From Candidatus Rhodoblastus alkanivorans (GTDB taxonomy: Bacteria > Pseudomonadota > Alphaproteobacteria > Rhizobiales > Beijerinckiaceae), in NCBI RefSeq assembly GCF_022760755.1, contig NZ_JAIVFP010000001.1, positions 3,824,001 through 3,888,000 on the forward strand: DNA of 64,000 bases. The letters run 5' to 3'. A program made the translations under genes and the position numbers. Below are positions 1 through 64,000 of the stretch, piece by piece. Position 1 is the stretch's first letter. Each line of letters opens with the position of its first letter. Under the pieces are notes generated by a model. It saw only the letters and a program-made list of their open reading frames with translations. It did no database searches and had not been told where the DNA came from.

Positions 1-814
1 AATTCTTGTAGAGCAGGTCGGTGATCTCGGCCGCGGACATCTTCTTTTCGCTCATCAGATAGAGCACGACGCCGGGATCGAGCTGGCCGCAGCGTGTGCC
101 CATCGGCAAGCCGTCGAGGGCGGTGAAGCCCATGGTCGAGGCGACCGATCTGCCGGCGTTGATCGCGCAGAGCGAGGCGCCATTGCCGAGATGGGCGACG
201 ATCACCTTGCCGCGCGCCAGCACCGGCTCCTCATAGCGCAGGATGCGGTGAATGAATTCGTAGGACAGGCCGTGGAAGCCGTAACGGCGCACGCCTTCGT
301 CGTAATATTGGCGCGGCAGCGCGAAAGTGTCGGCGATGAACGGATGCTTGCGGTGGAAGGCGGTGTCGAAACAGGCGACCTGGGCGGCGTGCGGGAAAGC
401 GTGGATCGCCGCCTCGACGCCGGCGAGGTTATAGGGCTGGTGCAAAGGCGCCAATGGTTCGAGCGCCTTGAGGTCCTTGAAGGTTTCCGTCGTCACCAGC
501 ACCGGCTGCGCATAATTCGGGCCGCCATGGACGACACGATGGCCGACGCCGACGACATTGGCGCCCGGCAATTGATCTTCCATCCAGTCCAGCACCGCCG
601 TCAGCGCCATTTTGTGATCGACGGCGGCGTGGGTCTGATCGAGCACGAAATGGGTCTTTTCGCCGCCGGATTTTCTGGCCGAAAAGGTCGCCTTGCCGCC
701 AATGCCGTCGATCAGGCCGCTGGCAAGCGGGGTCAGCTTGCCCTCGGCGATTTCCTGGGCCGAAAATTTGACCGACGACGAACCGGCGTTGATGGTCAGG
801 ATGATGTCGCCCAT
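1..814 (-). CDS. ackA: Acetate kinase (partial, C-terminus beyond window)
   Basis: Interconverts acetyl phosphate and acetate with ADP/ATP in the cytoplasm. Reading the minus strand from the ATG at 814 gives MGDIILTINAGSSSVKF, the classic N-terminal phosphate-binding motif of the ASKHA acetate/propionate kinase family. Further in are GHRVVHGG, a YGFHGLSYEFI segment and AHLGNGASLCA, all signatures of AckA. About 271 codons are present of the usual ~400, so the last third lies off the left edge. It sits 41 bp downstream of the phosphotransacetylase-type gene on the same strand, so the two form an acyl-CoA to acyl-phosphate to acid pair yielding ATP. Butyrate or propionate as substrate cannot be excluded. 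Confidence 0.95.
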   Translation of the reverse strand, partial: MGDIILTINAGSSSVKFSAQEIAEGKLTPLASGLIDGIGGKATFSARKSGGEKTHFVLDQTHAAVDHKMALTAVLDWMEDQLPGANVVGVGHRVVHGGPNYAQPVLVTTETFKDLKALEPLAPLHQPYNLAGVEAAIHAFPHAAQVACFDTAFHRKHPFIADTFALPRQYYDEGVRRYGFHGLSYEFIHRILRYEEPVLARGKVIVAHLGNGASLCAINAGRSVASTMGFTALDGLPMGTRCGQLDPGVVLYLMSEKKMSAAEITDLLYKN

Positions 815-855
815 ATTTGTCCTCGATTTTCCGACGATCACCGCGCCAGCCGCGA

Positions 856-2286
856 TCATTCGGCCGCGAGCGCCTCGTCGGACGCCGCGCCGGTAAAGGC
901 GCGGCCGTGCTGGCGCCAATAAGCATAGAGCTGGGCCAAAGCGCAGGACACGAGGCGCGCCTTCTCATTGTCGGCCCGGCTCGTCAGCATGACCGGGGCC
1001 GAAGCGCCGACGACGAGGCCGGCGGCCTCGGCATGGGCGACGAAGGTGAGTTCCTTCGCCAGCATGTTGCCGGATTCGAGATTGGGGGCGATCAGCACAT
1101 TGGCGTGGCCGGCGACCAGCGAGGCTATGCCCTTGGTGCGCGCCGCGTCGACGTCGATGGCGTTGTCCATGGCGAGCGGGCCATCCACCACGCCGCCGCG
1201 AATCTGGCCGCGCTCGGCCATTTTCGACAGAATCGCCGCGTCGAGCGTGGAGGCGATCGCCGGATTGATGACCTCGACGGCGGACAGGACGCCGACCTTC
1301 GGATCGACGCCGCAGGCGAGCGCCAGATCGATCGCGTTCTGAACGATGTCCACCTTGGTCAGGAGGTCGGGCGCGATATTGATCGCGGCGTCGGAGACGA
1401 ACAGCAGATCGTCGAGGGTCAGCGTATCGAGCACGAAGACATGGCTGATGCGGCGCCCCGCGCGCAGGCCGCCGTCCTTTTTCACCACGGCGGCGAGCAG
1501 GTCGTCGGAGTGGATGTCTCCCTTCATGACCGCGCCGGCCTCGCCCGCCCGGACCATGGCGACCGCCTTGTCGGCGGCGGCGCGGTGGTCCTTCTCCTCG
1601 ACCAGCTTGAACTGGGAAATATCGGCGTCAAGCTCCCTGGCGGCGGCGGCGATGCGCTCCGGGTCGCCGATGAAGATCGGCTCGATCAGTCCCCTCTCGA
1701 ACGCCAGCAGCGGACCGCCCAGCGAATTGTGGTCTTCCGGGCAGACCACGACGGTTTTCAGGCGCGGGAGTTGCGCGGCGAGGTTGATGAGATGCGGGAA
1801 CTGCTCCTTCTCCTCCAGGATCAGCGCCGGCAATTCGCGCACCGGGGTCTCGACATTGCGGGTCGGCGCGCTCACCACCGCCAGGCCCTTGCAGACCGAC
1901 TCGCCCTTGCCGTTGACGACAACGGTGTCGAAGACCACGACCGGTTCGGCGCGCTTTTCCTTGCACGTCACCGTAACGCGCAGCTTGTCGCCGACATGGA
2001 CGCGATGCGGGAACTGGAAATTCTGCTCGATATAAAGCGTGCCCGGGCCAGGCAGGATATTGCCGAGCACCGCCGAGATCAGCGAGCCGACCCACATCGA
2101 AGGCGCGATCGGCGCCTCGGTCGCCTTCTCGCCTTCCACCAGCGGCAGCATCAACGGATTGGTGTTGCCTGAGACATGGGCGAACAGCAGGAGGTCGCGA
2201 TCCGAACAAGTGCGCTCGATCGAAGCCGTATCTCCGACTTGAAGCTGAGCCCAGGTCTTGTTGGTGATGGTTTTCGCCGTTTTCAT
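856..2286 (-). CDS. Bifunctional MaoC-domain / phosphate acetyl(butyryl)transferase
   Basis: 476 residues from the ATG at 2286, which is preceded by a GGAGAGGCGAGCC stretch. Residues ~1-140 are a MaoC hot-dog domain (TWAQLQVGDTASIERT). The rest is a phosphotransacetylase/phosphate butyryltransferase domain with HNSLGGPLLAFERG, the GDIHSDDLLAAVVKK and HVFVLDT region, and a C-terminal APVMLTSRAD motif. It should transfer acyl groups between CoA and phosphate, supplying ackA immediately downstream. The domain order matches proteins usually called bifunctional enoyl-CoA hydratase/phosphate acetyltransferase. The MaoC signature here reads SGNTNPLML, where active hydratases have Asp and His, so the hydratase half may be inactive. 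The longer in-frame extension to 2391 has no convincing start. Confidence 0.9.
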   Translation of the reverse strand: MKTAKTITNKTWAQLQVGDTASIERTCSDRDLLLFAHVSGNTNPLMLPLVEGEKATEAPIAPSMWVGSLISAVLGNILPGPGTLYIEQNFQFPHRVHVGDKLRVTVTCKEKRAEPVVVFDTVVVNGKGESVCKGLAVVSAPTRNVETPVRELPALILEEKEQFPHLINLAAQLPRLKTVVVCPEDHNSLGGPLLAFERGLIEPIFIGDPERIAAAARELDADISQFKLVEEKDHRAAADKAVAMVRAGEAGAVMKGDIHSDDLLAAVVKKDGGLRAGRRISHVFVLDTLTLDDLLFVSDAAINIAPDLLTKVDIVQNAIDLALACGVDPKVGVLSAVEVINPAIASTLDAAILSKMAERGQIRGGVVDGPLAMDNAIDVDAARTKGIASLVAGHANVLIAPNLESGNMLAKELTFVAHAEAAGLVVGASAPVMLTSRADNEKARLVSCALAQLYAYWRQHGRAFTGAASDEALAAE

Positions 2287-2440
2287 GGCTCGCCTCTCCT
2301 TGGAAAGGTCATCGTAAGGCCGATCCGCCCCGGCGGTCGTCCCGCCGTGATCGACGCGCCGCCGGCCGGAGCCCCTTTCGCTGCACTGCAATATACCTTA
2401 GCCAACGTGACGCTCGCGTGAAAACGCTTTCTGACATTTG

Positions 2441-2496
2441 AAGATCATGATCTTTTCCGCAAACCCGATTCCGCTTTTCGCGATCATGATGTAGTT
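2441..2496. repeat. Rhizobiales-type palindromic intergenic repeat
   Basis: The gap between the phosphotransacetylase and helicase genes holds a perfect 14-bp palindrome (AAGATCATGATCTT, 2441-2454). About 25 bp later comes a second GCGATCATGATG half, with A/C/T-rich arms between them. The arrangement resembles the short extragenic palindromes scattered through Rhizobiales genomes. It may act as a transcript 3' structure for the helicase side or be simple repeat DNA. No copy number can be assessed here. Confidence 0.5.
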
Positions 2497-2552
2497 CATT
2501 GTTTTAACGTATGTTCTTGTCAAGAAAGTCTGTAACTCTTTGGGAATATGCG

Positions 2553-3647
2553 CTAGATCACGACGGTCAAATCCTTCGCGGCGCGGGTGACGCCGGTGTA
2601 GAGCCAGCGCTCGCGATTCTCGCGGAACGCCCAGCTCTCGTCGAACAGAACCACCTTATCCCATTGCGAACCCTGCGCCTTGTGCACGGTCAAAGCGTAG
2701 CCATAGTCGAATTCGTCCGAATCGCGCCGCTGGGCGAAGGAGACGCTTTCCTCATTGCCGTCCAGCAGCGCCGGCAGCACCCCGACCCTGATCGCCTTGG
2801 CGCCCGGCGCCTCTTCGGCGGTCAGACTCATGCGATAGCGCGCCCGCCGCACGCCCGAGGCCTTATGAACCCGGAAAATGGCGCCATTGAGCAGGCCCTT
2901 GGCCTTGTCGTTGCGCAGGCAGACCAGTTTCTCGCCGACTTCCGGCAAAATCTCCTTGAAGCCGAACAACTCGCGCAGGCGCCGGTTATAGGCGCGGCGC
3001 GTCTTGTTCAGCCCGACCAGAACCTGGTCGGCGGCCTTGACCAGATCGGCGTCGATCGCCGCACGCGGCATGACCCGCATCGCGCCGTGATCGCCCGGCG
3101 CCAGCCTTTCGCCCGCCCGCACCCGCATCGACAGCCGCACGATGGGATTGTCCGCCGCCTGGCGGTGGACCTCGGTCAGCATGATGTCGGGCGCCTGATC
3201 GGTGAAGAATCCGCCGCCTTTCACGGGCGGCAGCTGCGCCGGATCGCCGAGCACCAGAACCTTTTTCCCGAAGGACAAAAGGTCGCGGCCAAGTTCCTCG
3301 TCCACCATGGAGCATTCGTCGATGACGATCAGGCTCGCCTTTGACGCCGGACTGTCCTCGTTAAGGACGAAGCTCGGCTCCTCGCTGTCGAGGTCCTTGG
3401 GCCGATAGATCATGGAGTGGATGGTGCGCGCCTCGCCGCAGCCTTTTTCGCGCAGAACCAGAGCCGCCTTGCCGGTGAAGGCGCCGAACTGCACCTCGCC
3501 AGAGACATTTTCCGCGACATGGCGGGCGAGCGTGGTCTTGCCGGTCCCGGCATAGCCGAACAGGCGGAAGACCTGGGGACCGCCGGCCTCCGCCAGCCAG
3601 TCCGCGACCGCCGATAAAGCCTTGTCCTGTTGCGACGACCAGTCCAT
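2553..3647 (-). CDS. RecD-like ATP-dependent DNA helicase (AAA/UvrD_C_2)
   Basis: 364 residues from the ATG at 3647 (MDWSSQQDKALSAV). A Walker A motif, GYAGTGKTT, lies at about residue 30. Walker B is LIVIDECSMVDE, followed by motif III VLGDPAQLPPV. The C-terminal 1B/2B signature is YALTVHKAQGSQWDKVVLF, typical of RecD2/Dda-like superfamily 1B helicases. It is much shorter than RecD2 (about 700 aa) because it lacks the N-terminal HhH region, and it belongs to the compact family annotated as RecD-like helicase or exodeoxyribonuclease V subunit. RecB and RecC partners are not nearby, so a stand-alone repair or replication role is inferred. An in-frame start at 3689 is possible but less like the family. 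Confidence 0.85.
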   Translation of the reverse strand: MDWSSQQDKALSAVADWLAEAGGPQVFRLFGYAGTGKTTLARHVAENVSGEVQFGAFTGKAALVLREKGCGEARTIHSMIYRPKDLDSEEPSFVLNEDSPASKASLIVIDECSMVDEELGRDLLSFGKKVLVLGDPAQLPPVKGGGFFTDQAPDIMLTEVHRQAADNPIVRLSMRVRAGERLAPGDHGAMRVMPRAAIDADLVKAADQVLVGLNKTRRAYNRRLRELFGFKEILPEVGEKLVCLRNDKAKGLLNGAIFRVHKASGVRRARYRMSLTAEEAPGAKAIRVGVLPALLDGNEESVSFAQRRDSDEFDYGYALTVHKAQGSQWDKVVLFDESWAFRENRERWLYTGVTRAAKDLTVVI

Positions 3648-3826
3648 TCCTGCCCCAAGCTCCGCGTCATGAGAACTTTTATAGAACAACTGTGAAAGAT
3701 GCGCGAGCGGCGCCGGAAATCACTTGCGAGAAAATCACTTGCGGGAAAATCCTTGGCGCCGCCCGAAACCAAAGCCGACGGCGAAGGTTAAAGCACTGCG
3801 CGCTTCCGCGCGGGAGGGAGAGCACA

Positions 3827-4270
3827 ATGGCCGCCTATACGATCAAAGTTCTGGAAGCCGCCGTCGCCCATAACACCGGCGGCCGCAACGGCCATTCCGA
3901 AACCGAGGACGGCACGGTCAGCGTCGATCTCTCGGTGCGCAAGGGCATGGGCGGGCCCGGCCTGCCCGGCACGACCACGCCCGAACATCTGTTCGCCGCC
4001 GGCTATGCCGCCTGTTTCGGCGGCGCGGTCGATTTCGTCGCCTCCCAGCACAAGGTCAAGATTCCCGACGCGAAAGTGACTTGCAAGGTTTCGGTCGGTC
4101 CGCGCGACGGCGGCGGCTTCGGGATCGGCGTCGAGATGAAAGTGACGTCGAAGAGCCTCCCGACCGCCGAATTGCGCAAGATCGTCGAAGAAGCCCACGA
4201 AATGGTCTGCCCTTACAGCCACGCGACGCGGGGCAATATTCCGTTCCATCTGGAGGTCGAGGGGACCTAA
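3827..4270 (+). CDS. ohr: Organic hydroperoxide resistance protein Ohr/OsmC family
   Basis: 147 residues, preceded by a GGGAGGGAG ribosome-binding site about 7 bases before the ATG. The thiol peroxidase cysteines are both present, in [11 protein letters not shown] near residue 62 and in [13 protein letters not shown] near residue 125, together with the [13 protein letters not shown] signature. Ohr reduces organic hydroperoxides in the cytoplasm, with lipoylated partners as reductants. The length equals that of typical Ohr. It is convergent with rlmN, and their stops overlap by 4 bp. No OhrR repressor gene is seen next to it, so any regulator must lie elsewhere. Confidence 0.95.
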
Positions 4271-5463
4271 TCCAGTTCCGCCGCCATCCGCGCGCGGGCG
4301 CGCAGCTTTTCCGTCTCGCTCTTGAGCTGGCCGCAGGCGGCGAGAATGTCGCGGCCGCGCGGGGTGCGCACCGGGCTGGCGTAACCGGCGTTGAAGACGA
4401 TGTCGGAGAATTTTTCGATTGTTCCCCAGTCCGAGCATTCATAAGGCGCGCCCGGCCAGGGATTGAAGGGTATCAGGTTGATCTTTGCCGGAATGCCCTT
4501 GAGCAGCCGCACCAGTTCGCGCGCCTCAGCCGGAGAATCGTTGACGCCCTTCAGCATCACATATTCAAAAGTGATCCGCCGCGCATTGGAGGCGCCGGGA
4601 TAATCCCGGCAGGCCTGCAACAGCTCTTTGATCGGATATTTCTTGTTGAGCGGCACCAGCCGGTCGCGCAATTCATCGCGCACGGCATGCAGCGAAATCG
4701 CCAGAGCGGCGCCGGATTCGGCGCCGAGCCGCTCGATTTCCGGAACCACGCCCGAGGTCGAGACGGTGATCCGGCGTTTCGACAGCGACAGCCCGTCGCC
4801 ATCGGAAAAAATCTCCACCGCGTCGCGGACATTCTCGAAATTATAAAGCGGCTCGCCCATGCCCATGAAGACGATGTTGGACACCGCGCGCACCCCCTCG
4901 CCCGAGGGAATGAGCCCATTGTCGGGCGGCGTGAGGCCGGGAAAATCGCCCAGTCTTTCGCGCGCCACAATGAGTTGGCTGACTATTTCCGGCGTCGTCA
5001 GATTGCGAACCAGTCTCTGCGTGCCGGTATGACAAAAAGTGCAGTTGAGGGTGCAGCCGACCTGGCTCGACACGCAAAGCGTGCCGCGATCGGCCTCGGG
5101 AATATAGACGCATTCCACTTCCGCGCCCTTGTCGAATTTGTCGACCGGCGCCATGCGGATCAACCATTTTCGCGTGCCGTCGGCGGAAACCTGCTCCTCG
5201 ACGACCTCGGCGCGCGCCAACGAGAAATGCTCGGCCAGTTTCTGGCGCATGGCCTTGGAAACATTGAGCATGGCGTCGAAATTCCGCACGCCGTGGAAAT
5301 AGATCCAGTGCCAGAGCTGGGAGACGCGCATGCGGATTTCGCGCTCGGGCGTCCCGATTTCGCGCAACGCGTCGGCGAGCCCCGCCCGGGTCAATCCGAC
5401 CAGCGAAGGTTTTGAGGGCGCATTGGAAAAAGATTCAGGCGCGGCCTGCTCCGCCAGCGACAT
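4267..5463 (-). CDS. rlmN: 23S rRNA (adenine-C2)-methyltransferase RlmN
   Basis: 398 residues from the ATG at 5463 ([11 protein letters not shown]), chosen because AAGGA lies just upstream; the longer frame to 5535 begins with TTG and no site. It is a radical SAM enzyme that methylates C2 of A2503 in 23S rRNA and A37 in some tRNAs. The cluster motif [11 protein letters not shown] (CxxxCxxC) is at about residue 140. [15 protein letters not shown] binds SAM, and the methyl-carrying cysteine lies in the C-terminal [12 protein letters not shown]. The length matches alphaproteobacterial RlmN. It appears to be a single-gene unit converging on ohr. Confidence 0.96.
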
Positions 5464-5535
5464 GGCGTCCTTAATTTTGTTGGAAAACGGAAGAGCGCTC
5501 AATAGCACAAAAGCCGCGCCGGGGGAACTTTCCAA

Positions 5536-5779
5536 ACATCGGGTCGTGTTTCAGCTCGAATTGCCGTTTGGGCGTCGAAGGAGCGTGGGCTCAAGGCCGG
5601 GACGCGGACGGCCAACCGCCGGGTGAAAAAGGCAAGGTCTGGCAAAGTGATTTTTGAGCGAGATCGTTCGGCGCCGAAGGCCGAACGGGAGTCCCTTGCG
5701 ATGCGCCCGATTCCCTCCGCCCTTGTGGGGAGGGAGTCGGCGCCGACGATTTTGGGCGCTGGCAGGCGCCTTGGGTGTA
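5536..5779. other. Intergenic stretch with several GC-rich hairpins
   Basis: The 244 bp between the PhnA-like gene and rlmN contain no credible gene. Three small dyads are visible: GTTCGGC/GCCGAAC near 5669-5689, CCCTCC/GGAGGG near 5711-5732, and GGCGC/GCGCC near 5756-5771. The last lies just past the PhnA-like stop and may help end that transcript. None has a clear T-tract. Confidence 0.4.
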
Positions 5780-6085
5780 TCAGCGCTTGCGGACGAACTC
5801 GGTGCGCAGAACAAGACCCTTGATCCCCTCGTAACGGCAGTCGATCTCCTGGTCGTTATCGGTAAGCCGGATCGACCTGATGACCGTGCCCTGCTTCAGG
5901 GTCTGATTTGCCCCCTTCACCTTCAAGTCCTTGATGAGGGTAACGGAGTCCCCATCGGCGAGGACATTCCCAGCCGCATCGCGGACTTTGGCCTGATCGC
6001 TTTTGGCCGACGCGGCTATTTCTCCAGCCGGACGCCATTCTCCGGTCGCTTCGTCGTACACATAGTCATCATTTTCGTCGGCCAT
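5780..6085 (-). CDS. PhnA-like protein lacking the zinc ribbon
   Basis: 101 residues from the ATG at 6085, preceded by GGAGACGGAT. The C-terminal ~65 residues match the PhnA SH3-like domain: VRDAAGNVLADGDSVTLIKD, then LKVKGANQTLKQGT, then CRYEGIKGLVLRTEFVRKR. PhnA proteins were named from the phosphonate cluster of E. coli, but their biochemical role is unsettled. The N-terminal region (DDYVYDEATGEWRPAGE) aligns by position with the usual zinc ribbon but has none of its four cysteines. A second start at 6097 would add METD. It is a lone gene with no phosphonate genes nearby. Confidence 0.8.
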   Translation of the reverse strand: MADENDDYVYDEATGEWRPAGEIAASAKSDQAKVRDAAGNVLADGDSVTLIKDLKVKGANQTLKQGTVIRSIRLTDNDQEIDCRYEGIKGLVLRTEFVRKR

Positions 6086-6544
6086 ATCCGTCTCCATCGT
6101 CGCACAAGAGCCTTCTCCCGGCTGGAGAGCCAATTGGCAAGAGCCAAACGACAATATCAGGACAGATATGCCCGGGCCATCTCCAGAGATAGGCTCTACG
6201 GCCCATGCCGCATCGGCAGGCTGGAGAATGCCCGCTATATCCATCCATGATGGTCGAAGGCATGCCGCCGCCGCGATGTCCGATTTCGAGAAACGGCCGA
6301 TTTCGGCTAAGCGACGGAGACGGATGCATCCTCGCTCTTGCCGCCTCCAGTCGGGGACTTCGGCATAGCGCCGATTTGAGCCCGTGACAGTTCCAACTGC
6401 GCGCGACCGCAAAAGTCATCGCCGTTCATATTTCAATCTCCGGTTGTCAAACCCGGTCAAAAACTGTGAAAAAAGAAGATATTTTTTACGATTTCTGGTC
6501 GATTTCGCGCAAAAACCGATCGATTTTCACCCCATTTCCACATC

Positions 6545-6562
6545 TGCAACCCTCAGGTTGCA
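6545..6562. promoter_or_regulatory. 18-bp inverted repeat, possible operator
   Basis: TGCAACC-CTCA-GGTTGCA is a perfect 7-bp dyad with a 4-base spacer. Its form suits a dimeric helix-turn-helix repressor or a MerR-type activator. It lies 460 bp from the PhnA-like start and 170 bp before the transposon. No regulator gene in the window is an obvious partner. Confidence 0.35.
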
Positions 6563-6721
6563 AGGACGTCGCACGACGCCAAAAAATGTTCGCGCGCGCC
6601 GAAATTTTCAAAAGCGCGCGCCCAGCGGTCCGCCGCAACCATAAAATTCATCGCCCCAACAATCCCTTATGTGAAAACGGCGTCTTGCCCCCTCCCCGTC
6701 GCCCGCGCGGCTTTTCATCGC

Positions 6722-6729
6722 CGATGTTT
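6722..6729. repeat. Left copy of 8-bp target-site duplication
   Basis: CGATGTTT directly abuts the left transposon end and is repeated exactly at 9473-9480 after the right end. Removing the element and one copy restores continuous intergenic DNA. Confidence 0.9.
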
Positions 6730-6798
6730 GGGACCTATATACGTGCTTGACCTAAATCCAAAAAAGGCCTAGAGTCTTCTCAATGGGGGAGACGCGCC

Positions 6799-7710
6799 GT
6801 GGTCACGAATTTCGACAGCCTCTTTGATCTGATGGACGCATTCAAGGACGAACAGGCTTGTATCAACCATCTTCGCGCGATTCGCTGGGCTGACGGTGAA
6901 TTCTGCCCCCACTGCGGCGCCAACAAGATTTATCACTTCAGCGACCGTAAGACGTTTAAATGCGGCGACTGCAAGGCTCGCTTTTCGATCAAGGTAGGGA
7001 CCATCTTTGAGGATACGAAACTCCCGCTCCGCAAATGGTTCATGGCTATTTGGATGATTACCAATCACCCGAAGGGCATCGCCTCTGTTACGCTCGCCAA
7101 GGATCTGAAAATCACTCAGAAGTCCGCGTGGTTTGTCCTGCATCGCCTGCGCCACGCGGCCCGCACGAATTCGTTCAATGCGCCGCTCAAAGGCGAGGTC
7201 CAAAGCGATACCACCTATATCGGAGGCAAACAGCACAATAAACACGCCGATAAACGCGAGGTCGGTTCGCATGGCGGCGCCAAGATGGAAACGTTGCTCG
7301 GCGTCGTGGAGACTGGGGGCGAGCTTCGCATTGCCCATACCGAGAACCGCAAGATCGGGACGACGCAGGACGTAATCCTTCCGAACGTCGAGCAGGGTTC
7401 GATCCTCGTTACTGACGAAGGTGGCGAATTCAGAGGGCTCGAACGTGATTATGTCCATATCACCATCAACCATAAGAAGGGCGAATATGCCCGCGACGGC
7501 TTCCACACGAATTCGATTGAGTCTGTTTGGGCGCTCTTGAAGCGCCAGATCGTCGGAATTCATCATTGGGTTTCACCCAAACATTTGCAAAAATACGCGA
7601 ATGAAATGGCTTGGCGCTATAATCGCCGCGACATGAAGCCGTCGCCGCGCATGAATGATCTGTTCGCCTGCGTCGAGGGCCGTCTTCGCTATCGGGAACT
7701 GATCGCGTGA
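6799..7710 (+). CDS. IS1595-family (ISXO2-like) transposase
   Basis: 303 residues with a GTG start 69 bp inside the left end, preceded by GGGGGAGA. The N-terminal zinc ribbon has CPHCGANK at ~34 and CGDCKARF at ~54, as in ISXO2-type transposases. The catalytic domain shows VQSDTTYIGG (first Asp) and LVTDEGGEF (second acidic position). The HTNSIESVWALLKR motif supplies the H-N-E portion of the DDE-like active site. The frame is intact and of normal family length, so transposition activity is plausible. The last bases, GTGA, overlap the start of the following small gene, so the two are translated in tandem. Confidence 0.95.
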   Translation: MVTNFDSLFDLMDAFKDEQACINHLRAIRWADGEFCPHCGANKIYHFSDRKTFKCGDCKARFSIKVGTIFEDTKLPLRKWFMAIWMITNHPKGIASVTLAKDLKITQKSAWFVLHRLRHAARTNSFNAPLKGEVQSDTTYIGGKQHNKHADKREVGSHGGAKMETLLGVVETGGELRIAHTENRKIGTTQDVILPNVEQGSILVTDEGGEFRGLERDYVHITINHKKGEYARDGFHTNSIESVWALLKRQIVGIHHWVSPKHLQKYANEMAWRYNRRDMKPSPRMNDLFACVEGRLRYRELIA

Positions 7711-7898
7711 CCAATAAGGGGAAAAAGTTGGAGCCACCGCTCAGGCTCGATATGAGCTTTGGGGAAGCTTTGGGCCGGTTTGCTCGGACAGACCCGAAAG
7801 AAGTCGAAGATGGGATCGCGCGGTCAAAAACAAAAAAACCGCCGGAGGAAAGCCCCCGGCGGCGAGTCGCTAAACCAAAAGGCTCACTTGGGAAGTGA
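7707..7898 (+). CDS. Small protein coupled to the transposase
   Basis: 63 residues starting at a GTG that overlaps the transposase stop in a GTGA tetranucleotide. The N-terminal half (LRLDMSFGEALGRFARTDPK) resembles short proteins often seen beside mobile or toxin-antitoxin genes in alphaproteobacteria. The C-terminal half is Lys/Arg/Pro-rich and disordered. Its function is unknown. Overlap with the transposase suggests an accessory or dosage role in transposition. Its 3' end runs antisense to the terminator of the 27-aa gene on the other strand, so the last ~20 codons may be constrained by that hairpin. Confidence 0.65.
   Translation: MTNKGKKLEPPLRLDMSFGEALGRFARTDPKEVEDGIARSKTKKPPEESPRRRVAKPKGSLGK
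7831..7862 (-). terminator. Rho-independent terminator of the 27-aa gene
   Basis: On the minus strand, CCGCCGG (7862-7856) pairs with CCGGCGG (7845-7839), and a run of seven T residues follows. It lies 21 bp past the stop of the short minus-strand gene and is a textbook intrinsic terminator. It also lies inside the plus-strand 63-aa frame. Confidence 0.8.
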
Positions 7899-7967
7899 GC
7901 GATAGTGGCTCCTGACATGCTCGATGCGCCCGTAACGAATGCGAGTGTAGTCAGTTACGTAGACCAT
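7884..7967 (-). CDS. 27-residue antisense micro-protein in the transposon
   Basis: The frame reads MVYVTDYTRIRYGRIEHVRS and ends HYRSLPK before TGA at 7886-7884. An AGGAG Shine-Dalgarno sits 8 bases before the ATG, and a strong intrinsic terminator follows 21 bp after the stop, so both ends of a transcription unit are visible. The peptide is basic, with four Tyr and five Arg, and has no membrane segment. The Shine-Dalgarno is part of a small hairpin (7972-7990), suggesting controlled translation. No family is recognised. It could be a transposition regulator, a leader peptide, or a decoy frame over a small RNA. Confidence 0.6.
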   Translation of the reverse strand: MVYVTDYTRIRYGRIEHVRSHYRSLPK

Positions 7968-7971
7968 ATTC

Positions 7972-8000
7972 AGCTCCTATGATTGGAGCCTTGAACAAGG
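7972..8000 (-). promoter_or_regulatory. Hairpin masking the 27-aa gene's ribosome-binding site
   Basis: On the minus strand, GGCTCC (7990-7985) can pair with AGGAGC (7978-7973) across a 6-base loop, hiding the Shine-Dalgarno. Just upstream, CCTTG/CAAGG (8000-7989) forms a second short dyad that would compete for the same bases. The arrangement resembles translational attenuation. Confidence 0.5.
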
Positions 8001-8090
8001 AGTCGTGATCCTATATACTTATTACGCGATTACGGGCGGACCCCGCTCACCCACCAGGCACCTCACAAGTTTTGGTGGACCCGCAAAACC

Positions 8091-8127
8091 CGGCCCAGAA
8101 TGGTGGTTGCAACACCATTCTGGGCCG
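8091..8127. repeat. Perfect 15-bp stem-loop inside the transposon
   Basis: CGGCCCAGAATGGTG (8091-8105) and its exact reverse complement (8113-8127) flank a 7-base loop, GTTGCAA, that contains the palindrome TTGCAA. No T-run follows on either strand, so it is not a typical terminator. It lies in the 345-bp gap between the 27-aa gene and the winged-helix gene. It could be a protein-binding or RNA-processing structure. Confidence 0.7.
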
Positions 8128-8313
8128 GACGCGTTTCGCGACCCTGCCAAAGATCACACTAAACGATTCAGCGTCAGGGTTCAAGCGCGGGGAACGTATC
8201 GCGCACACGGAAATGCATGGTTAACGAATCCTTAAAAATTGTGGTTAACGGAATCCAGATTTGAATTTCAGAACCCCTCGTGCTATAAACCATATTCAAC
8301 GAGGGGTTCGGCT

Positions 8314-8868
8314 ATGGACAAGACGTTATCAAATGCGCTTCGCCGCAAATCCGAACTTGAAAGAGAATTAGAAGAAATCAACATTTTCATTAGGTTGCAC
8401 AGCAAATTCTCTGCCATCCAATCGCCGCTAGTCATGTCTGACTCGGTCGATGCAGTGATAATCAAGGGCAATGCGTCGACATCCCCCGCAGAAGAATCGT
8501 CAGCGCGGAAAAGGGGAAGGCCGGCCGATTTCGTAGAACTTATGAAAGCAGTTTTGATGGAAGCGGGCAGGCCTCTAAGCCGTCCGGACTTCGTTGTGGA
8601 ATTGGAGCGTCGCGGCGTAGAAATTCCCAGCGAAGACAAACCCAGGTATCTTGGAACCATCCTGTGGAGAAACAGGAGGATATTTAGAAACTTGCTCAAT
8701 CACGGCTATTGGCTTGCATCAATTCCCTATCCGCCAGCTGGGTACGATCCAGCGACGGATACAGAAGCGCAAAGAGTGTTAGATATGGAGGGTGCAATCA
8801 TAGAGCCACCGCCCTCGGAAGACGGCGCCAATTACGCGGCAGTCGGGGACGATGATGATGACCGTTGA
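8314..8868 (+). CDS. Passenger protein: coiled coil plus winged-helix (HARE-HTH-like) domain
   Basis: 184 residues from the ATG at 8314. Residues ~5-30 form a heptad-rich segment (RRKSELERELEEINIF). A short linker with an AT-hook-like RKRGRPADF (~67-75) leads to a winged-helix segment of ~80 residues. There, GRPLSRPDFVVELERRG, the KPRYLGTILWRN region and NHGYWLA match the pattern of HARE-HTH/ASXL-type DNA-binding domains. The tail is acidic (GDDDDDR). A nucleic-acid-binding role is inferred from the domain, and no enzyme motif is seen. It is the main cargo gene of the transposon and overlaps the following 71-aa gene by 17 bp. Confidence 0.75.
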   Translation: MDKTLSNALRRKSELERELEEINIFIRLHSKFSAIQSPLVMSDSVDAVIIKGNASTSPAEESSARKRGRPADFVELMKAVLMEAGRPLSRPDFVVELERRGVEIPSEDKPRYLGTILWRNRRIFRNLLNHGYWLASIPYPPAGYDPATDTEAQRVLDMEGAIIEPPPSEDGANYAAVGDDDDDR

Positions 8869-9067
8869 TGAATATTACGCCATCGTTAAACGGCTTGGTC
8901 TTACCCGCGACAAAATAGTTCATTCAGTTTATTGGGATAGGGACCGACAATCTATAACCGTACCAGATCCTAATGAACTGGAAACGCCAGACCAAGTCAG
9001 AAGAGCGGCAATACGATTGATTAAAAAGTGTGGGGAAAACCCAACCGATTTTGGACTAGACGATTAG
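8852..9067 (+). CDS. 71-residue transposon passenger protein, unknown
   Basis: The frame starts within the acidic tail codons of the previous gene, with ATGs at 8852, 8855 and 8858 all possible. It encodes a soluble protein (TVDEYYAIVKRLGLTR, then HSVYWDRDRQSITVPDP). No family is recognised. The tight overlap with the winged-helix gene suggests co-translation and a shared role. It ends convergently with the DUF1902-like gene, with a 4-bp overlap. Confidence 0.65.
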   Translation: MMMTVDEYYAIVKRLGLTRDKIVHSVYWDRDRQSITVPDPNELETPDQVRRAAIRLIKKCGENPTDFGLDD

Positions 9068-9333
9068 CAGATAGCCGCTTTCACGAGTTCAGCCGGGAAC
9101 GCAACCCACGGCTCAAATTGATCGTCACCATCATCAGCCTTTGACACAACGACGTCAGACCCACATGCGAGATATAAATCATGAATCGCTTTAGAAACCG
9201 CAATATCCATTTTTTCTAAGGTCGTAGCGGCAACAAGCAATCCTTTCAGATCGGGGCTGGTGGCAAAAAACATGTCACCATCCGCCTCAACCAGAACCCG
9301 GACGATCTTGGCTTTCATTTTTGCGGACACCAT
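9064..9333 (-). CDS. DUF1902/HicB-like small protein
   Basis: 89 residues from the ATG at 9333, with AAGGGG upstream. The core KIVRVLVEADGDMFFATSPD, then LKGLLVAATTLEKMDIAVSKA, has the partial RNase-H fold pattern of DUF1902 and HicB antitoxins (a variable strand, then a 'pass judgement on D-L-x-G-L' turn). No HicA toxin frame is found beside it, so it is an orphan within the transposon. It is the last gene before the right terminal repeat. A regulatory or antitoxin-like role is inference only. Confidence 0.65.
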   Translation of the reverse strand: MVSAKMKAKIVRVLVEADGDMFFATSPDLKGLLVAATTLEKMDIAVSKAIHDLYLACGSDVVVSKADDGDDQFEPWVAFPAELVKAAIC

Positions 9334-9472
9334 GCATTTTACCCCTTGACATTTGCCCAGAATCGAAGCCTACGCGCAAAGCGCACTCTATCATATAATA
9401 TAAGATGGAGGGAATCCCTTTTAGGTCATTTTGGCCGCGTGCACAGTCGGGTCACACTCGTATATAGGTCCC

Positions 9473-9480
9473 CGATGTTT
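9473..9480. repeat. Right copy of 8-bp target-site duplication
   Basis: CGATGTTT, identical to 6722-6729, immediately follows the right terminal inverted repeat. Confidence 0.9.
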
Positions 9481-9618
9481 CACATGGAACATAACGCGAA
9501 CAAAAACACCGAAAAACCGAATGGATTTTTCCTGTCCAAAACATTTCCACCCCTCGCCGCTTTCGCCCAAAGGCCTGAGGCGCTTCTTCGCGCGTAAATG
9601 CGAACGGCCACAGTCAAA

Positions 9619-10344
9619 TCACGCGGCGGGCGGCGCCGGTTTCCTCGGCCTGCGCCGGGGCGGACCCGGCCGGCGCGACGGCGCCGGCGGCGTCACGGCG
9701 CCGCTCGCCAGTGCGGCGCGATATTTGTCGAGCATGGCGGAAAAATCCTTGAGCAAAGCCGTCTCGATCTCCGGCCTTCCTTCCATCCGCGATAGCGCCA
9801 GGCCCGCCGCCTCGATGGTCGAGAGCGCCTCGCGCCGGGGTTCGCGGCGCAAGGCGCCGTAAAGCGAGGATTTTCGCGGGTTGAGCGCCAGTCTTTTGGC
9901 CTTGAGCACCCAAGGGTTGCGCCACCAAAGAGTCTTGGCCTGCGCCCAGGAGCCGTCGAAAATCACCACGCCCTTGAGCCCCTTGAGCGCCCTGTCCTGA
10001 TCCGGCAGTGGCGCGCCCGTCTTGTCGAGCGCGATCAATTCCCGATCGGACGGAAAATTCCTGGCGTGCCCTGCGCCGAGATGCAGAATCGCCCATTCGG
10101 ACGGATCGGCGTCGCGTCCCAGAATCTTGGCGAGGCTCGGCCAGGACAGGCCGATTTTGAGCTGCGCGTTTTTCAGCGCGCGCAGGGCGAGGCGCGCAGT
10201 GCCAAGCAGCCGGTCCTGCTCCTGCGGATGCTGGAGGATGAGCAAAGCGACGCGATTGTCGATTGCCTCGACCTCGCCGCACACGCACAGAAAATCCGGC
10301 TTGGCGCAATGCGGGCAGAGCGGGGGCGCGTCGGATGGGGTCAT
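9619..10344 (-). CDS. DTW-domain tRNA-uridine aminocarboxypropyltransferase
   Basis: 241 residues. N-terminal cysteines CPHCAKPDFLCVC form the zinc site of DTW proteins. The core contains ILQHPQEQDRLLGTARLA, and the DTW motif appears as FDGSWAQAKTLWWRNP, followed by NPRKSSLYGALRREP. Members of this family (TapT/TuaA in E. coli) add an aminocarboxypropyl group from SAM to tRNA uridine. The C-terminus is Pro/Arg-rich and probably disordered. It lies 18 bp after gcvH on the same strand, where gcvP is usually expected, so it may share the glycine-cleavage transcript. Confidence 0.85.
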   Translation of the reverse strand: MTPSDAPPLCPHCAKPDFLCVCGEVEAIDNRVALLILQHPQEQDRLLGTARLALRALKNAQLKIGLSWPSLAKILGRDADPSEWAILHLGAGHARNFPSDRELIALDKTGAPLPDQDRALKGLKGVVIFDGSWAQAKTLWWRNPWVLKAKRLALNPRKSSLYGALRREPRREALSTIEAAGLALSRMEGRPEIETALLKDFSAMLDKYRAALASGAVTPPAPSRRPGPPRRRPRKPAPPAA

Positions 10345-10362
10345 GCGCCGCTCGATCCTCGT

Positions 10363-10740
10363 TCAGGCAAGCGTCGCGACGAAAGCGTCATAGGCGCTCT
10401 GGTCAAGGAGGCCGGAAAGCTCGGACGTATCGGCGATCCTGATCTTGAAGAACCAGCCGTCGCCATGGGGGTCTTCATTGACCAAAGCCGGATGGTCGGC
10501 GAGATCGGCATTGACCTCGACCACCTCGCCGCCGACCGGGGCATAGACCTCGCTCGCGGCCTTCACGCTCTCGACCACCGCGGTTTCCTCGCCCTTCTTG
10601 CGCTGGACGCCCGGTTCGGGGAGTTCGACGAAGACGATGTCGCCGAGTTGCCCCTGAGCGAAACGGGTGATCCCGACCCGGCCGACGCCGTCCTCGACGA
10701 GGATATATTCGTGATCCTTGGTGAAAAGCATTTCAGCCAT
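10363..10740 (-). CDS. gcvH: Glycine cleavage system H protein
   Basis: 125 residues. The lipoyl-lysine motif ETAVVESVKAASEVYAPVGG is intact, and the N-terminal FTKDHEYILVEDGVGRVGIT is typical. It carries the aminomethyl group between GcvP, GcvT and GcvL. It lies 15 bp downstream of gcvT in the same direction. No gcvP follows, so the P protein must be encoded elsewhere in this genome. Confidence 0.97.
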   Translation of the reverse strand: MAEMLFTKDHEYILVEDGVGRVGITRFAQGQLGDIVFVELPEPGVQRKKGEETAVVESVKAASEVYAPVGGEVVEVNADLADHPALVNEDPHGDGWFFKIRIADTSELSGLLDQSAYDAFVATLA

Positions 10741-10755
10741 GAAGAACTCCGACGC

Positions 10756-11892
10756 TCAGGCTTTGGCGGGACGATGATAGCGGTTCGGCACGAAGGGCAG
10801 CGCAACGACCCGCGCGGGAAGCGGTTTTCCGCGCACGATCAGATTCACGACCGTCCCTTCCAGGGCGAAAGCGGGCGGCGCGTAACCCATGGCGATCGGC
10901 CGACCGAGCGAGGGCGCGAAGCCGCCCGAGGTGACGCGGCCGATGACCACGCCCTCGGCATTGGCGATCTCCGCGCCTTCGCGCGCGGGCGCCCTGCCCT
11001 CCAGCGCCAGGCCGACGCGCTGGCGCGCCAGGTCGCCGACCAACTCATTCGTAATCCGCGCCGCGCCGGGAAAACCGCCTTCCGCGCGCCGGCGCTTCGA
11101 GATCGACCAGGCGAGGCCCGCTTCGATCGGGCTGGTGGTCGTATCGATATCATGGCCGTAGAGGCAGAGGCCGGCTTCGAGGCGCAGCGAATCGCGGGCG
11201 CCGAGGCCGATCGGCTCGACATCCTCCTCCAGCAGCAGGACATCGGCGAAGGGGCGCGAATCCTCGCCGCGCAGGGAAATTTCGAAGCCGTCCTCCCCGG
11301 TATAGCCGGAGCGGGAAATCGCCAGTTCGGCGCCGCGCCACAAAAATTCGCCCCGCGCCATGAAGGGGAGACTTGAGACGCCGGGAATGTGACGCTCCAG
11401 GACGGAGGCCGCCGCAGGCCCCTGGAGAGCGAGCAGCGCCCAGCCCTCCAGCACGTCGAGCCGCAATTCGGGGAGTTTCGCGCGCAGATGGGCGAAATCG
11501 GCCTGTTTGCAGGCGGCGTTGACGACGAGAAAGAGCCTTTCGTCCGCATCGACGGGCGCGAGCCGGGTCACCATGAGGTCGTCGAGAATCCCGCCCTCGT
11601 CATTGGTGAACTGGGTATAGCGGATGCGGTCCGGCTCCAGGGCAAGGATATCGCCCGGAACGAGGCTCTCCAGCCGGCGCGCGGCGTCGCGCCCTGAAAG
11701 AATCGCCTGCCCCATATGGGAGACGTCGAACAGGCCGGCTTTCTGGCGGGTGAAAAGATGTTCGGCGAGCACGCCCTTGCTGTAATTGACGGGCAGGGCG
11801 TAGCCGGCGAAATCGACCATCCGCCCGCCGAGGGCAAGATGGCGGTTGTAAAGCGGCGTGCGGGCGGGAGCCTGTCCGAGTTCCGACGTCAT
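10756..11892 (-). CDS. gcvT: Glycine cleavage system aminomethyltransferase (T protein)
   Basis: 378 residues from the ATG at 11892 (MTSELGQAPARTPLYNRHL), preceded by GGAGGGGGCGC. VDFAGYALPVNYSKGVLAEH and the DVSHMGQAILSG motif mark the folate-binding GcvT domain. The C-terminal region with GRVTSGGFAPSLGRPIAMGY is the usual barrel domain. It transfers the methylene group from aminomethyl-lipoyl-H protein to tetrahydrofolate, releasing ammonia. It is the first gene of gcvT-gcvH, with the DTW gene following. No glycine riboswitch core is seen in the 75 bp upstream, which only contains a GC-rich hairpin. Confidence 0.96.
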   Translation of the reverse strand: MTSELGQAPARTPLYNRHLALGGRMVDFAGYALPVNYSKGVLAEHLFTRQKAGLFDVSHMGQAILSGRDAARRLESLVPGDILALEPDRIRYTQFTNDEGGILDDLMVTRLAPVDADERLFLVVNAACKQADFAHLRAKLPELRLDVLEGWALLALQGPAAASVLERHIPGVSSLPFMARGEFLWRGAELAISRSGYTGEDGFEISLRGEDSRPFADVLLLEEDVEPIGLGARDSLRLEAGLCLYGHDIDTTTSPIEAGLAWSISKRRRAEGGFPGAARITNELVGDLARQRVGLALEGRAPAREGAEIANAEGVVIGRVTSGGFAPSLGRPIAMGYAPPAFALEGTVVNLIVRGKPLPARVVALPFVPNRYHRPAKA

Positions 11893-11923
11893 GCGCCCCC
11901 TCCAGTGATCGCCGTCCAACTGG

Positions 11924-11953
11924 GCCGGAGCGCGGGCGATTCGCGGCTCCGGC
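11924..11953. terminator. GC hairpin between ialB and gcvT
   Basis: GCCGGAGC and GCTCCGGC (8-bp stem, 14-base loop) sit between the ialB stop and the gcvT start, both read on the minus strand. There is no T-run, so it is either a weak terminator or a processing structure. Whether gcvT is read through from ialB is open. Confidence 0.4.
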
Positions 11954-11967
11954 TCGAGGCGCCCCGA

Positions 11968-12498
11968 TCAGGGCAGTTTTTCGAAACCGTCCTTGAAGCC
12001 GTTGAGGGCCAAAGGAATGCCGATGCCCTCCTCCGGCGTCTGGAAAATGATGAAGGTCGCGGTCTTGCCGGTTTCGAGCTGGTTGAGCAGCTTGTCCTCC
12101 ATCACGACCTCTGCGATGCAGCCCGAGGGCAGGCAGCGCACGAAGCCCGCGCGTCCGATGTCGGCCTTGTCGATCTTCAGGCCGAGTCCGGAGGGGAGCA
12201 GCACGCCGAGCGGCGCGATCACGCGCAAAAGCCGGCTCTTGCCGTCGGCCGTCTTCAGCACGATCACGACGAGATTGACATTCGGCTTGTCTTCCGCCGC
12301 GACGCTCTGCATCAGCGCGCATTGGTCGCGGGAGGCGCCGGGCGGGGTCTCGCAGCGCATTTGCCAGTCGCCGAATTTGCCTTTGACCGCGCCCTGCGCT
12401 TGAGCGGGGCCCCAGAAGCCGAAACTCAAAAAGGCGGCGACGAACATCGTGTGAAGAAACAGGCCGGCCCGAGGTGGGCCGTTGCGGTCGAACGCCAT
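11968..12498 (-). CDS. Invasion-associated locus B (IalB) family protein
   Basis: 176 residues. An N-terminal signal peptide (GLFLHTMFVAAFLSFGF, cleavage near GPAQAQG) directs export to the periplasm. The mature part shows GKFGDWQMRCETPPG, DQCALMQS and the paired cysteines in VRCLPSGCIAEVVM, all standard for IalB. The family was named from Bartonella but is widespread in harmless Rhizobiales; its molecular role is unknown. It is divergent from the cytochrome oxidase operon, with a shared 248-bp upstream region. Confidence 0.9.
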   Translation of the reverse strand: MAFDRNGPPRAGLFLHTMFVAAFLSFGFWGPAQAQGAVKGKFGDWQMRCETPPGASRDQCALMQSVAAEDKPNVNLVVIVLKTADGKSRLLRVIAPLGVLLPSGLGLKIDKADIGRAGFVRCLPSGCIAEVVMEDKLLNQLETGKTATFIIFQTPEEGIGIPLALNGFKDGFEKLP

Positions 12499-12642
12499 AA
12501 TTCCTCCGATTCGCCCCGGCGTGGGCGAAAGATTCAGGCTCGGACAGGCCTATCAAAAGGGTTGCGCCTGTCAAGCGCCACGCGAGGCGCGACAGAATGT
12601 CGCGGGCAAAGCTTTACTGATCGCTCCGGCCGCATATTGATA

Positions 12643-12656
12643 TTGATCTAGGTCAA
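12643..12656 (+). promoter_or_regulatory. FNR/FixK-like box upstream of coxB
   Basis: TTGATCTAGGTCAA fits TTGAT-N4-(A/G)TCAA, the consensus for FNR/FixK/FnrN dimers. It ends 90 bp before the coxB start and 145 bp from the divergent ialB start. It would tie expression of the oxidase to oxygen status, as activator or repressor depending on the promoter position, which is not determined. Confidence 0.5.
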
Positions 12657-12746
12657 ACTTTGTGTTTCGCTTGGGCTAATTAAAAATCCGACCGACAAGT
12701 CGGAAAACGTCGATCCAAAGATCGCGTTTCAGGGAGTGCAACAACC

Positions 12747-15433
<2,687 letters not shown>

Positions 15434-15489
15434 CGTCGACAGCGGGGGGCGGAAGCGCTCCCCGCCCCTGATTGCACCGAGTAACGCCC

Positions 15490-16416
15490 ATGAGCCTCGT
15501 CAGCGACAGAAGTCTTGAGCTTTCCGCCTCCGGCGCGAGCCCCTCCGATTATGTCGCGCTGCTCAAACCGCGCATCATGTCGCTGTCGGTCTTCACCGCC
15601 TTCGCCGGCATGCTGACGGCGCCCCATCCGATCAATCCGGTGATCGGCGCGATCTCGCTGCTGGCGATCGCGGTCGGGGCCGGCGCGTCGGGCGCGCTCA
15701 ATATGTGGTACGATTCCGATATCGACCGCCTGATGGCGCGCACCGCCGGCCGTCCGATTCCCGCCGGTCGCCTGACGCGCGGCGAGGCCCTCGCCTTTGG
15801 CCTCGTGCTCGCCGCCTTTGCCGTATTGACGCTCGGCCTCGCCGCCAACTGGCTCGCCGCCGGCCTGCTCGCCTTCACCATCTTCTATTATGTCGTCATC
15901 TATACGATGTGGCTGAAGCGGGCGACGCCCCATAATATCGTGATCGGCGGCGCCGCGGGCGCCCTGCCGCCGATGGTAGGCTATGCTGCGGCGGCCGGTT
16001 CGCTCAGCATGTCGAGCCTGCTCCTTTTCACCCTGATCTTCGTCTGGACGCCGCCGCATTTCTGGTCGCTGGCTCTGGTCAAGACCGGTGATTACGCCCG
16101 TGCCGGCGTGCCCATGGCGCCCAATGTCTGGGGCGAGGACGCCACCCGCCGCCAAATCCTGCTTTATTCGCTGTTGCTCGCCCCGATCGGAATCCTGCCC
16201 TGGTTCTTCGGCTTCACCGGCCCGACCTATGGGATCGCGGCAACGCTCGGCGGCGTCGGCATGGTCGTCGGCGCCGTCGCGGTGTTCCGCCGCCGCGAGG
16301 GGACGCTGGCGCGCAAGACCGCGATGCGCAATTTCGGCTTTTCGATCCTTTATCTTTTCACCCTTTTCGCCGTGCTGGTCGTCGAGCGCTTGGCGACGTT
16401 CTGGATGGGAGCCTGA
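15490..16416 (+). CDS. ctaB: Heme O synthase (protoheme IX farnesyltransferase)
   Basis: 308 residues, with multiple membrane helices. It farnesylates protoheme to heme O, the precursor of heme A for CoxA. The prenyl-diphosphate motif [20 protein letters not shown] is intact, and the second motif region [18 protein letters not shown] matches UbiA-type heme O synthases. The ATG at 15490 is preferred over the upstream TTG at 15472. Its position directly after coxA is the standard alphaproteobacterial order. Confidence 0.96.
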
Positions 16417-16419
16417 GCC

Positions 16420-16581
16420 GTGCCGACCGAAATCATTTACAAAGCCCTGACGCCCGAACAGGAACGGCGCCGGCGCCAACGCAATGTCGCCATCGCCCTC
16501 GCCGTCGCCGCTCTGGTGGCGATCTTCTACGTGCTCACCATCGTCCGGCTCGGGCCGCACGTCTTCCAGCAGCCCTTTTGA
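16420..16581 (+). CDS. coxF: Small CoxF-like oxidase assembly protein
   Basis: 53 residues starting at the GTG at 16420, four bases after the ctaB stop, and ending four bases before ctaG. The sequence begins VPTEIIYKALTPEQERRRR and has one membrane helix (VAIALAVAALVAIFYVLTIV) followed by RLGPHVFQ. Position, length and the charged-N-terminus/one-helix layout match the CoxF-type small proteins found between ctaB and ctaG in Rhizobiales. It is probably membrane-anchored and involved in oxidase assembly, but no mechanism is established. Confidence 0.85.
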   Translation: MPTEIIYKALTPEQERRRRQRNVAIALAVAALVAIFYVLTIVRLGPHVFQQPF

Positions 16582-16584
16582 GTC

Positions 16585-17253
16585 ATGGCGCCGCAATCCA
16601 CTCCCCCCAGAAAATCGGCGCCGACGTCGAAACCCGCGCCGACTTCCAAACCCGCGCCGACTTCCAAACCCGCGCCGACTTGGCGAACCGGCGTCGCCAT
16701 AGGCCTCGTGCCGCTGACGATGCTGGTCTTGTCCTTCGCCGCTTATCCATTTTACAAGCGCTTCTGTTCCGCCACCGGCTTCGCCGGAACGACCCAAAGG
16801 GCGTCGGCGGCGCCTAAGACGCGTGGCGGCCGAGTCTTCGTCGTGCGTTTCGACGCCAATGTCGCGCCCGGCCTCCCCTGGCGCTTCGAGCCGGAAACGC
16901 CGCAAATTTCAGTGCGCGCCGGCGACACGACCACCGTCTTTTTCCGCGCGACCAATCTGTCGGACCACGCGACCGAGGGCGTCGCGCGGTTCAACGTCCA
17001 GCCCGACCAGGCGGGCTCCTGGTTCGACAAGCTGCAATGCTTCTGTTTCAACGCCGAGCGCCTCGGGCCTCATGAAACTGCCGAATGGGCCGTCGTTTTC
17101 TTCCTCGATCCCAAGCTTAAGCAGGACGATACGATGGACACGGTTGACGCGATCACCCTGTCCTACACCTTTTTTGCGCCGCCGAACGCGACCAAAGCGG
17201 AACCGACGAAGACCGGCGCCGCCGACGCCCCGGCCACGCCAGGAAAGAGCTGA
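16585..17253 (+). CDS. ctaG: Cytochrome c oxidase assembly protein Cox11/CtaG
   Basis: 222 residues. One membrane helix (VAIGLVPLTMLVLSFAAYPF) follows a Pro/Ser/Lys-rich N-terminus. The periplasmic domain contains the copper-binding CFCF motif in KLQCFCFNAERL and the YKRFCSATG segment just after the helix. It delivers copper to CuB of subunit I. The cytoplasmic N-terminus is lengthened by an 18-bp tandem repeat encoding PTSKPA, which is unusual for the family. The A/P-rich tail (AADAPATPGKS) is also variable. Confidence 0.95.
   Translation: MAPQSTPPRKSAPTSKPAPTSKPAPTSKPAPTWRTGVAIGLVPLTMLVLSFAAYPFYKRFCSATGFAGTTQRASAAPKTRGGRVFVVRFDANVAPGLPWRFEPETPQISVRAGDTTTVFFRATNLSDHATEGVARFNVQPDQAGSWFDKLQCFCFNAERLGPHETAEWAVVFFLDPKLKQDDTMDTVDAITLSYTFFAPPNATKAEPTKTGAADAPATPGKS
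16621..16681. repeat. 18-bp tandem repeat in ctaG 5' end
   Basis: Three full units of about CCGACTTCCAAACCCGCG (16621-16638 with three changes, 16639-16656, 16657-16674) and a partial fourth. They are in frame and encode PTSKPA repeated. Slippage could change the linker length without breaking the frame. Confidence 0.85.
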
Positions 17254-17300
17254 ACAAAGAACGAGGCGTCGCCAAAAAGGGGCGCCAGGAGGAGACGAAC

Positions 17301-18164
17301 ATGGCCAACGGTCACGCCAAGCCTCACCACGATTACCATCTCGTCGCGCCCAGTCCATGGCCGCTGCTCGGTTCGATGTTCGCCTTCCTTACGGCGGTCG
17401 GCCTTATTTTCTGGATGCATCATCTCGAACTGGGCGGGCTGAAGCTCGGCAGCATGATCTTCGGAACCGGCTTCATCGGCCTGCTCGCGATCATGGCCTT
17501 CTGGTGGGTCGACGTGATCAAGGAGGCCGAGGGCGGCGACCACACGCCCGTGGTCCAGCTCAGCCACCGCTATGGCATGACCCTGTTCATCGCCTCGGAA
17601 GTGATGTTCTTCGTCGCCTGGTTCTGGGCCTTTTTCGACGCGAGCCTCTTCCCCGGCGAGAAGATCGAATATGCCCGCGCCGCCTTCACCGGCGGCCATT
17701 GGCCGCCAAAGGGCATTGAGGCCATCGACCCCTGGCGCCTGCCGATCATCAACACCATGATCCTGCTGACCTCAGGCACGACGGTGACCTGGGCGCATCA
17801 CGCCTTGCTCCAAAATGATCGCGAGGGCCTGAAAAAAGGTCTCGCTTTGACCATCCTGCTCGGCATGACCTTCACCGCCGTTCAGGCCTATGAATATATC
17901 CACGCGCCTTTCGGCTTCAAAAATTCGATCTATGGCGCGACCTTCTTCATGGCGACCGGCTTCCACGGTTTCCACGTCATCGTCGGCACGATTTTCCTGA
18001 TCGTCTGCCTGATTCGCGCCAATGCCGGCCAATTCACGCCGAAACAGCATCTCGGCTTCGAATTCGCCGCCTGGTACTGGCATTTCGTGGACGTGGTCTG
18101 GCTGTTCCTGTTCACCTGCATCTATGTCTGGGGCAGCTGGGGCGCGGTCATCGCGCCGGAATAA
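17301..18164 (+). CDS. coxC: Cytochrome c oxidase subunit III
   Basis: 287 residues with seven predicted helices. The motifs are YHLVAPSPWPLLGSMFAF near the N-terminus, HRYGMTLFIASEVMFFVAWF in the lipid-binding part, GFHGFHVIVGTIFL, and FEFAAWYWHFVDVVWLFLF at the end. It stabilises the oxidase and its proton uptake. It has an AGGAGGAGA-like site (CAGGAGGAGACGAAC) before the ATG and a clear terminator after the gene. Confidence 0.98.
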   Translation: MANGHAKPHHDYHLVAPSPWPLLGSMFAFLTAVGLIFWMHHLELGGLKLGSMIFGTGFIGLLAIMAFWWVDVIKEAEGGDHTPVVQLSHRYGMTLFIASEVMFFVAWFWAFFDASLFPGEKIEYARAAFTGGHWPPKGIEAIDPWRLPIINTMILLTSGTTVTWAHHALLQNDREGLKKGLALTILLGMTFTAVQAYEYIHAPFGFKNSIYGATFFMATGFHGFHVIVGTIFLIVCLIRANAGQFTPKQHLGFEFAAWYWHFVDVVWLFLFTCIYVWGSWGAVIAPE

Positions 18165-18186
18165 TCCGTAGCGACGCCATTCTTTC

Positions 18187-18220
18187 CCGGCCCGAACCCG
18201 TTTCGGGCCGGTTTTCTTTT
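18187..18220 (+). terminator. Intrinsic terminator after coxC
   Basis: CCGGCCCGAA (18187-18196) pairs with TTCGGGCCGG (18202-18211) and is followed by TTTTCTTTT. It separates coxC from the DUF983-surf1 pair, which may be a second transcript or rely on partial read-through. Confidence 0.85.
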
Positions 18221-18264
18221 CCCGGGCGCCGCGTTGCCGCCCAACTCGCCCGCGAGAATAAGCC

Positions 18265-18627
18265 ATGGCAAACAAAAACTTCCCGGTCTGGGCGGCGATC
18301 GGCGGCAAATGTCCGCGCTGCGGCCGCGGCAAATTATTCGACGGGTTTTTAGAGCTCGCCCCGCGCTGTGACGCTTGCGGCCTCGATTATTCCTTCGCCG
18401 ATGCGGGCGACGGCCCGGCGGTTTTCGTCACGCTGCTCGCCGGTTTCGTGGTCGTGGCCTTGGCGCTGTGGCTCGAAGTCGCCTATGAACCGCCGCTATG
18501 GGTTTATGTCGCGATCTTTTTCCCGCTGACGATCGCGATCTGCCTCGGCCTGCTGCGGCCCCTGAAAGGCTTCATGGTCGCCGCCCAATATCATCACAAG
18601 GCCGAAGAAGGCCGGCTGAAAGATTAG
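18265..18627 (+). CDS. DUF983 zinc-ribbon membrane protein
   Basis: 120 residues. The N-terminus has two CxxC pairs (GGKCPRCGRGKLF and PRCDACGLDYSF), forming a zinc ribbon. Two membrane helices follow (VFVTLLAGFVVVALALWLEV and WVYVAIFFPLTIAICLGLL). DUF983 proteins are found next to surf1/coxC in Rhizobiales, which suggests a role in oxidase biogenesis, but none is proved. It ends 1 bp before surf1, so the two are translationally linked. Confidence 0.9.
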   Translation: MANKNFPVWAAIGGKCPRCGRGKLFDGFLELAPRCDACGLDYSFADAGDGPAVFVTLLAGFVVVALALWLEVAYEPPLWVYVAIFFPLTIAICLGLLRPLKGFMVAAQYHHKAEEGRLKD

Positions 18628-18628
18628 A

Positions 18629-19369
18629 ATGGGCCTGCTGCGCCGCCATTTCGTTCTGCTGTTCTCGGCTCTGGTCGGCGTCGCGCTGCTGTCGAGCCTC
18701 GGCGTCTGGCAGCTTCATCGCCTCGCCTGGAAGGAGAATCTGCTCGCGGAAATCGCCACCCGCCGCGACGCGCAGCCCGCGCCCCTGCCGCCGCGCGGCG
18801 AATGGCCAAAACTGAAACCCGAGGATTACGACTATCGCCACGTCCGCCTGCGCGGCGTTTTCGATCACGCCAAGGAATCCTATCTGTTTCGCGCCAGCGC
18901 CGACGGCGCGGCGGGCGGCGGCCCCGGCTACGAGGTCGTCACCCCGCTCAAGCTCGACAGCGGCGGCGTGGTCTTCGTCAATCGCGGCTTCGTGCCCGAC
19001 GAGCTGAAGGACCCGAAAAAGCGGGCCGCGGGCGAGGTCGCCGGCGAGGTCGAGATCTTCGGCCTGATGCGCCGGCCGGAGGGTCGCAATCTTTTCACCC
19101 CCGCCGACGAGCCGGACAAAAATCTCTGGTTCACGCGCGACCCGAAGGCCCTCGCCGCCCATTGGAGGCTCATGTCCGCCGCGCCCTTCAGCGTGGACGC
19201 CGACGCTGCGCCCAACCCCGGCGGCTGGCCGAAAGGCGGCGCGACCGTAATCAATATTCCCAACAACCACCTGTCCTATGCCCTGACCTGGTTCGCTCTC
19301 GCCGCGACGCTCATCACGGTCGCCGGAGCCTATATCTGGCGCAAGGAGAGGCGGGAAAGCGCGCGTTGA
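18629..19369 (+). CDS. surf1: SURF1-family oxidase assembly protein
   Basis: 246 residues, with N- and C-terminal membrane helices (FVLLFSALVGVALLSSLGVWQL and ALTWFALAATLITVAGAYIW) around a periplasmic loop. The GVWQLHRLAWKENLL, GYEVVTPLKLDSGGVVFVNR and NIPNNHLSYALTWF motifs are diagnostic. SURF1 helps insert heme a into CoxA. It is the last gene of the oxidase cluster and converges on mntR 6 bp later. Confidence 0.95.
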   Translation: MGLLRRHFVLLFSALVGVALLSSLGVWQLHRLAWKENLLAEIATRRDAQPAPLPPRGEWPKLKPEDYDYRHVRLRGVFDHAKESYLFRASADGAAGGGPGYEVVTPLKLDSGGVVFVNRGFVPDELKDPKKRAAGEVAGEVEIFGLMRRPEGRNLFTPADEPDKNLWFTRDPKALAAHWRLMSAAPFSVDADAAPNPGGWPKGGATVINIPNNHLSYALTWFALAATLITVAGAYIWRKERRESAR

Positions 19370-19375
19370 CGCGCC

Positions 19376-19828
19376 TCAGGCCTTGGTCAGGAAGCGTTCG
19401 AAAGCCTCGAGCGTTCTTTCGCTGACATGATGCTCGATGCCTTCGGCGTCCTTGCGCGCGGCGTCCGGATCGACGCCGAGGCGGAGCAGGACGGCCTCGA
19501 CGACTTCGTGCCGGCGCCGGGTCACCGCCGCCAGGCGCTGGCCTTCCTCGGTCAGGAAGACGCCGCGATAGGGGCGTTGGGTGACAAGATTTTCGTCGGC
19601 GAGGCGCTTGAGCATTTTGGCGACAGTCGGCTGGGTCACGCCGAGACGCTGCGCAATGTCGGTCTGCCGCGCTTCGCCTTCCTGTTCGATCAGATCGGCG
19701 ATGAGCTCGACATAGTCTTCCTTGAGCTCGATCCGCCGGTCGTCGCGGCTTTTCTGAAAAGCCTCGGCGCGCATCCCAGCGGCGGTCGGGGACGAGGCTC
19801 GGTCGTCGGACACTGACGGTTTGGTCAC
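19376..19828 (-). CDS. mntR: Manganese-responsive transcriptional regulator MntR
   Basis: 150 residues with a GTG start at 19828. DtxR/MntR-type winged helix: [20 protein letters not shown] is the recognition helix-turn-helix. The metal-binding and dimerisation part includes [21 protein letters not shown] and [19 protein letters not shown], matching MntR metal ligands (His/Glu). It represses mntH when manganese is sufficient. It lies 91 bp downstream of mntH on the same strand, so it may be part of the same unit and feed back on it through the palindrome at 21256-21273. Confidence 0.9.
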
Positions 19829-19919
19829 GGCGGCTCACCTTCATCCATGGCGTTCGCGCGATGAATCATAGCGCGAACCATAATGCCCGCGCGCGGAAAT
19901 TTCTCCCTCGCCGGGCGGA

Positions 19920-21230
19920 TCAGCCGGCCAACAGCCCCGGAATAGCGACATTGAAGGCCTGGAGCAGCAGCACGACGTTCAGGACGATGATGACGATGGT
20001 CCCAACGATTGCCGCGATATCGGTCAGCCGGCCATTGGCGAATTCGCCCATGACGGTCCGATCGCGGGTGAATAGGACCAGAGCGATCATCGGTACCGGC
20101 AAGGCGAAGGACAGTGCGACCTGGCTATAGACCAGTGCGTGGGTCGCGTTGACGCCCAGCAGCACGACGACGAAGGACGGCAGCATGGTGACGAGGCGAC
20201 GCAGCCAGATCGGGATGCGGAAGCCGACGAAGCCTTGCATGATCATCTGCCCGGCCATGGTCCCGACCGCCGACGCCGAAATGCCAGACGCCATCAGGGA
20301 GACGAGGAAAACGCCGGCTGCGGCCCCGCCCAGCAGCGGCGTCAGGGTGTGATAGGCGGTCTGTATTTCGGCGACATCGGCATGGCCCGAATGGAAGGCG
20401 GCGGATGCCATGATCACCATGGCCATATTAACCGCTCCGGCGATGGCGAGCGCGATGACGCATTCCCAGTTTGAAAAGCGGACCAACTTGCCGCGCTCGC
20501 AATCATTGCGCGCCGGCGCCCGATGCTGCGTCAGCCCGGAATGAAGATAGACGGCGTGCGGCATGACCGTCGCGCCGACGATGCCGACGGCGATCGTCAA
20601 GGCCTTGGTGTCCGGCATGGATGGCAGGATCGCGCCGAGGCCCACCCGCCCCCAATCCACCGGCGCGATGAACATTTCGGCGAGATAGCAAAGGCCGATG
20701 ATGGCGACGAAGGCGCCGATGATCAACTCCATCGGCCGGAAACCGCGTCCCTCGAACATCAAAACGCCATAGGTGACAACCGCCGTCACCGCCATGCCGG
20801 CGAGCAGCGGCATATGGAACAGGAGCGACAGGCCGATCGCGCCGCCGAGGAATTCCGCGAGGTCGGTGGCCATCGCTGCGATTTCGCTGACGATCCAGGC
20901 AGCGTAGCGCACGGGCGCGGGGAACCGGTCGCGGCACATTTCGGCAAGATTGCTGCCGGTGACGATGCCGAGCTTGGCCGAAAGCGCCTGGAACAGCATG
21001 GCGATCAGATTGGCCATGACCACGACCCACAGCAGAGCATAGCCAAAGCCGGCGCCGGCCTGGATGTTGGTCGCGAAATTGCCGGGGTCCACATAAGCGA
21101 TCGAGGCGATCACCGCCGGTCCCGCGAACAGTGGGACCGACCGCAGGCCGCCGCGCCGCCCCGCCAGCACTTCCCGAATTTGGACGACGGTGCGGTCCGA
21201 TAACGTTTGCGGCGCCGCCGCATGGATCAT
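19920..21230 (-). CDS. mntH: Nramp-family Mn(II)/H+ symporter MntH
   Basis: 436 residues with about eleven membrane helices. The Nramp helix-1 motif IAYVDPGNFATNIQAGAGFG contains the metal-binding Asp-Pro-Gly-Asn. Helix 6 reads GATVMPHAVYLHSGL, with the conserved Met-Pro-His. It imports manganese (and ferrous iron) with protons across the inner membrane. The ATG has GGAGAG upstream. The promoter is overlapped by a dyad likely bound by MntR, whose gene follows. Confidence 0.96.
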   Translation of the reverse strand: MIHAAAPQTLSDRTVVQIREVLAGRRGGLRSVPLFAGPAVIASIAYVDPGNFATNIQAGAGFGYALLWVVVMANLIAMLFQALSAKLGIVTGSNLAEMCRDRFPAPVRYAAWIVSEIAAMATDLAEFLGGAIGLSLLFHMPLLAGMAVTAVVTYGVLMFEGRGFRPMELIIGAFVAIIGLCYLAEMFIAPVDWGRVGLGAILPSMPDTKALTIAVGIVGATVMPHAVYLHSGLTQHRAPARNDCERGKLVRFSNWECVIALAIAGAVNMAMVIMASAAFHSGHADVAEIQTAYHTLTPLLGGAAAGVFLVSLMASGISASAVGTMAGQMIMQGFVGFRIPIWLRRLVTMLPSFVVVLLGVNATHALVYSQVALSFALPVPMIALVLFTRDRTVMGEFANGRLTDIAAIVGTIVIIVLNVVLLLQAFNVAIPGLLAG

Positions 21231-21254
21231 GGCGTCTCTCCAGCTTGATCAGGA

Positions 21255-21282
21255 GATATAGCCATAGCTATATTTATGTCAA
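21255..21282 (-). promoter_or_regulatory. mntH promoter with MntR-type operator
   Basis: Reading the minus strand, TTGACA (21282-21277) is separated by 16 bases from TATATC (21260-21255), a sigma-70 type promoter 25 bp before mntH. Over the spacer and -10 lies a perfect dyad, ATATAGC-CATA-GCTATAT (21256-21273). A repressor bound there would block RNA polymerase. MntR, encoded just downstream, is the obvious candidate. Confidence 0.75.
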
Positions 21283-21323
21283 TACCCCATGTTTGAGAGC
21301 ATTTGCATAGCCTGCGCCAAGGC

Positions 21324-21350
21324 GCGACGGAAGCAGCCCGCTTCCGTCGC
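21324..21350. terminator. Hairpin 3' of the metY pseudogene
   Basis: GCGACGGAAGC (21324-21334) and GCTTCCGTCGC (21340-21350) form a perfect 11-bp stem with a 5-base loop. It lies 66 bp after the metY stop and about 40 bp upstream of the mntH promoter. There is no T-run, so it may end metY transcription weakly or insulate the mntH promoter. Confidence 0.45.
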
Positions 21351-21415
21351 TGTGTGGATAGGTCGGATTTATGGATTGCGGGGGCGCGCCGCCGGCGAGG
21401 ACGGTCGCGCCGAAG

Positions 21416-23076
<1,661 letters not shown>

Positions 23077-23139
23077 TGAAATAGCCCCGTAAGTCGCCGG
23101 ACAGGCACTCCCACTTCGCTGAGAGGTAGGAGTAATGTC

Positions 23140-23550
23140 GTGTTTATGACTGGTGACAATCCGAAGAGTGAGGTCCTGCCGGGCCGAGAACGACGGCGTC
23201 GGCGCACGTCGGCGGAGAAATTGGCGATCATTGCCGAGACGATGGAGCCGGGCATGACGGTTAGCCTTGTCGCGCGCCGTCACGGCATCGCCCCCAATCA
23301 GCTGTTCACCTGGCGGCGGCTGGCGAACCAAGGCGCCCTGACCGCGACGCAGGCCGAGGAGGACGTCGTTCCGGCGTCCGCCTACAGGGCTTTGGTCGAC
23401 CAGGTGCGCGAACTGCAGCGCCTGCTCGGCAAGAAGTCGATGGAGGCCGAAATCCTCAAAGAGGCGCTTGAAGTCGCCGCAGGCTCAAAAAAACGGATGT
23501 TGCGGTCGTTGTCGCTGCCGACGCTCAATCCACGGGACGGTTCGCGATGA
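23140..23550 (+). CDS. IS3-family transposase OrfA
   Basis: 136 residues with a GTG start at 23140, AGGAG seven bases upstream; an ATG at 23146 is also in frame. The helix-turn-helix region RRRTSAEKLAIIAETMEPGM, then VSLVARRHGIAPNQLFTWRR, is the DNA-binding domain. A leucine zipper follows (ALVDQVRELQRLLGKKSMEA). It would bind the terminal repeats and, through frameshifting, form the OrfAB transposase. The stop overlaps the orfB start in an ATGA. Confidence 0.9.
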   Translation: MFMTGDNPKSEVLPGRERRRRRTSAEKLAIIAETMEPGMTVSLVARRHGIAPNQLFTWRRLANQGALTATQAEEDVVPASAYRALVDQVRELQRLLGKKSMEAEILKEALEVAAGSKKRMLRSLSLPTLNPRDGSR

Positions 23551-24066
23551 AGGCCGTCTGCGAAACCCTCGGCGTCGCCCGCTCGAATGTCGCCGCGCGC
23601 ATTGCCGGCGGCGCGGCCAAACGCATGGGCCGACCGCCCCTGCCGGAAGACGATCTGCTCTGCGAGATCAAGGGGATCATCGCCGAACAGCCGTCCTGGG
23701 GCTACGCCCGCGTGTGGGCCGACCTGCGCCGCAAAAGACGCGCCGAGGGCGCGGCGCCGGTCAACCGCAAGCGGGTTTATCGGGTGATGAGGGCGCACGG
23801 CCTGTTGCTTCAACGTCATGCCGGCGGCGGCGAAAACCGCCCGCATGACGGCAAGATCGCCGTTCTGCGCTCCAACCTGCGTTGGTGTTCCGACGGCTTC
23901 GAGATCGCTTGCGACAATGCCGAAAAAGTCCGCGTCGCCTTCGCGCTTGATTGCTGCGACCGGGAAGCCCTCGGCCATGTCGCCACGACGGCGGGCGTCA
24001 AGGGCGAGGACATCCGCGACCTGATGGTCAGCGCCGTCGAATATCGCTTTGGCCCGGTCAATCGCC
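23547..24066 (+). pseudogene. IS3-family transposase OrfB, truncated
   Basis: The frame runs from the ATG at 23547. It has the HTH_21 segment KGIIAEQPSWGYARVWADLR and the start of the rve integrase domain, SDGFEIACDNAEKVRVAFAL (first Asp) then VEYRFGPVNR. There the homology ends and IS256 terminal sequence begins. The open frame continues to 24188 by chance. Without the remaining DDE residues it is inactive. Confidence 0.85.
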
Positions 24067-24118
24067 GGTCACGTCCGTCAAGGTGGTGGAAATTGTGGGG
24101 CGGTCGTTGCGCCTCTTC

Positions 24119-25315
24119 TCAGGCTGCGATTTTTGGCGGCGCGGCGGCTTCGTCGGCGAGGCCGGCCATCGTCTCCAGGCTCATGTAGCGATGCTGTAAT
24201 TGCCACTCATCATTTTGTTCGAGCAGGATGGGGCCGACGAGCCGCCTGATCGAAGTTTCGTTGGGGAAAATGCCGACCACGTCGGCGCGCCGTTTCACCT
24301 CCTTGTTGAGGCGCTCGATCGGGTTGGTGGAATGCAGCTTCGGCCAATGCGCGCGGGGAAACGCCATGAAGGCGAGCACGTCGGCCTCGGCGGCGTCCAG
24401 CATATCGGCCAGCCGCGAAAATCGCGCCCGCAATTGGTCGGCGACCTGGCGCCAGGTCCGTGACGCAGCGGCCTGATCCTCCTGGGCAAAGACGGAGCGG
24501 ATCGCCGCCGACACCATGCCATGATGCGCTTTGGAAACATGAGCGAGCGCATTGCGCATGAAGTGCACCCGGCAACGCTGCCAACTCGCCTTGAAGACTT
24601 GGGCGATAGCCGCTTTCAGGCCTTCATGCGCATCGGAGATGACCAGCTTGACGCCCTTGAGGCCGCGGCTTTCCAGCGAGCGCAGGAAGCCGAGCCAAAA
24701 CACCGCCGCCTCCGACGGCCCCAGCCCGAGCCCAATGATCTCACGCCGCCCTTCGCCGTTCACCGCTGTGGCTATTATTGCGGCGACCGAGACGATCCGG
24801 CCGTTCTCGCGCACTTTCAGATAGGTCGCGTCGAGCCAAAGATAGGGCCACTCGCCTTCGAGCTTGCGATCAAGGAACGAGTTCACCCGCTCGTCGATGT
24901 CCTCGCAGAGCTTCGACACCTGGCTTTTCGAGATGCCCGACATGCCCATCGCCTGAACGAGATCGTCGACCTTGCGTGTCGAAACGCCCTGGATCCAGGC
25001 CTCCTGAATGACGGCGACAAGCGCGCGCTCGGCGGTCTTGCGCGGTTCGAGGAAGCCAGGAAAATAGCTGCCCTTGCGCAGCTTCGGGATTTTGAGTTCC
25101 AGCGTGCCGAGCCGGGTGTCGAGTTCGCGCGGGCGATAGCCGTTGCGCTGCGTCGTGCGCACATCTGAACGCTCGTAGCGTCCGGCGCCGATCAGGTTGT
25201 CGACGTCAAAATCCATCAGCTTCTGCAACACCGCTTCGGCGAGGTCCTTCAGGAGGTCCTCCCCGCCGCGCTCGCGCAGTTGATGAAGAAATGCCATTGT
25301 GTCGTCGGTCATCAT
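24119..25315 (-). CDS. IS256-family (Mutator-like) transposase
   Basis: 398 residues. The active site is visible as WLDATYLKVRENGRIV (first Asp), LVISDAHEGLKAAIAQ (second Asp) and NPIERLNKEVKRRADVVGIF (Glu). The CRVHFMRNALAHV segment between the last two is characteristic of the IS256 group. The N-terminal part (DVRTTQRNGYRPRELDTRLG) binds the ends. The frame is intact, so this copy could supply transposase for related elements in the genome. Confidence 0.95.
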   Translation of the reverse strand: MMTDDTMAFLHQLRERGGEDLLKDLAEAVLQKLMDFDVDNLIGAGRYERSDVRTTQRNGYRPRELDTRLGTLELKIPKLRKGSYFPGFLEPRKTAERALVAVIQEAWIQGVSTRKVDDLVQAMGMSGISKSQVSKLCEDIDERVNSFLDRKLEGEWPYLWLDATYLKVRENGRIVSVAAIIATAVNGEGRREIIGLGLGPSEAAVFWLGFLRSLESRGLKGVKLVISDAHEGLKAAIAQVFKASWQRCRVHFMRNALAHVSKAHHGMVSAAIRSVFAQEDQAAASRTWRQVADQLRARFSRLADMLDAAEADVLAFMAFPRAHWPKLHSTNPIERLNKEVKRRADVVGIFPNETSIRRLVGPILLEQNDEWQLQHRYMSLETMAGLADEAAAPPKIAA

Positions 25316-25397
25316 GTCCTCGTTTCGGTGGGGTCAAGCTTCAGCAACTCGACCATAACCGAAGAGGGCGCGGTGACCGCCCCGGCCCGCCGGCGGG

Positions 25398-25436
25398 CTC
25401 CGCTAAGCGGAGCTCCGCCCGCCGGCTTCACTCAGA
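25398..25436. repeat. GC-rich inverted repeat upstream of the IS256 transposase
   Basis: GCCGGCGGGC...CTCCGCT and GCGGAG...GCCCGCCGGC lie between the transposase start and the right IS end, able to fold into an extended hairpin. Such structures near IS ends often shield the transposase from transcription from outside. Confidence 0.5.
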
Positions 25437-25486
25437 AATCTCCACCACCTTCGTGGACGCTACCACTTTTTGCTGAAAAACGTAGC

Positions 25487-25576
25487 TGGCGGAGGGAGCG
25501 GGATTCGAACCCGCGATACGGTTTCCCGTATACACACTTTCCAGGCGTGCGCCTTCAACCACTCGGCCACCCCTCC
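25487..25576 (-). tRNA. tRNA-Ser (GGA)
   Basis: The 90-nt minus-strand sequence folds as a class II tRNA. The acceptor 5' end GGAGGGG pairs with the 3' TCCCTCC, then G73 and an encoded CCA. The D-arm has GCCGAGTGGTTGAAGGC, the anticodon loop reads CTGGAAA with anticodon GGA, the long variable arm has ACGGGAAACCGT, and the T-arm has GGGTTCGAATCCC. It reads UCC and UCU serine codons. An IS256 end lies 23 bp downstream of its 3' end. Confidence 0.97.
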
Positions 25577-25670
25577 GTCGTCCCGGCGCGACGCGCCGGG
25601 CGAAATCAGGCGCCTTTATAGCCGCCTGTCGCGCCAGCGCAAGGCGAAGCGCCCCGCTTTCGCAAAAGTT

Positions 25671-26330
25671 TCACGCGCCGGCCGCGGGCGCCTCGGGCGC
25701 GGCCCTCAGCGTGACATCCTCGCTGCTCGCCGCCACCTGAACCGCCATGCCGCAGGAGCGCGCGACGAGGCCGGTGAAAAAGGGCTGGATGCCATGGGCG
25801 TCCACCATGCCGCTCTCGGAGCGGCCTTCGAGCAGGTCGGCGACATGGCTCGCAAGCTTGAGATTGGGACCCTTGACCGTCACACTCATGCGCGCGTCGT
25901 CGCCCTCGCCCTCGATCGAGACGTTCATCACCCCGCCGCGCGGAATGCAGGCGGCGGCGATCAGGCACAGGTTGAGCACGAGCTTGACCTTGTTCTTGGG
26001 CATGAACACCCGCGGCGACTCCCAGTTCAACTGGGTGCGGTCGTCGGCGAACAGGCCGCGCGCCACCTTTTCGGCGTCGCCCGTGTCGATCGCGGCGCCC
26101 GCCGAGCCGGCGGCGCCGAAGGCGAGGCGGCAGAATTGCAGCCGGGCCGAGGCCGCCTTGGCGCTCTTGCGGATCAGGTCGAGGGCGAATTCGCGCATGC
26201 CCTCGTCCTTGTCCTCCTCCAGAACCTCCAGCCCGTTGACGATGGCGCCGACCGGGCTGATGACGTCATGGCACACCCGCGAGGCCACGAGGGCGGCGAG
26301 ATCGAGCGGTTCAAGCGCGAGAATGTTCAT
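25671..26330 (-). CDS. chpT: Histidine phosphotransferase ChpT
   Basis: 219 residues. The phosphoacceptor histidine lies in ASRVCHDVISPVGAIVNGLE (~residues 17-36), within a four-helix dimer. The C-terminal part is a degenerate histidine-kinase ATPase fold (FMPKNKVKLVLNLCLIAAAC). ChpT passes phosphate from CckA to CtrA and CpdR, controlling the alphaproteobacterial cell cycle. The length and order fit Rhizobiales ChpT. It is a single gene, downstream of tRNA-Ser in reading direction terms. Confidence 0.92.
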   Translation of the reverse strand: MNILALEPLDLAALVASRVCHDVISPVGAIVNGLEVLEEDKDEGMREFALDLIRKSAKAASARLQFCRLAFGAAGSAGAAIDTGDAEKVARGLFADDRTQLNWESPRVFMPKNKVKLVLNLCLIAAACIPRGGVMNVSIEGEGDDARMSVTVKGPNLKLASHVADLLEGRSESGMVDAHGIQPFFTGLVARSCGMAVQVAASSEDVTLRAAPEAPAAGA

Positions 26331-26478
26331 GATCGGGTTCCGGACGACGAATCAGAAAGGGAAAACAGTGCGGCGAGCATAAAGTCTAGCCCGCTTTCGC
26401 CGGAAACCAAATTCCGGCGCGCGCAGGTTCGCCGCAAGCCTTACCGAACTTGCTTAACAAGTGGTTGCCGCAACCGTC

Positions 26479-27792
26479 TCAGCGCGCCCCCGGGCGGCCA
26501 ATGCTGACATAGTTCAGCCCATAACGCTCGGCTTCGCCGACAGGATAAACATTGCGCAGATCGACCAGAACCGGCTCGGCCAGCAGCGTTTTGATCCGGC
26601 CGAGGTCGAGCGCGCGGAATTCGTCCCATTCGGTCAACAGCGCCACGGCATGGGCGCCTTCGACGCAATCATAGGCGCTGGCGGCGTAATCCACTTCCGG
26701 CATCAGCGCCCGCGCCTGCTCCATGCCCGCCGGGTCATAGCCGCGCACCCGGGCGCCCGCGTCGAGCAGGGCCTGGACGATGGCGAGAGACGGCGCCTCG
26801 CGCATGTCGTCGGTATTGGGTTTGAAGGTCAGGCCAAGCAGGGCGATGGTCTTCCCCCGCACCGCGCCGCCGCAGGCGGCGATGATTTTTCTGCCCATGG
26901 CCCGCTTGCGCTGGTCGTTGACGCTGACCACGGTTTCGACGATGCGCAGAGGCGCCTCAAAGTCATGCCCGGTCTTGACCAAAGCGACCGTGTCCTTAGG
27001 AAAGCACGACCCGCCATAGCCCGGGCCGGCGTGCAGAAATTTCGACCCTATGCGGCCGTCGAGGCCGATGCCGCGCGCGACGTCCTGCACATTGGCGCCC
27101 GCCGCCTCGCACAGGTCGGCGATCTCGTTGATGAAGGTGATCTTGGTGGCGAGGAAGGCGTTGGCGGCATACTTGATCATTTCCGCCGTGCGGCGGGCGA
27201 CGAAGACCATGGGCAGGCCATTGAGCGCCAGCGGGCGGTAGATCGCCGCCATCACATTTCGCGCGCGTTCGCTTTCCACGCCCACCACCACTCGGTCGGG
27301 ATGTTTGAAATCCGAAATCGCGGCGCCCTCGCGCAGGAATTCGGGATTGGAGGCGACGTGGATGTCGAGATCGGGACGCGACTCGCGCACAATGCGCTCG
27401 ACCTCGTCGCCGGCGCCGACCGGAACGGTCGATTTGGTGACCACAACCAGGGGCCCGGTCGCGGCGCGGGCCACATCGGCGGCGGCGGCATAGACATAGG
27501 AAAGATCGGCGTGGCCGTCGCCGCGCCGCGACGGCGTGCCCACCGCGATGAAGACGGCGTCGGCGCCCGCGACCGACGTTTTCAGGTCGGTGGAAAAGGC
27601 GAGGCGCCCATCGCGGACATTGCGCTCGACAAGCTGATCGAGCCCCGGCTCATAGATCGGCATGACGCCGGCTTCAAGCGCCTTGATCTTGGCCTCGTCC
27701 AGATCGACGCAGGCGACGGAATGGCCGAAATCGGAAAAACACGCCCCCGAAACCAGGCCGACATAACCGCTTCCGATAATGGCGAGGCGCAA
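26479..27792 (-). CDS. UDP-glucose 6-dehydrogenase
   Basis: 437 residues starting at a TTG (27792) with AGGGAG upstream; the first residues RLAIIGSGYVGLVSGACFSD form the NAD-binding Rossmann motif, so no ATG-started form is complete. The catalytic cysteine is in GPGYGGSCFPKDTVALVKTG. The C-terminal domain includes LGLTFKPNTDDMREAPSLAI. It oxidises UDP-glucose to UDP-glucuronate in two NAD-linked steps for exopolysaccharide or LPS. No sugar-transferase genes lie beside it. Confidence 0.93.
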   Translation of the reverse strand: MRLAIIGSGYVGLVSGACFSDFGHSVACVDLDEAKIKALEAGVMPIYEPGLDQLVERNVRDGRLAFSTDLKTSVAGADAVFIAVGTPSRRGDGHADLSYVYAAAADVARAATGPLVVVTKSTVPVGAGDEVERIVRESRPDLDIHVASNPEFLREGAAISDFKHPDRVVVGVESERARNVMAAIYRPLALNGLPMVFVARRTAEMIKYAANAFLATKITFINEIADLCEAAGANVQDVARGIGLDGRIGSKFLHAGPGYGGSCFPKDTVALVKTGHDFEAPLRIVETVVSVNDQRKRAMGRKIIAACGGAVRGKTIALLGLTFKPNTDDMREAPSLAIVQALLDAGARVRGYDPAGMEQARALMPEVDYAASAYDCVEGAHAVALLTEWDEFRALDLGRIKTLLAEPVLVDLRNVYPVGEAERYGLNYVSIGRPGAR

Positions 27793-28028
27793 GGCAATCT
27801 CCCTGGACGAAAAACGCGCCGGAATCGCCCGGCCTGCAGGCGTCGGCCACTACTAGACCCAGGCGACAGTTTTGCAACATGAGGGAGAGTTACGACAAAA
27901 AGGGCGACCGCGCCCCATTAGCCTAAGGATTGAGCGCCACATTCTGGACTTGGCGGCCATTCCGGCGCACTTTTCGCGCAATTCGCCGCATGGCGGCGCG
28001 CGCAAGAACAACGGGAGCGAGGGGAAAC

Positions 28029-29930
28029 ATGGCCAGCCGCTATCAAGAAGTCTATCAATCCTGGATCAAGGACCCGAGCGCGTTTTGGGCCGAAGCGGCC
28101 AAGGCGATCGACTGGATCAAGCCGCCGCAAAAGATCTTCGACCCGGACATGGGCGTCTATGGCCGCTGGTTCCCCGACGGCACGCTCAACACCTGCTACA
28201 ATGCGGTCGACCGCCACGTGAAGAACGGCCGCGCCGAGCAGGCCGCGCTGATCTACGACAGCCCTGTCACCGGCATGAAGCGCACCTTCACCTTTGCGCA
28301 ATTGCTGGCGGAAGTGAACGCTGTCGCGGCGGTGTTGAAGGATTTCGGCGTCGTCAAGGGCGACCGCGTCCTGCTCTATATGCCGATGATTCCCGAGGCG
28401 GTGATTGGCGTCCTCGCGTGCGCCCGCATCGGCGCCATCCATTCTGTGGTGTTCGGCGGCTTCGCCGCCAAGGAACTGGCCACGCGCATCAACGATTCCC
28501 AGCCCAAGGTCATCATCACCGCCTCCTGCGGCATCGAGCCCAACCGCGTCGTCAAATACAAGCCGCTGCTCGACGAGGCGATCGAGCTCGCCGCGGTCAA
28601 GCCGGAAAAGGTCCTCCTGCTCCAGCGTCCGCAGGAAAAGGCCGAGATGATCGGCGGTCGCGACTTCGACTGGGGGGATATGGTCGTCCCCGCGCTGGCG
28701 GAAGGCCGCACGGTCAAGCCCGAAGAAATGGCGGCGACCGACCCGCTCTATATTCTTTACACCTCCGGCACGACGGGCGTGCCGAAGGGCGTGGTGCGCG
28801 ATAATGGCGGCCACGCCGTCGCCCTGTGCTGGACGATGAAGAATCTTTACGGGATCGAGCCCGGCGAAGTGTTCTGGGCGGCCTCGGACGTCGGTTGGGT
28901 GGTCGGCCATTCCTACATACTCTATGGCCAACTGCTCTATGGCGCGACCACAGTGGTCTACGAGGGCAAGCCGGTCGGCACGCCCGACGCCGGCGCTTTC
29001 TGGCGCATGATCGAAGAATATAAAATCGCCGCGCTCTTCACCGCGCCGACCGCTTTCCGCGCCGTGCGCAAGGAAGACCCGAACGCCGAGCACGTTAAGA
29101 AATATGATTTGACGAGCTTGCGCACCCTGTTCCTGGCCGGCGAGCGCGCCGACCCGGACACGGTGGCCTGGGCGGAGAAGATTCTGGGCGTGCCGGTGAT
29201 CGACCATTGGTGGCAGACCGAGACGGGCTGGGCCATCGCCGGCAATCCGATCGGTCTCGGCGCCCTGCCGGTCAAGCACGGATCGCCGACCGTCGCCATG
29301 CCGGGCTATGACGTCCAGATCGTGGACGAAGGCTGCCATCAGGTGCCGGCCGGCAAGATGGGCTCGATCGTGGTGAAGCTTCCGCTGCCTCCTGGCTGCC
29401 TCCCGACCCTGTGGAAGCAGGACGAGCGGATGAAGGAGAGCTACCTCACCGAATTCCCCGGCTATTACAAGACCGCCGACGCCGGCTTCATCGACGAGGA
29501 CAACTATCTCTATATCATGGGCCGCACCGATGACATCATCAATGTCGCCGGCCATCGCCTGTCGACCGGCGGCATGGAAGAGGTGCTCGCCTCGCATCCC
29601 GACGTCGCCGAATGCGCGGTCATCGGCGTCAAGGACGAACTCAAGGGCGAACAGCCCTGCGGCTTCGTGGTGCTGAAATCGGGCGTGACCCGGTCGCCGA
29701 TCGAGATCGAGAAGGATCTGGTCAAGCTGGTGCGTGACAAGATCGGCCCCGTCGCCGCCTTCAAGATCGCGATCACCGTCAATCGCCTGCCGAAAACCCG
29801 CTCCGGCAAGATTCTCCGCGGGACGATGAAGAAGATCGCCGACCACGACCCCTGGACCATGCCCGCGACCATCGACGATCCGGCGATCATGGACGAAATC
29901 ATGGCCGCCTTGCAGACCAAGGGATTTTGA
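28029..29930 (+). CDS. prpE: Propionyl-CoA synthetase (acyl-CoA synthetase)
   Basis: 633 residues from the ATG at 28029. The ANL-superfamily P-loop LYILYTSGTTGVPKGVVRDN is intact, as is the second motif HWWQTETGWAIAGNP. The catalytic lysine appears in LPKTRSGKILRGTMKKIAD. It activates propionate (or acetate) with ATP and CoA via the acyl-adenylate. The PrpE-like start (YQEVYQSWIKDPSAFWAEAA) distinguishes it from classical AcsA. It is a single gene with a strong hairpin afterwards. Confidence 0.92.
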   Translation: MASRYQEVYQSWIKDPSAFWAEAAKAIDWIKPPQKIFDPDMGVYGRWFPDGTLNTCYNAVDRHVKNGRAEQAALIYDSPVTGMKRTFTFAQLLAEVNAVAAVLKDFGVVKGDRVLLYMPMIPEAVIGVLACARIGAIHSVVFGGFAAKELATRINDSQPKVIITASCGIEPNRVVKYKPLLDEAIELAAVKPEKVLLLQRPQEKAEMIGGRDFDWGDMVVPALAEGRTVKPEEMAATDPLYILYTSGTTGVPKGVVRDNGGHAVALCWTMKNLYGIEPGEVFWAASDVGWVVGHSYILYGQLLYGATTVVYEGKPVGTPDAGAFWRMIEEYKIAALFTAPTAFRAVRKEDPNAEHVKKYDLTSLRTLFLAGERADPDTVAWAEKILGVPVIDHWWQTETGWAIAGNPIGLGALPVKHGSPTVAMPGYDVQIVDEGCHQVPAGKMGSIVVKLPLPPGCLPTLWKQDERMKESYLTEFPGYYKTADAGFIDEDNYLYIMGRTDDIINVAGHRLSTGGMEEVLASHPDVAECAVIGVKDELKGEQPCGFVVLKSGVTRSPIEIEKDLVKLVRDKIGPVAAFKIAITVNRLPKTRSGKILRGTMKKIADHDPWTMPATIDDPAIMDEIMAALQTKGF

Positions 29931-29943
29931 CGCCGCCGGCATC

Positions 29944-29983
29944 GGCCCCGGCGGCGCGCCGCCGGGGCCTCCTTCCGATTTTT
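29944..29983 (+). terminator. Likely terminator of prpE
   Basis: A perfect 26-bp palindrome (GGCCCCGGCGGCG and its complement, 29944-29969) lies 14 bp after the prpE stop. A TTTTT run follows about 9 bases later (29979-29983). Confidence 0.65.
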
Positions 29984-30087
29984 CATTAAGCGCCGATTAA
30001 ACAAGCCGCGCGAATTGCACGCCGCGTTAGCGGATCGTCAATTCGCCTCGACCTAGCGTCGCCGACAAATTGACCGGCGAGGATGCT

Positions 30088-30549
30088 ATGGCTTCCAGGA
30101 AAGAACGCGACCCCGAAATCATTCCTCTGATCTGCCAGTTCGTCGCCAGGCGGAACCGGATTCAGGAAGAGGACGTCGCCGCTTTGGCGAGATTCTGCCG
30201 GAACCACGCCGAACTCTCGCCCGGCGAGGCCGAGTCCCTCTTCGCCCTCGCCCGCGCCGGCCTGCCGTCCTGCCCGGAATGGGGCGATTTTTTCGCCGAA
30301 ACGCTGAGCGCCTGGTTCGTGGAGGATTATGCCGGCCACGACGTCGGCGTCGGCGCCGCGCGGCATTTGATCACATGGCTCGGCGGCGACGACGCCCGGC
30401 TGAACCCCGCCTGTTTCCGACTGCTCACCCAGGTGCTGGAGCGCGCCGCGCATTGCCCGGAGGAACTGCTCGCCTTCGCCCGCGCCTGCCTGATGCGGGC
30501 GATGGGCGTGGAGAGGCTCGCGCCCAAGCCCGACGTCCAGGTCGCCTGA
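30088..30549 (+). CDS. Hypothetical helical protein
   Basis: 153 residues from the ATG at 30088. It is all-helical in character (EEDVAALARFCRNHAELSPG; ARHLITWLGG; ACFRLLTQVLERAAHCPEEL), with no signal peptide or membrane segment. No family is recognised with confidence. The layout of acidic helices slightly recalls TerB-like proteins, but key residues cannot be matched. The bidirectional terminator after it separates it from yebC. Confidence 0.7.
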   Translation: MASRKERDPEIIPLICQFVARRNRIQEEDVAALARFCRNHAELSPGEAESLFALARAGLPSCPEWGDFFAETLSAWFVEDYAGHDVGVGAARHLITWLGGDDARLNPACFRLLTQVLERAAHCPEELLAFARACLMRAMGVERLAPKPDVQVA

Positions 30550-30556
30550 CCGACGC

Positions 30557-30600
30557 AAAGAAAAACCCGCTGCAAAGGCCTGCGGCGGGTTTTTCTTTTT
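30557..30600. terminator. Bidirectional intrinsic terminator
   Basis: AAAGAAAAACCCGC (30557-30570) pairs exactly with GCGGGTTTTTCTTT (30585-30598), giving a T-run on both strands. It serves the hypothetical gene on the plus strand and yebC on the minus strand. Confidence 0.92.
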
Positions 30601-30615
30601 GCGAGGTCGGAAGCC

Positions 30616-31362
30616 TCAGCCGCCCATTTTGGCGACCAGCGCGTCGGAGATCTCGAAATTGGCGTAGACGTTCTGAACGTCGTCATTGTCTTCGAGCGAG
30701 CCGATCAGTTTCAAAATCTTCTCGCCGGCCTCGTCGTCCACCGCGATGGTGTTCTGTGGCCGCCAGATCAGCCTGGATTTTTTCGGCTCGCCGAAGGTCG
30801 CTTCCAACGCCTTGGAGACCTCGGCGAGACCTTCCAGCGAGGTGGTGATCTCGTGGCCATCCTCGGTGGTGGCGACATCCTCGGCGCCGGCCTCGATCGC
30901 CGCCTCCATCATGTCGTCCTCGCTCGCGACCTCGGCGTCATATTCGATCTGGCCGACATGGTCGAACATGAAGGAAACCGCGCCGGTTTCGGCGAGCGCC
31001 CCGCCCGCCTTGGTGAAATAGGAGCGCACTTCGCCCGCGGTGCGGTTGCGGTTGTCGGTGAGCGCCTCGACAATCACCGCGACGCCGCCTGGCGCATAGC
31101 CCTCGTAACGGACTTCGTCATAATTCTCGCTGTCGCCGCCGGAAGCCTTCTTGATCGCGCGCTCGATATTGTCCTTGGGCATGTTTTCGGCCCGCGCCGC
31201 GAGCACGGCAAGACGCAGGCGAGGATTCATCGCCGGATCGGGCATGCCCATTTTCGCGGCGACGGTGATTTCGCGGGCCAGTTTGGAGAAGAGCTTGGAG
31301 CGGATGGCGTCCTGCTTGCCCTTCTTGTGCATGATGTTCTTGAACTGACTATGCCCGGCCAT
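30616..31362 (-). CDS. YebC/PmpR-family protein
   Basis: 248 residues. The family opening [20 protein letters not shown] is exact, as is [20 protein letters not shown] and the [20 protein letters not shown] motif. YebC proteins have been described as DNA-binding regulators (PmpR) and more recently as ribosome-associated factors easing translation of proline-rich stretches. It stands alone here without the usual ruvC neighbours. Confidence 0.96.
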
Positions 31363-31469
31363 TTTCGTCCCTGCTGTTCAAATGCGCCCGTATCGCCGGC
31401 GGCGGCGAGCGAAAAATTCGACGGCGCCTTATAATCGCGCCTGCGCGCGGTGAAAAGATGGAGGAAAGC

Positions 31470-32285
31470 TTATCCGGCCTCGGGCAGAGCCTGGGCCAAG
31501 GTCCCGCCGACCCTCACCGGCGCGACGCGCTTCGCCAATCCGTCGGCTCCGGTCTCGACGAACAGGCCGCAGAGCGTCGCGGGACCGTCAGCGGGCTCGA
31601 AACGCGATCCCGGCGTTTTGCGGGTGAAGCGGCGGATCGGCTCCTCCTTGTCCATCCCGATCACCGAATCATAATCCCCCGTCATGCCGGCATCGCTCTG
31701 GAAGGCGGTTCCATGGGCGAGAATGCGCCAGTCGGCGGTCGGCACATGGGTGTGGGTGCCGACGGCGAGCGACGCGCGCCCGTCGCAGAAATGGGCCATC
31801 GCTTGTTTCTCACTCGACGCTTCGGCGTGAATATCGAGGATCACGGCGTCGCAGCCAACGCCAAGCGGACAGGCGGAAAGCTCCTTTTCCACCGCGGCGA
31901 AGGGGTCGTCGAGCGCGTCCATGAAGACCCGGCCCATGACATTGACCACCAGCACCCGCTCGCCCGCCGCGGTCTCGTAGAGCCAGGACCCGCGCCCCGG
32001 CGTGCCGGCGGGATAATTGACCGGACGCAGCACATGCGGCGCGCGTTCAAGAAAAACCAGAGCTTCGCGCTGATCGAAGGAATGATTGCCGAGCGTGACG
32101 CAATCGACGCCGGCGCCCAGGAATTCCTGCGCAATGGCCTCGGTGATGCCAAAACCGCCGGCCGCGTTTTCGCCATTGGCGACGACGAAATCAAGCGCAA
32201 ACTGGCGGCGCAGGGCCGGGACATGTTCGACGACGGCCGCGCGGCCGGCGCGTCCGACCACGTCGCCGATGAAAAGGAGACGCAT
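31470..32285 (-). CDS. TIGR00282/YmdB-like metallophosphoesterase
   Basis: 271 residues. Metal-binding residues appear in RLLFIGDVVGRAGRAAV (Asp), VANGENAAGGFG (Asn-Glu), VTLGNHSFDQREAL (His) and VGTHTHVPTADWRI (His-x-His). The family splits 2',3'-cyclic nucleotides (YmdB in Bacillus). It is followed by a 143-bp gap and the 5-FCL gene upstream on the same strand, an order seen in many Rhizobiales. Confidence 0.92.
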   Translation of the reverse strand: MRLLFIGDVVGRAGRAAVVEHVPALRRQFALDFVVANGENAAGGFGITEAIAQEFLGAGVDCVTLGNHSFDQREALVFLERAPHVLRPVNYPAGTPGRGSWLYETAAGERVLVVNVMGRVFMDALDDPFAAVEKELSACPLGVGCDAVILDIHAEASSEKQAMAHFCDGRASLAVGTHTHVPTADWRILAHGTAFQSDAGMTGDYDSVIGMDKEEPIRRFTRKTPGSRFEPADGPATLCGLFVETGADGLAKRVAPVRVGGTLAQALPEAG

Positions 32286-32428
32286 GAAGAATCCGTGAAA
32301 GCGAAACGTTACGATCTCGTTACCACGAAACGCCGGCCTTCGTCGCCCTTTTCCCGCGCCGCGCCGAAAGCGCGGGCTTCACGCGCCCGGACCGCCACGA
32401 AAAGGCCCGGCCTCGTCCGCGACTTCGC

Positions 32429-33085
32429 TCAAGCGAAACAGATCATATCCGCTTCCGTGACCACGAAATCCAGCTTCTGGTCGTGGCTTTCGCGCGGAAT
32501 CTCGTCCGCCCGCTGGCAGGAGAAGGCGAGCCCACCGGCCACGACCGGGCCGCTGGCGCGCAGATGGGCCAGAGTGGCGTCATAATAGCCGCCGCCGAAG
32601 CCGAGCCGCGTTCCCTTATCGTCAAAGCCGAGCAAAGGCGCGAAAAGAATCGCGGGCCGCATTTCGGGCGCCGAATCCGGCGGCTCGCGCAGCCCGAAGC
32701 GCGCCGCGACCAACGGATCGCCGGGCCGCCACAGACGGAAGATCAAGGGCGTCGCGCGGGCGCCGGCGACCGGCAGCAAGGTGGGGAATCCTGCCCCGGC
32801 GAGCGCGGCGAGCAGCGGGAGACAGTCGAGTTCGCCGGGCATGGCGGCGTAAAGCGCGACCGGCGCGGGCGCGCCTCCCTGTTCCAGCACGAGGGCGAAC
32901 GCGCGCGCGGCGATCCTTTCGGCCGCCGCCGCGGCTTGCGAGGCCGGAATGGCCGCGCGCGCGGCGCGGAGTTTTTCGCGCAGTCGAGCCTTTTCGGCCC
33001 CTCCCCCCGCATGGGGCGTCCCCGAACGCCCGTCGTTCGATGGGCTATGAGGGGCGAGGGAAGGGGTGACGGGCCCTTGGTTCAT
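32429..33085 (-). CDS. 5-formyltetrahydrofolate cyclo-ligase
   Basis: 218 residues from the ATG at 33085. The ATP/folate motif GFDDKGTRLGFGGGYYDATL is the 5-FTHF cyclo-ligase signature, and the N-terminal KARLREKLRAARAAIP is also typical. It turns 5-formyl-THF into 5,10-methenyl-THF with ATP. The first ~30 residues (MNQGPVTPSLAP...) are low in conservation. The 6S RNA lies directly upstream on the same strand, an ancient pairing also seen as ssrS-ygfA in E. coli. Confidence 0.93.
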   Translation of the reverse strand: MNQGPVTPSLAPHSPSNDGRSGTPHAGGGAEKARLREKLRAARAAIPASQAAAAAERIAARAFALVLEQGGAPAPVALYAAMPGELDCLPLLAALAGAGFPTLLPVAGARATPLIFRLWRPGDPLVAARFGLREPPDSAPEMRPAILFAPLLGFDDKGTRLGFGGGYYDATLAHLRASGPVVAGGLAFSCQRADEIPRESHDQKLDFVVTEADMICFA

Positions 33086-33124
33086 GAGAGAAAGCGTCCG
33101 TAAACGATCGGCGCTGACGGGCGC

Positions 33125-33275
33125 AAAGGGTGCGGGCCACAAAAGCCGTGGGACACGATCCCGGGAAACCTACAAAGTAGGTGGGCGCCATGTGCCTAAG
33201 TCCACGGACGAAGACAGGGACAGCTCCCGTTGGGATCGTAAGGCCCCGGGGAATTAGTCCTCACGCACCCCGCAG
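33125..33275 (-). ncRNA. ssrS: 6S RNA
   Basis: No frame is supportable here. On the minus strand the 5' GGGTGCG (33270-33264) pairs with CGCACCC (33134-33128), closing a ~145-nt molecule. Inside, ACGATCCC (near 33239-33232) pairs with GGGATCGT (33162-33155), leaving a large asymmetric central bubble and a terminal stem with CCTACTTTGTAGG. This fits alphaproteobacterial 6S RNA, which binds the sigma-70 holoenzyme by mimicking an open promoter. The position just before the 5-FCL gene is the conserved context. The ends are estimated. Confidence 0.85.
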
Positions 33276-33286
33276 CGCCGCTACCG

Positions 33287-34093
33287 TCAATTTAGGGCGC
33301 AAACGTCCCGTGCGCCAGTGGCTTGAGGAAGAAAGTCGGCGATCGCGTCCGCCGCCTCGCGCCACAGGACGTCGAGCATCATGGCGTGCGGCAGGCCGGG
33401 AAGGATTTTCGCCGCGGCGTTGTAGCGCCGCGCCGTTTCCAAGACGTCGCGCGGCGGGAAAACGATATCTTTCTCCCCTCCGAGAACAAGGAGCGGCGTC
33501 CTGATTTTGCCTGGATCGACGAAGTTGGGAAAAATCAGATCAATGAGGGCGCGATGGGATTCGTCGTTCGCCCGCTGCATGAAACGGACGATCTCCTCAT
33601 CGGGCGTCGCCAGAGAAAAGAAAAATTCGCGGCACAGGTCGGGCGTGGCGAACAGGCTTTTGGTGTTGTTCGACAGATTGGCCTGCAGCCAGCGCAGGGG
33701 ATGCCGTCGCCAGGCGTCGATGAAGGCCCCAGCCATGCCATAGGGCGGCGCGGAGGCGAGCAGAACGGCGCCCGGCGCGTCATGCGTCTCCAGATATTTC
33801 TGAACGACATAGCCGCCCATGGAATGGCCGATCAGAACCGGCGCCGCCGGGAGCTGCGCGACCGCCTCCGCGACATCCGCGACATAATCCGAGACGCTCG
33901 CCCAGTGGACCGATCCGGACGATCCGCCATGGCCGCGCAGGCTGACCGCACAGGCCGGATAGCCGGCCCGGGCGAAGAAGGGCAGGAAATTTTCGTCCCA
34001 GCACCAGGCGGCGAGCCAGGCGCCATGGACGAAGAGAAGCGGCGGCTTGCCGGTTTCCTTATCGGGCAGACGGGTGAGGATTTCCAGGGTCAT
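33287..34093 (-). CDS. Alpha/beta hydrolase
   Basis: 268 residues from the ATG at 34093 (MTLEILTRLPDKETGKPPLL). LLFVHGAWLAAWCW forms the oxyanion segment, PVLIGHSMGGYVVQ holds the nucleophile serine (GxSxG), GGEKDIVFPP the Asp, and GLPHAMMLD the His. The substrate is unknown. It sits between 6S RNA and the guanidine-type operon, both on the same strand, but a 122-bp gap makes co-transcription uncertain. Confidence 0.9.
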   Translation of the reverse strand: MTLEILTRLPDKETGKPPLLFVHGAWLAAWCWDENFLPFFARAGYPACAVSLRGHGGSSGSVHWASVSDYVADVAEAVAQLPAAPVLIGHSMGGYVVQKYLETHDAPGAVLLASAPPYGMAGAFIDAWRRHPLRWLQANLSNNTKSLFATPDLCREFFFSLATPDEEIVRFMQRANDESHRALIDLIFPNFVDPGKIRTPLLVLGGEKDIVFPPRDVLETARRYNAAAKILPGLPHAMMLDVLWREAADAIADFLPQATGARDVCALN

Positions 34094-34215
34094 GGGCGTT
34101 CCCGGGGATCGGATCGCAAGCGGGCGGCGATTTTCCGGGCAATCGACGGAAAGGTCGAGACGACTTTCGGCGACACGATCGCGGCCATCGAAACCCGCGC
34201 CGAAGACGCTTTGGT

Positions 34216-35997
34216 TCAACTGGCCGAGAGAAAGGCGCGCCAGCCGCCGAATGCGGTGATTTCGCGGGCGCCGGCCAAAGCATGGCTTTCGCACAGGAAG
34301 CCCGTGACCTGCCTGCCGCTGGCGAGCGTCACCTTGCCGACGCCGAGCGGCGCAGGAATGGCGTTGACGAAACGGCCGAAGCTGTCGGCGGGCAGCGACC
34401 AGACTTCAACCTCCAGTCCCGGCCCGACGAAGCCCGGCTCATGAATGAGCCCCGGCTTGGGCGGCGCGGTGTTGGCGAGAGCAAAGAGGCGATAATCGGG
34501 CGCGGTGCGCGTGGCTTCGACCAGCCAGCCGCCGCCTTGCGTGAGCTGCCAGTTGAGCGGCTCGCCGGCGAGATGGGCGCCGACCACGACGATTTCGATG
34601 TGGTCGCCGACGGGCGTTGGCGCTGGCGCGGCGACCGCCTCGCGCGAAGCGCCGGCGCCGCAGCCCGCCGCCGCATGGAAGGCGGCGGCGAAGGGCGCGA
34701 GAGCCTCGTCGCTTTGCGCCGGTCCGATCAGGGTCACGCCAAAGGGCAGGCCATCGGCCCGGAAGCCGGCGGGAATGGCGATGGCCGCCATGGCGCGGAA
34801 ATTGACGAAATTGGTGTAGCGGCCGAATTGCGCGTTGAGCCGGACGGGATCGGCTTTCATCGCCGCGACCGTGTGAATGGTGGGGGAGGTCGGCAACAGC
34901 ATAAAATCGAATTTTTCCGCTTCCCGATCCGCCGCGCGCAAAAGGTCCTTCAGGCGATATTGGCCGCGAAAGGCGTCGGCGGCGGAGAATTTTTTCGCGC
35001 TTTCGATCAGGCCGCGCACGGTCGGATCGAAAGCCTCCGGCTTTTGCGCAAGGAAGGAGTCTACGGCCGCAAGCCGCTCCGCCAGCCACGGGCCTTCGTA
35101 AAGCAAAGCGGCGATTGCGGCAAAGGGCGCATAATCGAATTCGACCAAGCGCCATCCGAGTTTTTCGGCTTGCGCCATGGCTTGCCCATAGAGCGTTTCA
35201 TTCTGCGCATCGCCGTAAAATTCGCGATCCTTCGCCGCCAGAAAGCCAACGCGCGGCTGTGGCGGCAGGCCCCGGGCCGGGGCTGAAATCGTGTAGCTGT
35301 CCTCGGGATCGAAACCTTCGATCGCGCGGCGCACGGCGACGCCGTCGGCGACATTCGTGGCAAAGACATTGACGCAATCAAGGCTGCGGCAGGCAGGAAC
35401 CACACCCGCCGCCGAGACGAGGCCGGGCGTCGGCTTGACGCCGACGATATTGTTGAAGGCGGCGGGCACGCGGCCTGAACCGGCAGTGTCGGTGCCAAGC
35501 GAAAAGGCGACAAGGCCGCGCGCCACCGCGACCGCCGAACCGGACGACGAGCCCCCCGATACATAATCCGCATTGAAGACGCAGCGCGGCGCGCCATAGG
35601 GCGAGCGCGTGCCGTTGAGGCCGGTGGCGAATTGATCGAGATTGGTCTTGCCGACGAGAAGCGCGCCCGCCGCGCGCAGCCGCGCTACGACCGTCGCGTC
35701 CTTCGCTGCGACATAAGCGAAATCCGGGCAGGCGGCGGTGGTCGCCATGCCCTCGACGTCGATATTGTCCTTGACCGCATAGGGAACGCCCCAGAGCGGC
35801 AGGCTCGCCGGATCAGGCGCGCGCGCCAAAAGGTCGCGCGCGCCGGCGCGAAAATCGTCCGGCGCGACGCGGCTGATGAAAATGGCGGGATCGTCGCAGG
35901 CTTCGATCCGCGCCAAAACCTCTTCGACCACATCGAGCACGGATTGCGGCCGCGCGGCGTAACGGGCGCGCAAGGCGTCGAGCGTGAACAGGGCCAT
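34216..35997 (-). CDS. atzF: Allophanate hydrolase
   Basis: 593 residues from the ATG at 35997, which overlaps the carboxylase stop (ATGA). The amidase-signature catalytic set is present: PYAVKDNIDVEGM (Lys), then GGSSSGSAVAVARG and GTDTAGSGRVPAAFNN (two Ser). The C-terminal ~130 residues form the separate allophanate hydrolase domain. It splits allophanate to 2 NH3 and 2 CO2 with N-carboxycarbamate as intermediate. It is the last step of the operon regardless of whether urea or guanidine is the entry substrate. Confidence 0.95.
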   Translation of the reverse strand: MALFTLDALRARYAARPQSVLDVVEEVLARIEACDDPAIFISRVAPDDFRAGARDLLARAPDPASLPLWGVPYAVKDNIDVEGMATTAACPDFAYVAAKDATVVARLRAAGALLVGKTNLDQFATGLNGTRSPYGAPRCVFNADYVSGGSSSGSAVAVARGLVAFSLGTDTAGSGRVPAAFNNIVGVKPTPGLVSAAGVVPACRSLDCVNVFATNVADGVAVRRAIEGFDPEDSYTISAPARGLPPQPRVGFLAAKDREFYGDAQNETLYGQAMAQAEKLGWRLVEFDYAPFAAIAALLYEGPWLAERLAAVDSFLAQKPEAFDPTVRGLIESAKKFSAADAFRGQYRLKDLLRAADREAEKFDFMLLPTSPTIHTVAAMKADPVRLNAQFGRYTNFVNFRAMAAIAIPAGFRADGLPFGVTLIGPAQSDEALAPFAAAFHAAAGCGAGASREAVAAPAPTPVGDHIEIVVVGAHLAGEPLNWQLTQGGGWLVEATRTAPDYRLFALANTAPPKPGLIHEPGFVGPGLEVEVWSLPADSFGRFVNAIPAPLGVGKVTLASGRQVTGFLCESHALAGAREITAFGGWRAFLSAS

Positions 35998-38900
35998 CAC
36001 ACTTCCTCGAGAGCGCAAACCAGATCGCCGGCGCGCAGCGTCTGGCCCGGCTTGACCAGCAGGCTGCGGACAATGCCGCGCGCAGTGGCGGCGATGGAAA
36101 TTTCCATTTTCATCGATTCGATCACCACCAGGACTTGCCCGATTTCGACATGATCGCCCTCGGCGACGCGCCATTGCCAGACATTGCCCGGCGCCTCAGT
36201 AAACTGGCCGATGCAGCCGTCGGGAACCTCGCCGCCGGAGCCGAGCGCGGCCGCTGCGTCATCCAGCGGCGCTTCGTCGATTTTGGCGTCGCGCCAGCGT
36301 TGGCGCTCGGCTTCGAACGCCGCCTGCTGGCAGGTCTTGAAGGCGGCGATTCCCTGCGCTTCGCGGGCGAGAAAAGCCTTGTAGCCGGCATAGGAAAATT
36401 GCGTTTCCTCGATCTTCAGCGGAAAAGCGCCATGCGGAAAGGCGGCGCGCGCCTCCAGCAATTCCTCGGCGCTGACGGGGAAGAATTTGATCTGGTCGAA
36501 GAAGCGCAACAGCCAGGGGGCGCCGGGGGCGAATTCCTTCGTCGAGCGCCAGCTGTTCCACATCTGGATGGTGCGGCCGAATAATTGATAGCCGCCCGGC
36601 CCTTCCATGCCATAGACGCACATATAAGCGCCGCCGATGCCCACGGCGTTTTCCGGCGTCCAGGTGCGCGCCGGATTATATTTGGTGGTCACCAGCCGAT
36701 GGCGCGGATCGACCGGCGTGGCGACCGGGGCGCCGAGATAGACGTCGCCAAGGCCCAGCACCAGATAATTGGCGTCGAAAATGATGTTGCGCACCGCGGC
36801 CTCGTCGTCGAGCCCGTTAATGCGGCGAATGAATTCGATATTCGACGGGCACCAGGGCGCATTGGGGCGCACCAGCTCCTGATATTTCCTCATCGCCAGT
36901 TGCGCCTGCGGATCATTCCACGACAAAGGCAGATGGACGATGCGGCTCGGCACGATCATCTGTTCGGTCGAAGGCAGCGCGCTTTCGATCTCGCGCAACG
37001 CGTCGAGCAATATGCCGCGCGGCAAAACGGCGCTGTCGTAATGAATCTGCAGCGAGCGTATGCCCGGCGTCATGTCGATCAGGCCGGGAAGTTTCGCCTC
37101 GCGCACTTTCTGCGCCAGCAGATGCACCCGCATGCGCAAGCCGATGTCGAGCGTCATCGGCCCATATTCGATCAGCAGATTGTCGTCGCCGGCGCGGCGA
37201 TAGACGGCGGGAATTTCGCCCTCGACCTTGCCGAGGATGGCTGAGCCCTGCGCCGCTTTGACGGTCGGTCCGGCGATCGGATCCTGCGCGCGTTCGACCG
37301 CGACGAAGCGCAACTTGTCGCCGGGCTTGAGCTGGCCGAGCTTCCACAAATCCTCGCGGGCGGTCACGGCGGGGCAGACGAAGCCCCCCAAGCTCGGGCC
37401 GTCGGGACCGAGCAGAATCGGCATGTCGCCGGTGAAATCCACCGCGCCGATGGCGTAGGCGTTGTCGTGAATATTGGAGGGATGCAGCCCGGCCTCGCCG
37501 CCGTCGGCGCGCGCCCAGGCCGGTTTGGGGCCGGTGAGCCTCACCCCCGTGCGCGCCGAATTGAAATGCACTTCATATTCGGCGGAAAACAGGGTTGAAA
37601 TGTCTTCGTCGAGGAAGAAATCCGGCGCGCCATGCGGGCCATAGATCACCGACAGGCGCCAGTCATGGGTCAGCGGCGGCAGCTCCTCAGACGCTGCCGG
37701 GCGCGGCGCGCTTATCGCGGGCGCGTCGCCGAAATGCAGCACATCGCCCGCCTTGAGCGCGCCGACGGCGTGGCCGCCGAATCCGCCCAGAGTGAAGGTC
37801 GCGCGCGAGCCCAGGAATTCCGGGGCGTCAAAGCCGCCGCGCAGAGCGAGATAGGTCCGCAGACCCGGCCCTTCGACCGCGCCGAGCGCCAGCGCCTGTC
37901 CGGCTTTGGCCTGATGGGGAAGATGATTTTCGACTTCGACGCCGTCGAGCGTCGCCTTCATCCGCGCGCCGGCGAGCGCGAAAACCGCGTCGGAGTTGAA
38001 GCGCAAACTCGCGCCGCGCGCCGTCATTTCCAGCGCGGTGACGGTCTCCGCATTGCCGACGATGCGATTGGCGAGACGGAAGCTCATTTCATCCATCGGG
38101 CCGCTCGGCGGCACGCCGACGTCCCACAGGCCGAGACGTCCGGGCAGTTCCTGGACCGTCGATTGCGCGCCGGGGCTGAGCACATCGAGCGAGCGCGGCG
38201 CAAAGGCGAAATGCGCCAGCACATTGGTGGCGACATCGCCGCGCGCGAAAACATCCGATGCCGCAATGGCGCGCAGGTAAGCGAGATTGGTCTCGATGCC
38301 AGCGATGCGAGTCGTGGCCAGCGCCGCGCGCAGCTTTGCAAGCGCCTCGTCGCGCGTCGCGCCATGGACGATGACCTTGGCGAGCATCGGATCGTAATTG
38401 GCCGTGACCTCGGCGCCGGTTTCGATCCAGGAATCGACGCGCGCGTTTGCGGGGAATTCCACTTGCGTCAACAGGCCCGCGCTGGGGCGAAAGCCGGCGG
38501 AGGGATTTTCGGCATAGATGCGGACCTCCATCGCCGCGCCCTGCGGCGCGAGATTTTCCGCGCCCGCAAGCACGTCCTCGCCCGCCGCCTGGCGGATCAT
38601 CCATTCGACCAGATCGACGCCGAAAATCGCCTCGGTCACCGGATGTTCGACCTGAAGCCTGGTGTTGACTTCGAGGAACGAGAAATCCTGCCGCGCGACA
38701 TCATAGATAAATTCGACCGTGCCCGCGGATTCGTAATTCACCTGGCGGCCGAGCGCGATCGCGGCTTCGCGCAGACGCCGGCGAATGTCGTCGGAGAGGC
38801 CCGACGGCGGGGTTTCCTCGATCACTTTCTGGTTGCGGCGCTGGAGCGAGCAATCGCGCTCGCCGAGCGCGACGACGCGGCCCTTGCCGTCGCCGAAAAT

Positions 38901-39533
38901 CTGCACCTCGACATGGCGGGCGCGGGCGACGAAACGTTCGAGATAGAGCCTCGCGTCGCCGAAGCCCGCCTTGGCGGTGCGCTGCACGCTTTCGAATTTT
39001 TCGCGCAAGGATTCCGGGCCCTCGCAGAGCTGCATGCCGATGCCGCCGCCGCCCGCCGTGCTTTTCAGCATCACTGGATAGGAGATGCGCTCGGCCTCGG
39101 CGAGCGCCTGCTCGACATTGTCGATAAGGCCCGATCCGGGCAGAAGCGGAACGCCGGCGCCTTGCGCGATCTCGCGCGCCGTATGCTTGAGGCCAAAGGC
39201 GCGCAAATGTTCGGGACGCGGGCCTATAAAGGCGATTCCCTCGGCTGCGAGCCTTTCCGCGAAGCCGACATTTTCCGAAAGGAAGCCATAGCCTGGATGG
39301 ACCGCCTGCGCGCCGGTTTTGCGGCAGGCGTCGAGAACGGCGTCGATCCGCAGATAGCTTTCGCTCGCGGGCGCCGGGCCGATCCTGACCGCCTCATCGG
39401 CGTCAAGGACCGGCCGCGCGAAACGGTCGGCGTCGGAATATACGGCGACGCTTTTGACGCCCATTTTGCGCAAAGATCGCGCGATCCGGCCGACGATTTC
39501 GCCCCGGTTGGCGATGAGCACTTTGTCGAACAT
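35997..39533 (-). CDS. Biotin-dependent guanidine/urea carboxylase
   Basis: 1178 residues. Order: biotin carboxylase (N-terminal FDKVLIANRGEIVGRIARSL; ATP site KSTAGGGGIGMQLCEG), the KipI/KipA-like carboxyltransferase domains (LGLWDVGVPPSGPMDEMSFR and GPHGAPDFF), and a C-terminal biotinyl domain with VVIESMKMEISIAA (biotin Lys). Family members were annotated as urea carboxylase, but those in ykkC-controlled operons have been shown to prefer guanidine. The operon here starts with that riboswitch and includes the two deiminase-type subunits, so guanidine carboxylase is the better reading. It would give carboxyguanidine. Confidence 0.92.
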   Translation of the reverse strand: MFDKVLIANRGEIVGRIARSLRKMGVKSVAVYSDADRFARPVLDADEAVRIGPAPASESYLRIDAVLDACRKTGAQAVHPGYGFLSENVGFAERLAAEGIAFIGPRPEHLRAFGLKHTAREIAQGAGVPLLPGSGLIDNVEQALAEAERISYPVMLKSTAGGGGIGMQLCEGPESLREKFESVQRTAKAGFGDARLYLERFVARARHVEVQIFGDGKGRVVALGERDCSLQRRNQKVIEETPPSGLSDDIRRRLREAAIALGRQVNYESAGTVEFIYDVARQDFSFLEVNTRLQVEHPVTEAIFGVDLVEWMIRQAAGEDVLAGAENLAPQGAAMEVRIYAENPSAGFRPSAGLLTQVEFPANARVDSWIETGAEVTANYDPMLAKVIVHGATRDEALAKLRAALATTRIAGIETNLAYLRAIAASDVFARGDVATNVLAHFAFAPRSLDVLSPGAQSTVQELPGRLGLWDVGVPPSGPMDEMSFRLANRIVGNAETVTALEMTARGASLRFNSDAVFALAGARMKATLDGVEVENHLPHQAKAGQALALGAVEGPGLRTYLALRGGFDAPEFLGSRATFTLGGFGGHAVGALKAGDVLHFGDAPAISAPRPAASEELPPLTHDWRLSVIYGPHGAPDFFLDEDISTLFSAEYEVHFNSARTGVRLTGPKPAWARADGGEAGLHPSNIHDNAYAIGAVDFTGDMPILLGPDGPSLGGFVCPAVTAREDLWKLGQLKPGDKLRFVAVERAQDPIAGPTVKAAQGSAILGKVEGEIPAVYRRAGDDNLLIEYGPMTLDIGLRMRVHLLAQKVREAKLPGLIDMTPGIRSLQIHYDSAVLPRGILLDALREIESALPSTEQMIVPSRIVHLPLSWNDPQAQLAMRKYQELVRPNAPWCPSNIEFIRRINGLDDEAAVRNIIFDANYLVLGLGDVYLGAPVATPVDPRHRLVTTKYNPARTWTPENAVGIGGAYMCVYGMEGPGGYQLFGRTIQMWNSWRSTKEFAPGAPWLLRFFDQIKFFPVSAEELLEARAAFPHGAFPLKIEETQFSYAGYKAFLAREAQGIAAFKTCQQAAFEAERQRWRDAKIDEAPLDDAAAALGSGGEVPDGCIGQFTEAPGNVWQWRVAEGDHVEIGQVLVVIESMKMEISIAATARGIVRSLLVKPGQTLRAGDLVCALEEV

Positions 39534-39534
39534 T

Positions 39535-40188
39535 TCAGGCCCCCGGCGCGTCCCAGATCAGCACCCGCACCGGCGTCGGATGGAAGCCGTTGCAGGGATT
39601 GTTGATCTGCGGGCAATTGGAAATGACGCAGAGAATGTCCATTTCCGCGACCAGTTCGACATAGTCGCCGGGCTTCGATTCGCCATCGACAATCGCCAGA
39701 TTGCCGCCGGGCTCGACCGGCACATTCATGAAGAAATTGATGTTGGGCGCGATGTCGCGTTTGCTCATGCCGTGCTTCGTCACTTCCATGACGAAATTCT
39801 CGCGGCAGGCGTGCTGATATTTGACGTGATGGCCGAAGCGCACGGTGTTGCTCTCGCAGGAACAGGCCCCCGCGGACGTGTCATGGACGCCGCCGGTATT
39901 GGCGACGATCCGGGCCATCGCCCGGCCCTCGTTCGAGATGAGTTCCGTGCCGGTGACGACATAGGCCGAACCCTGTTCGCGCAAAGTGTCCTGCGCGCTG
40001 TAACGCTCGTTGAAATCGTCGGCGCGATAGAAAAGCGTGTCCACCGCCTGCTGGCCGAAAAGGTCGACGATGCGCAAAACCTGCCCCTTGCGCACCACAT
40101 GCGACCAGGGCTTTTTCGCGGGAATCTGGAAATCGTAAATGGCGTCGGCGGCGTCGCGCGCGGCCGGGGCGCAGATGATCTGGCTCAT
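39535..40188 (-). CDS. Carboxyguanidine deiminase-type subunit (urea carboxylase-associated protein 2)
   Basis: 217 residues from the ATG at 40188 with a GAGGGGA site. It is a DUF1989 protein: IVDLFGQQAVDTLFYRADDF, TGGVHDTSAGACSCESNTV and the CPQINNPCNGFHPTPVRV end with Cys/Asn residues are family marks. In guanidine operons this protein and its partner form the heteromeric deiminase (CgdAB) turning carboxyguanidine into allophanate. It lies one base before the carboxylase and 10 bp after its partner, so all are co-transcribed. Confidence 0.88.
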   Translation of the reverse strand: MSQIICAPAARDAADAIYDFQIPAKKPWSHVVRKGQVLRIVDLFGQQAVDTLFYRADDFNERYSAQDTLREQGSAYVVTGTELISNEGRAMARIVANTGGVHDTSAGACSCESNTVRFGHHVKYQHACRENFVMEVTKHGMSKRDIAPNINFFMNVPVEPGGNLAIVDGESKPGDYVELVAEMDILCVISNCPQINNPCNGFHPTPVRVLIWDAPGA

Positions 40189-40198
40189 GTTCCCCTCC

Positions 40199-41014
40199 TC
40201 AGGCCAAAGCGGCGTCGGTGTTTTCGAAAGCGCGGATGTTTTCCGCGCTGCCCGTGCGGCAAAAGTCGTCGGCCGCAACGGGGATGCGGAAGCGGATCAG
40301 CTCCAGCGGCCCCGGCGCATAATCCGGCGCCGGATCGAGCGGATGCGGGCAATTGGAGATCGCGAGCAGCAAATCCTGTTCGGCGCGCAGATCGACGAAA
40401 TCATTTCTGGCGCGCTTCGTCTCGTTCCAGACGAAGCGGCCTTCGGCGTCGACGTCGAGCGGCGCGAAAAAGGTCACCGGCAGGGGAATGTCGGCGCGCG
40501 CAAGGCCGAGCTTGGTGGCGGCCAGAATAAAATTGTCGCGCGTGTTGCGGAAATCGCCGCCATATTTTTTCGCATTCGACGCCGCCGTCGAGCCGCCGAC
40601 GAGCGCGTCATGGACGCCGCTGGTGTCCTCGACGATCGAGAACGCCACCTTGCCCATGTCGGTGAGGATGACCCGGCCTTTCCGCAGCGCCGCGCTCCAT
40701 TGCACCTTGACGCTGTCGGCATGGTTGATGCGTTCCGAAACGTCGTCGGCGCTCCAGGCGACGACCGAGGCCGAGGAGCGGCCAAGGGCGTTGAACAAGC
40801 GCAGGGTTTCGCCGCGCGCGATGCGCCCGAACCAGTACCAGCCGCCGGGAACGGTCTCGCGCGCGACGACCGCGTTTTCAGGGATCGGCGCGCCGTCCTT
40901 CCGGGTCAAATCCGGCAGGGCGCGGGGCGCGGCGCCCTGCCCCACCGCCTTGAGCTTTTCGTAATTGGCGCGATTGACGGCGATTTCCGCCTTCTCCGCT
41001 TCGGTGAGAGTCAT
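40199..41014 (-). CDS. Carboxyguanidine deiminase-type subunit (urea carboxylase-associated protein 1)
   Basis: 271 residues from the ATG at 41014. A second DUF1989 protein: GGWYWFGRIARGETLRLFNA, DTSGVHDALVGGSTAASNAK and AISNCPHPLDPAPDYAPGPL. It pairs with the neighbouring subunit to form CgdAB in the known guanidine pathway. Paralogous motifs in the two (SGVHD/GGVHD; NCPQ/NCPH) show that they arose from one ancestor. It lies 7 bp after the ABC ATPase. Confidence 0.88.
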   Translation of the reverse strand: MTLTEAEKAEIAVNRANYEKLKAVGQGAAPRALPDLTRKDGAPIPENAVVARETVPGGWYWFGRIARGETLRLFNALGRSSASVVAWSADDVSERINHADSVKVQWSAALRKGRVILTDMGKVAFSIVEDTSGVHDALVGGSTAASNAKKYGGDFRNTRDNFILAATKLGLARADIPLPVTFFAPLDVDAEGRFVWNETKRARNDFVDLRAEQDLLLAISNCPHPLDPAPDYAPGPLELIRFRIPVAADDFCRTGSAENIRAFENTDAALA

Positions 41015-41021
41015 TTTTTCC

Positions 41022-41840
41022 TCACGAGGCTTGAAGTCCGGGCCGTCCCGGATTTGCCCCCGGAATGGCCGGGTCGTCCCGGCCGGGGCGGTTGAAAGGC
41101 TGGGTCGCGCCGGCGATGCGCGGCGGCCAGATTTCAATGTCCTTGGCGATGGTCGCGCCATAACGTTCGCGCTCTTCCGGCCGGTTGCGACTGCGCTCGA
41201 AGGCGAGAATCCGCGTGCCGAGCCGGAAGGCCTCGGGCAGGTCGTGGGTGACCATGACGACCGTCAGGTCGGTCTCGTTCCACAGCCTTTGCATCAAAGC
41301 CTGGATGTCGGCGCGAATGCCGGGGTCGAGCGCGCCGAAAGGCTCGTCGAGGAGCAGTATTTTCGGCTGGCGCATCAGGGCCTGTGCGAGCGCGAGGCGC
41401 TGCTGCATGCCGCCCGAGAGCGCGGCGGGATATTTGTCCTCGGCGCCGGAAAGGCCCACTTCCGCGAGCAGGGCGCGCGCCTTGTCCTCGACCGCGCGGC
41501 GCCTCGCGCCGAACAGCTTGCCAAGGAAAGGCGCCTCGGCCAGTTCGGCGCCGAACATGACATTGCGCAGGGCGGTCAGATGCGGAAAGACCGAATAGCG
41601 CTGGAACACCACGCCGCGATCGGCGTCAGGCTCCGCGATCAGCGGCTTGCCATCCATCAGGATTTTGCCGCGCGTCGGCCCTTCCTCGCCGAGCAGCATG
41701 CGCAAAAAGGTCGTCTTGCCGCAGCCCGACGGGCCGACCAGCATCAGAAAGGCGCGGCGCTCGATCACGAAGGAAATGTCCTCGAGCACAATCTGGTCGC
41801 CATATTCCTTCCACACATTCTCGACGCGGATGAAGCTCAT
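41022..41840 (-). CDS. ABC transporter ATP-binding protein (guanidine operon)
   Basis: 272 residues. Walker A is GPSGCGKTTFLRML, the signature LSGGMQQRLALAQAL, Walker B ILLLDEPFGALDP, and the H-loop VTHDLPEAFRL. It belongs to the nitrate/sulfonate/taurine class. It powers the import system formed with the permease and binding protein upstream. The start overlaps the permease stop by 4 bp. The C-terminal ~40 residues are Pro/Gly-rich and variable. Confidence 0.94.
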   Translation of the reverse strand: MSFIRVENVWKEYGDQIVLEDISFVIERRAFLMLVGPSGCGKTTFLRMLLGEEGPTRGKILMDGKPLIAEPDADRGVVFQRYSVFPHLTALRNVMFGAELAEAPFLGKLFGARRRAVEDKARALLAEVGLSGAEDKYPAALSGGMQQRLALAQALMRQPKILLLDEPFGALDPGIRADIQALMQRLWNETDLTVVMVTHDLPEAFRLGTRILAFERSRNRPEERERYGATIAKDIEIWPPRIAGATQPFNRPGRDDPAIPGANPGRPGLQAS

Positions 41841-42655
41841 GACGCCCTCGCCGCGGCAAACCAGGGAAAGGCGCGGCCTTGAATCCAGCGCAGGGTGGCG
41901 TCGGAGAGAAAGGCGAGCAAAGTGATCCAGACGACATAGGGCAGGATGACGTCCATCGCGAGATAGCGCCGCACGAGAAAGATGCGATAGCCGAGGCCAG
42001 AATCGGAGGCGATGGCCTCCGCCGCGATCAGGAACAGCCAGGCCGGGCCAAGCGTCAGCCGCACGCCGTCCACGAGGCGCGGCAGCATTTGCGGCAACAC
42101 CACGCGCAAGGCGATCTGCCAGGTCGAGGCCCCGAGCGTCTGGGCTTTCAAAAATTGCTCGCGCGGCAGTTCGGACACCCGAAGCGCGAGATCGCGCACG
42201 AGAAAGGGCAGCGAGCCAATGACGATGAGCGCAATTTTCGAGGCTTCGCCAAGGCCCATGACGATGAACAGAATCGGCAGCAGGGCGAGCGGCGGCGCCA
42301 TGGAGACGACCGCGATGAACGGGCCGAGCAGCGCGCCGGCCATGGGCAGCAGCCCCATGGCGACGCCGACGACGAGCGCCGTAACGGTCGAGATCGCCAG
42401 CGCCACGAAAAGACGTTGGAGGCTCGCCGCGGTATCGACCCAGAAAAGATATTGCCCCGTGCGCGAGTCGGCATGGAAGGCGTAATCGCTAAAGGATTGC
42501 GCCATGCTTCCCAAAGAGGGAAGCAGCTTGTCGTCGGGATTTGCCGCCAGACGCAAATGCGAGAACAGCAGATAGGCCCCACAGGTCAGAGCGAAGGGGA
42601 GAGCGGCCAGGACCAGAGCCTGGCCTCTCGTGGGTTTGACATTGAGAAAACGCAT
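41837..42655 (-). CDS. ABC transporter permease (guanidine operon)
   Basis: 272 residues, with six or so membrane helices. The cytoplasmic EAA-type loop reads QTLGASTWQIALRVVLPQML, contacting the ATPase. It is the only permease in the operon, so a homodimer is expected. Its class is the SsuC/TauC/NrtB group. It lies 18 bp after the binding protein gene. Confidence 0.93.
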   Translation of the reverse strand: MRFLNVKPTRGQALVLAALPFALTCGAYLLFSHLRLAANPDDKLLPSLGSMAQSFSDYAFHADSRTGQYLFWVDTAASLQRLFVALAISTVTALVVGVAMGLLPMAGALLGPFIAVVSMAPPLALLPILFIVMGLGEASKIALIVIGSLPFLVRDLALRVSELPREQFLKAQTLGASTWQIALRVVLPQMLPRLVDGVRLTLGPAWLFLIAAEAIASDSGLGYRIFLVRRYLAMDVILPYVVWITLLAFLSDATLRWIQGRAFPWFAAARAS

Positions 42656-42673
42656 GCTCTCCCCTCGCCCCGA

Positions 42674-43744
42674 TCAAAGCTTGTGTTCAGCCGCGAGCAG
42701 CATGAAGCCCGGGTCGAAGCGCAGCTTGACGTTCTTGGCGTCGCCGAGAATTTTCTTGTCGGCGAGTTCGATGCCCACGGCGTCGGCGCTTTTGGCGTCC
42801 TTGCCGAGCAGTCCCTTCGCGAACAGGAATTTGCGGACATGGTCCATCGTGACGGCGATGTCCTTGCTCTGGGTAAATGCGGCGGCCTCCTTAGGCGTTG
42901 GGAACAGGCGCGTGGTCTTGAGCTGGGCGTCGAAACCGGCGAGATCGGTTCCCGACGCCTTGGCCATGGCCTCGCGCGCGGCCTTGGCCTCGGCGTTGTC
43001 GGCCAGCATTTTCTCGAGCGTCTCGTACCAGATGCCGACCAGAGCCTTGCCGAAATTCGGGTTGTCCTTGAGGACCTTGGTATTGACGACCATCAGATCC
43101 ATGATTTCGCCCGGGATCTGCGAGGAATCGAACACCTTGTGGGCGTCGGGCGCAGCCAGGATCTCGTTGACGATCGGGTTCCAGGTCACCACCGCGGTGA
43201 CGTCCGGGGTCTTGTAGGCGGCGGCCATGTCGGAATCGGAGGTGTTCACGATCTTCACGTCGCGCTCGGACATGTTGATGCTTTCGAGCGCGCGGGCGAG
43301 CAGATATTCCGAAACCGAAAATTCGACCAGATTGACCTTCTGGCCCTTGATGTCGGCAAGCTTGGTCTTGTTCTTGAGGATGACAGCGTCATTGCCGTTG
43401 GAGAAGTCGCCGACGATCATCGCCGTGGTGTCCACGCCGCCGGCCGAAGGAATGGACAGGGCGTCCATATTGGTGATCGTCACGGCGTCATAGGCGCCTG
43501 CGGTATATTGATTGATCGATTCGACGTAATCGTTGAACTGCTTGACGTCGATCGTGATGCCGTATTTGTCGGCCCATTTCTTGACGATGCCGGTGTCGGC
43601 GGCATAGCCCCAAGGCATCCAGCCGACATAGATCGACCAGGCGACCTTGAAGTTCTTTTTGGCCTGGGCCGCGGCGCCGCCGATGCTTAGGGCGAGCGCG
43701 CAGCCGGCGACAAGCAGGGTGCGGACGAGAGTTTTTTTGCGCAT
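42674..43744 (-). CDS. Periplasmic binding protein of the guanidine/urea-type ABC importer
   Basis: 356 residues from the ATG at 43744. The signal peptide (TLVRTLLVAGCALALSIGGA, cleaved near AAAQAKK) exports it. The mature part (FKVAWSIYVGWMPWGYAADT) has the fold of nitrate/sulfonate/taurine binding proteins. Members in this context are often labelled urea ABC transporter substrate-binding, but the riboswitch suggests guanidine. It is the first gene of the operon, 79 bp after the riboswitch. Confidence 0.92.
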   Translation of the reverse strand: MRKKTLVRTLLVAGCALALSIGGAAAQAKKNFKVAWSIYVGWMPWGYAADTGIVKKWADKYGITIDVKQFNDYVESINQYTAGAYDAVTITNMDALSIPSAGGVDTTAMIVGDFSNGNDAVILKNKTKLADIKGQKVNLVEFSVSEYLLARALESINMSERDVKIVNTSDSDMAAAYKTPDVTAVVTWNPIVNEILAAPDAHKVFDSSQIPGEIMDLMVVNTKVLKDNPNFGKALVGIWYETLEKMLADNAEAKAAREAMAKASGTDLAGFDAQLKTTRLFPTPKEAAAFTQSKDIAVTMDHVRKFLFAKGLLGKDAKSADAVGIELADKKILGDAKNVKLRFDPGFMLLAAEHKL

Positions 43745-43822
43745 GTGGCCATCCCTCAAATCTGGTCACGCAGATTTTGAACATGATGAGGGATTGGCAT
43801 GGACCATCGTATCACCAATCCC

Positions 43823-43937
43823 TTGGCTTACGAGGTCTCCCGGGCTTTTATCCCGCCGTGCCTCCGAAGGATGTCTCCCTTCGGGCGGCGGCTCTCGGAC
43901 CAGCGTCCCAAAACGGGACCGGAACCCTAGCCGCCAA
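43823..43937 (-). promoter_or_regulatory. Guanidine-I (ykkC) riboswitch
   Basis: On the minus strand the class-defining pieces appear in order: CTAGGGTTCCGG, then CTGGTCCGAGAG, a variable hairpin (CGAAGGGAGACATCCTTCG), then GCACGGCGGGATAAAAGCCC, then GGGAGA. A P1 stem is possible between TTGGC (43937-43933) and GCCAA (43827-43823). Binding guanidinium turns on the operon downstream, which starts 79 bp after it. This is strong evidence that the substrate sensed and used here is guanidine. Confidence 0.96.
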
Positions 43938-44122
43938 CTCTATGATCATTTTAGAGGCGCGCCTGAGAAATTGGGAAGGTCGTTCCTGCTGAAATTCTGT
44001 TCAATTTCTGCGGATATTTTCGTCAACCCGCCAGGATTATGTACGATCCACGACATTCTCCGGGTCCGGACAGCTTTGTCCAGATGATTTCCGCCCCCGC
44101 CGGCGAGGGAGCGACAACCCGT

Positions 44123-44155
44123 AAAAAAAAGCCCGCGAAACGCGCGGGCTTTTTG
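44123..44155. terminator. Terminator after rpoD (bidirectional shape)
   Basis: AAAAAGCCCGCG (44126-44137) pairs with CGCGGGCTTTTT (44143-44154), with AAACG as the loop. On the minus strand the T-run of eight ends the rpoD transcript. Confidence 0.92.
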
Positions 44156-46165
<2,010 letters not shown>

Positions 46166-46336
46166 GTTGACTCCAAAAAGCAGAATTCTGCCCCTTTGCC
46201 CTAGCGAATCAGCCGCCGCTGGGCAAGGTGCGCGGAAAGGTTTAACGCCCGCCTAACCAAGCCGTTCCGCCACGGCTCGATTTTTTTGCGTTTAATTCCC
46301 AAGGCTTATTCGATTGCGCGGTGCGCGAATATTCTG

Positions 46337-48220
46337 TCACACGGACTTGTCTTCCCGGCCGGAACGGGCGCCGAACCCCTCGATCATGGCCTCGACGCCT
46401 TCCAGCGCGGACAATTGGGCCCTGATATCGGCAAGAATTGCGTTATTGGCCTCTGAAGGGTCGCGAGCGAGCAGCGTTTCCGCCTGCCGCAACTCCCTAT
46501 TTAACTCTCGTTGCCGGCGATGCAAGGTCAGGGCCTGACTGAGACTGTAATCGGCGTCGTCCTCATGGGCGTCGGGCCTTGCGCACCAAAGGGTCGAAAT
46601 TGTGGCGTCGCGCGCCAGCGCCTCGATCTGGGCGCCAAATCCGCGCGCGGCCAGCAAGGCGCGCAGGTCGTGGGGGCTGTGGTCGGGCTCGGCGAGACCC
46701 AACAGGGCGTCGCGCAGCCTTTCGCCCGAAGCCCCGACGAATTCGAGCCGCGCGATCTCTTCCGAATGGCGCGCGACAAGGCCCGGATGGTTGAGCAGCA
46801 AAGCGAGAATGAGATTTTCGCGCGGCGCCGGGGCTTCCCTGGGCGCGGCGAACAAATTGGTTTGCAGCAGCGCCGAACTGACGGCGAGCGGCCCGCGCCT
46901 GCCCGATTCGCGGGCAAACCGCGCGCCGCGGGAAAATCCGGCCGGCCGGCCGCGACCAAACAGGACGGCAAGCCGCTCGCGCAGATCGTCGAGATAATGG
47001 CGCCGCAGGCTTTCGTCGCGAATCTGGCCCGCAGCTTCGCGCAGGCGGCGCTCCAGCCCGGCCCGGCGCTCCGGCGTGTCGAGCGGCTGGGCCTCGACTT
47101 CGCGCAGAAAGAGCATCTCGACCAGAGGCTTGGCCTGATCGAGGACGGTCTTGACCGCGTCCCGCCCGCCGGCGCGGGCGAGATCGTCGGGGTCCTGGCC
47201 CTCGGGCAGAAGCGCGAAACGCAGAGAGCGGCCCGGCGCGATCAGGGGCAGCGCCGTTTCGAGCGCGCGAAAGGCCGCCTTGCGCCCGGCGCGGTCGCCG
47301 TCGAAACAGAGGATCGGCTCCTCCGCCATTTTCCAGAGCAATTCGCATTGTTCGGGCGTCAGCGCCGTTCCAAGCCCGGCGACGGCATGGGAAAACCCGG
47401 CGCTATCGAGCGAAATGACGTCGACATAACCTTCGACCGCCACCACCGTCCCGCGCTCATGCGCCGCCTTGCGGGCGTTGTGGAGGTTGTAGAGATTGCG
47501 GCCCTTGTGGAAAAGCGGCGTTTCCGCCGTATTCTTGTATTTCGGCTGGATATCTTTTGCGAGCGCGCGCCCGCCGAAGGCGATGACCCGGCCGGAACGG
47601 TCGCAGATCGGGAACATCAGCCGGTCGCGGAAAAAATCGTAAGGGACCGCAATGTCCGGCCCATGGGTCAGGAGGCCGGCCTCGATCATGGTCTCGGCAA
47701 GGCAGCCCTTGCCGGCGAGAAAATCGCGAAGTGCGAATTTTTCGGACGGCGCAAAGCCGAGGCGGAATTTTTCGCGCGCCTCGGCGTTGAGGCCGCGCTC
47801 CGTGAGATAGGCCCGCGCCCTGGCGCCCGCCGCGCCGCGCAACTGGCGCTCGAAAAAATCCGCGGCCATTTCGAGGGCTTCGAGCGCGGTGGCGCGGCGC
47901 TTTTCTTCCGCCCGCGCCTCCGGCGTCTCGACCGGCATCGGCACGCCCGCCATGGCGGCGAGCTTTTCCACCGCCTCGGGAAAGCCGAGCCCCTGAGTCT
48001 CCATGACGAAATGGAAAATATCGCCGTTCTTGCCGGCCGAAAAATCGAAAAAAGCGCCCTTCTGGTCGTTCACATAGAAGGATGGCGTCTTTTCCGCGTT
48101 GAAAGGCGACAAGCCCTTCCATTCGCGGCCGTCCTTCTTCAAACGCACGACCTGGCCCGCGACTTCCGACATGGGAAGCCGCGCCCGGATCTCGTCGAGG
48201 AAAGAGGGCGGGAATTTCAT
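46337..48220 (-). CDS. dnaG: DNA primase, lacking the zinc-finger ligands
   Basis: 627 residues from the ATG at 48220 (MKFPPSFLDEIRARLPMSEV). The N-terminal zinc domain is recognisable, but its Cys-His-Cys-Cys ligands are gone: LSPFNAEKTPSFYVN stands for the usual CPFHxEKTPSF, and AFFDFSAGKNGDIFHFVM stands for FxCFGCGxxGD. The TOPRIM core is normal (TVVAVEGYVDVISLDSAGFS; EPILCFDGDRAGRKAAFRAL). The C-terminal DnaB-binding domain follows. It makes RNA primers for replication. Loss of zinc binding appears fixed in some Rhizobiales, so it is probably still functional. Confidence 0.96.
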   Translation of the reverse strand: MKFPPSFLDEIRARLPMSEVAGQVVRLKKDGREWKGLSPFNAEKTPSFYVNDQKGAFFDFSAGKNGDIFHFVMETQGLGFPEAVEKLAAMAGVPMPVETPEARAEEKRRATALEALEMAADFFERQLRGAAGARARAYLTERGLNAEAREKFRLGFAPSEKFALRDFLAGKGCLAETMIEAGLLTHGPDIAVPYDFFRDRLMFPICDRSGRVIAFGGRALAKDIQPKYKNTAETPLFHKGRNLYNLHNARKAAHERGTVVAVEGYVDVISLDSAGFSHAVAGLGTALTPEQCELLWKMAEEPILCFDGDRAGRKAAFRALETALPLIAPGRSLRFALLPEGQDPDDLARAGGRDAVKTVLDQAKPLVEMLFLREVEAQPLDTPERRAGLERRLREAAGQIRDESLRRHYLDDLRERLAVLFGRGRPAGFSRGARFARESGRRGPLAVSSALLQTNLFAAPREAPAPRENLILALLLNHPGLVARHSEEIARLEFVGASGERLRDALLGLAEPDHSPHDLRALLAARGFGAQIEALARDATISTLWCARPDAHEDDADYSLSQALTLHRRQRELNRELRQAETLLARDPSEANNAILADIRAQLSALEGVEAMIEGFGARSGREDKSV

Positions 48221-48442
48221 GTTTGACCTGACGCCGCACGCCTGCCACAAGGGCGCGCCTGACAGACTTGGGGACGCCCGTGGCGCAACGCAACGCGCCG
48301 CCCGCTCTTGTCGCCGCTATCCACAGGGCGGCCATCTTATTGGCGCCCTGCCGCCATGTTCTGGACGCGCGAAGCAGAGACAGATTGGCCCGCGCTGCTC
48401 GATTCGAGCCGCAAGCGCCGGCCAGGGGAAACGAGAGTTTTG

Positions 48443-49264
48443 ATGCGCTCTTTAAACCGATTCGCAGAGATGAAGCGTAATGGCGAGAAGATCGCCATGC
48501 TCACCGCCTATGACGCGCCGCAGGCAAGGGCGCAGCAGGAAGCAGGAATCGACGCGATTCTCGTCGGCGACAGCGTCGGCGTGAACATTCTGGGCTATGC
48601 CAGCGAACGCGAGGTCACGCTCGCCGACATGGCGCACCATACCCGCGCCGTGCGCCGTGGGGCGCCGGACGCGTTCATCCTTTCCGATATGCCCTTCGCC
48701 ACCTATGACCGGCCGGAACAGGCGCTCGCCAGCGCCAAATTCCTGCAGCAGGCGGGCGCCGACGCCGTAAAATTCGAAGGCGCCTATCCCGAACTCGTCC
48801 ATGTGCTCGGCACGGCGGGGATTCCGGTCTGCGGCCATCTCGGCTTCGAGCCGCAGCATTGCGAGAAGCGGGTCCATGGCAAGACCTTCGAGGAGGCGGC
48901 GAAAATCCTTTCCGACGCCAAGGCGCTCGACGACGCCGGCGCCTTCATGCTGGTGCTGGAGCTGGTTCCGGCGGAACTTGCCGCCGCTGTGACCCGGGCG
49001 ATCAGGGCCGCAACCATCGGCATCGGCGCCGGTCCCGCCACCGACGGCCAGGTCCTCGTCTTCCCGGACGTCCTCGGCTATGCGGAGAAGAATTTCCGCC
49101 ACAATCGCCGCTATGCCGAAGTCGGCGCGACGATGCGCAAGTCGGCCTCCGTTTATCTGCAGGACGTGCGCGCCAGCCATTTCCCGACGCTGGCGAATTG
49201 CTCCACCATGCCCGCGGAGGCTTTCGCCCAATTCGAGGCGGAAATTCTCGAAAAGCAGGGGTGA
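48443..49264 (+). CDS. panB: 3-methyl-2-oxobutanoate hydroxymethyltransferase
   Basis: 273 residues from the ATG at 48443; an in-frame ATG at 48356 would add 29 residues but has no better site. Motifs: KIAMLTAYDAPQARAQQEAG, DAILVGDSVGVNILGYAS (metal and substrate), FILSDMPFATY, and IGIGAGPATDGQVLVFPDVL. It adds a one-carbon unit from 5,10-methylene-THF to ketoisovalerate, the first step of pantothenate synthesis. No panC lies beside it. It is divergent from dnaG. Confidence 0.92.
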   Translation: MRSLNRFAEMKRNGEKIAMLTAYDAPQARAQQEAGIDAILVGDSVGVNILGYASEREVTLADMAHHTRAVRRGAPDAFILSDMPFATYDRPEQALASAKFLQQAGADAVKFEGAYPELVHVLGTAGIPVCGHLGFEPQHCEKRVHGKTFEEAAKILSDAKALDDAGAFMLVLELVPAELAAAVTRAIRAATIGIGAGPATDGQVLVFPDVLGYAEKNFRHNRRYAEVGATMRKSASVYLQDVRASHFPTLANCSTMPAEAFAQFEAEILEKQG

Positions 49265-49460
49265 GCGGCCGCGCCCGCCGATGAAATCCTTGTGTTGCAA
49301 AGACCGCCTCCCCGCTTGGCGAGGCGCCGGAAGCCGTTCTTGCCAGAAGGCAGGGAACGTTTCATCTTGCTCCCTTAAAAAAAGCGACGGCGTCGCGCGA
49401 ACCGGCGCGACGACCGGAGCCGCCAGCGAAAGCGCGGGCGCCATGTGGGAGGAAGAAAAA

Positions 49461-49757
49461 ATGTGCCATTTCTTCGCCAGCCAGAATCCGGACTCTTACG
49501 CCTTCGAGACGCGGTCGATCCGGCTCAATGGACAATCGACCAGCATCCGCCTCGAAAAGATTTTCTGGCGCATTCTCGAACAAATCGCCCGCACCCAGGA
49601 CATGAGCGTGCCGCGCTTCATTTCGACCCTGCATGGCGAGATTCTCGGCCTGTGGGGCGAGGTGGCGAATTTCACCTCCCATCTGCGCTGCATCTGCCTC
49701 GTCGCCCTCGAACGCGGACCGGAGGCGGCAGCGCCCGACCAGCGTCGGGTGGCCTGA
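49461..49757 (+). CDS. Ribbon-helix-helix domain protein
   Basis: 98 residues from the ATG at 49461 with GGAGGA upstream. A short N-terminal segment (CHFFASQNPDSYAFETRSIR) leads to a ribbon-helix-helix pattern (GQSTSIRLEKIFWRILEQIA) and a second helix pair. Proteins of this build are common in Hyphomicrobiales and are thought to be DNA-binding or Fe-linked, but no target is known. It stands alone between panB and the VOC gene. Confidence 0.8.
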   Translation: MCHFFASQNPDSYAFETRSIRLNGQSTSIRLEKIFWRILEQIARTQDMSVPRFISTLHGEILGLWGEVANFTSHLRCICLVALERGPEAAAPDQRRVA

Positions 49758-49892
49758 CGTTTCAACGCCAGATCAATGGTTAGCTGACGAGTTTTTGACA
49801 ATTCGTAACATCGGAATACCACCCATCCCTTCGCTCTCCGGCTAGTCTTTCTCCGAGGCGCCTCGCGCGCAATTCACGAGGAAAGACAAAAG

Positions 49893-50288
49893 ATGGCGAA
49901 GGCGATCCACGCCATGATCCGCGTTCTCGACGAACAGCGGTCGGTCGAGTTTTACGACAAGGCTTTCGGCCTGAAAGTGTCCAGCCGGCTGGATTTTCCC
50001 AGCTTCACTTTGACTTACCTGCGCAACCCGGAAGCCGATTTCGAGATCGAGCTCACCGTTAACAAGGACCGGACCGAACCCTATGCGCAGGGCGAAGCCT
50101 ATGGCCATGTCGCCTTCGTCGTGGACGACCTTGCGGCCGAGCACGCCCGTTTCCAGTCGCTTGGCCTCAATCCGCTCGACATCAAGGAATTCGCGCCCGA
50201 CGGGAAGCTGATCGCGCGCTTTTTCTTCGTCCAGGACCCGGACGGCTACAAATATGAAGTGCTGCAACGCCACGGCCATTACCAGTGA
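49893..50288 (+). CDS. VOC/glyoxalase-family protein
   Basis: 131 residues. One vicinal-oxygen-chelate domain with two beta-alpha-beta-beta-beta modules: MIRVLDEQRSVEFYDKAFGL, then FEIELTVNKD, and AYGHVAFVVDDLAAEHARFQ, then FFVQDPDGYKYEVLQ. Metal ligands His (near the start), Glu, His and Glu are all visible, as in lactoylglutathione lyase. Glyoxalase I is likely. It lies 107 bp before the Tat-exported subunit and may be co-transcribed with it. Confidence 0.85.
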   Translation: MAKAIHAMIRVLDEQRSVEFYDKAFGLKVSSRLDFPSFTLTYLRNPEADFEIELTVNKDRTEPYAQGEAYGHVAFVVDDLAAEHARFQSLGLNPLDIKEFAPDGKLIARFFFVQDPDGYKYEVLQRHGHYQ

Positions 50289-50395
50289 GGCCAATAGACG
50301 GACGCGGCTTCGGCGCCGCGCCCGTCTCGGCCGCCGAAGAAGTCCCGAACGGGCGCCGGCGTGACCATCAAAGAAAATTCACCAGGGAGGAACAC

Positions 50396-50944
50396 ATGCC
50401 CGAACATCACGGCGGCCACGCGCCCCAATCGCCAAGCCGACGCCTGTTCCTGAGGCGATCGTCGGAAGTCGCCTTCGCCACGGCGATCGCGGTGAGCGCC
50501 GGCGGCGCGCTGATCAGCGCCACCGAAGCCTGGGGGCTGGAGGTCGAGGCCCTGCGGCCCGAGACCATGAAGACCCTGATTCTGATGTCGCGCGACATCT
50601 ATCCGCATGACCGCATCGCCGACCGCTATTACGCGATCGCGGCCAAGCCCTTCGACGCCAAGGCCGCCGCCGATCCGGCCCAAAAGGAAATGTTCGAGAC
50701 GGGCGTCGCCGAGCTGAACGCCCTGGCGGGACCGGGCCGCTATGTCGGCGTCGGCTGGGAGGCGGATCGCGTCGCCCTTCTGCAAAAGATCTCGGGCCAA
50801 CCGATGTTCGAGACCGTGCGCGCGACGCTTGTCGTCTCACTCTACAACCAGAAGGAGATCTGGCCGATCTTCGGCTACGAAGGCGAGTCCTTTTCCAAGG
50901 GCGGCTACATCCATCGCGGTTTCGACGACCTCGACTGGCTGTGA
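50396..50944 (+). CDS. Tat-exported gluconate 2-dehydrogenase subunit 3-type protein
   Basis: 182 residues, with GGGAGG before the ATG. A twin-arginine signal (SRRLFLRRSS, then VAFATAIAVSAGGALI) directs folded export. The mature part (RPETMKTLILMSRDIYPHDR; SKGGYIHRGFDDLDW) matches the small gamma subunit of FAD-dependent membrane dehydrogenases. It carries no cofactor itself but co-exports its catalytic partner. It ends 23 bp before the GMC gene. Confidence 0.9.
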   Translation: MPEHHGGHAPQSPSRRLFLRRSSEVAFATAIAVSAGGALISATEAWGLEVEALRPETMKTLILMSRDIYPHDRIADRYYAIAAKPFDAKAAADPAQKEMFETGVAELNALAGPGRYVGVGWEADRVALLQKISGQPMFETVRATLVVSLYNQKEIWPIFGYEGESFSKGGYIHRGFDDLDWL

Positions 50945-50967
50945 ACGAGAAAATCCGGGAGAGGAAC

Positions 50968-52539
50968 ATGGCTGCGAAATTCGACCTCAACGACGACAGT
51001 CTCGTCGTCATCATCGGCTCCGGCGCGGGCGGCGGCACTCTGGGAAACGAACTGGCGCAGAAGGGCGTCAATGTCGTCATTCTCGAAGCCGGCAAGCGGC
51101 ACGAATATACTGAATTCATCAACGACGAATGGGCGAGCTTCGCCCAGCTCGCCTGGACCGACGCGCGCACGACCTCGGGAACCTGGCGGGTCGCCAAGAA
51201 TTTCCCCAACCTTCCGGCGTGGATCGTCAAGGCGGTGGGCGGCACGACCACCCATTGGGCCGGCGCGGCGCTGCGCTTCCAGCCCCATGAATTCAAGGCG
51301 CTCACCACCTATGGCCGAGTCCAGGCCGCCAATTTGCTGGACTGGCCGCTGACGCTGGAAGAGCTGGAGCCCTATTACGCCCGCGCCGAGGACAAGATGG
51401 GCGTGACGCGCACCAATGGCCTGCCGGGCCTGCCCGGCAACAATAATTTCAAGGTGTTCAAGGCCGGCGCCGACAGGCTCGGCTACAAGGAATGCAACAC
51501 CGGCCATATGGCGATCAACTCCATCCCGCGCGACGACCGCAATTCCTGCCAGCAGACGGGCTTCTGCTTCCAGGGCTGCAAATGGGGCGCGAAATGGTCC
51601 ACGCTCTACACGGAGATCCCTAAGGGCGAAAACACCGGACATATGGAGGTGCGGCCGGAATCGCGCGTGCTGCGCATCGAGCATGACGCCAGCGGCAAGG
51701 TCAACGCCGTGGTCTATGTCGACAAGGACGGCGCGCAGCAGCGCCAGAAGGCGCGGATCGTCTGCGTCGCCGGCAATTCCATCGAAAGCCCGCGCCTGCT
51801 GCTCAATTCGGCCTCGTCCAAATATCCGGACGGGCTGGCCAATTCATCGGGCCAGGTCGGGCGCAATTACATGCGCCACACCACCGGATCGGTTTACGCC
51901 GTCTTCGAGAAGCCGGTCCATATGTATCGCGGCACGACCATGGCCGGGATCATCCGCGACGAGGCGCGCCACGATCCGAGCCGCGGCTTCGTCGGCGGCT
52001 ATGAATTCGAGACCTTGTCGCTGGGCGTTCCCTTCATGGCGGCCTTTCTGGATCCGGGCGCCTGGGGCCGCTCCTTCACCAGCGCCATGGACGATTACGT
52101 GAATACGGCCGGCCTGTGGATCGTCGGCGAGGACATGCCCCAGGAGACCAATCGCATCACCCTCAACCCGACCGTCAAGGACAAGTTCGGACTGCCGGTC
52201 GCCGACGTTCATTTCGACGATCACCCCAATGACGACGCCATGCGCAACCATGCCTATGGCCAGGGGCGGAAACTCTATGAGGCGGTCGGCGCGATCCGGA
52301 CGCTCCCCACGCCGCCCTATCCATCGACCCACAATCTCGGGACCAACCGGATGAGCGAGAAGCCGCGCGACGGCGTGGTCAACAAATGGGGCCAGACCCA
52401 CGACATCGGGAATCTGTTCGTGTCCGACGGCAGCCAGTTCACGACCGGCGGGGCGGAAAACCCGACCCTGACCATCGTCACATTGGCGATCCGGCAGGCC
52501 GACTATATCGCCGCCCAGATGAAGGCCCGGGCGATCTGA
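50968..52539 (+). CDS. GMC-family FAD dehydrogenase (sugar or alcohol)
   Basis: 523 residues from the ATG at 50968 with GGGAGAGG upstream. The FAD-binding motif IIGSGAGGGTLGNELAQKG is at the N-terminus, with GGTTTHWAGAALRFQPHEFK next. NSCQQTGFCFQGCKWGAKW is typical of gluconate/fructose/sorbitol dehydrogenase large subunits. The C-terminal catalytic part shows STHNLGTNRMSE and FTTGGAENPTLTIVTLAIR. It has no Tat signal and should ride with the small subunit to the periplasm. The usual tri-heme cytochrome c subunit is missing nearby. Confidence 0.9.
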   Translation: MAAKFDLNDDSLVVIIGSGAGGGTLGNELAQKGVNVVILEAGKRHEYTEFINDEWASFAQLAWTDARTTSGTWRVAKNFPNLPAWIVKAVGGTTTHWAGAALRFQPHEFKALTTYGRVQAANLLDWPLTLEELEPYYARAEDKMGVTRTNGLPGLPGNNNFKVFKAGADRLGYKECNTGHMAINSIPRDDRNSCQQTGFCFQGCKWGAKWSTLYTEIPKGENTGHMEVRPESRVLRIEHDASGKVNAVVYVDKDGAQQRQKARIVCVAGNSIESPRLLLNSASSKYPDGLANSSGQVGRNYMRHTTGSVYAVFEKPVHMYRGTTMAGIIRDEARHDPSRGFVGGYEFETLSLGVPFMAAFLDPGAWGRSFTSAMDDYVNTAGLWIVGEDMPQETNRITLNPTVKDKFGLPVADVHFDDHPNDDAMRNHAYGQGRKLYEAVGAIRTLPTPPYPSTHNLGTNRMSEKPRDGVVNKWGQTHDIGNLFVSDGSQFTTGGAENPTLTIVTLAIRQADYIAAQMKARAI

Positions 52540-52556
52540 TCGCCACCAAAACCAAA

Positions 52557-52580
52557 GCCGGGCGTCAGGCGGCGCCCGGC
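52557..52580. terminator. Hairpin between the convergent GMC and carA genes
   Basis: GCCGGGCG (52557-52564) pairs with CGCCCGGC (52573-52580) in the 60-bp gap between convergent stops. It has no clear T-run but is well placed to end both transcripts. Confidence 0.5.
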
Positions 52581-52599
52581 GTTCGCCGTCATCCGGGCG

Positions 52600-53790
52600 T
52601 CATGCCGCGCCGCGCTTCTCCATCATTTCGATGAACCGCGAGAACAGATAATGGCTGTCCCGCGGCCCCGGCGAGGCCTCGGGATGGTGCTGGACCGAAA
52701 AAGCCGGACGGTCGGTCAGCGCAATGCCGCAATTCGACCCGTCGAACAACGACTGGTGGGTCTCGACGGCATTGGCTGGCAAGGTCGCGGGATCGACCGC
52801 GAAGCCGTGATTCATCGAGACGATCTCGACCTTGTCGGTGGTGAAATCCTTGACCGGATGATTGGCGCCGTGATGGCCCTGGCGCATTTTCATCGTCCTG
52901 GCGCCGACCGCCAGCGCCATCATCTGGTGGCCCAGACAAATGCCGAAGGTCGGCACGCGCGCCTCCAGAATTTTCTGGATGGTCGGCACGGCGTATTTGC
53001 CGGTCTCCGCGGGATCGCCGGGACCGTTGGACAGAAACACGCCGTCGGGATCGAGCGCCAGAATGTCCTCCGCGCTGGTCGTCGCCGGAACCACCTTGAC
53101 GTCGCAGCCGGCGTCCGCGAGCAGGCGGAGAATATTGCGCTTCACGCCGAAATCGATCGCCACGACCTTGAAACGGGTCCCATCCTGCACGCCATAGCCG
53201 GAACCAAGCTTCCAGGTCGTTTCGGTCCAGCCGTAATCCTGGGCCGCGGTGACGTCGGGCACGAGGTCCATGCCGTCGATCCCCGGCCAGGCGGCGGCTT
53301 CGGCCTTGAGGGCGTCGAGGTCGAAATCTCCCTCGGGATCGTAAGCGATCACCGCATTGGGCATGCCCTTCTCGCGGATCAGCACGGTGAGGGCGCGGGT
53401 GTCCACCCCGGAAAGGCCGATGATCCCGCGCTCCTTCAGCCAGTCGTCGAAATCTTTACTTGCGCGGAAATTCGAGGGCGCGGTCACCGGGGCCTGGACG
53501 ATCACGCCGCGCGCGCCCTGGACATGGTCGAGATCGACGGTCTCGACGTCCTCGTCATTGGCGCCGACATTGCCGATATGGGGAAAGGTGAAGGTGACGA
53601 TCTGGCCGGCATAGGAGGGATCGGTGAGAATTTCCTGATAGCCGGTCATGGCGGTGTTGAAACAGACCTCGCCCACGGCCTTGCCCGGCGCGCCGAACCC
53701 CGCGCCTTCGATGACCGTTCCGTCCGCCATGACGAGGAGGGCGGTGGGCCTGGGCTTCGCCCAGCCCTGTTGTTTGGCTTGATCCTGCAT
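52600..53790 (-). CDS. carA: Carbamoyl-phosphate synthase small subunit
   Basis: 396 residues from the ATG at 53790. An N-terminal CarA domain (PTALLVMADGTVIEGAGFGA; CFNTAMTGYQEILTDPSYAG) precedes a class I glutamine amidotransferase with GICLGHQMMALAVGA (nucleophile Cys) and HHPEASPGPRDSHYLF (His-Glu). It supplies ammonia from glutamine to CarB. It is divergent from the GatB/YqeY gene, as in many Rhizobiales. Confidence 0.97.
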   Translation of the reverse strand: MQDQAKQQGWAKPRPTALLVMADGTVIEGAGFGAPGKAVGEVCFNTAMTGYQEILTDPSYAGQIVTFTFPHIGNVGANDEDVETVDLDHVQGARGVIVQAPVTAPSNFRASKDFDDWLKERGIIGLSGVDTRALTVLIREKGMPNAVIAYDPEGDFDLDALKAEAAAWPGIDGMDLVPDVTAAQDYGWTETTWKLGSGYGVQDGTRFKVVAIDFGVKRNILRLLADAGCDVKVVPATTSAEDILALDPDGVFLSNGPGDPAETGKYAVPTIQKILEARVPTFGICLGHQMMALAVGARTMKMRQGHHGANHPVKDFTTDKVEIVSMNHGFAVDPATLPANAVETHQSLFDGSNCGIALTDRPAFSVQHHPEASPGPRDSHYLFSRFIEMMEKRGAA

Positions 53791-53917
53791 TCCGACCACT
53801 CTAGAGATTGCGCGATAGACCGCCTCCGCCGAGGCGCGCGCCACCGCTTGCATTTAAGGGCGTTGTTTTCCGCGCGCAAGTTTTGAGCGGCTGCAAGCGA
53901 CGAAACAGGAAAAGACC

Positions 53918-54370
53918 ATGCTGCGCGAACAATTTGCCTCCGAGCTCAAGCTGGCGATGAAGGCGGGCGAAAAGCGCCGCGTCGAAACCATCCGCATGAT
54001 CGCCGCCGGGCTGAAGGAGAAGGACATCGAGGCGCGCGGAACCGGCAAGGAGGTGGGCGAGGACGACATTCTCGCCCTGCTGCAGAAACTGGTGAAGAGC
54101 CGCCAGGAATCAGCTGAAATCTATGAGAAGAACGCCCGTCCCGAACTCGCCGCCCAGGAGCGCGAGGAAATCGCCGTCATCACGAGCTTCCTGCCGCAGC
54201 CGATGAGCGACGAAGAGGTCGCCGCCGCGATAAAGGCCGCGATCGCCGAAACCGGCGCGGCCTCGATCAAGGACATGGGCAAGGTGATCGCCGAACTGAA
54301 GGCGCGCCATGCCGGCAAGATGGATTTCGGCAAGGTCAGCGGCCAGGTGAAGGCGGCGCTGGCGGGATGA
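53918..54370 (+). CDS. GatB/YqeY domain protein
   Basis: 150 residues, covering the YqeY domain only (LREQFASELKLAMKAGEKRR; EKNARPELAAQEREEIAVIT; SFLPQPMSDEEVAAAIK). This domain resembles the tail of the GatB subunit that contacts tRNA, but free-standing YqeY has no proved function. It lies across from carA on the opposite strand, with a 127-bp gap to that gene's start. Confidence 0.93.
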   Translation: MLREQFASELKLAMKAGEKRRVETIRMIAAGLKEKDIEARGTGKEVGEDDILALLQKLVKSRQESAEIYEKNARPELAAQEREEIAVITSFLPQPMSDEEVAAAIKAAIAETGAASIKDMGKVIAELKARHAGKMDFGKVSGQVKAALAG

Positions 54371-54484
54371 TTCAATTTAGCGGGACATTTTAACGGTCCC
54401 ACAGGCCTTGCCGAATAATCTGCTCTCGCGCGCCTTCTGCGCGCCGACGAAGCGCGACAGGAAAAAGCGCGGCAGAGAGCGGAA

Positions 54485-55063
54485 ATGTTCGAGCAGACCG
54501 CGAAAATGGCTTTGGCGCTGGGGCTTCTGGCCCTGCTTTTCGTCGCGGCGGCGCAGAACCATTGGTTCGCGCGCGGCGGCGGCGCGCTGGAGACTATCAT
54601 GGCGCCGCGCGACCGCGCCATGTCCGCGGCGCCGGACCCGGTCAGCCAAAGCGCGGCCACGCTGGCCTCCGCCTCCCGCTCGCGCGCCCTCCCCGGCGTA
54701 GTCGAGCTCGCGCCCGACGGCAACGCCCAATACCAGACGGAAATGGAAATCGACGGGGCCAGCATCCACGCTTTGGTGGACACGGGCGCGACTTATGTCG
54801 TCCTGTCGGCCGACGACGCCCATACGCTCGACATCGATCCGCCGAGTTCGGACTTTACCGTCAAGGCTCACACCGCCAATGGAACCGCGATGCTTGCCCC
54901 CGTCCGGCTGCGCGAAGTCCGCGTCGGAGAAATCGAGGTCCATGACGTCCAGGCCCTGGTCGCCAAGCCGGGCCAGACCACAATGAGCCTGCTCGGCATG
55001 AGCTTTTTGAAAAAGCTCTCCAGCTTCCAGGTCGCCGACGGGCGTTTCGTCATGAAGCAATGA
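54485..55063 (+). CDS. TIGR02281-family retroviral-type aspartic protease
   Basis: 192 residues. One N-terminal membrane helix (MALALGLLALLFVAAAQ) anchors a periplasmic domain. The active-site motif HALVDTGATYVVLSADDAHT is that of clan AA aspartic proteases, and GMSFLKKLSSFQVADGRFVM is the second conserved block. The family is common in alphaproteobacteria; targets are unknown. A terminator-like hairpin lies about 100 bp past the stop. Confidence 0.9.
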   Translation: MFEQTAKMALALGLLALLFVAAAQNHWFARGGGALETIMAPRDRAMSAAPDPVSQSAATLASASRSRALPGVVELAPDGNAQYQTEMEIDGASIHALVDTGATYVVLSADDAHTLDIDPPSSDFTVKAHTANGTAMLAPVRLREVRVGEIEVHDVQALVAKPGQTTMSLLGMSFLKKLSSFQVADGRFVMKQ

Positions 55064-55103
55064 AAAAGGCGGCCGAGCAGCCGCCTTTGTATCGCTTCTT
55101 GAC

Positions 55104-55273
55104 CGCGCCAGAGGCTCTCGAAGGGCCCTCGCGTCAGCTCGGCGTCGCGTTCGCTCCTATCCGGCGCCGAGGCGCCGGTTGCTCTTTTTTGAACGCGCCA
55201 GGGGCGCTCGAAGTCCCCTCGCATCAGCTCGGCGTCGCGTTCGCTCCTATCCGGCGCCAAGGCGCCGGTTGCT
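55104..55273. repeat. Two imperfect 80-bp direct repeats with palindromic cores
   Basis: Copies at 55104-55183 and 55194-55273 differ at only a handful of positions and have a 90-bp period. Each ends in a perfect dyad: CCGGCGCC-GA-GGCGCCGG in copy 1 and CCGGCGCC-AA-GGCGCCGG in copy 2. Copy 1 is followed by a C-TTTTTT run and could terminate the protease transcript on the plus strand. The array lies between convergent genes (protease and rpmE) and looks like an extragenic repeat family. Confidence 0.8.
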
Positions 55274-55289
55274 TAAACGGTACGTCCGC

Positions 55290-55520
55290 TCACTTCTTGC
55301 CGAAGGAGAGGCCGCCGAAGCGCGAGTTGAAGCGCGAGAGGCGGCCGCCGCGATCGAGCAGCTGCTGCGAGCCGCCGGTCCAGGCCGGATGGGTCGTGGG
55401 ATCGATGTCGAGATTGAGGGTGTCGCCTTCCTTGCCCCAGGTCGAGCGGGTCAGGAATTCGGTCCCGTTGGTCATGACGACCTTGATCGTGTGATATTCG
55501 GGATGGATGTCGGACTTCAT
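55290..55520 (-). CDS. rpmE: 50S ribosomal protein L31
   Basis: 76 residues from the ATG at 55520 ([20 protein letters not shown]). It continues with [22 protein letters not shown], characteristic of alphaproteobacterial L31. No zinc-binding cysteines are present, which marks the C-minus type. It lies divergent from the ABC exporter, in a GC-rich gap. Confidence 0.95.
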
Positions 55521-55690
55521 GGTTTCAACCCCGCGGCTTCCGTGACGGATCGCCGCCTTGGAACCCAAAAGTTAAGCGCCTCGCGGCGCCGAAAAGTGGA
55601 AGGAGGCCTTCTATACCAGAGCCGCGTCAGGGGCAAGACGTCGCGAGGAAAAACGGTTCCCTTTCCGCCGTCTCGCTCTATAAAGGCGCA

Positions 55691-57517
55691 ATGACCGACG
55701 CTCCCTCCCTTGAAGTTCCCAGAACCGACGCCGCAAAATCGAGGCGCTCGCCGCGCGACTCGTTCAAGGACCTCGCGCCCATGCTGCCCTACGCCCGGCG
55801 GCGCAAGGGCTGGATCATGGCGGCGATCGCCGCCCTGACCGTCGCTTCGGGCGCGACCCTCGTCATGCCGCTCGCCGTGCGCGGCATGATCGACATGGGA
55901 TTCGCGCGCGACCATGCGGGGGCGATCAATTCCTATTTCCTCATTCTCGTCGCCGTCGTCGCCTTGCTTGCCTTGGCCTCGGCCTCCCGCTATTTCCTCG
56001 TCATGACGCTTGGCGAGCGCGTCGTCGCCGACCTGCGCAACGACGTCTTCGCCCATATGACCCGCCTCGATCCGGCCTTCTATGACACCGCCCAGACCGG
56101 CGAGCTGGTGTCCCGGCTGACCGCCGACACCACCCAGATCAAGGCGGCTTTCGGCTCATCGGCCTCGGTCGCCTTGCGCAATCTCTTCATGTTCGTCGGC
56201 GCGATCGGGCTGATGATCTACACCAGCCCCAAATTATCGGCCCTGGTGCTGGTCGCCATTCCGATCATCGTCGTGCCGCTCGTCACCGGCGGGCGCTCGG
56301 TGCGCGGCCGTTCGCGCGCGGCGCAGGACACGCTCGCTGAGGCCAGCGCCTTCGCCGCCGAAAATCTCTCCGCCTTGCGCACCATGCAGGCCTTCGGCGC
56401 CGAAGCCGCCTCGACAAGGCGGTTCGCGAAAGCGGCCGAAGGCGCCTATCTCGCCGCCCGCGAGGCGGTCAAGGCGCGCGCCGTCCTCACCGCCTTCGCC
56501 ATTTTCCTCGCCTTCTCCAGCGTGGTCGGCGTGCTTTGGCTCGGCGCCCATGACGTGCTCGCCGGCCGAATGACCGGCGGCCAGCTCTCGCAATTCGTGC
56601 TTTACGCCGTGCTCGCCGCGAGTTCCCTCGGGCAATTGTCGGAAGTGTGGAGCGAAATCTCCGCCGCCGCCGGCGCCGCGGGCCGCATCGCCGAAATACT
56701 GGCCACCAAGCCTTTGATCACCGCGCCGCCGCAGCCGAAACAAATGCCGCATCCGGCGCGCGGCGAAATCGCTTTCGATCGCATCGGCTTCGCCTATCCG
56801 TCGCGGCCGAACAAAATGGTGTTCGAGAATCTCTCCTTCACCATCGCGCCGGGCGAAAAAGTCGCCATCGTCGGCCCGTCGGGCGCCGGCAAATCGACCC
56901 TGTTCCAGCTTGTCATGCGTTTCTATGATCCCGTCGCGGGCGCCATCCGCATCGACGGGCTCGACGCGCGCGATCTCGATCCCGCCGACCTGCGCCATCG
57001 TGTCGCTCTGGTGCCGCAGGACCCGGTGATCTTTTCCGGCTCGGCGTCGGAAAACATCGCCTATGGCGCGCCGGACGCCCCCGCCGCCGACATCGAGGCG
57101 GCGGCGGAGCGCGCGGCGGCGGCGGATTTCATCCGCGCTTTGCCGCAGGGCTACGCGACCGAGCTAGGCGAACGCGGCGTGACCCTGTCCGGCGGCCAGC
57201 GCCAGCGCCTCGCCATTGCCCGCGCCATTTTGAAGAACGCGCCGATCCTGCTGCTCGACGAGGCGACCTCGGCGCTCGACGCCGAAAACGAGATCTTGGT
57301 GCAAAAGGCTTTGGACGAGCTGATGCAGGGCCGCACCACTCTCATCATCGCCCATCGCCTTGCGACCGTTCTCGCCGCCGACCGCATTCTGGTCATGGAG
57401 GACGGCCGGATCGTCGAGCAGGGAACCCACGCGGAACTCGCCGCCCGCGATGGCCTCTACGCCCGCCTCGCCCGGCTGCAGTTCGACGCCGGCATGGCGG
57501 CGCAAGCGGGCGCGTGA
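55691..57517 (+). CDS. ABC exporter, fused permease-ATPase
   Basis: 608 residues. A six-helix membrane domain (~45-330, including RNDVFAHMTRLDPAFYDTAQ then TGELVSRLTADTTQIK) is followed by an ATPase. Walker A is VGPSGAGKSTLFQLVMRF, signature VTLSGGQRQRLAIARAI, Walker B ILLLDEATSALDAENE. It belongs to the MsbA/LmrA-like half-transporters and would work as a homodimer; the substrate (lipid, peptide or drug) cannot be told. The stop lies 4 bp from the convergent GNAT-fusion gene. Confidence 0.93.
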   Translation: MTDAPSLEVPRTDAAKSRRSPRDSFKDLAPMLPYARRRKGWIMAAIAALTVASGATLVMPLAVRGMIDMGFARDHAGAINSYFLILVAVVALLALASASRYFLVMTLGERVVADLRNDVFAHMTRLDPAFYDTAQTGELVSRLTADTTQIKAAFGSSASVALRNLFMFVGAIGLMIYTSPKLSALVLVAIPIIVVPLVTGGRSVRGRSRAAQDTLAEASAFAAENLSALRTMQAFGAEAASTRRFAKAAEGAYLAAREAVKARAVLTAFAIFLAFSSVVGVLWLGAHDVLAGRMTGGQLSQFVLYAVLAASSLGQLSEVWSEISAAAGAAGRIAEILATKPLITAPPQPKQMPHPARGEIAFDRIGFAYPSRPNKMVFENLSFTIAPGEKVAIVGPSGAGKSTLFQLVMRFYDPVAGAIRIDGLDARDLDPADLRHRVALVPQDPVIFSGSASENIAYGAPDAPAADIEAAAERAAAADFIRALPQGYATELGERGVTLSGGQRQRLAIARAILKNAPILLLDEATSALDAENEILVQKALDELMQGRTTLIIAHRLATVLAADRILVMEDGRIVEQGTHAELAARDGLYARLARLQFDAGMAAQAGA

Positions 57518-57521
57518 GGCC

Positions 57522-59216
57522 TTAGGCGAAAACGAACGGCGTCTTTTCGCTCGCACGCCAGGTCTCGGCGCCGATGACAGCCTCCGGCGCGATGTCGCGC
57601 CGGGCGGCGCATAAAGCGTGCTCGATGCGCCGGTCGCGCAGACGGTAGCGGGCTTCGAGATCGATATCGGCGAGCGCCGGGCAAGCTTCGCCGAAAACCT
57701 TGCCGTAAAGCTCCGTCATCATGCCGTAGCGGCTGGCCATGAGAGTGTTGCAGGCGCCCTTGACGGCAAGAATGTCGTCCTCGCCGCGCATGTGGAGCGA
57801 AGTCACCAGCATGACCGAAATGGCGTGCAATATGTCATAGCGGACATGGGCGATGAAGACTTCGAGATGGTGCGGCGTCAGATCGAGCTTTTCGCGCTGC
57901 GCGACGCGGATGAAGCCGCCGACCAGCAAGCTGAAAAATTCCGGCACGCCCCATTCCATTCCCAGGCCCACCGAAGCGAGCGCCTCCAAAGGCGTAAAGA
58001 CCTTATCGGCGGCGAGCAGGCGCTGGGTCAGGACATTGTCGGCGACGCCGGGAAGCATGGGCGCGTCCTGCGCTTCGACCGGAACGCCCAAGCCCTCGAA
58101 GAACTGGCGGTACATGGCGATATGGGTCTTGGCGAGCAACAGATGGCCGAGCGGCGGATAATCGGCGACTTCATGCGCGCCGACGCCATATTCGTCGGCG
58201 ACGAGCTGGGCGAGCGAAATCTGGGTGATTTCCGAAACGCGCTCGTTGAGCGGGCCATAGGGGAGGCCCATCAACCCGTGGAAGCGGCCGATGGCGGCGG
58301 CGACGCATTGGCGGGTGTTCTTGATCTGGTTGAAATAATGGACAGCGAAGACGCGCAGCTCATCGAGCGTGGCGCGCCCCTCGAACACCCGCACGAAAAA
58401 GGGATGCAGCCAGACCGGATGGCTCATCACATGGTCGTGCAGGTCAAGGAAAAGCCCGGCGAGCGCACCGGGCCGGAACAAAGCGATGTCGTGGAGGGGA
58501 TTGCCGGCAGGCGCCTGGTCCCGCAAAGCGGCGAACAGGCGATGCAATTGGGACTGAGGCGCCTCGATGTCGGCGACCATGGCCAGAAAATCGCGCCTTT
58601 GACTGTCGCGCATGGCGTCGAGCAGGCCGCGCGCATCGAGCTGGAGCAGGTTTTCAAGCGGATGGACCGTGGGCGGAACGACAATGCGGCCCTTCTCGGA
58701 ACTGGCGAGCGGATTGGCGTGAAGAGTCATTGCGGGCGGCGTTTCCAGTCTATGAGCGTCATGCTGAGATAAGGGCCGCCAGCAGAGGATCAAGGTCGGC
58801 AGGCCGGACAACGGATTGCGGCCTTCCGCGACGCGGCGAAAACCCTCGCGACGATAGAAGGCCAGGGCGCGAAAATTGTCGGCGTTGACCTCAAGCCCCA
58901 GTCCCGTAGGACAGCCCTGTTTGGCGCCGCCGATCAAGGCTTGCGCGGCGCCGGAGCCAAGAGAGCGGGCCGCGACCGCGATCTGCTCCAGCCAGCCCCG
59001 CGCCGGATCGAACAGAACGAATCCGGCCGGCCCCTCTTCATCCTCGGCGACGACGATATGCGCGCCCTGGGCCAGGGAATTCGCGAAAAGCTCGGCGAGC
59101 CAGGGCGCGCGCGCCGCGAAATCGATCCCGGGGCGGGTCCGGCTCCAGGTCTCCACCCACAGCGCCAGCAATCCGGGCCAATCGGCTTCGCCATAGGGAC
59201 GCAGCGAAAGACTCAT
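57522..59216 (-). CDS. GNAT acetyltransferase fused to a haem-oxygenase-like iron protein
   Basis: 564 residues in one uninterrupted frame. Residues 1-~155 are a GNAT domain: WLEQIAVAARSLGSGAAQAL is the acetyl-CoA motif A, and LGLEVNADNFRALAFYRREG is motif B. After a short linker, residues ~185-530 form a haem-oxygenase-like helical domain (iron-containing redox enzyme type). Likely metal ligands lie in QLVADEYGVGAHEVADYPPL (Glu, His) and EVFIAHVRYDILHAISV (His, Asp, His). No ribosome-binding site or gap is seen at the internal Met (MTLHANPL), so it appears to be a genuine fusion. The pathway is unknown. Confidence 0.8.
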   Translation of the reverse strand: MSLSLRPYGEADWPGLLALWVETWSRTRPGIDFAARAPWLAELFANSLAQGAHIVVAEDEEGPAGFVLFDPARGWLEQIAVAARSLGSGAAQALIGGAKQGCPTGLGLEVNADNFRALAFYRREGFRRVAEGRNPLSGLPTLILCWRPLSQHDAHRLETPPAMTLHANPLASSEKGRIVVPPTVHPLENLLQLDARGLLDAMRDSQRRDFLAMVADIEAPQSQLHRLFAALRDQAPAGNPLHDIALFRPGALAGLFLDLHDHVMSHPVWLHPFFVRVFEGRATLDELRVFAVHYFNQIKNTRQCVAAAIGRFHGLMGLPYGPLNERVSEITQISLAQLVADEYGVGAHEVADYPPLGHLLLAKTHIAMYRQFFEGLGVPVEAQDAPMLPGVADNVLTQRLLAADKVFTPLEALASVGLGMEWGVPEFFSLLVGGFIRVAQREKLDLTPHHLEVFIAHVRYDILHAISVMLVTSLHMRGEDDILAVKGACNTLMASRYGMMTELYGKVFGEACPALADIDLEARYRLRDRRIEHALCAARRDIAPEAVIGAETWRASEKTPFVFA

Positions 59217-59223
59217 CGCCGGA

Positions 59224-60210
59224 CTATCGGTCCGTGATCTTCAGCTCGATGCGGCGGTTCTTGCGCAAAGCCTCCTCGCTGTCGCCATTGTCGATCGGCT
59301 GATATTGCCCATAGGCGCCCGCGAGCAGATGCCGCGGCGGAAAGCCTTTGGCGATCAGATATTGCACGACGGCGATGGCGCGGGCCGCGGAAAGATCCCA
59401 GTTCGACTTGAACTGCGGCGACGAGATTGGCCGCTTGTCGGTATGGCCGTCCACCCGCAGGACCCAGGGAATTTCCGGCGGGATTTCTTTCGCCACCGCG
59501 CTCAGCGCGACATAGACCTTGTCGATTTCCGCCTTGCCCTCGGGCGTCAGATCGGCCTGGCCGGTCTGGAACAGGACTTCGGTCGGCAGGACGAAGCGGT
59601 CGCCGACCACTTTGACGTCCGGCCGGTCGGAGAGAATCTCGCGCAGGCGGCCGAAGAAATCCGAGCGGTAGCGCGCCAGCTCCTGCACCTTCTCGGCGAG
59701 CGCGACATTGAGCCTCGACCCGAGATCGGCGATGCGCTCCTGGCTCTCCTTGTTCTTCGATTCCTGCGCGGAAAGGGCCTCCTGCACCGCGGCGAGCTGG
59801 CGGCGCAGGGCGGCGATCTGGGCGTTGAGAAGATCGACCCGCGCCGCGGCCCGCGCGGAAAGCTGCTTTTCCGCATCGAGACTGGTCGCCGCCGCACCCG
59901 CGCCCGCGGCCAGCGCGTCGCGCTCCTTGCGGGTGGCTTCGAGCGTCGCGGTGAGAGCGGCGAGACTTTGCTCCACCTGTGTCTTGCCGCCTTTTTCGAG
60001 CGAGAGGATCGAGGTCAGCTCCTCGATTTCCTTGTTCAACCGCGCCAGCGCCGCATCCTTGCCGCCGACGTCGCGCGACAAATAATATTGCGCGACGACG
60101 AAGACCGAGAGCAGGAAGGTGAAGACGAGGACCAGGGTCGAGAGCGCGTCGACGAAGCCCGGCCAGTAATTCATCGCCGCCGGGCGGCGGCGCGCGCGGG
60201 AGAGCGGCAT
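59224..60210 (-). CDS. OmpA/MotB-type peptidoglycan-binding protein
   Basis: 328 residues. One N-terminal membrane helix (LSTLVLVFTFLLSVFVVAQY) is followed by a coiled coil (~60-185) and a C-terminal OmpA domain (LRVDGHTDKRPISS; LSAARAIAVVQYLIAKGFPP; RRIELKIT). It anchors to peptidoglycan. Its start overlaps the stop of the MotA-like gene by one base, so they form a proton-channel pair. The pair next to an inositol monophosphatase gene is a common Rhizobiales order, unlike flagellar motAB. Confidence 0.88.
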   Translation of the reverse strand: MPLSRARRRPAAMNYWPGFVDALSTLVLVFTFLLSVFVVAQYYLSRDVGGKDAALARLNKEIEELTSILSLEKGGKTQVEQSLAALTATLEATRKERDALAAGAGAAATSLDAEKQLSARAAARVDLLNAQIAALRRQLAAVQEALSAQESKNKESQERIADLGSRLNVALAEKVQELARYRSDFFGRLREILSDRPDVKVVGDRFVLPTEVLFQTGQADLTPEGKAEIDKVYVALSAVAKEIPPEIPWVLRVDGHTDKRPISSPQFKSNWDLSAARAIAVVQYLIAKGFPPRHLLAGAYGQYQPIDNGDSEEALRKNRRIELKITDR

Positions 60211-61103
60211 CAGCGCGGCTCCTGCTTCTCGCTCACCAGATGCGCTTCGAGCGCCGCCTGCAGCCGGGCCTGCCGATCGGCCTGGGCCTCGACCCAGTCG
60301 CGGATCATCTGCTGCTCCTGGCGCATGTGGCGCACCAGGGCCTGGACCCCGGTGGCGAGCCCCTCCAGCGCCTCGCTGGCGTCCGATCCGGGCTGCTGCG
60401 GCGCGCGCGCGGCCTCGACATCGGCGGAGAGCCGGTCCTCCAGCTCGGTATAGAACCGGCCCTGCGCCTGCCCCGCCTGAAGATCGAGAAAGCCGAGCAC
60501 CAGCGACCCGGCCAGGCCGAACAGGGACGAGGTGAAGGCGAGGCTCATGCCCGCGAGCGGACGGGCGAGGCCGGATTTGAGGTCGTTGAACAGCGAAGCG
60601 GTTTCGCCGCCGCCCTGGAGCGAGCCGATCACCCCGCCGATCGAACCGACCGTCTCCAACAGACCCCAGAAGGTGCCGAGCAGGCCGAGAAAGACGAGAA
60701 GGCCGGTGAGATAGCGCAAGGTCTCGCGGCTCTCGTCAAGCCGGGTTGCGACCGAATCGAGCACGAGGCGCAGGATCTGCGGCGACAGCGGCGCCTTGCC
60801 CTCGGTCCCGACGATCCGCGCCATGGGCGCGAGCAGCGCCGGCGGCTTCACCGCCGCGCCGTTTTCGCGGGCGTTGACCCAGGCGATCTCGCGGAAAAGC
60901 CGCGCGACCTGACCTATGGCGATGAAGACGCCGAGCGCGGCGGCCGCGACGATGACGCTGTTGAGGCCGGGATTGGCCATGAAGGCGGTTCGGATCGGCC
61001 GATGGAGGATGACGACGACGAAGCCGACCAGAATCAGGAAGACCGCCATGCGCACGAGGAAAATGGCAGGCGAGGACAGGCGATAGGCGTCTTTGTCCGA
61101 CAT
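60210..61103 (-). CDS. MotA/TolQ/ExbB-type proton channel protein
   Basis: 297 residues. Membrane helices occur near the N-terminus (IFLVRMAVFLILVGFVVVIL; NSVIVAAAALGVFIAIGQVA) and mid-protein (YLTGLLVFLGLLGTFWGLLE; AGMSLAFTSSLFGLAGSLVL). These are the MotA/TolQ segments lining the proton path. The long C-terminal coil (LVRHMRQEQQMIRDWVEAQA) is cytoplasmic. It should energise the OmpA-type partner; a role in cell envelope rather than motility is inferred from the neighbours. Confidence 0.85.
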   Translation of the reverse strand: MSDKDAYRLSSPAIFLVRMAVFLILVGFVVVILHRPIRTAFMANPGLNSVIVAAAALGVFIAIGQVARLFREIAWVNARENGAAVKPPALLAPMARIVGTEGKAPLSPQILRLVLDSVATRLDESRETLRYLTGLLVFLGLLGTFWGLLETVGSIGGVIGSLQGGGETASLFNDLKSGLARPLAGMSLAFTSSLFGLAGSLVLGFLDLQAGQAQGRFYTELEDRLSADVEAARAPQQPGSDASEALEGLATGVQALVRHMRQEQQMIRDWVEAQADRQARLQAALEAHLVSEKQEPR

Positions 61104-61207
61104 CTCGGCGCTCTCTGTTCGTTGGACCTAGGTTGATCGCAACGTCAGGGGAATTTCAAGACGAATCTGGCCGTTCGCCGCACAACTTGCGCCGATTCTA
61201 AGACGGG

Positions 61208-61999
61208 TCAGGCCTTTTTGACGAGATCGAGCAATTGCTTGTGGATGTGTTCGTTGCCGCAGCACACCGAGCCGGCGCCGAAAATATCGGTCCCGCCGTC
61301 GGCGTCGGTGACATAGCCGCCGGCCTCGCGCACCAAAACCAGGCCCGCCGCCATGTCCCAGCTTTTCAGGCCGCGCTCCCAAAAGCCGTCGAAACGGCCG
61401 GCGGCGACGAAGGCGAGGTCGAGCGCGGCGGCGCCCAGCCGGCGGACACCGCCGGCGCGGGTCATGACCGAGGCCAGCTCCGCCTTGAAGCGCGGATGGA
61501 TCGCGGCCTTGCCGAGCGGCGGGATGCCGGTGGCGATCAGGCCCTCCGCCACGTCGCGGCGCGCGGCGACGCGGATGCGGCGGTTGTTGTAATAGGCGCC
61601 ATGCCCTTTTTCCGCGACGAACAGGTCGTCGGTCGCGGGATTGTAGATCACGCCCGCGACCATCTGGCCCTCGCGCTCCAGCCCGATCGAGACCGCGAAG
61701 ATCGGCAGGCCGTGGAGGAAATTGGTGGTGCCGTCGAGCGGATCGACGTGCCAGACATGGCTCTTGTCGGCGCCTTCGACGATTCCCCCCTCCTCCAGCA
61801 CGAAGCCATAGCCGGGCCGGGCCTTGGACAATTCGTCGAAAATGACTTTTTCGGCCTTTTTGTCGGCGATGGTGACGAAGTCGCCCGGCCCCTTGACCGA
61901 AACCTGGAGATTTTCGACCTCGCCGAAATCGCGCTTCAGACCGCGCCCGGCCTTGAGGGCGGCCGAGGTCATCACATTCATCAGGGCGGAATTGATCAT
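61208..61999 (-). CDS. Inositol monophosphatase family protein
   Basis: 263 residues. The three metal-binding blocks are clear: EEGGIVEGADKSHVWHVDPL then DGTTNFLHG, and later ERGLKSWDMAAGLVLVREAG. It would dephosphorylate inositol-1-phosphate or related sugar phosphates with Mg2+. It lies upstream of the MotA-like gene with a 104-bp gap. Confidence 0.93.
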   Translation of the reverse strand: MINSALMNVMTSAALKAGRGLKRDFGEVENLQVSVKGPGDFVTIADKKAEKVIFDELSKARPGYGFVLEEGGIVEGADKSHVWHVDPLDGTTNFLHGLPIFAVSIGLEREGQMVAGVIYNPATDDLFVAEKGHGAYYNNRRIRVAARRDVAEGLIATGIPPLGKAAIHPRFKAELASVMTRAGGVRRLGAAALDLAFVAAGRFDGFWERGLKSWDMAAGLVLVREAGGYVTDADGGTDIFGAGSVCCGNEHIHKQLLDLVKKA

Positions 62000-62069
62000 G
62001 GAGTGGAGTCCGGGCAGTCCGTCGAAAGTAGGAGGCTGACATGCCCCGGCGCGCCGTTAAGGTCAATCT

Positions 62070-64000
62070 TTATTCAAGCCGCACCAGCACGCTGTCGCCG
62101 GCGCCATTGGCGTCGATCACCGAAACGCGAGCGAAGCCCGCGCCGTCGGGCGTCCAGCTTGCGTCATGACGCTGGTTCTGGGCGTCCGGGTCCTCTTTGA
62201 GCGGCGCGCCATTGATCATCCAGGTCAGCGGCGGGGCGCCGCCCTGCGCCTTGAGCGCGAGTTCGGGCCGATCCCGCCCGGCCGCGGCATGAAGGAGGCC
62301 GAGGTCGACACGGGCGCCGTCCGGCGGATAAGTGATCCTGAGCGGATTGGAAAAGGTCGCCGCCAGGATTTTCGGCGCCTCGCGGCGCAGATGCCGCAAG
62401 GGCGGCGGCAGATGGGCGGTGGTCGCGACGAGAACGCCGGGCGGGCGCGGCAAAGGCTCGTTGGGCCCGCCGATGCGGGCGAAGGCGGAAAACAGGATCG
62501 GCGCCGCGACCCGGCGGCCGATCAGCCCGGCGACCGCGCCATTGTCGGCGCGTCCAACCCAGACCGCGACGGTGTGGGCGCGGTCGAATCCAAGCGCCAG
62601 GGCGTCGCGATAGCCATAGGACGTGCCGGTCTTGAAGGCGATGCGGCCGGTCGAGCCATTGTCGGGCGGCGGAGCGAAACGCAATATGTCCGCGACCTGC
62701 CACGCGGCGCCGGGCTCGGCGATTCTTTGCCATGGCCGGCGCGGCGGCGGGTCGTCCAGGCTCTCGATGAGCTCCGGCGCAAGCCCGCCGCGCGGAAAAG
62801 CGGCATAGGCGCGGGCGAGATCGCGCAGCCGCACCCCGACGCCGCCAAGCCCGATGGCGAGGCCGGCGTCGGAATCGCGGGGCAAAACGAGCGGCAGGCC
62901 CGCGCCGCGCATGCGGGCGACGAAGCGCGCCGGGCCGACGGCGTTGAGCACTTGCGCCGCCGGCAGGTTGAGCGAGAGCTGCAAGGCCTCGCGCGCGGTG
63001 ACCGCGCCATGGAATTTGTCGTCGAAATTGGTCGGCTTCCACGCGCCATAGCGGGTCGGCGCGTCGTCGAGCAGGGTCTCGGGATGGGCGAGGCCGTCGC
63101 CGAAGGCCATGGCGTAGATGAAGGGTTTCAGGGTCGAGCCCGGCGAGCGCAGGGCTTCGGTCATGTCGATTGCGCCGGCGCGCGCCTTGGAAAAATAATC
63201 AGGGCTGCCGACATGGGCGAGAATGCGGCCGCTGGCGTTGTCGATGACCAGGATCGCCATGGTCAGCTTCGGCCCCAGCCGCCCGGCGCGATCGCGGGCC
63301 AGGCGTTCGAGGCTCCCCTGCAAGGGCGCGTCAAGCGTCAGATGCAAAATCCTGCGCCCGGGATGAGCGCGGGCGAGCGCCTCGGTCACATGCGGCGCGA
63401 GATTGGGGAAAGGTTTCCGCGTGAGCGGCGGCGGCTCTGATTTCGCGCGCGCCGCTTCGCTCGGCGAGAGCGCATGGGCGGCGACGGCACGGTCGATCAC
63501 CCGGTCGCGGGCGGCGCGCGCGGCCTTGGCGTTGCGGTCGGGGCGCCGGGCTTCGGGCGACTGGGGGATCGCGACCAGCAGAGCGGCTTCCGCCGTGCTG
63601 AGACGGCGCGGCTCCTTGCCGAAATAAGCAAGGCTTGCGGCGCGAAGGCCTTCGAGATTGCCGCCATAGGGCGCGAGCGCGAGATAGATGTCGAGGATCT
63701 GTTCTTTGCTGAACCGCCCTTCGAGCTGTCGGGCGCGAAGGATCTGGCGCGCTTTGGCGAGCAGGTTGCGGTCCGGCCTCGGCTCCAGCAGGCGGGCCGC
63801 CTGCATGGTCAAGGTCGAGCCGCCGGAAACGATGTGGCGAAAGCGGACGAATTGCCAGGCGGCGCGCAAAAGGGCCGGGAAATCGACGCCGTGATGGTGG
63901 TCGAATCTCTTGTCCTCATAGGCTTTCAGCAGGACGAAAAAGCGCGGATCGACGTCCCTGGCATGGACCGGCAGGCGCCAGCGCCCGTCCGGGGTCTCGA
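62070..64000 (-). CDS. pbpC: Penicillin-binding protein 1C (partial, N-terminus beyond window)
   Basis: The frame is open from the window edge (64000) to the stop at 62070, about 643 codons. The glycosyltransferase (GT51) domain shows LLKAYEDKRFDHHHGVDFPA (catalytic Glu) and VSGGSTLTMQAARLLEPRP. The transpeptidase part has the SxxK motif in LRSPGSTLKPFIYAMAFG, SLN in LQLSLNLPAAQ and KTG in IAFKTGTSYGYRDALAL. The C-terminal BiPBP domain follows. It polymerises and cross-links peptidoglycan outside the inner membrane. Only the first ~50-100 residues are missing. Confidence 0.95.
   Translation of the reverse strand, partial: ETPDGRWRLPVHARDVDPRFFVLLKAYEDKRFDHHHGVDFPALLRAAWQFVRFRHIVSGGSTLTMQAARLLEPRPDRNLLAKARQILRARQLEGRFSKEQILDIYLALAPYGGNLEGLRAASLAYFGKEPRRLSTAEAALLVAIPQSPEARRPDRNAKAARAARDRVIDRAVAAHALSPSEAARAKSEPPPLTRKPFPNLAPHVTEALARAHPGRRILHLTLDAPLQGSLERLARDRAGRLGPKLTMAILVIDNASGRILAHVGSPDYFSKARAGAIDMTEALRSPGSTLKPFIYAMAFGDGLAHPETLLDDAPTRYGAWKPTNFDDKFHGAVTAREALQLSLNLPAAQVLNAVGPARFVARMRGAGLPLVLPRDSDAGLAIGLGGVGVRLRDLARAYAAFPRGGLAPELIESLDDPPPRRPWQRIAEPGAAWQVADILRFAPPPDNGSTGRIAFKTGTSYGYRDALALGFDRAHTVAVWVGRADNGAVAGLIGRRVAAPILFSAFARIGGPNEPLPRPPGVLVATTAHLPPPLRHLRREAPKILAATFSNPLRITYPPDGARVDLGLLHAAAGRDRPELALKAQGGAPPLTWMINGAPLKEDPDAQNQRHDASWTPDGAGFARVSVIDANGAGDSVLVRLE

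Follow-up and report, generated by a model that had tools for sequence, protein, structure and literature searches.

We analysed a 64,000-nucleotide window of a Candidatus Rhodoblastus alkanivorans contig, which carries a complete 2.7 kb IS1595-family passenger transposon at positions 6730 to 9472. Its left (GGGACCTATATACGTGCTTGACC, 6730..6752, plus strand) and right (9450..9472, minus strand) terminal inverted repeats match each other at 20 of 23 positions; the matching 23-bp ends noticed in a previous sequence-only reading are thus present as inverted repeats, though at this identity. Identical copies of an 8-bp target duplication, CGATGTTT, directly flank the element at 6722..6729 and 9473..9480. 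Both its GG-type inverted ends and the exact 8-bp duplication are characteristic of the IS1595 family. An intact open reading frame (6799..7710, plus strand, GTG start) encodes a 303-aa transposase, assigned by alignment and by profiles that all scored above their cut-offs: the catalytic domain DDE_Tnp_IS1595 (PF12762, 126.2 bits against a cut-off of 27, E 1.4e-36, covering 1-153 of 153 model positions), the N-terminal zinc ribbon (PF12760, 47.4 against 25.4 bits) and NF033547 (172.1 against 75 bits, E 1.5e-50). In the excerpts of PMC8101967 used here, the family is likewise described by a DDE transposase, an N-terminal zinc ribbon and 8-bp duplications. The proposal of a complete IS1595-family transposon with an intact transposase was therefore borne out, and the element looks autonomous.

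A 63-aa protein (7707..7898, plus strand) is encoded directly after the transposase, its GTG start sharing 4 nt (GTGA) with the stop of that gene. The N-terminal half of this protein holds a peptide of about 20 residues, here called the tag, which tag profiles place at residues 9-33 (EPPLRLDMSFGEALGRFARTDPKEV, 7731..7805, plus strand). No Pfam, NCBIfam or PHROG family matched the 63-aa protein at E values up to 1. A 27-aa peptide gene, p27, lies on the minus strand at 7884..7967 and belongs to a conserved peptide family; its approximate consensus, drawn by eye, is CHxVRxYxRIRFGRLEHVRxHWRCC, and the copy in the window lacks the cysteines. Further downstream, a perfect 16-bp inverted repeat with a 7-bp loop is found at 8090..8128. 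A similar hairpin was absent from all 11 related elements checked, and the idea of a shared site was dropped.

Three additional genes fill the right part of the element. The first (8314..8868, plus strand) encodes a 184-aa protein with an N-terminal helix, a coiled coil by eye, and a winged-helix domain, as modelled by AlphaFold2 with pLDDT >90 across most of that domain. It had been called HARE-HTH-like from sequence. No HARE-HTH profile was matched in Pfam (E up to 1) or NCBIfam, and the best sequence-profile match in the PDB had an E value of 0.24. Foldseek returned weak matches, with an RPOE-RPOC model at the top (E 0.11, none at or below 0.001) and Bacillus subtilis RNA polymerase chains, which we take to be the HARE-type delta subunit, at ranks 14, 20 and 22. 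The confidently modelled winged helix may be of the HARE-HTH or delta type; the long N-terminal helix, the weak structural match and the lack of a Pfam or PDB-sequence match set the 184-aa protein apart. The second gene (8852..9067, plus strand) overlaps the first and encodes a 71-aa protein with no relative among 465 loci (E 0.01) or in plasmids. In case of the third (9064..9333, minus strand, 89 aa), the suggested similarity to DUF1902 is weak: the Pfam match to this DUF1902/UPF0150-like, presumably HicB-like family stays below the cut-off (15.2 against 22 bits, E 0.023), and no other instance was detected among the 465 loci at E 0.01. None of the passengers in the window reached a curated cut-off in Pfam or NCBIfam. 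Nor did any of them match a toxin family in Pfam, NCBIfam or PHROGs, as a toxin-antitoxin maintenance module would lead one to expect, although distant toxins could escape these searches. Together, the winged-helix, 71-aa and 89-aa genes make up the current passenger, which is probably a small module for DNA-binding regulation or for defence.

The element is present as a single copy in its genome and is inserted into a dispersed intergenic repeat. When the flanks were joined, keeping one copy of the duplication, they aligned across the junction with uninterrupted paralogues of this repeat from the same genome (L446, 68% over 389 columns; L451, 79% over 92; L447, 73% over 121). At the orthologous locus of 10 congeners, the nearest matches to the left and right flanks lie 33-1807 bp apart in nine and more than 20 kb apart in the tenth.

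To place the element among its relatives, 355 loci were reduced to 225 non-redundant ones (<90% transposase identity), of which 94 could be bounded by ends and 131 could not. As the same search for ends and duplications on reversed sequence yielded 0 of 216, the pattern does not arise by chance. The sample is skewed towards viral contigs, which supply 316 of the 355 loci and 74 of the 94 bounded elements. L004, L006, L007, L009, L012 and L040 have ends like those in the window, each with an exact 8-bp duplication. The bounded elements have a median length of 2492 bp, and in 93 of 94 the transposase is accompanied by another ORF of 100 aa or longer (ORFs found mechanically); the sole exception is L424 (1179 bp), and among the 21 bounded elements of clade A, the tag clade of the window, there is none. 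Of 172 passenger ORFs in this size class, 137 were scanned with Pfam, and 52 ORFs with PADLOC; outside the Pfam scan were L009:6495-6917, which is the second fragment of a broken transposase, and a second transposase in L169. Based on 25 of 32 Pfam families and 25 of 262 PADLOC rows listed, the passengers include RhuM, DinD, KilA-N/P63C, restriction-modification, DUF3800, winged-helix and other proteins, and some match the PADLOC candidate anti-phage families PDC-S05 and PDC-S23 or type II methyltransferases. Many passengers of the relatives look defence-related.

A constant cargo operon, a point that the sequence-only reading had proposed to check, can be rejected: ends of the same type enclose unrelated passengers, and the 71-aa and 89-aa genes recur at none of the other loci among the 465. 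The counter-scenario of ends enclosing the transposase alone, with cargo genes found independently, applies in part. Elements without a further ORF of 100 aa amount to 1 of 94, and the winged-helix family does occur independently, being present in seven other IS1595 loci and also without IS1595. Non-autonomous copies around these winged-helix relatives were considered as well and discarded, paired ends being absent except in L040. The element in the window is hence one of a large IS1595-family group with swappable cargo.

What recurs across this group is the tag. In clade A it either has an ORF of its own next to the transposase or forms the N-terminal part of passengers unrelated to one another, in clade B it is located at passenger C-termini, and in clade R it is found in small ORFs. 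For the latter, 18 of 19 matches lie on the other strand from the transposase, and overlap with the transposase gene is therefore not general. Tag profiles matched 47 of the 94 bounded elements (clade A 21, B 8, R 18), including 17 profile seeds (A 7, B 8, R 2) and 14, 0 and 16 non-seed matches, respectively, compared with one A and no B or R match in 715,102 bp of flanks. For the loci without ends, fixed profiles found the tag downstream in 29 of 124 (A 8, B 1, R 20; one, L182, is a seed) and upstream in 0 of 115, counting those of the 131 with enough sequence on the respective side. Because all eight clade B matches in bounded elements were seeds, clade B depends on its one held-out match, L409. 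At E 0.3, the tag search returned nothing in 43 of the 94 bounded elements. We are highly confident in the anatomy of the element and in the picture of swapped cargo with a recurring tag across its relatives.

In 21 clade A elements, the nearest start codon of the tag ORF was compared with the transposase stop. The two overlap by 4 nt (A/GTGA) in 14, the start precedes the stop by 5-47 nt in five and follows it by 2 nt in one; in the remaining element, L009, the transposase frame is broken. One might suspect that the tag is an ancestral C-terminal piece of the transposase that drifted into a separate frame of an ordinary passenger transposon, with no special role, and its position adjoining the transposase end would fit. 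Differences by codon position, however, are 1682/1251/3036 for 21 tags and 862/705/1334 for 15 p27 genes, a pattern that suggests coding sequence under constraint, and neither the C-terminal fusions of clade B nor the other-strand ORFs of clade R fit such a drift, which we regard as extremely improbable.

The best overall explanation, and in our view a fairly probable one, is a swappable-cargo transposon in which the tag serves as a transposition accessory that ties the passenger to mobility. Within the transposition complex, the tag would be an accessory peptide that binds the transposase or a factor used by it, and its fusion to, or position beside, a passenger would tie that passenger to mobility. 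This would account for the near absence of transposase-only derivatives in our sample. Whether the tag acts in transposition through the transposase itself is, judged from sequence, an even call. The same stop-start overlap could also indicate a transposition inhibitor made together with the transposase, with fusion turning DNA-binding or DNA-modifying passengers into self-regulators of copy number. The single genomic copy and passengers such as winged-helix, KilA-N, Bro-N and RhuM proteins agree with inhibition, which by itself leaves passenger retention unexplained; sequence alone cannot separate it from an accessory role, and we consider it unlikely. Within clade A, co-divergence of tag and transposase was examined and set aside, as the two did not track each other (27 protein pairs, Mantel r 0.137, a value reached in 893 of 5000 permutations). 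Likewise, none of the 355 loci showed a transposase ORF naturally fused to the tag (best E 0.32).

Further, p27 accompanies the stand-alone form of the tag: in clade A it is present in 10 of 12 stand-alone-tag elements and in 0 of 9 fused-tag elements (Fisher P 2.2e-4). In the window, p27 and the stand-alone tag protein of 63 aa would perform the coupling together. The transposition-control role suggested earlier for the cargo is compatible with these two genes, which are conserved parts of the element. A bolder extension is that one short peptide is a universal adaptor physically coupling any carried gene to the IS1595 transposition machinery, that any gene gaining the tag would become a resident passenger, and that passenger loss would cost the element its mobility, making it a self-reinforcing shuttle for often defence-related genes. 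Taken jointly, we put these statements forward as tentative and somewhat doubtful.

The A, B and R tag profiles align in one register (pairwise hhalign E 0.011, 2.4e-4 and 1.4e-4; probabilities 4, 43 and 53%), which is no more than suggestive of homology. A short linear peptide found alone or at either terminus could also contact a host factor, for example the replication clamp or a nucleoid protein, and steer target choice without touching the transposase, and clamp-binding transposition proteins exist. Tag versions, however, follow the transposase clade, and the tag has no clamp motif recognisable by eye against the consensus, so that we deem this quite unlikely.

Passenger-bearing insertion sequences are already known. 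With passenger ORFs between its ends, the element resembles the ISNha5 group or 'transporter IS' (tIS), as had been supposed, a comparison based on published descriptions. These carry passenger genes, in ISNha5 a transcription regulator (PMC11891212, citing Siguier, Gagnevin and Chandler 2009); the excerpts used make no mention of a recurring tag, tag-passenger fusion, p27 or defence-like cargo. Plain IS1595-family insertion sequences, e.g. of Xanthomonas, share the transposase superfamily but are described, in the part of the source used, as about 1 kb long with one ORF (PMC11092175), well below the median of our bounded elements. Among the matches listed in literature searches on the element and on HARE-HTH, no title or abstract start dealt with such a tag, subscription papers being outside this scope.

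Homologues of tagged passengers outside such elements bear on a last possibility, that the tag serves the passengers' own function, for instance as a subunit or sensor that defence genes have in common. Many passengers are indeed defence-like, yet the tag sits on proteins as unrelated as RhuM, DinD and a Dam-type methylase, occurs by itself next to winged-helix genes, and is missing from the homologues that were checked outside IS1595, making such a function very unlikely. For Dam, alignments to plasmid homologues begin past the tag in 25 of 25 listed (of 2402 records), and for DinD in 20 of 25 listed (of 34 records). In case of RhuM, 8 of 25 listed (of 122 records) start within or ahead of the tag, at residue 8 or 12, and the two of these that were read lack it. 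Six homologues whose N-terminus bears no tag (five RhuM, one DinD) had no transposase match at E 0.01 within 3.5 kb on each side. The five DinD exceptions are all from Zymomonas; the one read carries the tag, immediately preceded by the decayed and unannotated end of an IS1595 transposase and followed further on by an end-like sequence. In this test of the prediction that the tag goes with IS1595, the passenger homologues read outside such elements lacked the tag, and the lone tagged one sat on an IS1595 relic.

We know of no explanation for the seemingly constant presence of a passenger in some groups of insertion sequences. A tag found on unrelated passengers and missing from the homologues checked elsewhere offers a directly testable handle. 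As in the Zymomonas case, the tag alone could also lead to relics of IS1595 and to the passengers they carry, of which many are defence-like and poorly annotated. Additional tag-like termini, not included in the counts, were noticed by eye in L115, L119, L110, L131, L141 and L176.

The unit at 6730-9472 is a real element. Its two ends are identical at 20 of 23 positions, the same 8-bp repeat (CGATGTTT) lies on both sides, and the IS1595-family transposase is intact, with a zinc ribbon and a full catalytic domain. A single copy is present in its own genome, inserted in a dispersed intergenic repeat, and when the flanks were joined with one copy of the duplication they aligned continuously over the junction with uninterrupted paralogues. 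The closest left and right flank matches were 33-1807 bp apart in nine of ten congeners, so that no element of this size is present there, and more than 20 kb apart in the tenth; intergenic DNA has diverged too far among these species to give an orthologous empty site exact to the base. Adjoining the insertion, within the dispersed repeat, is a 16-mer (TGTTTCACATGGAACA, 9476-9491) which we take to be parS-like; the genome (G000:C1) contains eight sites with at most one mismatch from TGTTTCACATGRAACA, including the palindrome TGTTTCACGTGAAACA.

Like ends and exact 8-bp duplications were found at six related loci (L004, L006, L007, L009, L012 and L040) and in a more distant element on a Bacteroidetes contig (L011). 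Wider scans turned up related transposases at 355 loci, 316 of which are on viral contigs. Filtering at <90% transposase identity left 225, of which 94 had paired ends flanked by an exact 8-bp duplication, while the same search of 216 reversed sequences found none. These bounded elements have a median size of 2492 bp (range 1179-5946). The cargo set described in the sequence-only reading is not constant: passengers differ between elements with like ends. The pattern that reading had named as refuting, the same ends around a transposase alone, is nearly absent from this sample, since all bounded elements except L424 have, beyond the transposase, an ORF 100 aa or longer (93 of 94; mechanical ORFs, not all necessarily genes).

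A Pfam scan covering 137 of 172 passenger ORFs (52 + 85) returned P63C, KilA-N, RhuM, Bro-N, several DNA methyltransferase classes and restriction nucleases, together with type I specificity domains, GmrSD, AIPR, DUF3800, M78 peptidase, SocA-like and PemK families and dCTP-deaminase-like, RelA/SpoT, Clp and trypsin-like proteins. The Bro-N passenger of L007 is similar to annotated DinD, and PADLOC matched candidate defence families and type II methyltransferases among 52 passengers. The 4.6-kb element L169 contains an additional, different IS1595-like transposase (element positions 1297-2223) and may thus be nested. In the clade B element L142, 96-aa and 68-aa ORFs (element positions 2207-2690) resemble a HicB/HicA pair by eye.

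Elements with unrelated passengers share a peptide tag of about 20 residues, in the window EPPLRLDMSFGEALGRFARTDPKEV, the N-terminal half of the 63-aa protein encoded beside the transposase (7707-7898, forward strand). This clade A tag occurs as a small stand-alone ORF (L002, which is the window element, and L004, L009, L012, L040, L089, L094, L097, L169, L171, L172 and L173) or as the N-terminus of a larger protein (L006, L007, L088, L090, L091, L095, L096, L170 and L175). A divergent clade B version forms the C-terminus of KilA/P63C-like passengers, such as FNQSLKGLLNVPPPQ in L150, and stands alone in L011. The divergent clade R version is found in small ORFs (RRxxxLKRMLxTPPKPHK; 42-69 aa in nine read), with 18 of 19 matches on the other strand. 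No Pfam or NCBIfam model covered the tag proteins tried.

Profiles for clades A, B and R matched 21, 8 and 18 of the 94 elements (261,270 bp), compared with 1, 0 and 0 matches outside elements (715,102 bp). The inside counts are partly circular, as 7, 8 and 2 matched elements were seeds, leaving 14, 0 and 16, and the fixed profiles were therefore run on loci without ends. Here, 29 of 124 downstream regions matched (8 for A, 1 for B and 20 for R, L182 among them having been a seed), as did none of 115 upstream regions. By these profiles 43 of the 94 elements lack a tag even at E 0.3, tag-like termini seen by eye in some being left out of the count. A later find in another genome (L464/L465, located by motif search) places a transposase before a tag on a DinD-like protein. 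On Methylocystis rosea plasmid pGW6_1 (L186), a tag ORF follows the transposase at 6001-6918 and is absent from the plasmid's listed gene table, which is incomplete.

In the loci and homologues examined, the tag travels with the element and not with the passenger. Judged by the nearest start codon, the clade A tag ORF and the transposase stop share a 4-nt overlap (A/GTGA) in 14 of 21 cases; the ORF starts 5-47 nt before the stop in five and 2 nt after it in one, and the last element, L009, has a broken transposase frame. Alignments of plasmid homologues start beyond the tag, at residue 39 or later, in all 25 best of 2402 records for the Dam-type methylase, and at residue 38 or later in 20 of the 25 best of 34 for DinD. 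For RhuM, 8 of the 25 best of 122 start at residue 8 or 12, and none of five homologues read (two of these early-starting ones and three others) has an N-terminal tag. Six tag-less homologues read at their N-termini (five RhuM, one DinD) showed no transposase match at E 0.01 within 3.5 kb on each side. The five DinD exceptions are proteins of Zymomonas plasmids whose alignment starts at residue 13; the one that was read carries the tag. Directly upstream of it is the decayed, unannotated C-terminus of an IS1595 transposase (E 5e-9; 42% over 62 residues) and downstream a right-end-like GGAACCTATATAT; judged by sequence, this locus (L452, Zymomonas mobilis pZM41, 3285-4832) is an unannotated IS1595 relic. 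Against this reading of the tag, distances between clade A tags do not track those between the transposases (27 elements; Mantel r 0.137, with 893 of 5000 permutations reaching at least that value).

At the sequence level, the comparison establishes the element anatomy and the swapping of cargo alongside a recurring tag. That the tag recurs, that its ORF overlaps the transposase gene in clade A and that the homologues checked lack it together suggest that it acts in transposition, where it might bind the transposase; less probably, it inhibits transposition or contacts a host factor. ISNha5 passenger genes and the 'transporter IS' idea are already described in passages of PMC11891212, as are IS1595 family features in passages of PMC8101967. 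Among the open-literature papers listed in searches on the element, no title or abstract opening dealt with such a tag.

The 27-aa gene on the opposite strand (7884-7967) belongs to a peptide family, p27, of approximate form CHxVRxYxRIRFGRLEHVRxHWRCC (by eye), the window copy being without cysteines. Differences by codon position (862/705/1334) follow the pattern of coding DNA, and flanks gave nothing better than E 2. In clade A, p27 was found in 10 of the 12 elements with a stand-alone tag and in 0 of the 9 with a fused tag (Fisher P 2.2e-4), and thus accompanies the stand-alone tag protein. It also lies beside winged-helix genes in L038 (a short contig), in L051, where no transposase was matched, and in L046, about 0.5 kb from a distantly IS1595-like transposase (29% identity). 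The stretch separating the window's 27-aa and winged-helix genes holds a perfect inverted repeat of 16 bp around a 7-bp loop (8090-8128), with no counterpart in 11 related elements.

Among the window passengers, the 71-aa and 89-aa genes matched nothing in other loci (465 compared) or plasmids, the 89-aa gene having two weak matches besides its own among 397 genomes, and no partner toxin is visible. The 184-aa protein, previously called HARE-HTH-like, was modelled as a winged helix (pLDDT mostly >90) preceded by a long helix at the N-terminus; the top Foldseek match, an RPOE-RPOC model, reached only E 0.11 and none was at or below 0.001, so that a HARE-HTH identity is possible and not established. 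Relatives of this protein occur in seven other IS1595 loci, four with paired ends (L012, L040, L094 and L097) and three without (L042, L049 and L098), and also at L459, L460, L461 and L463, where no IS1595 transposase was seen.
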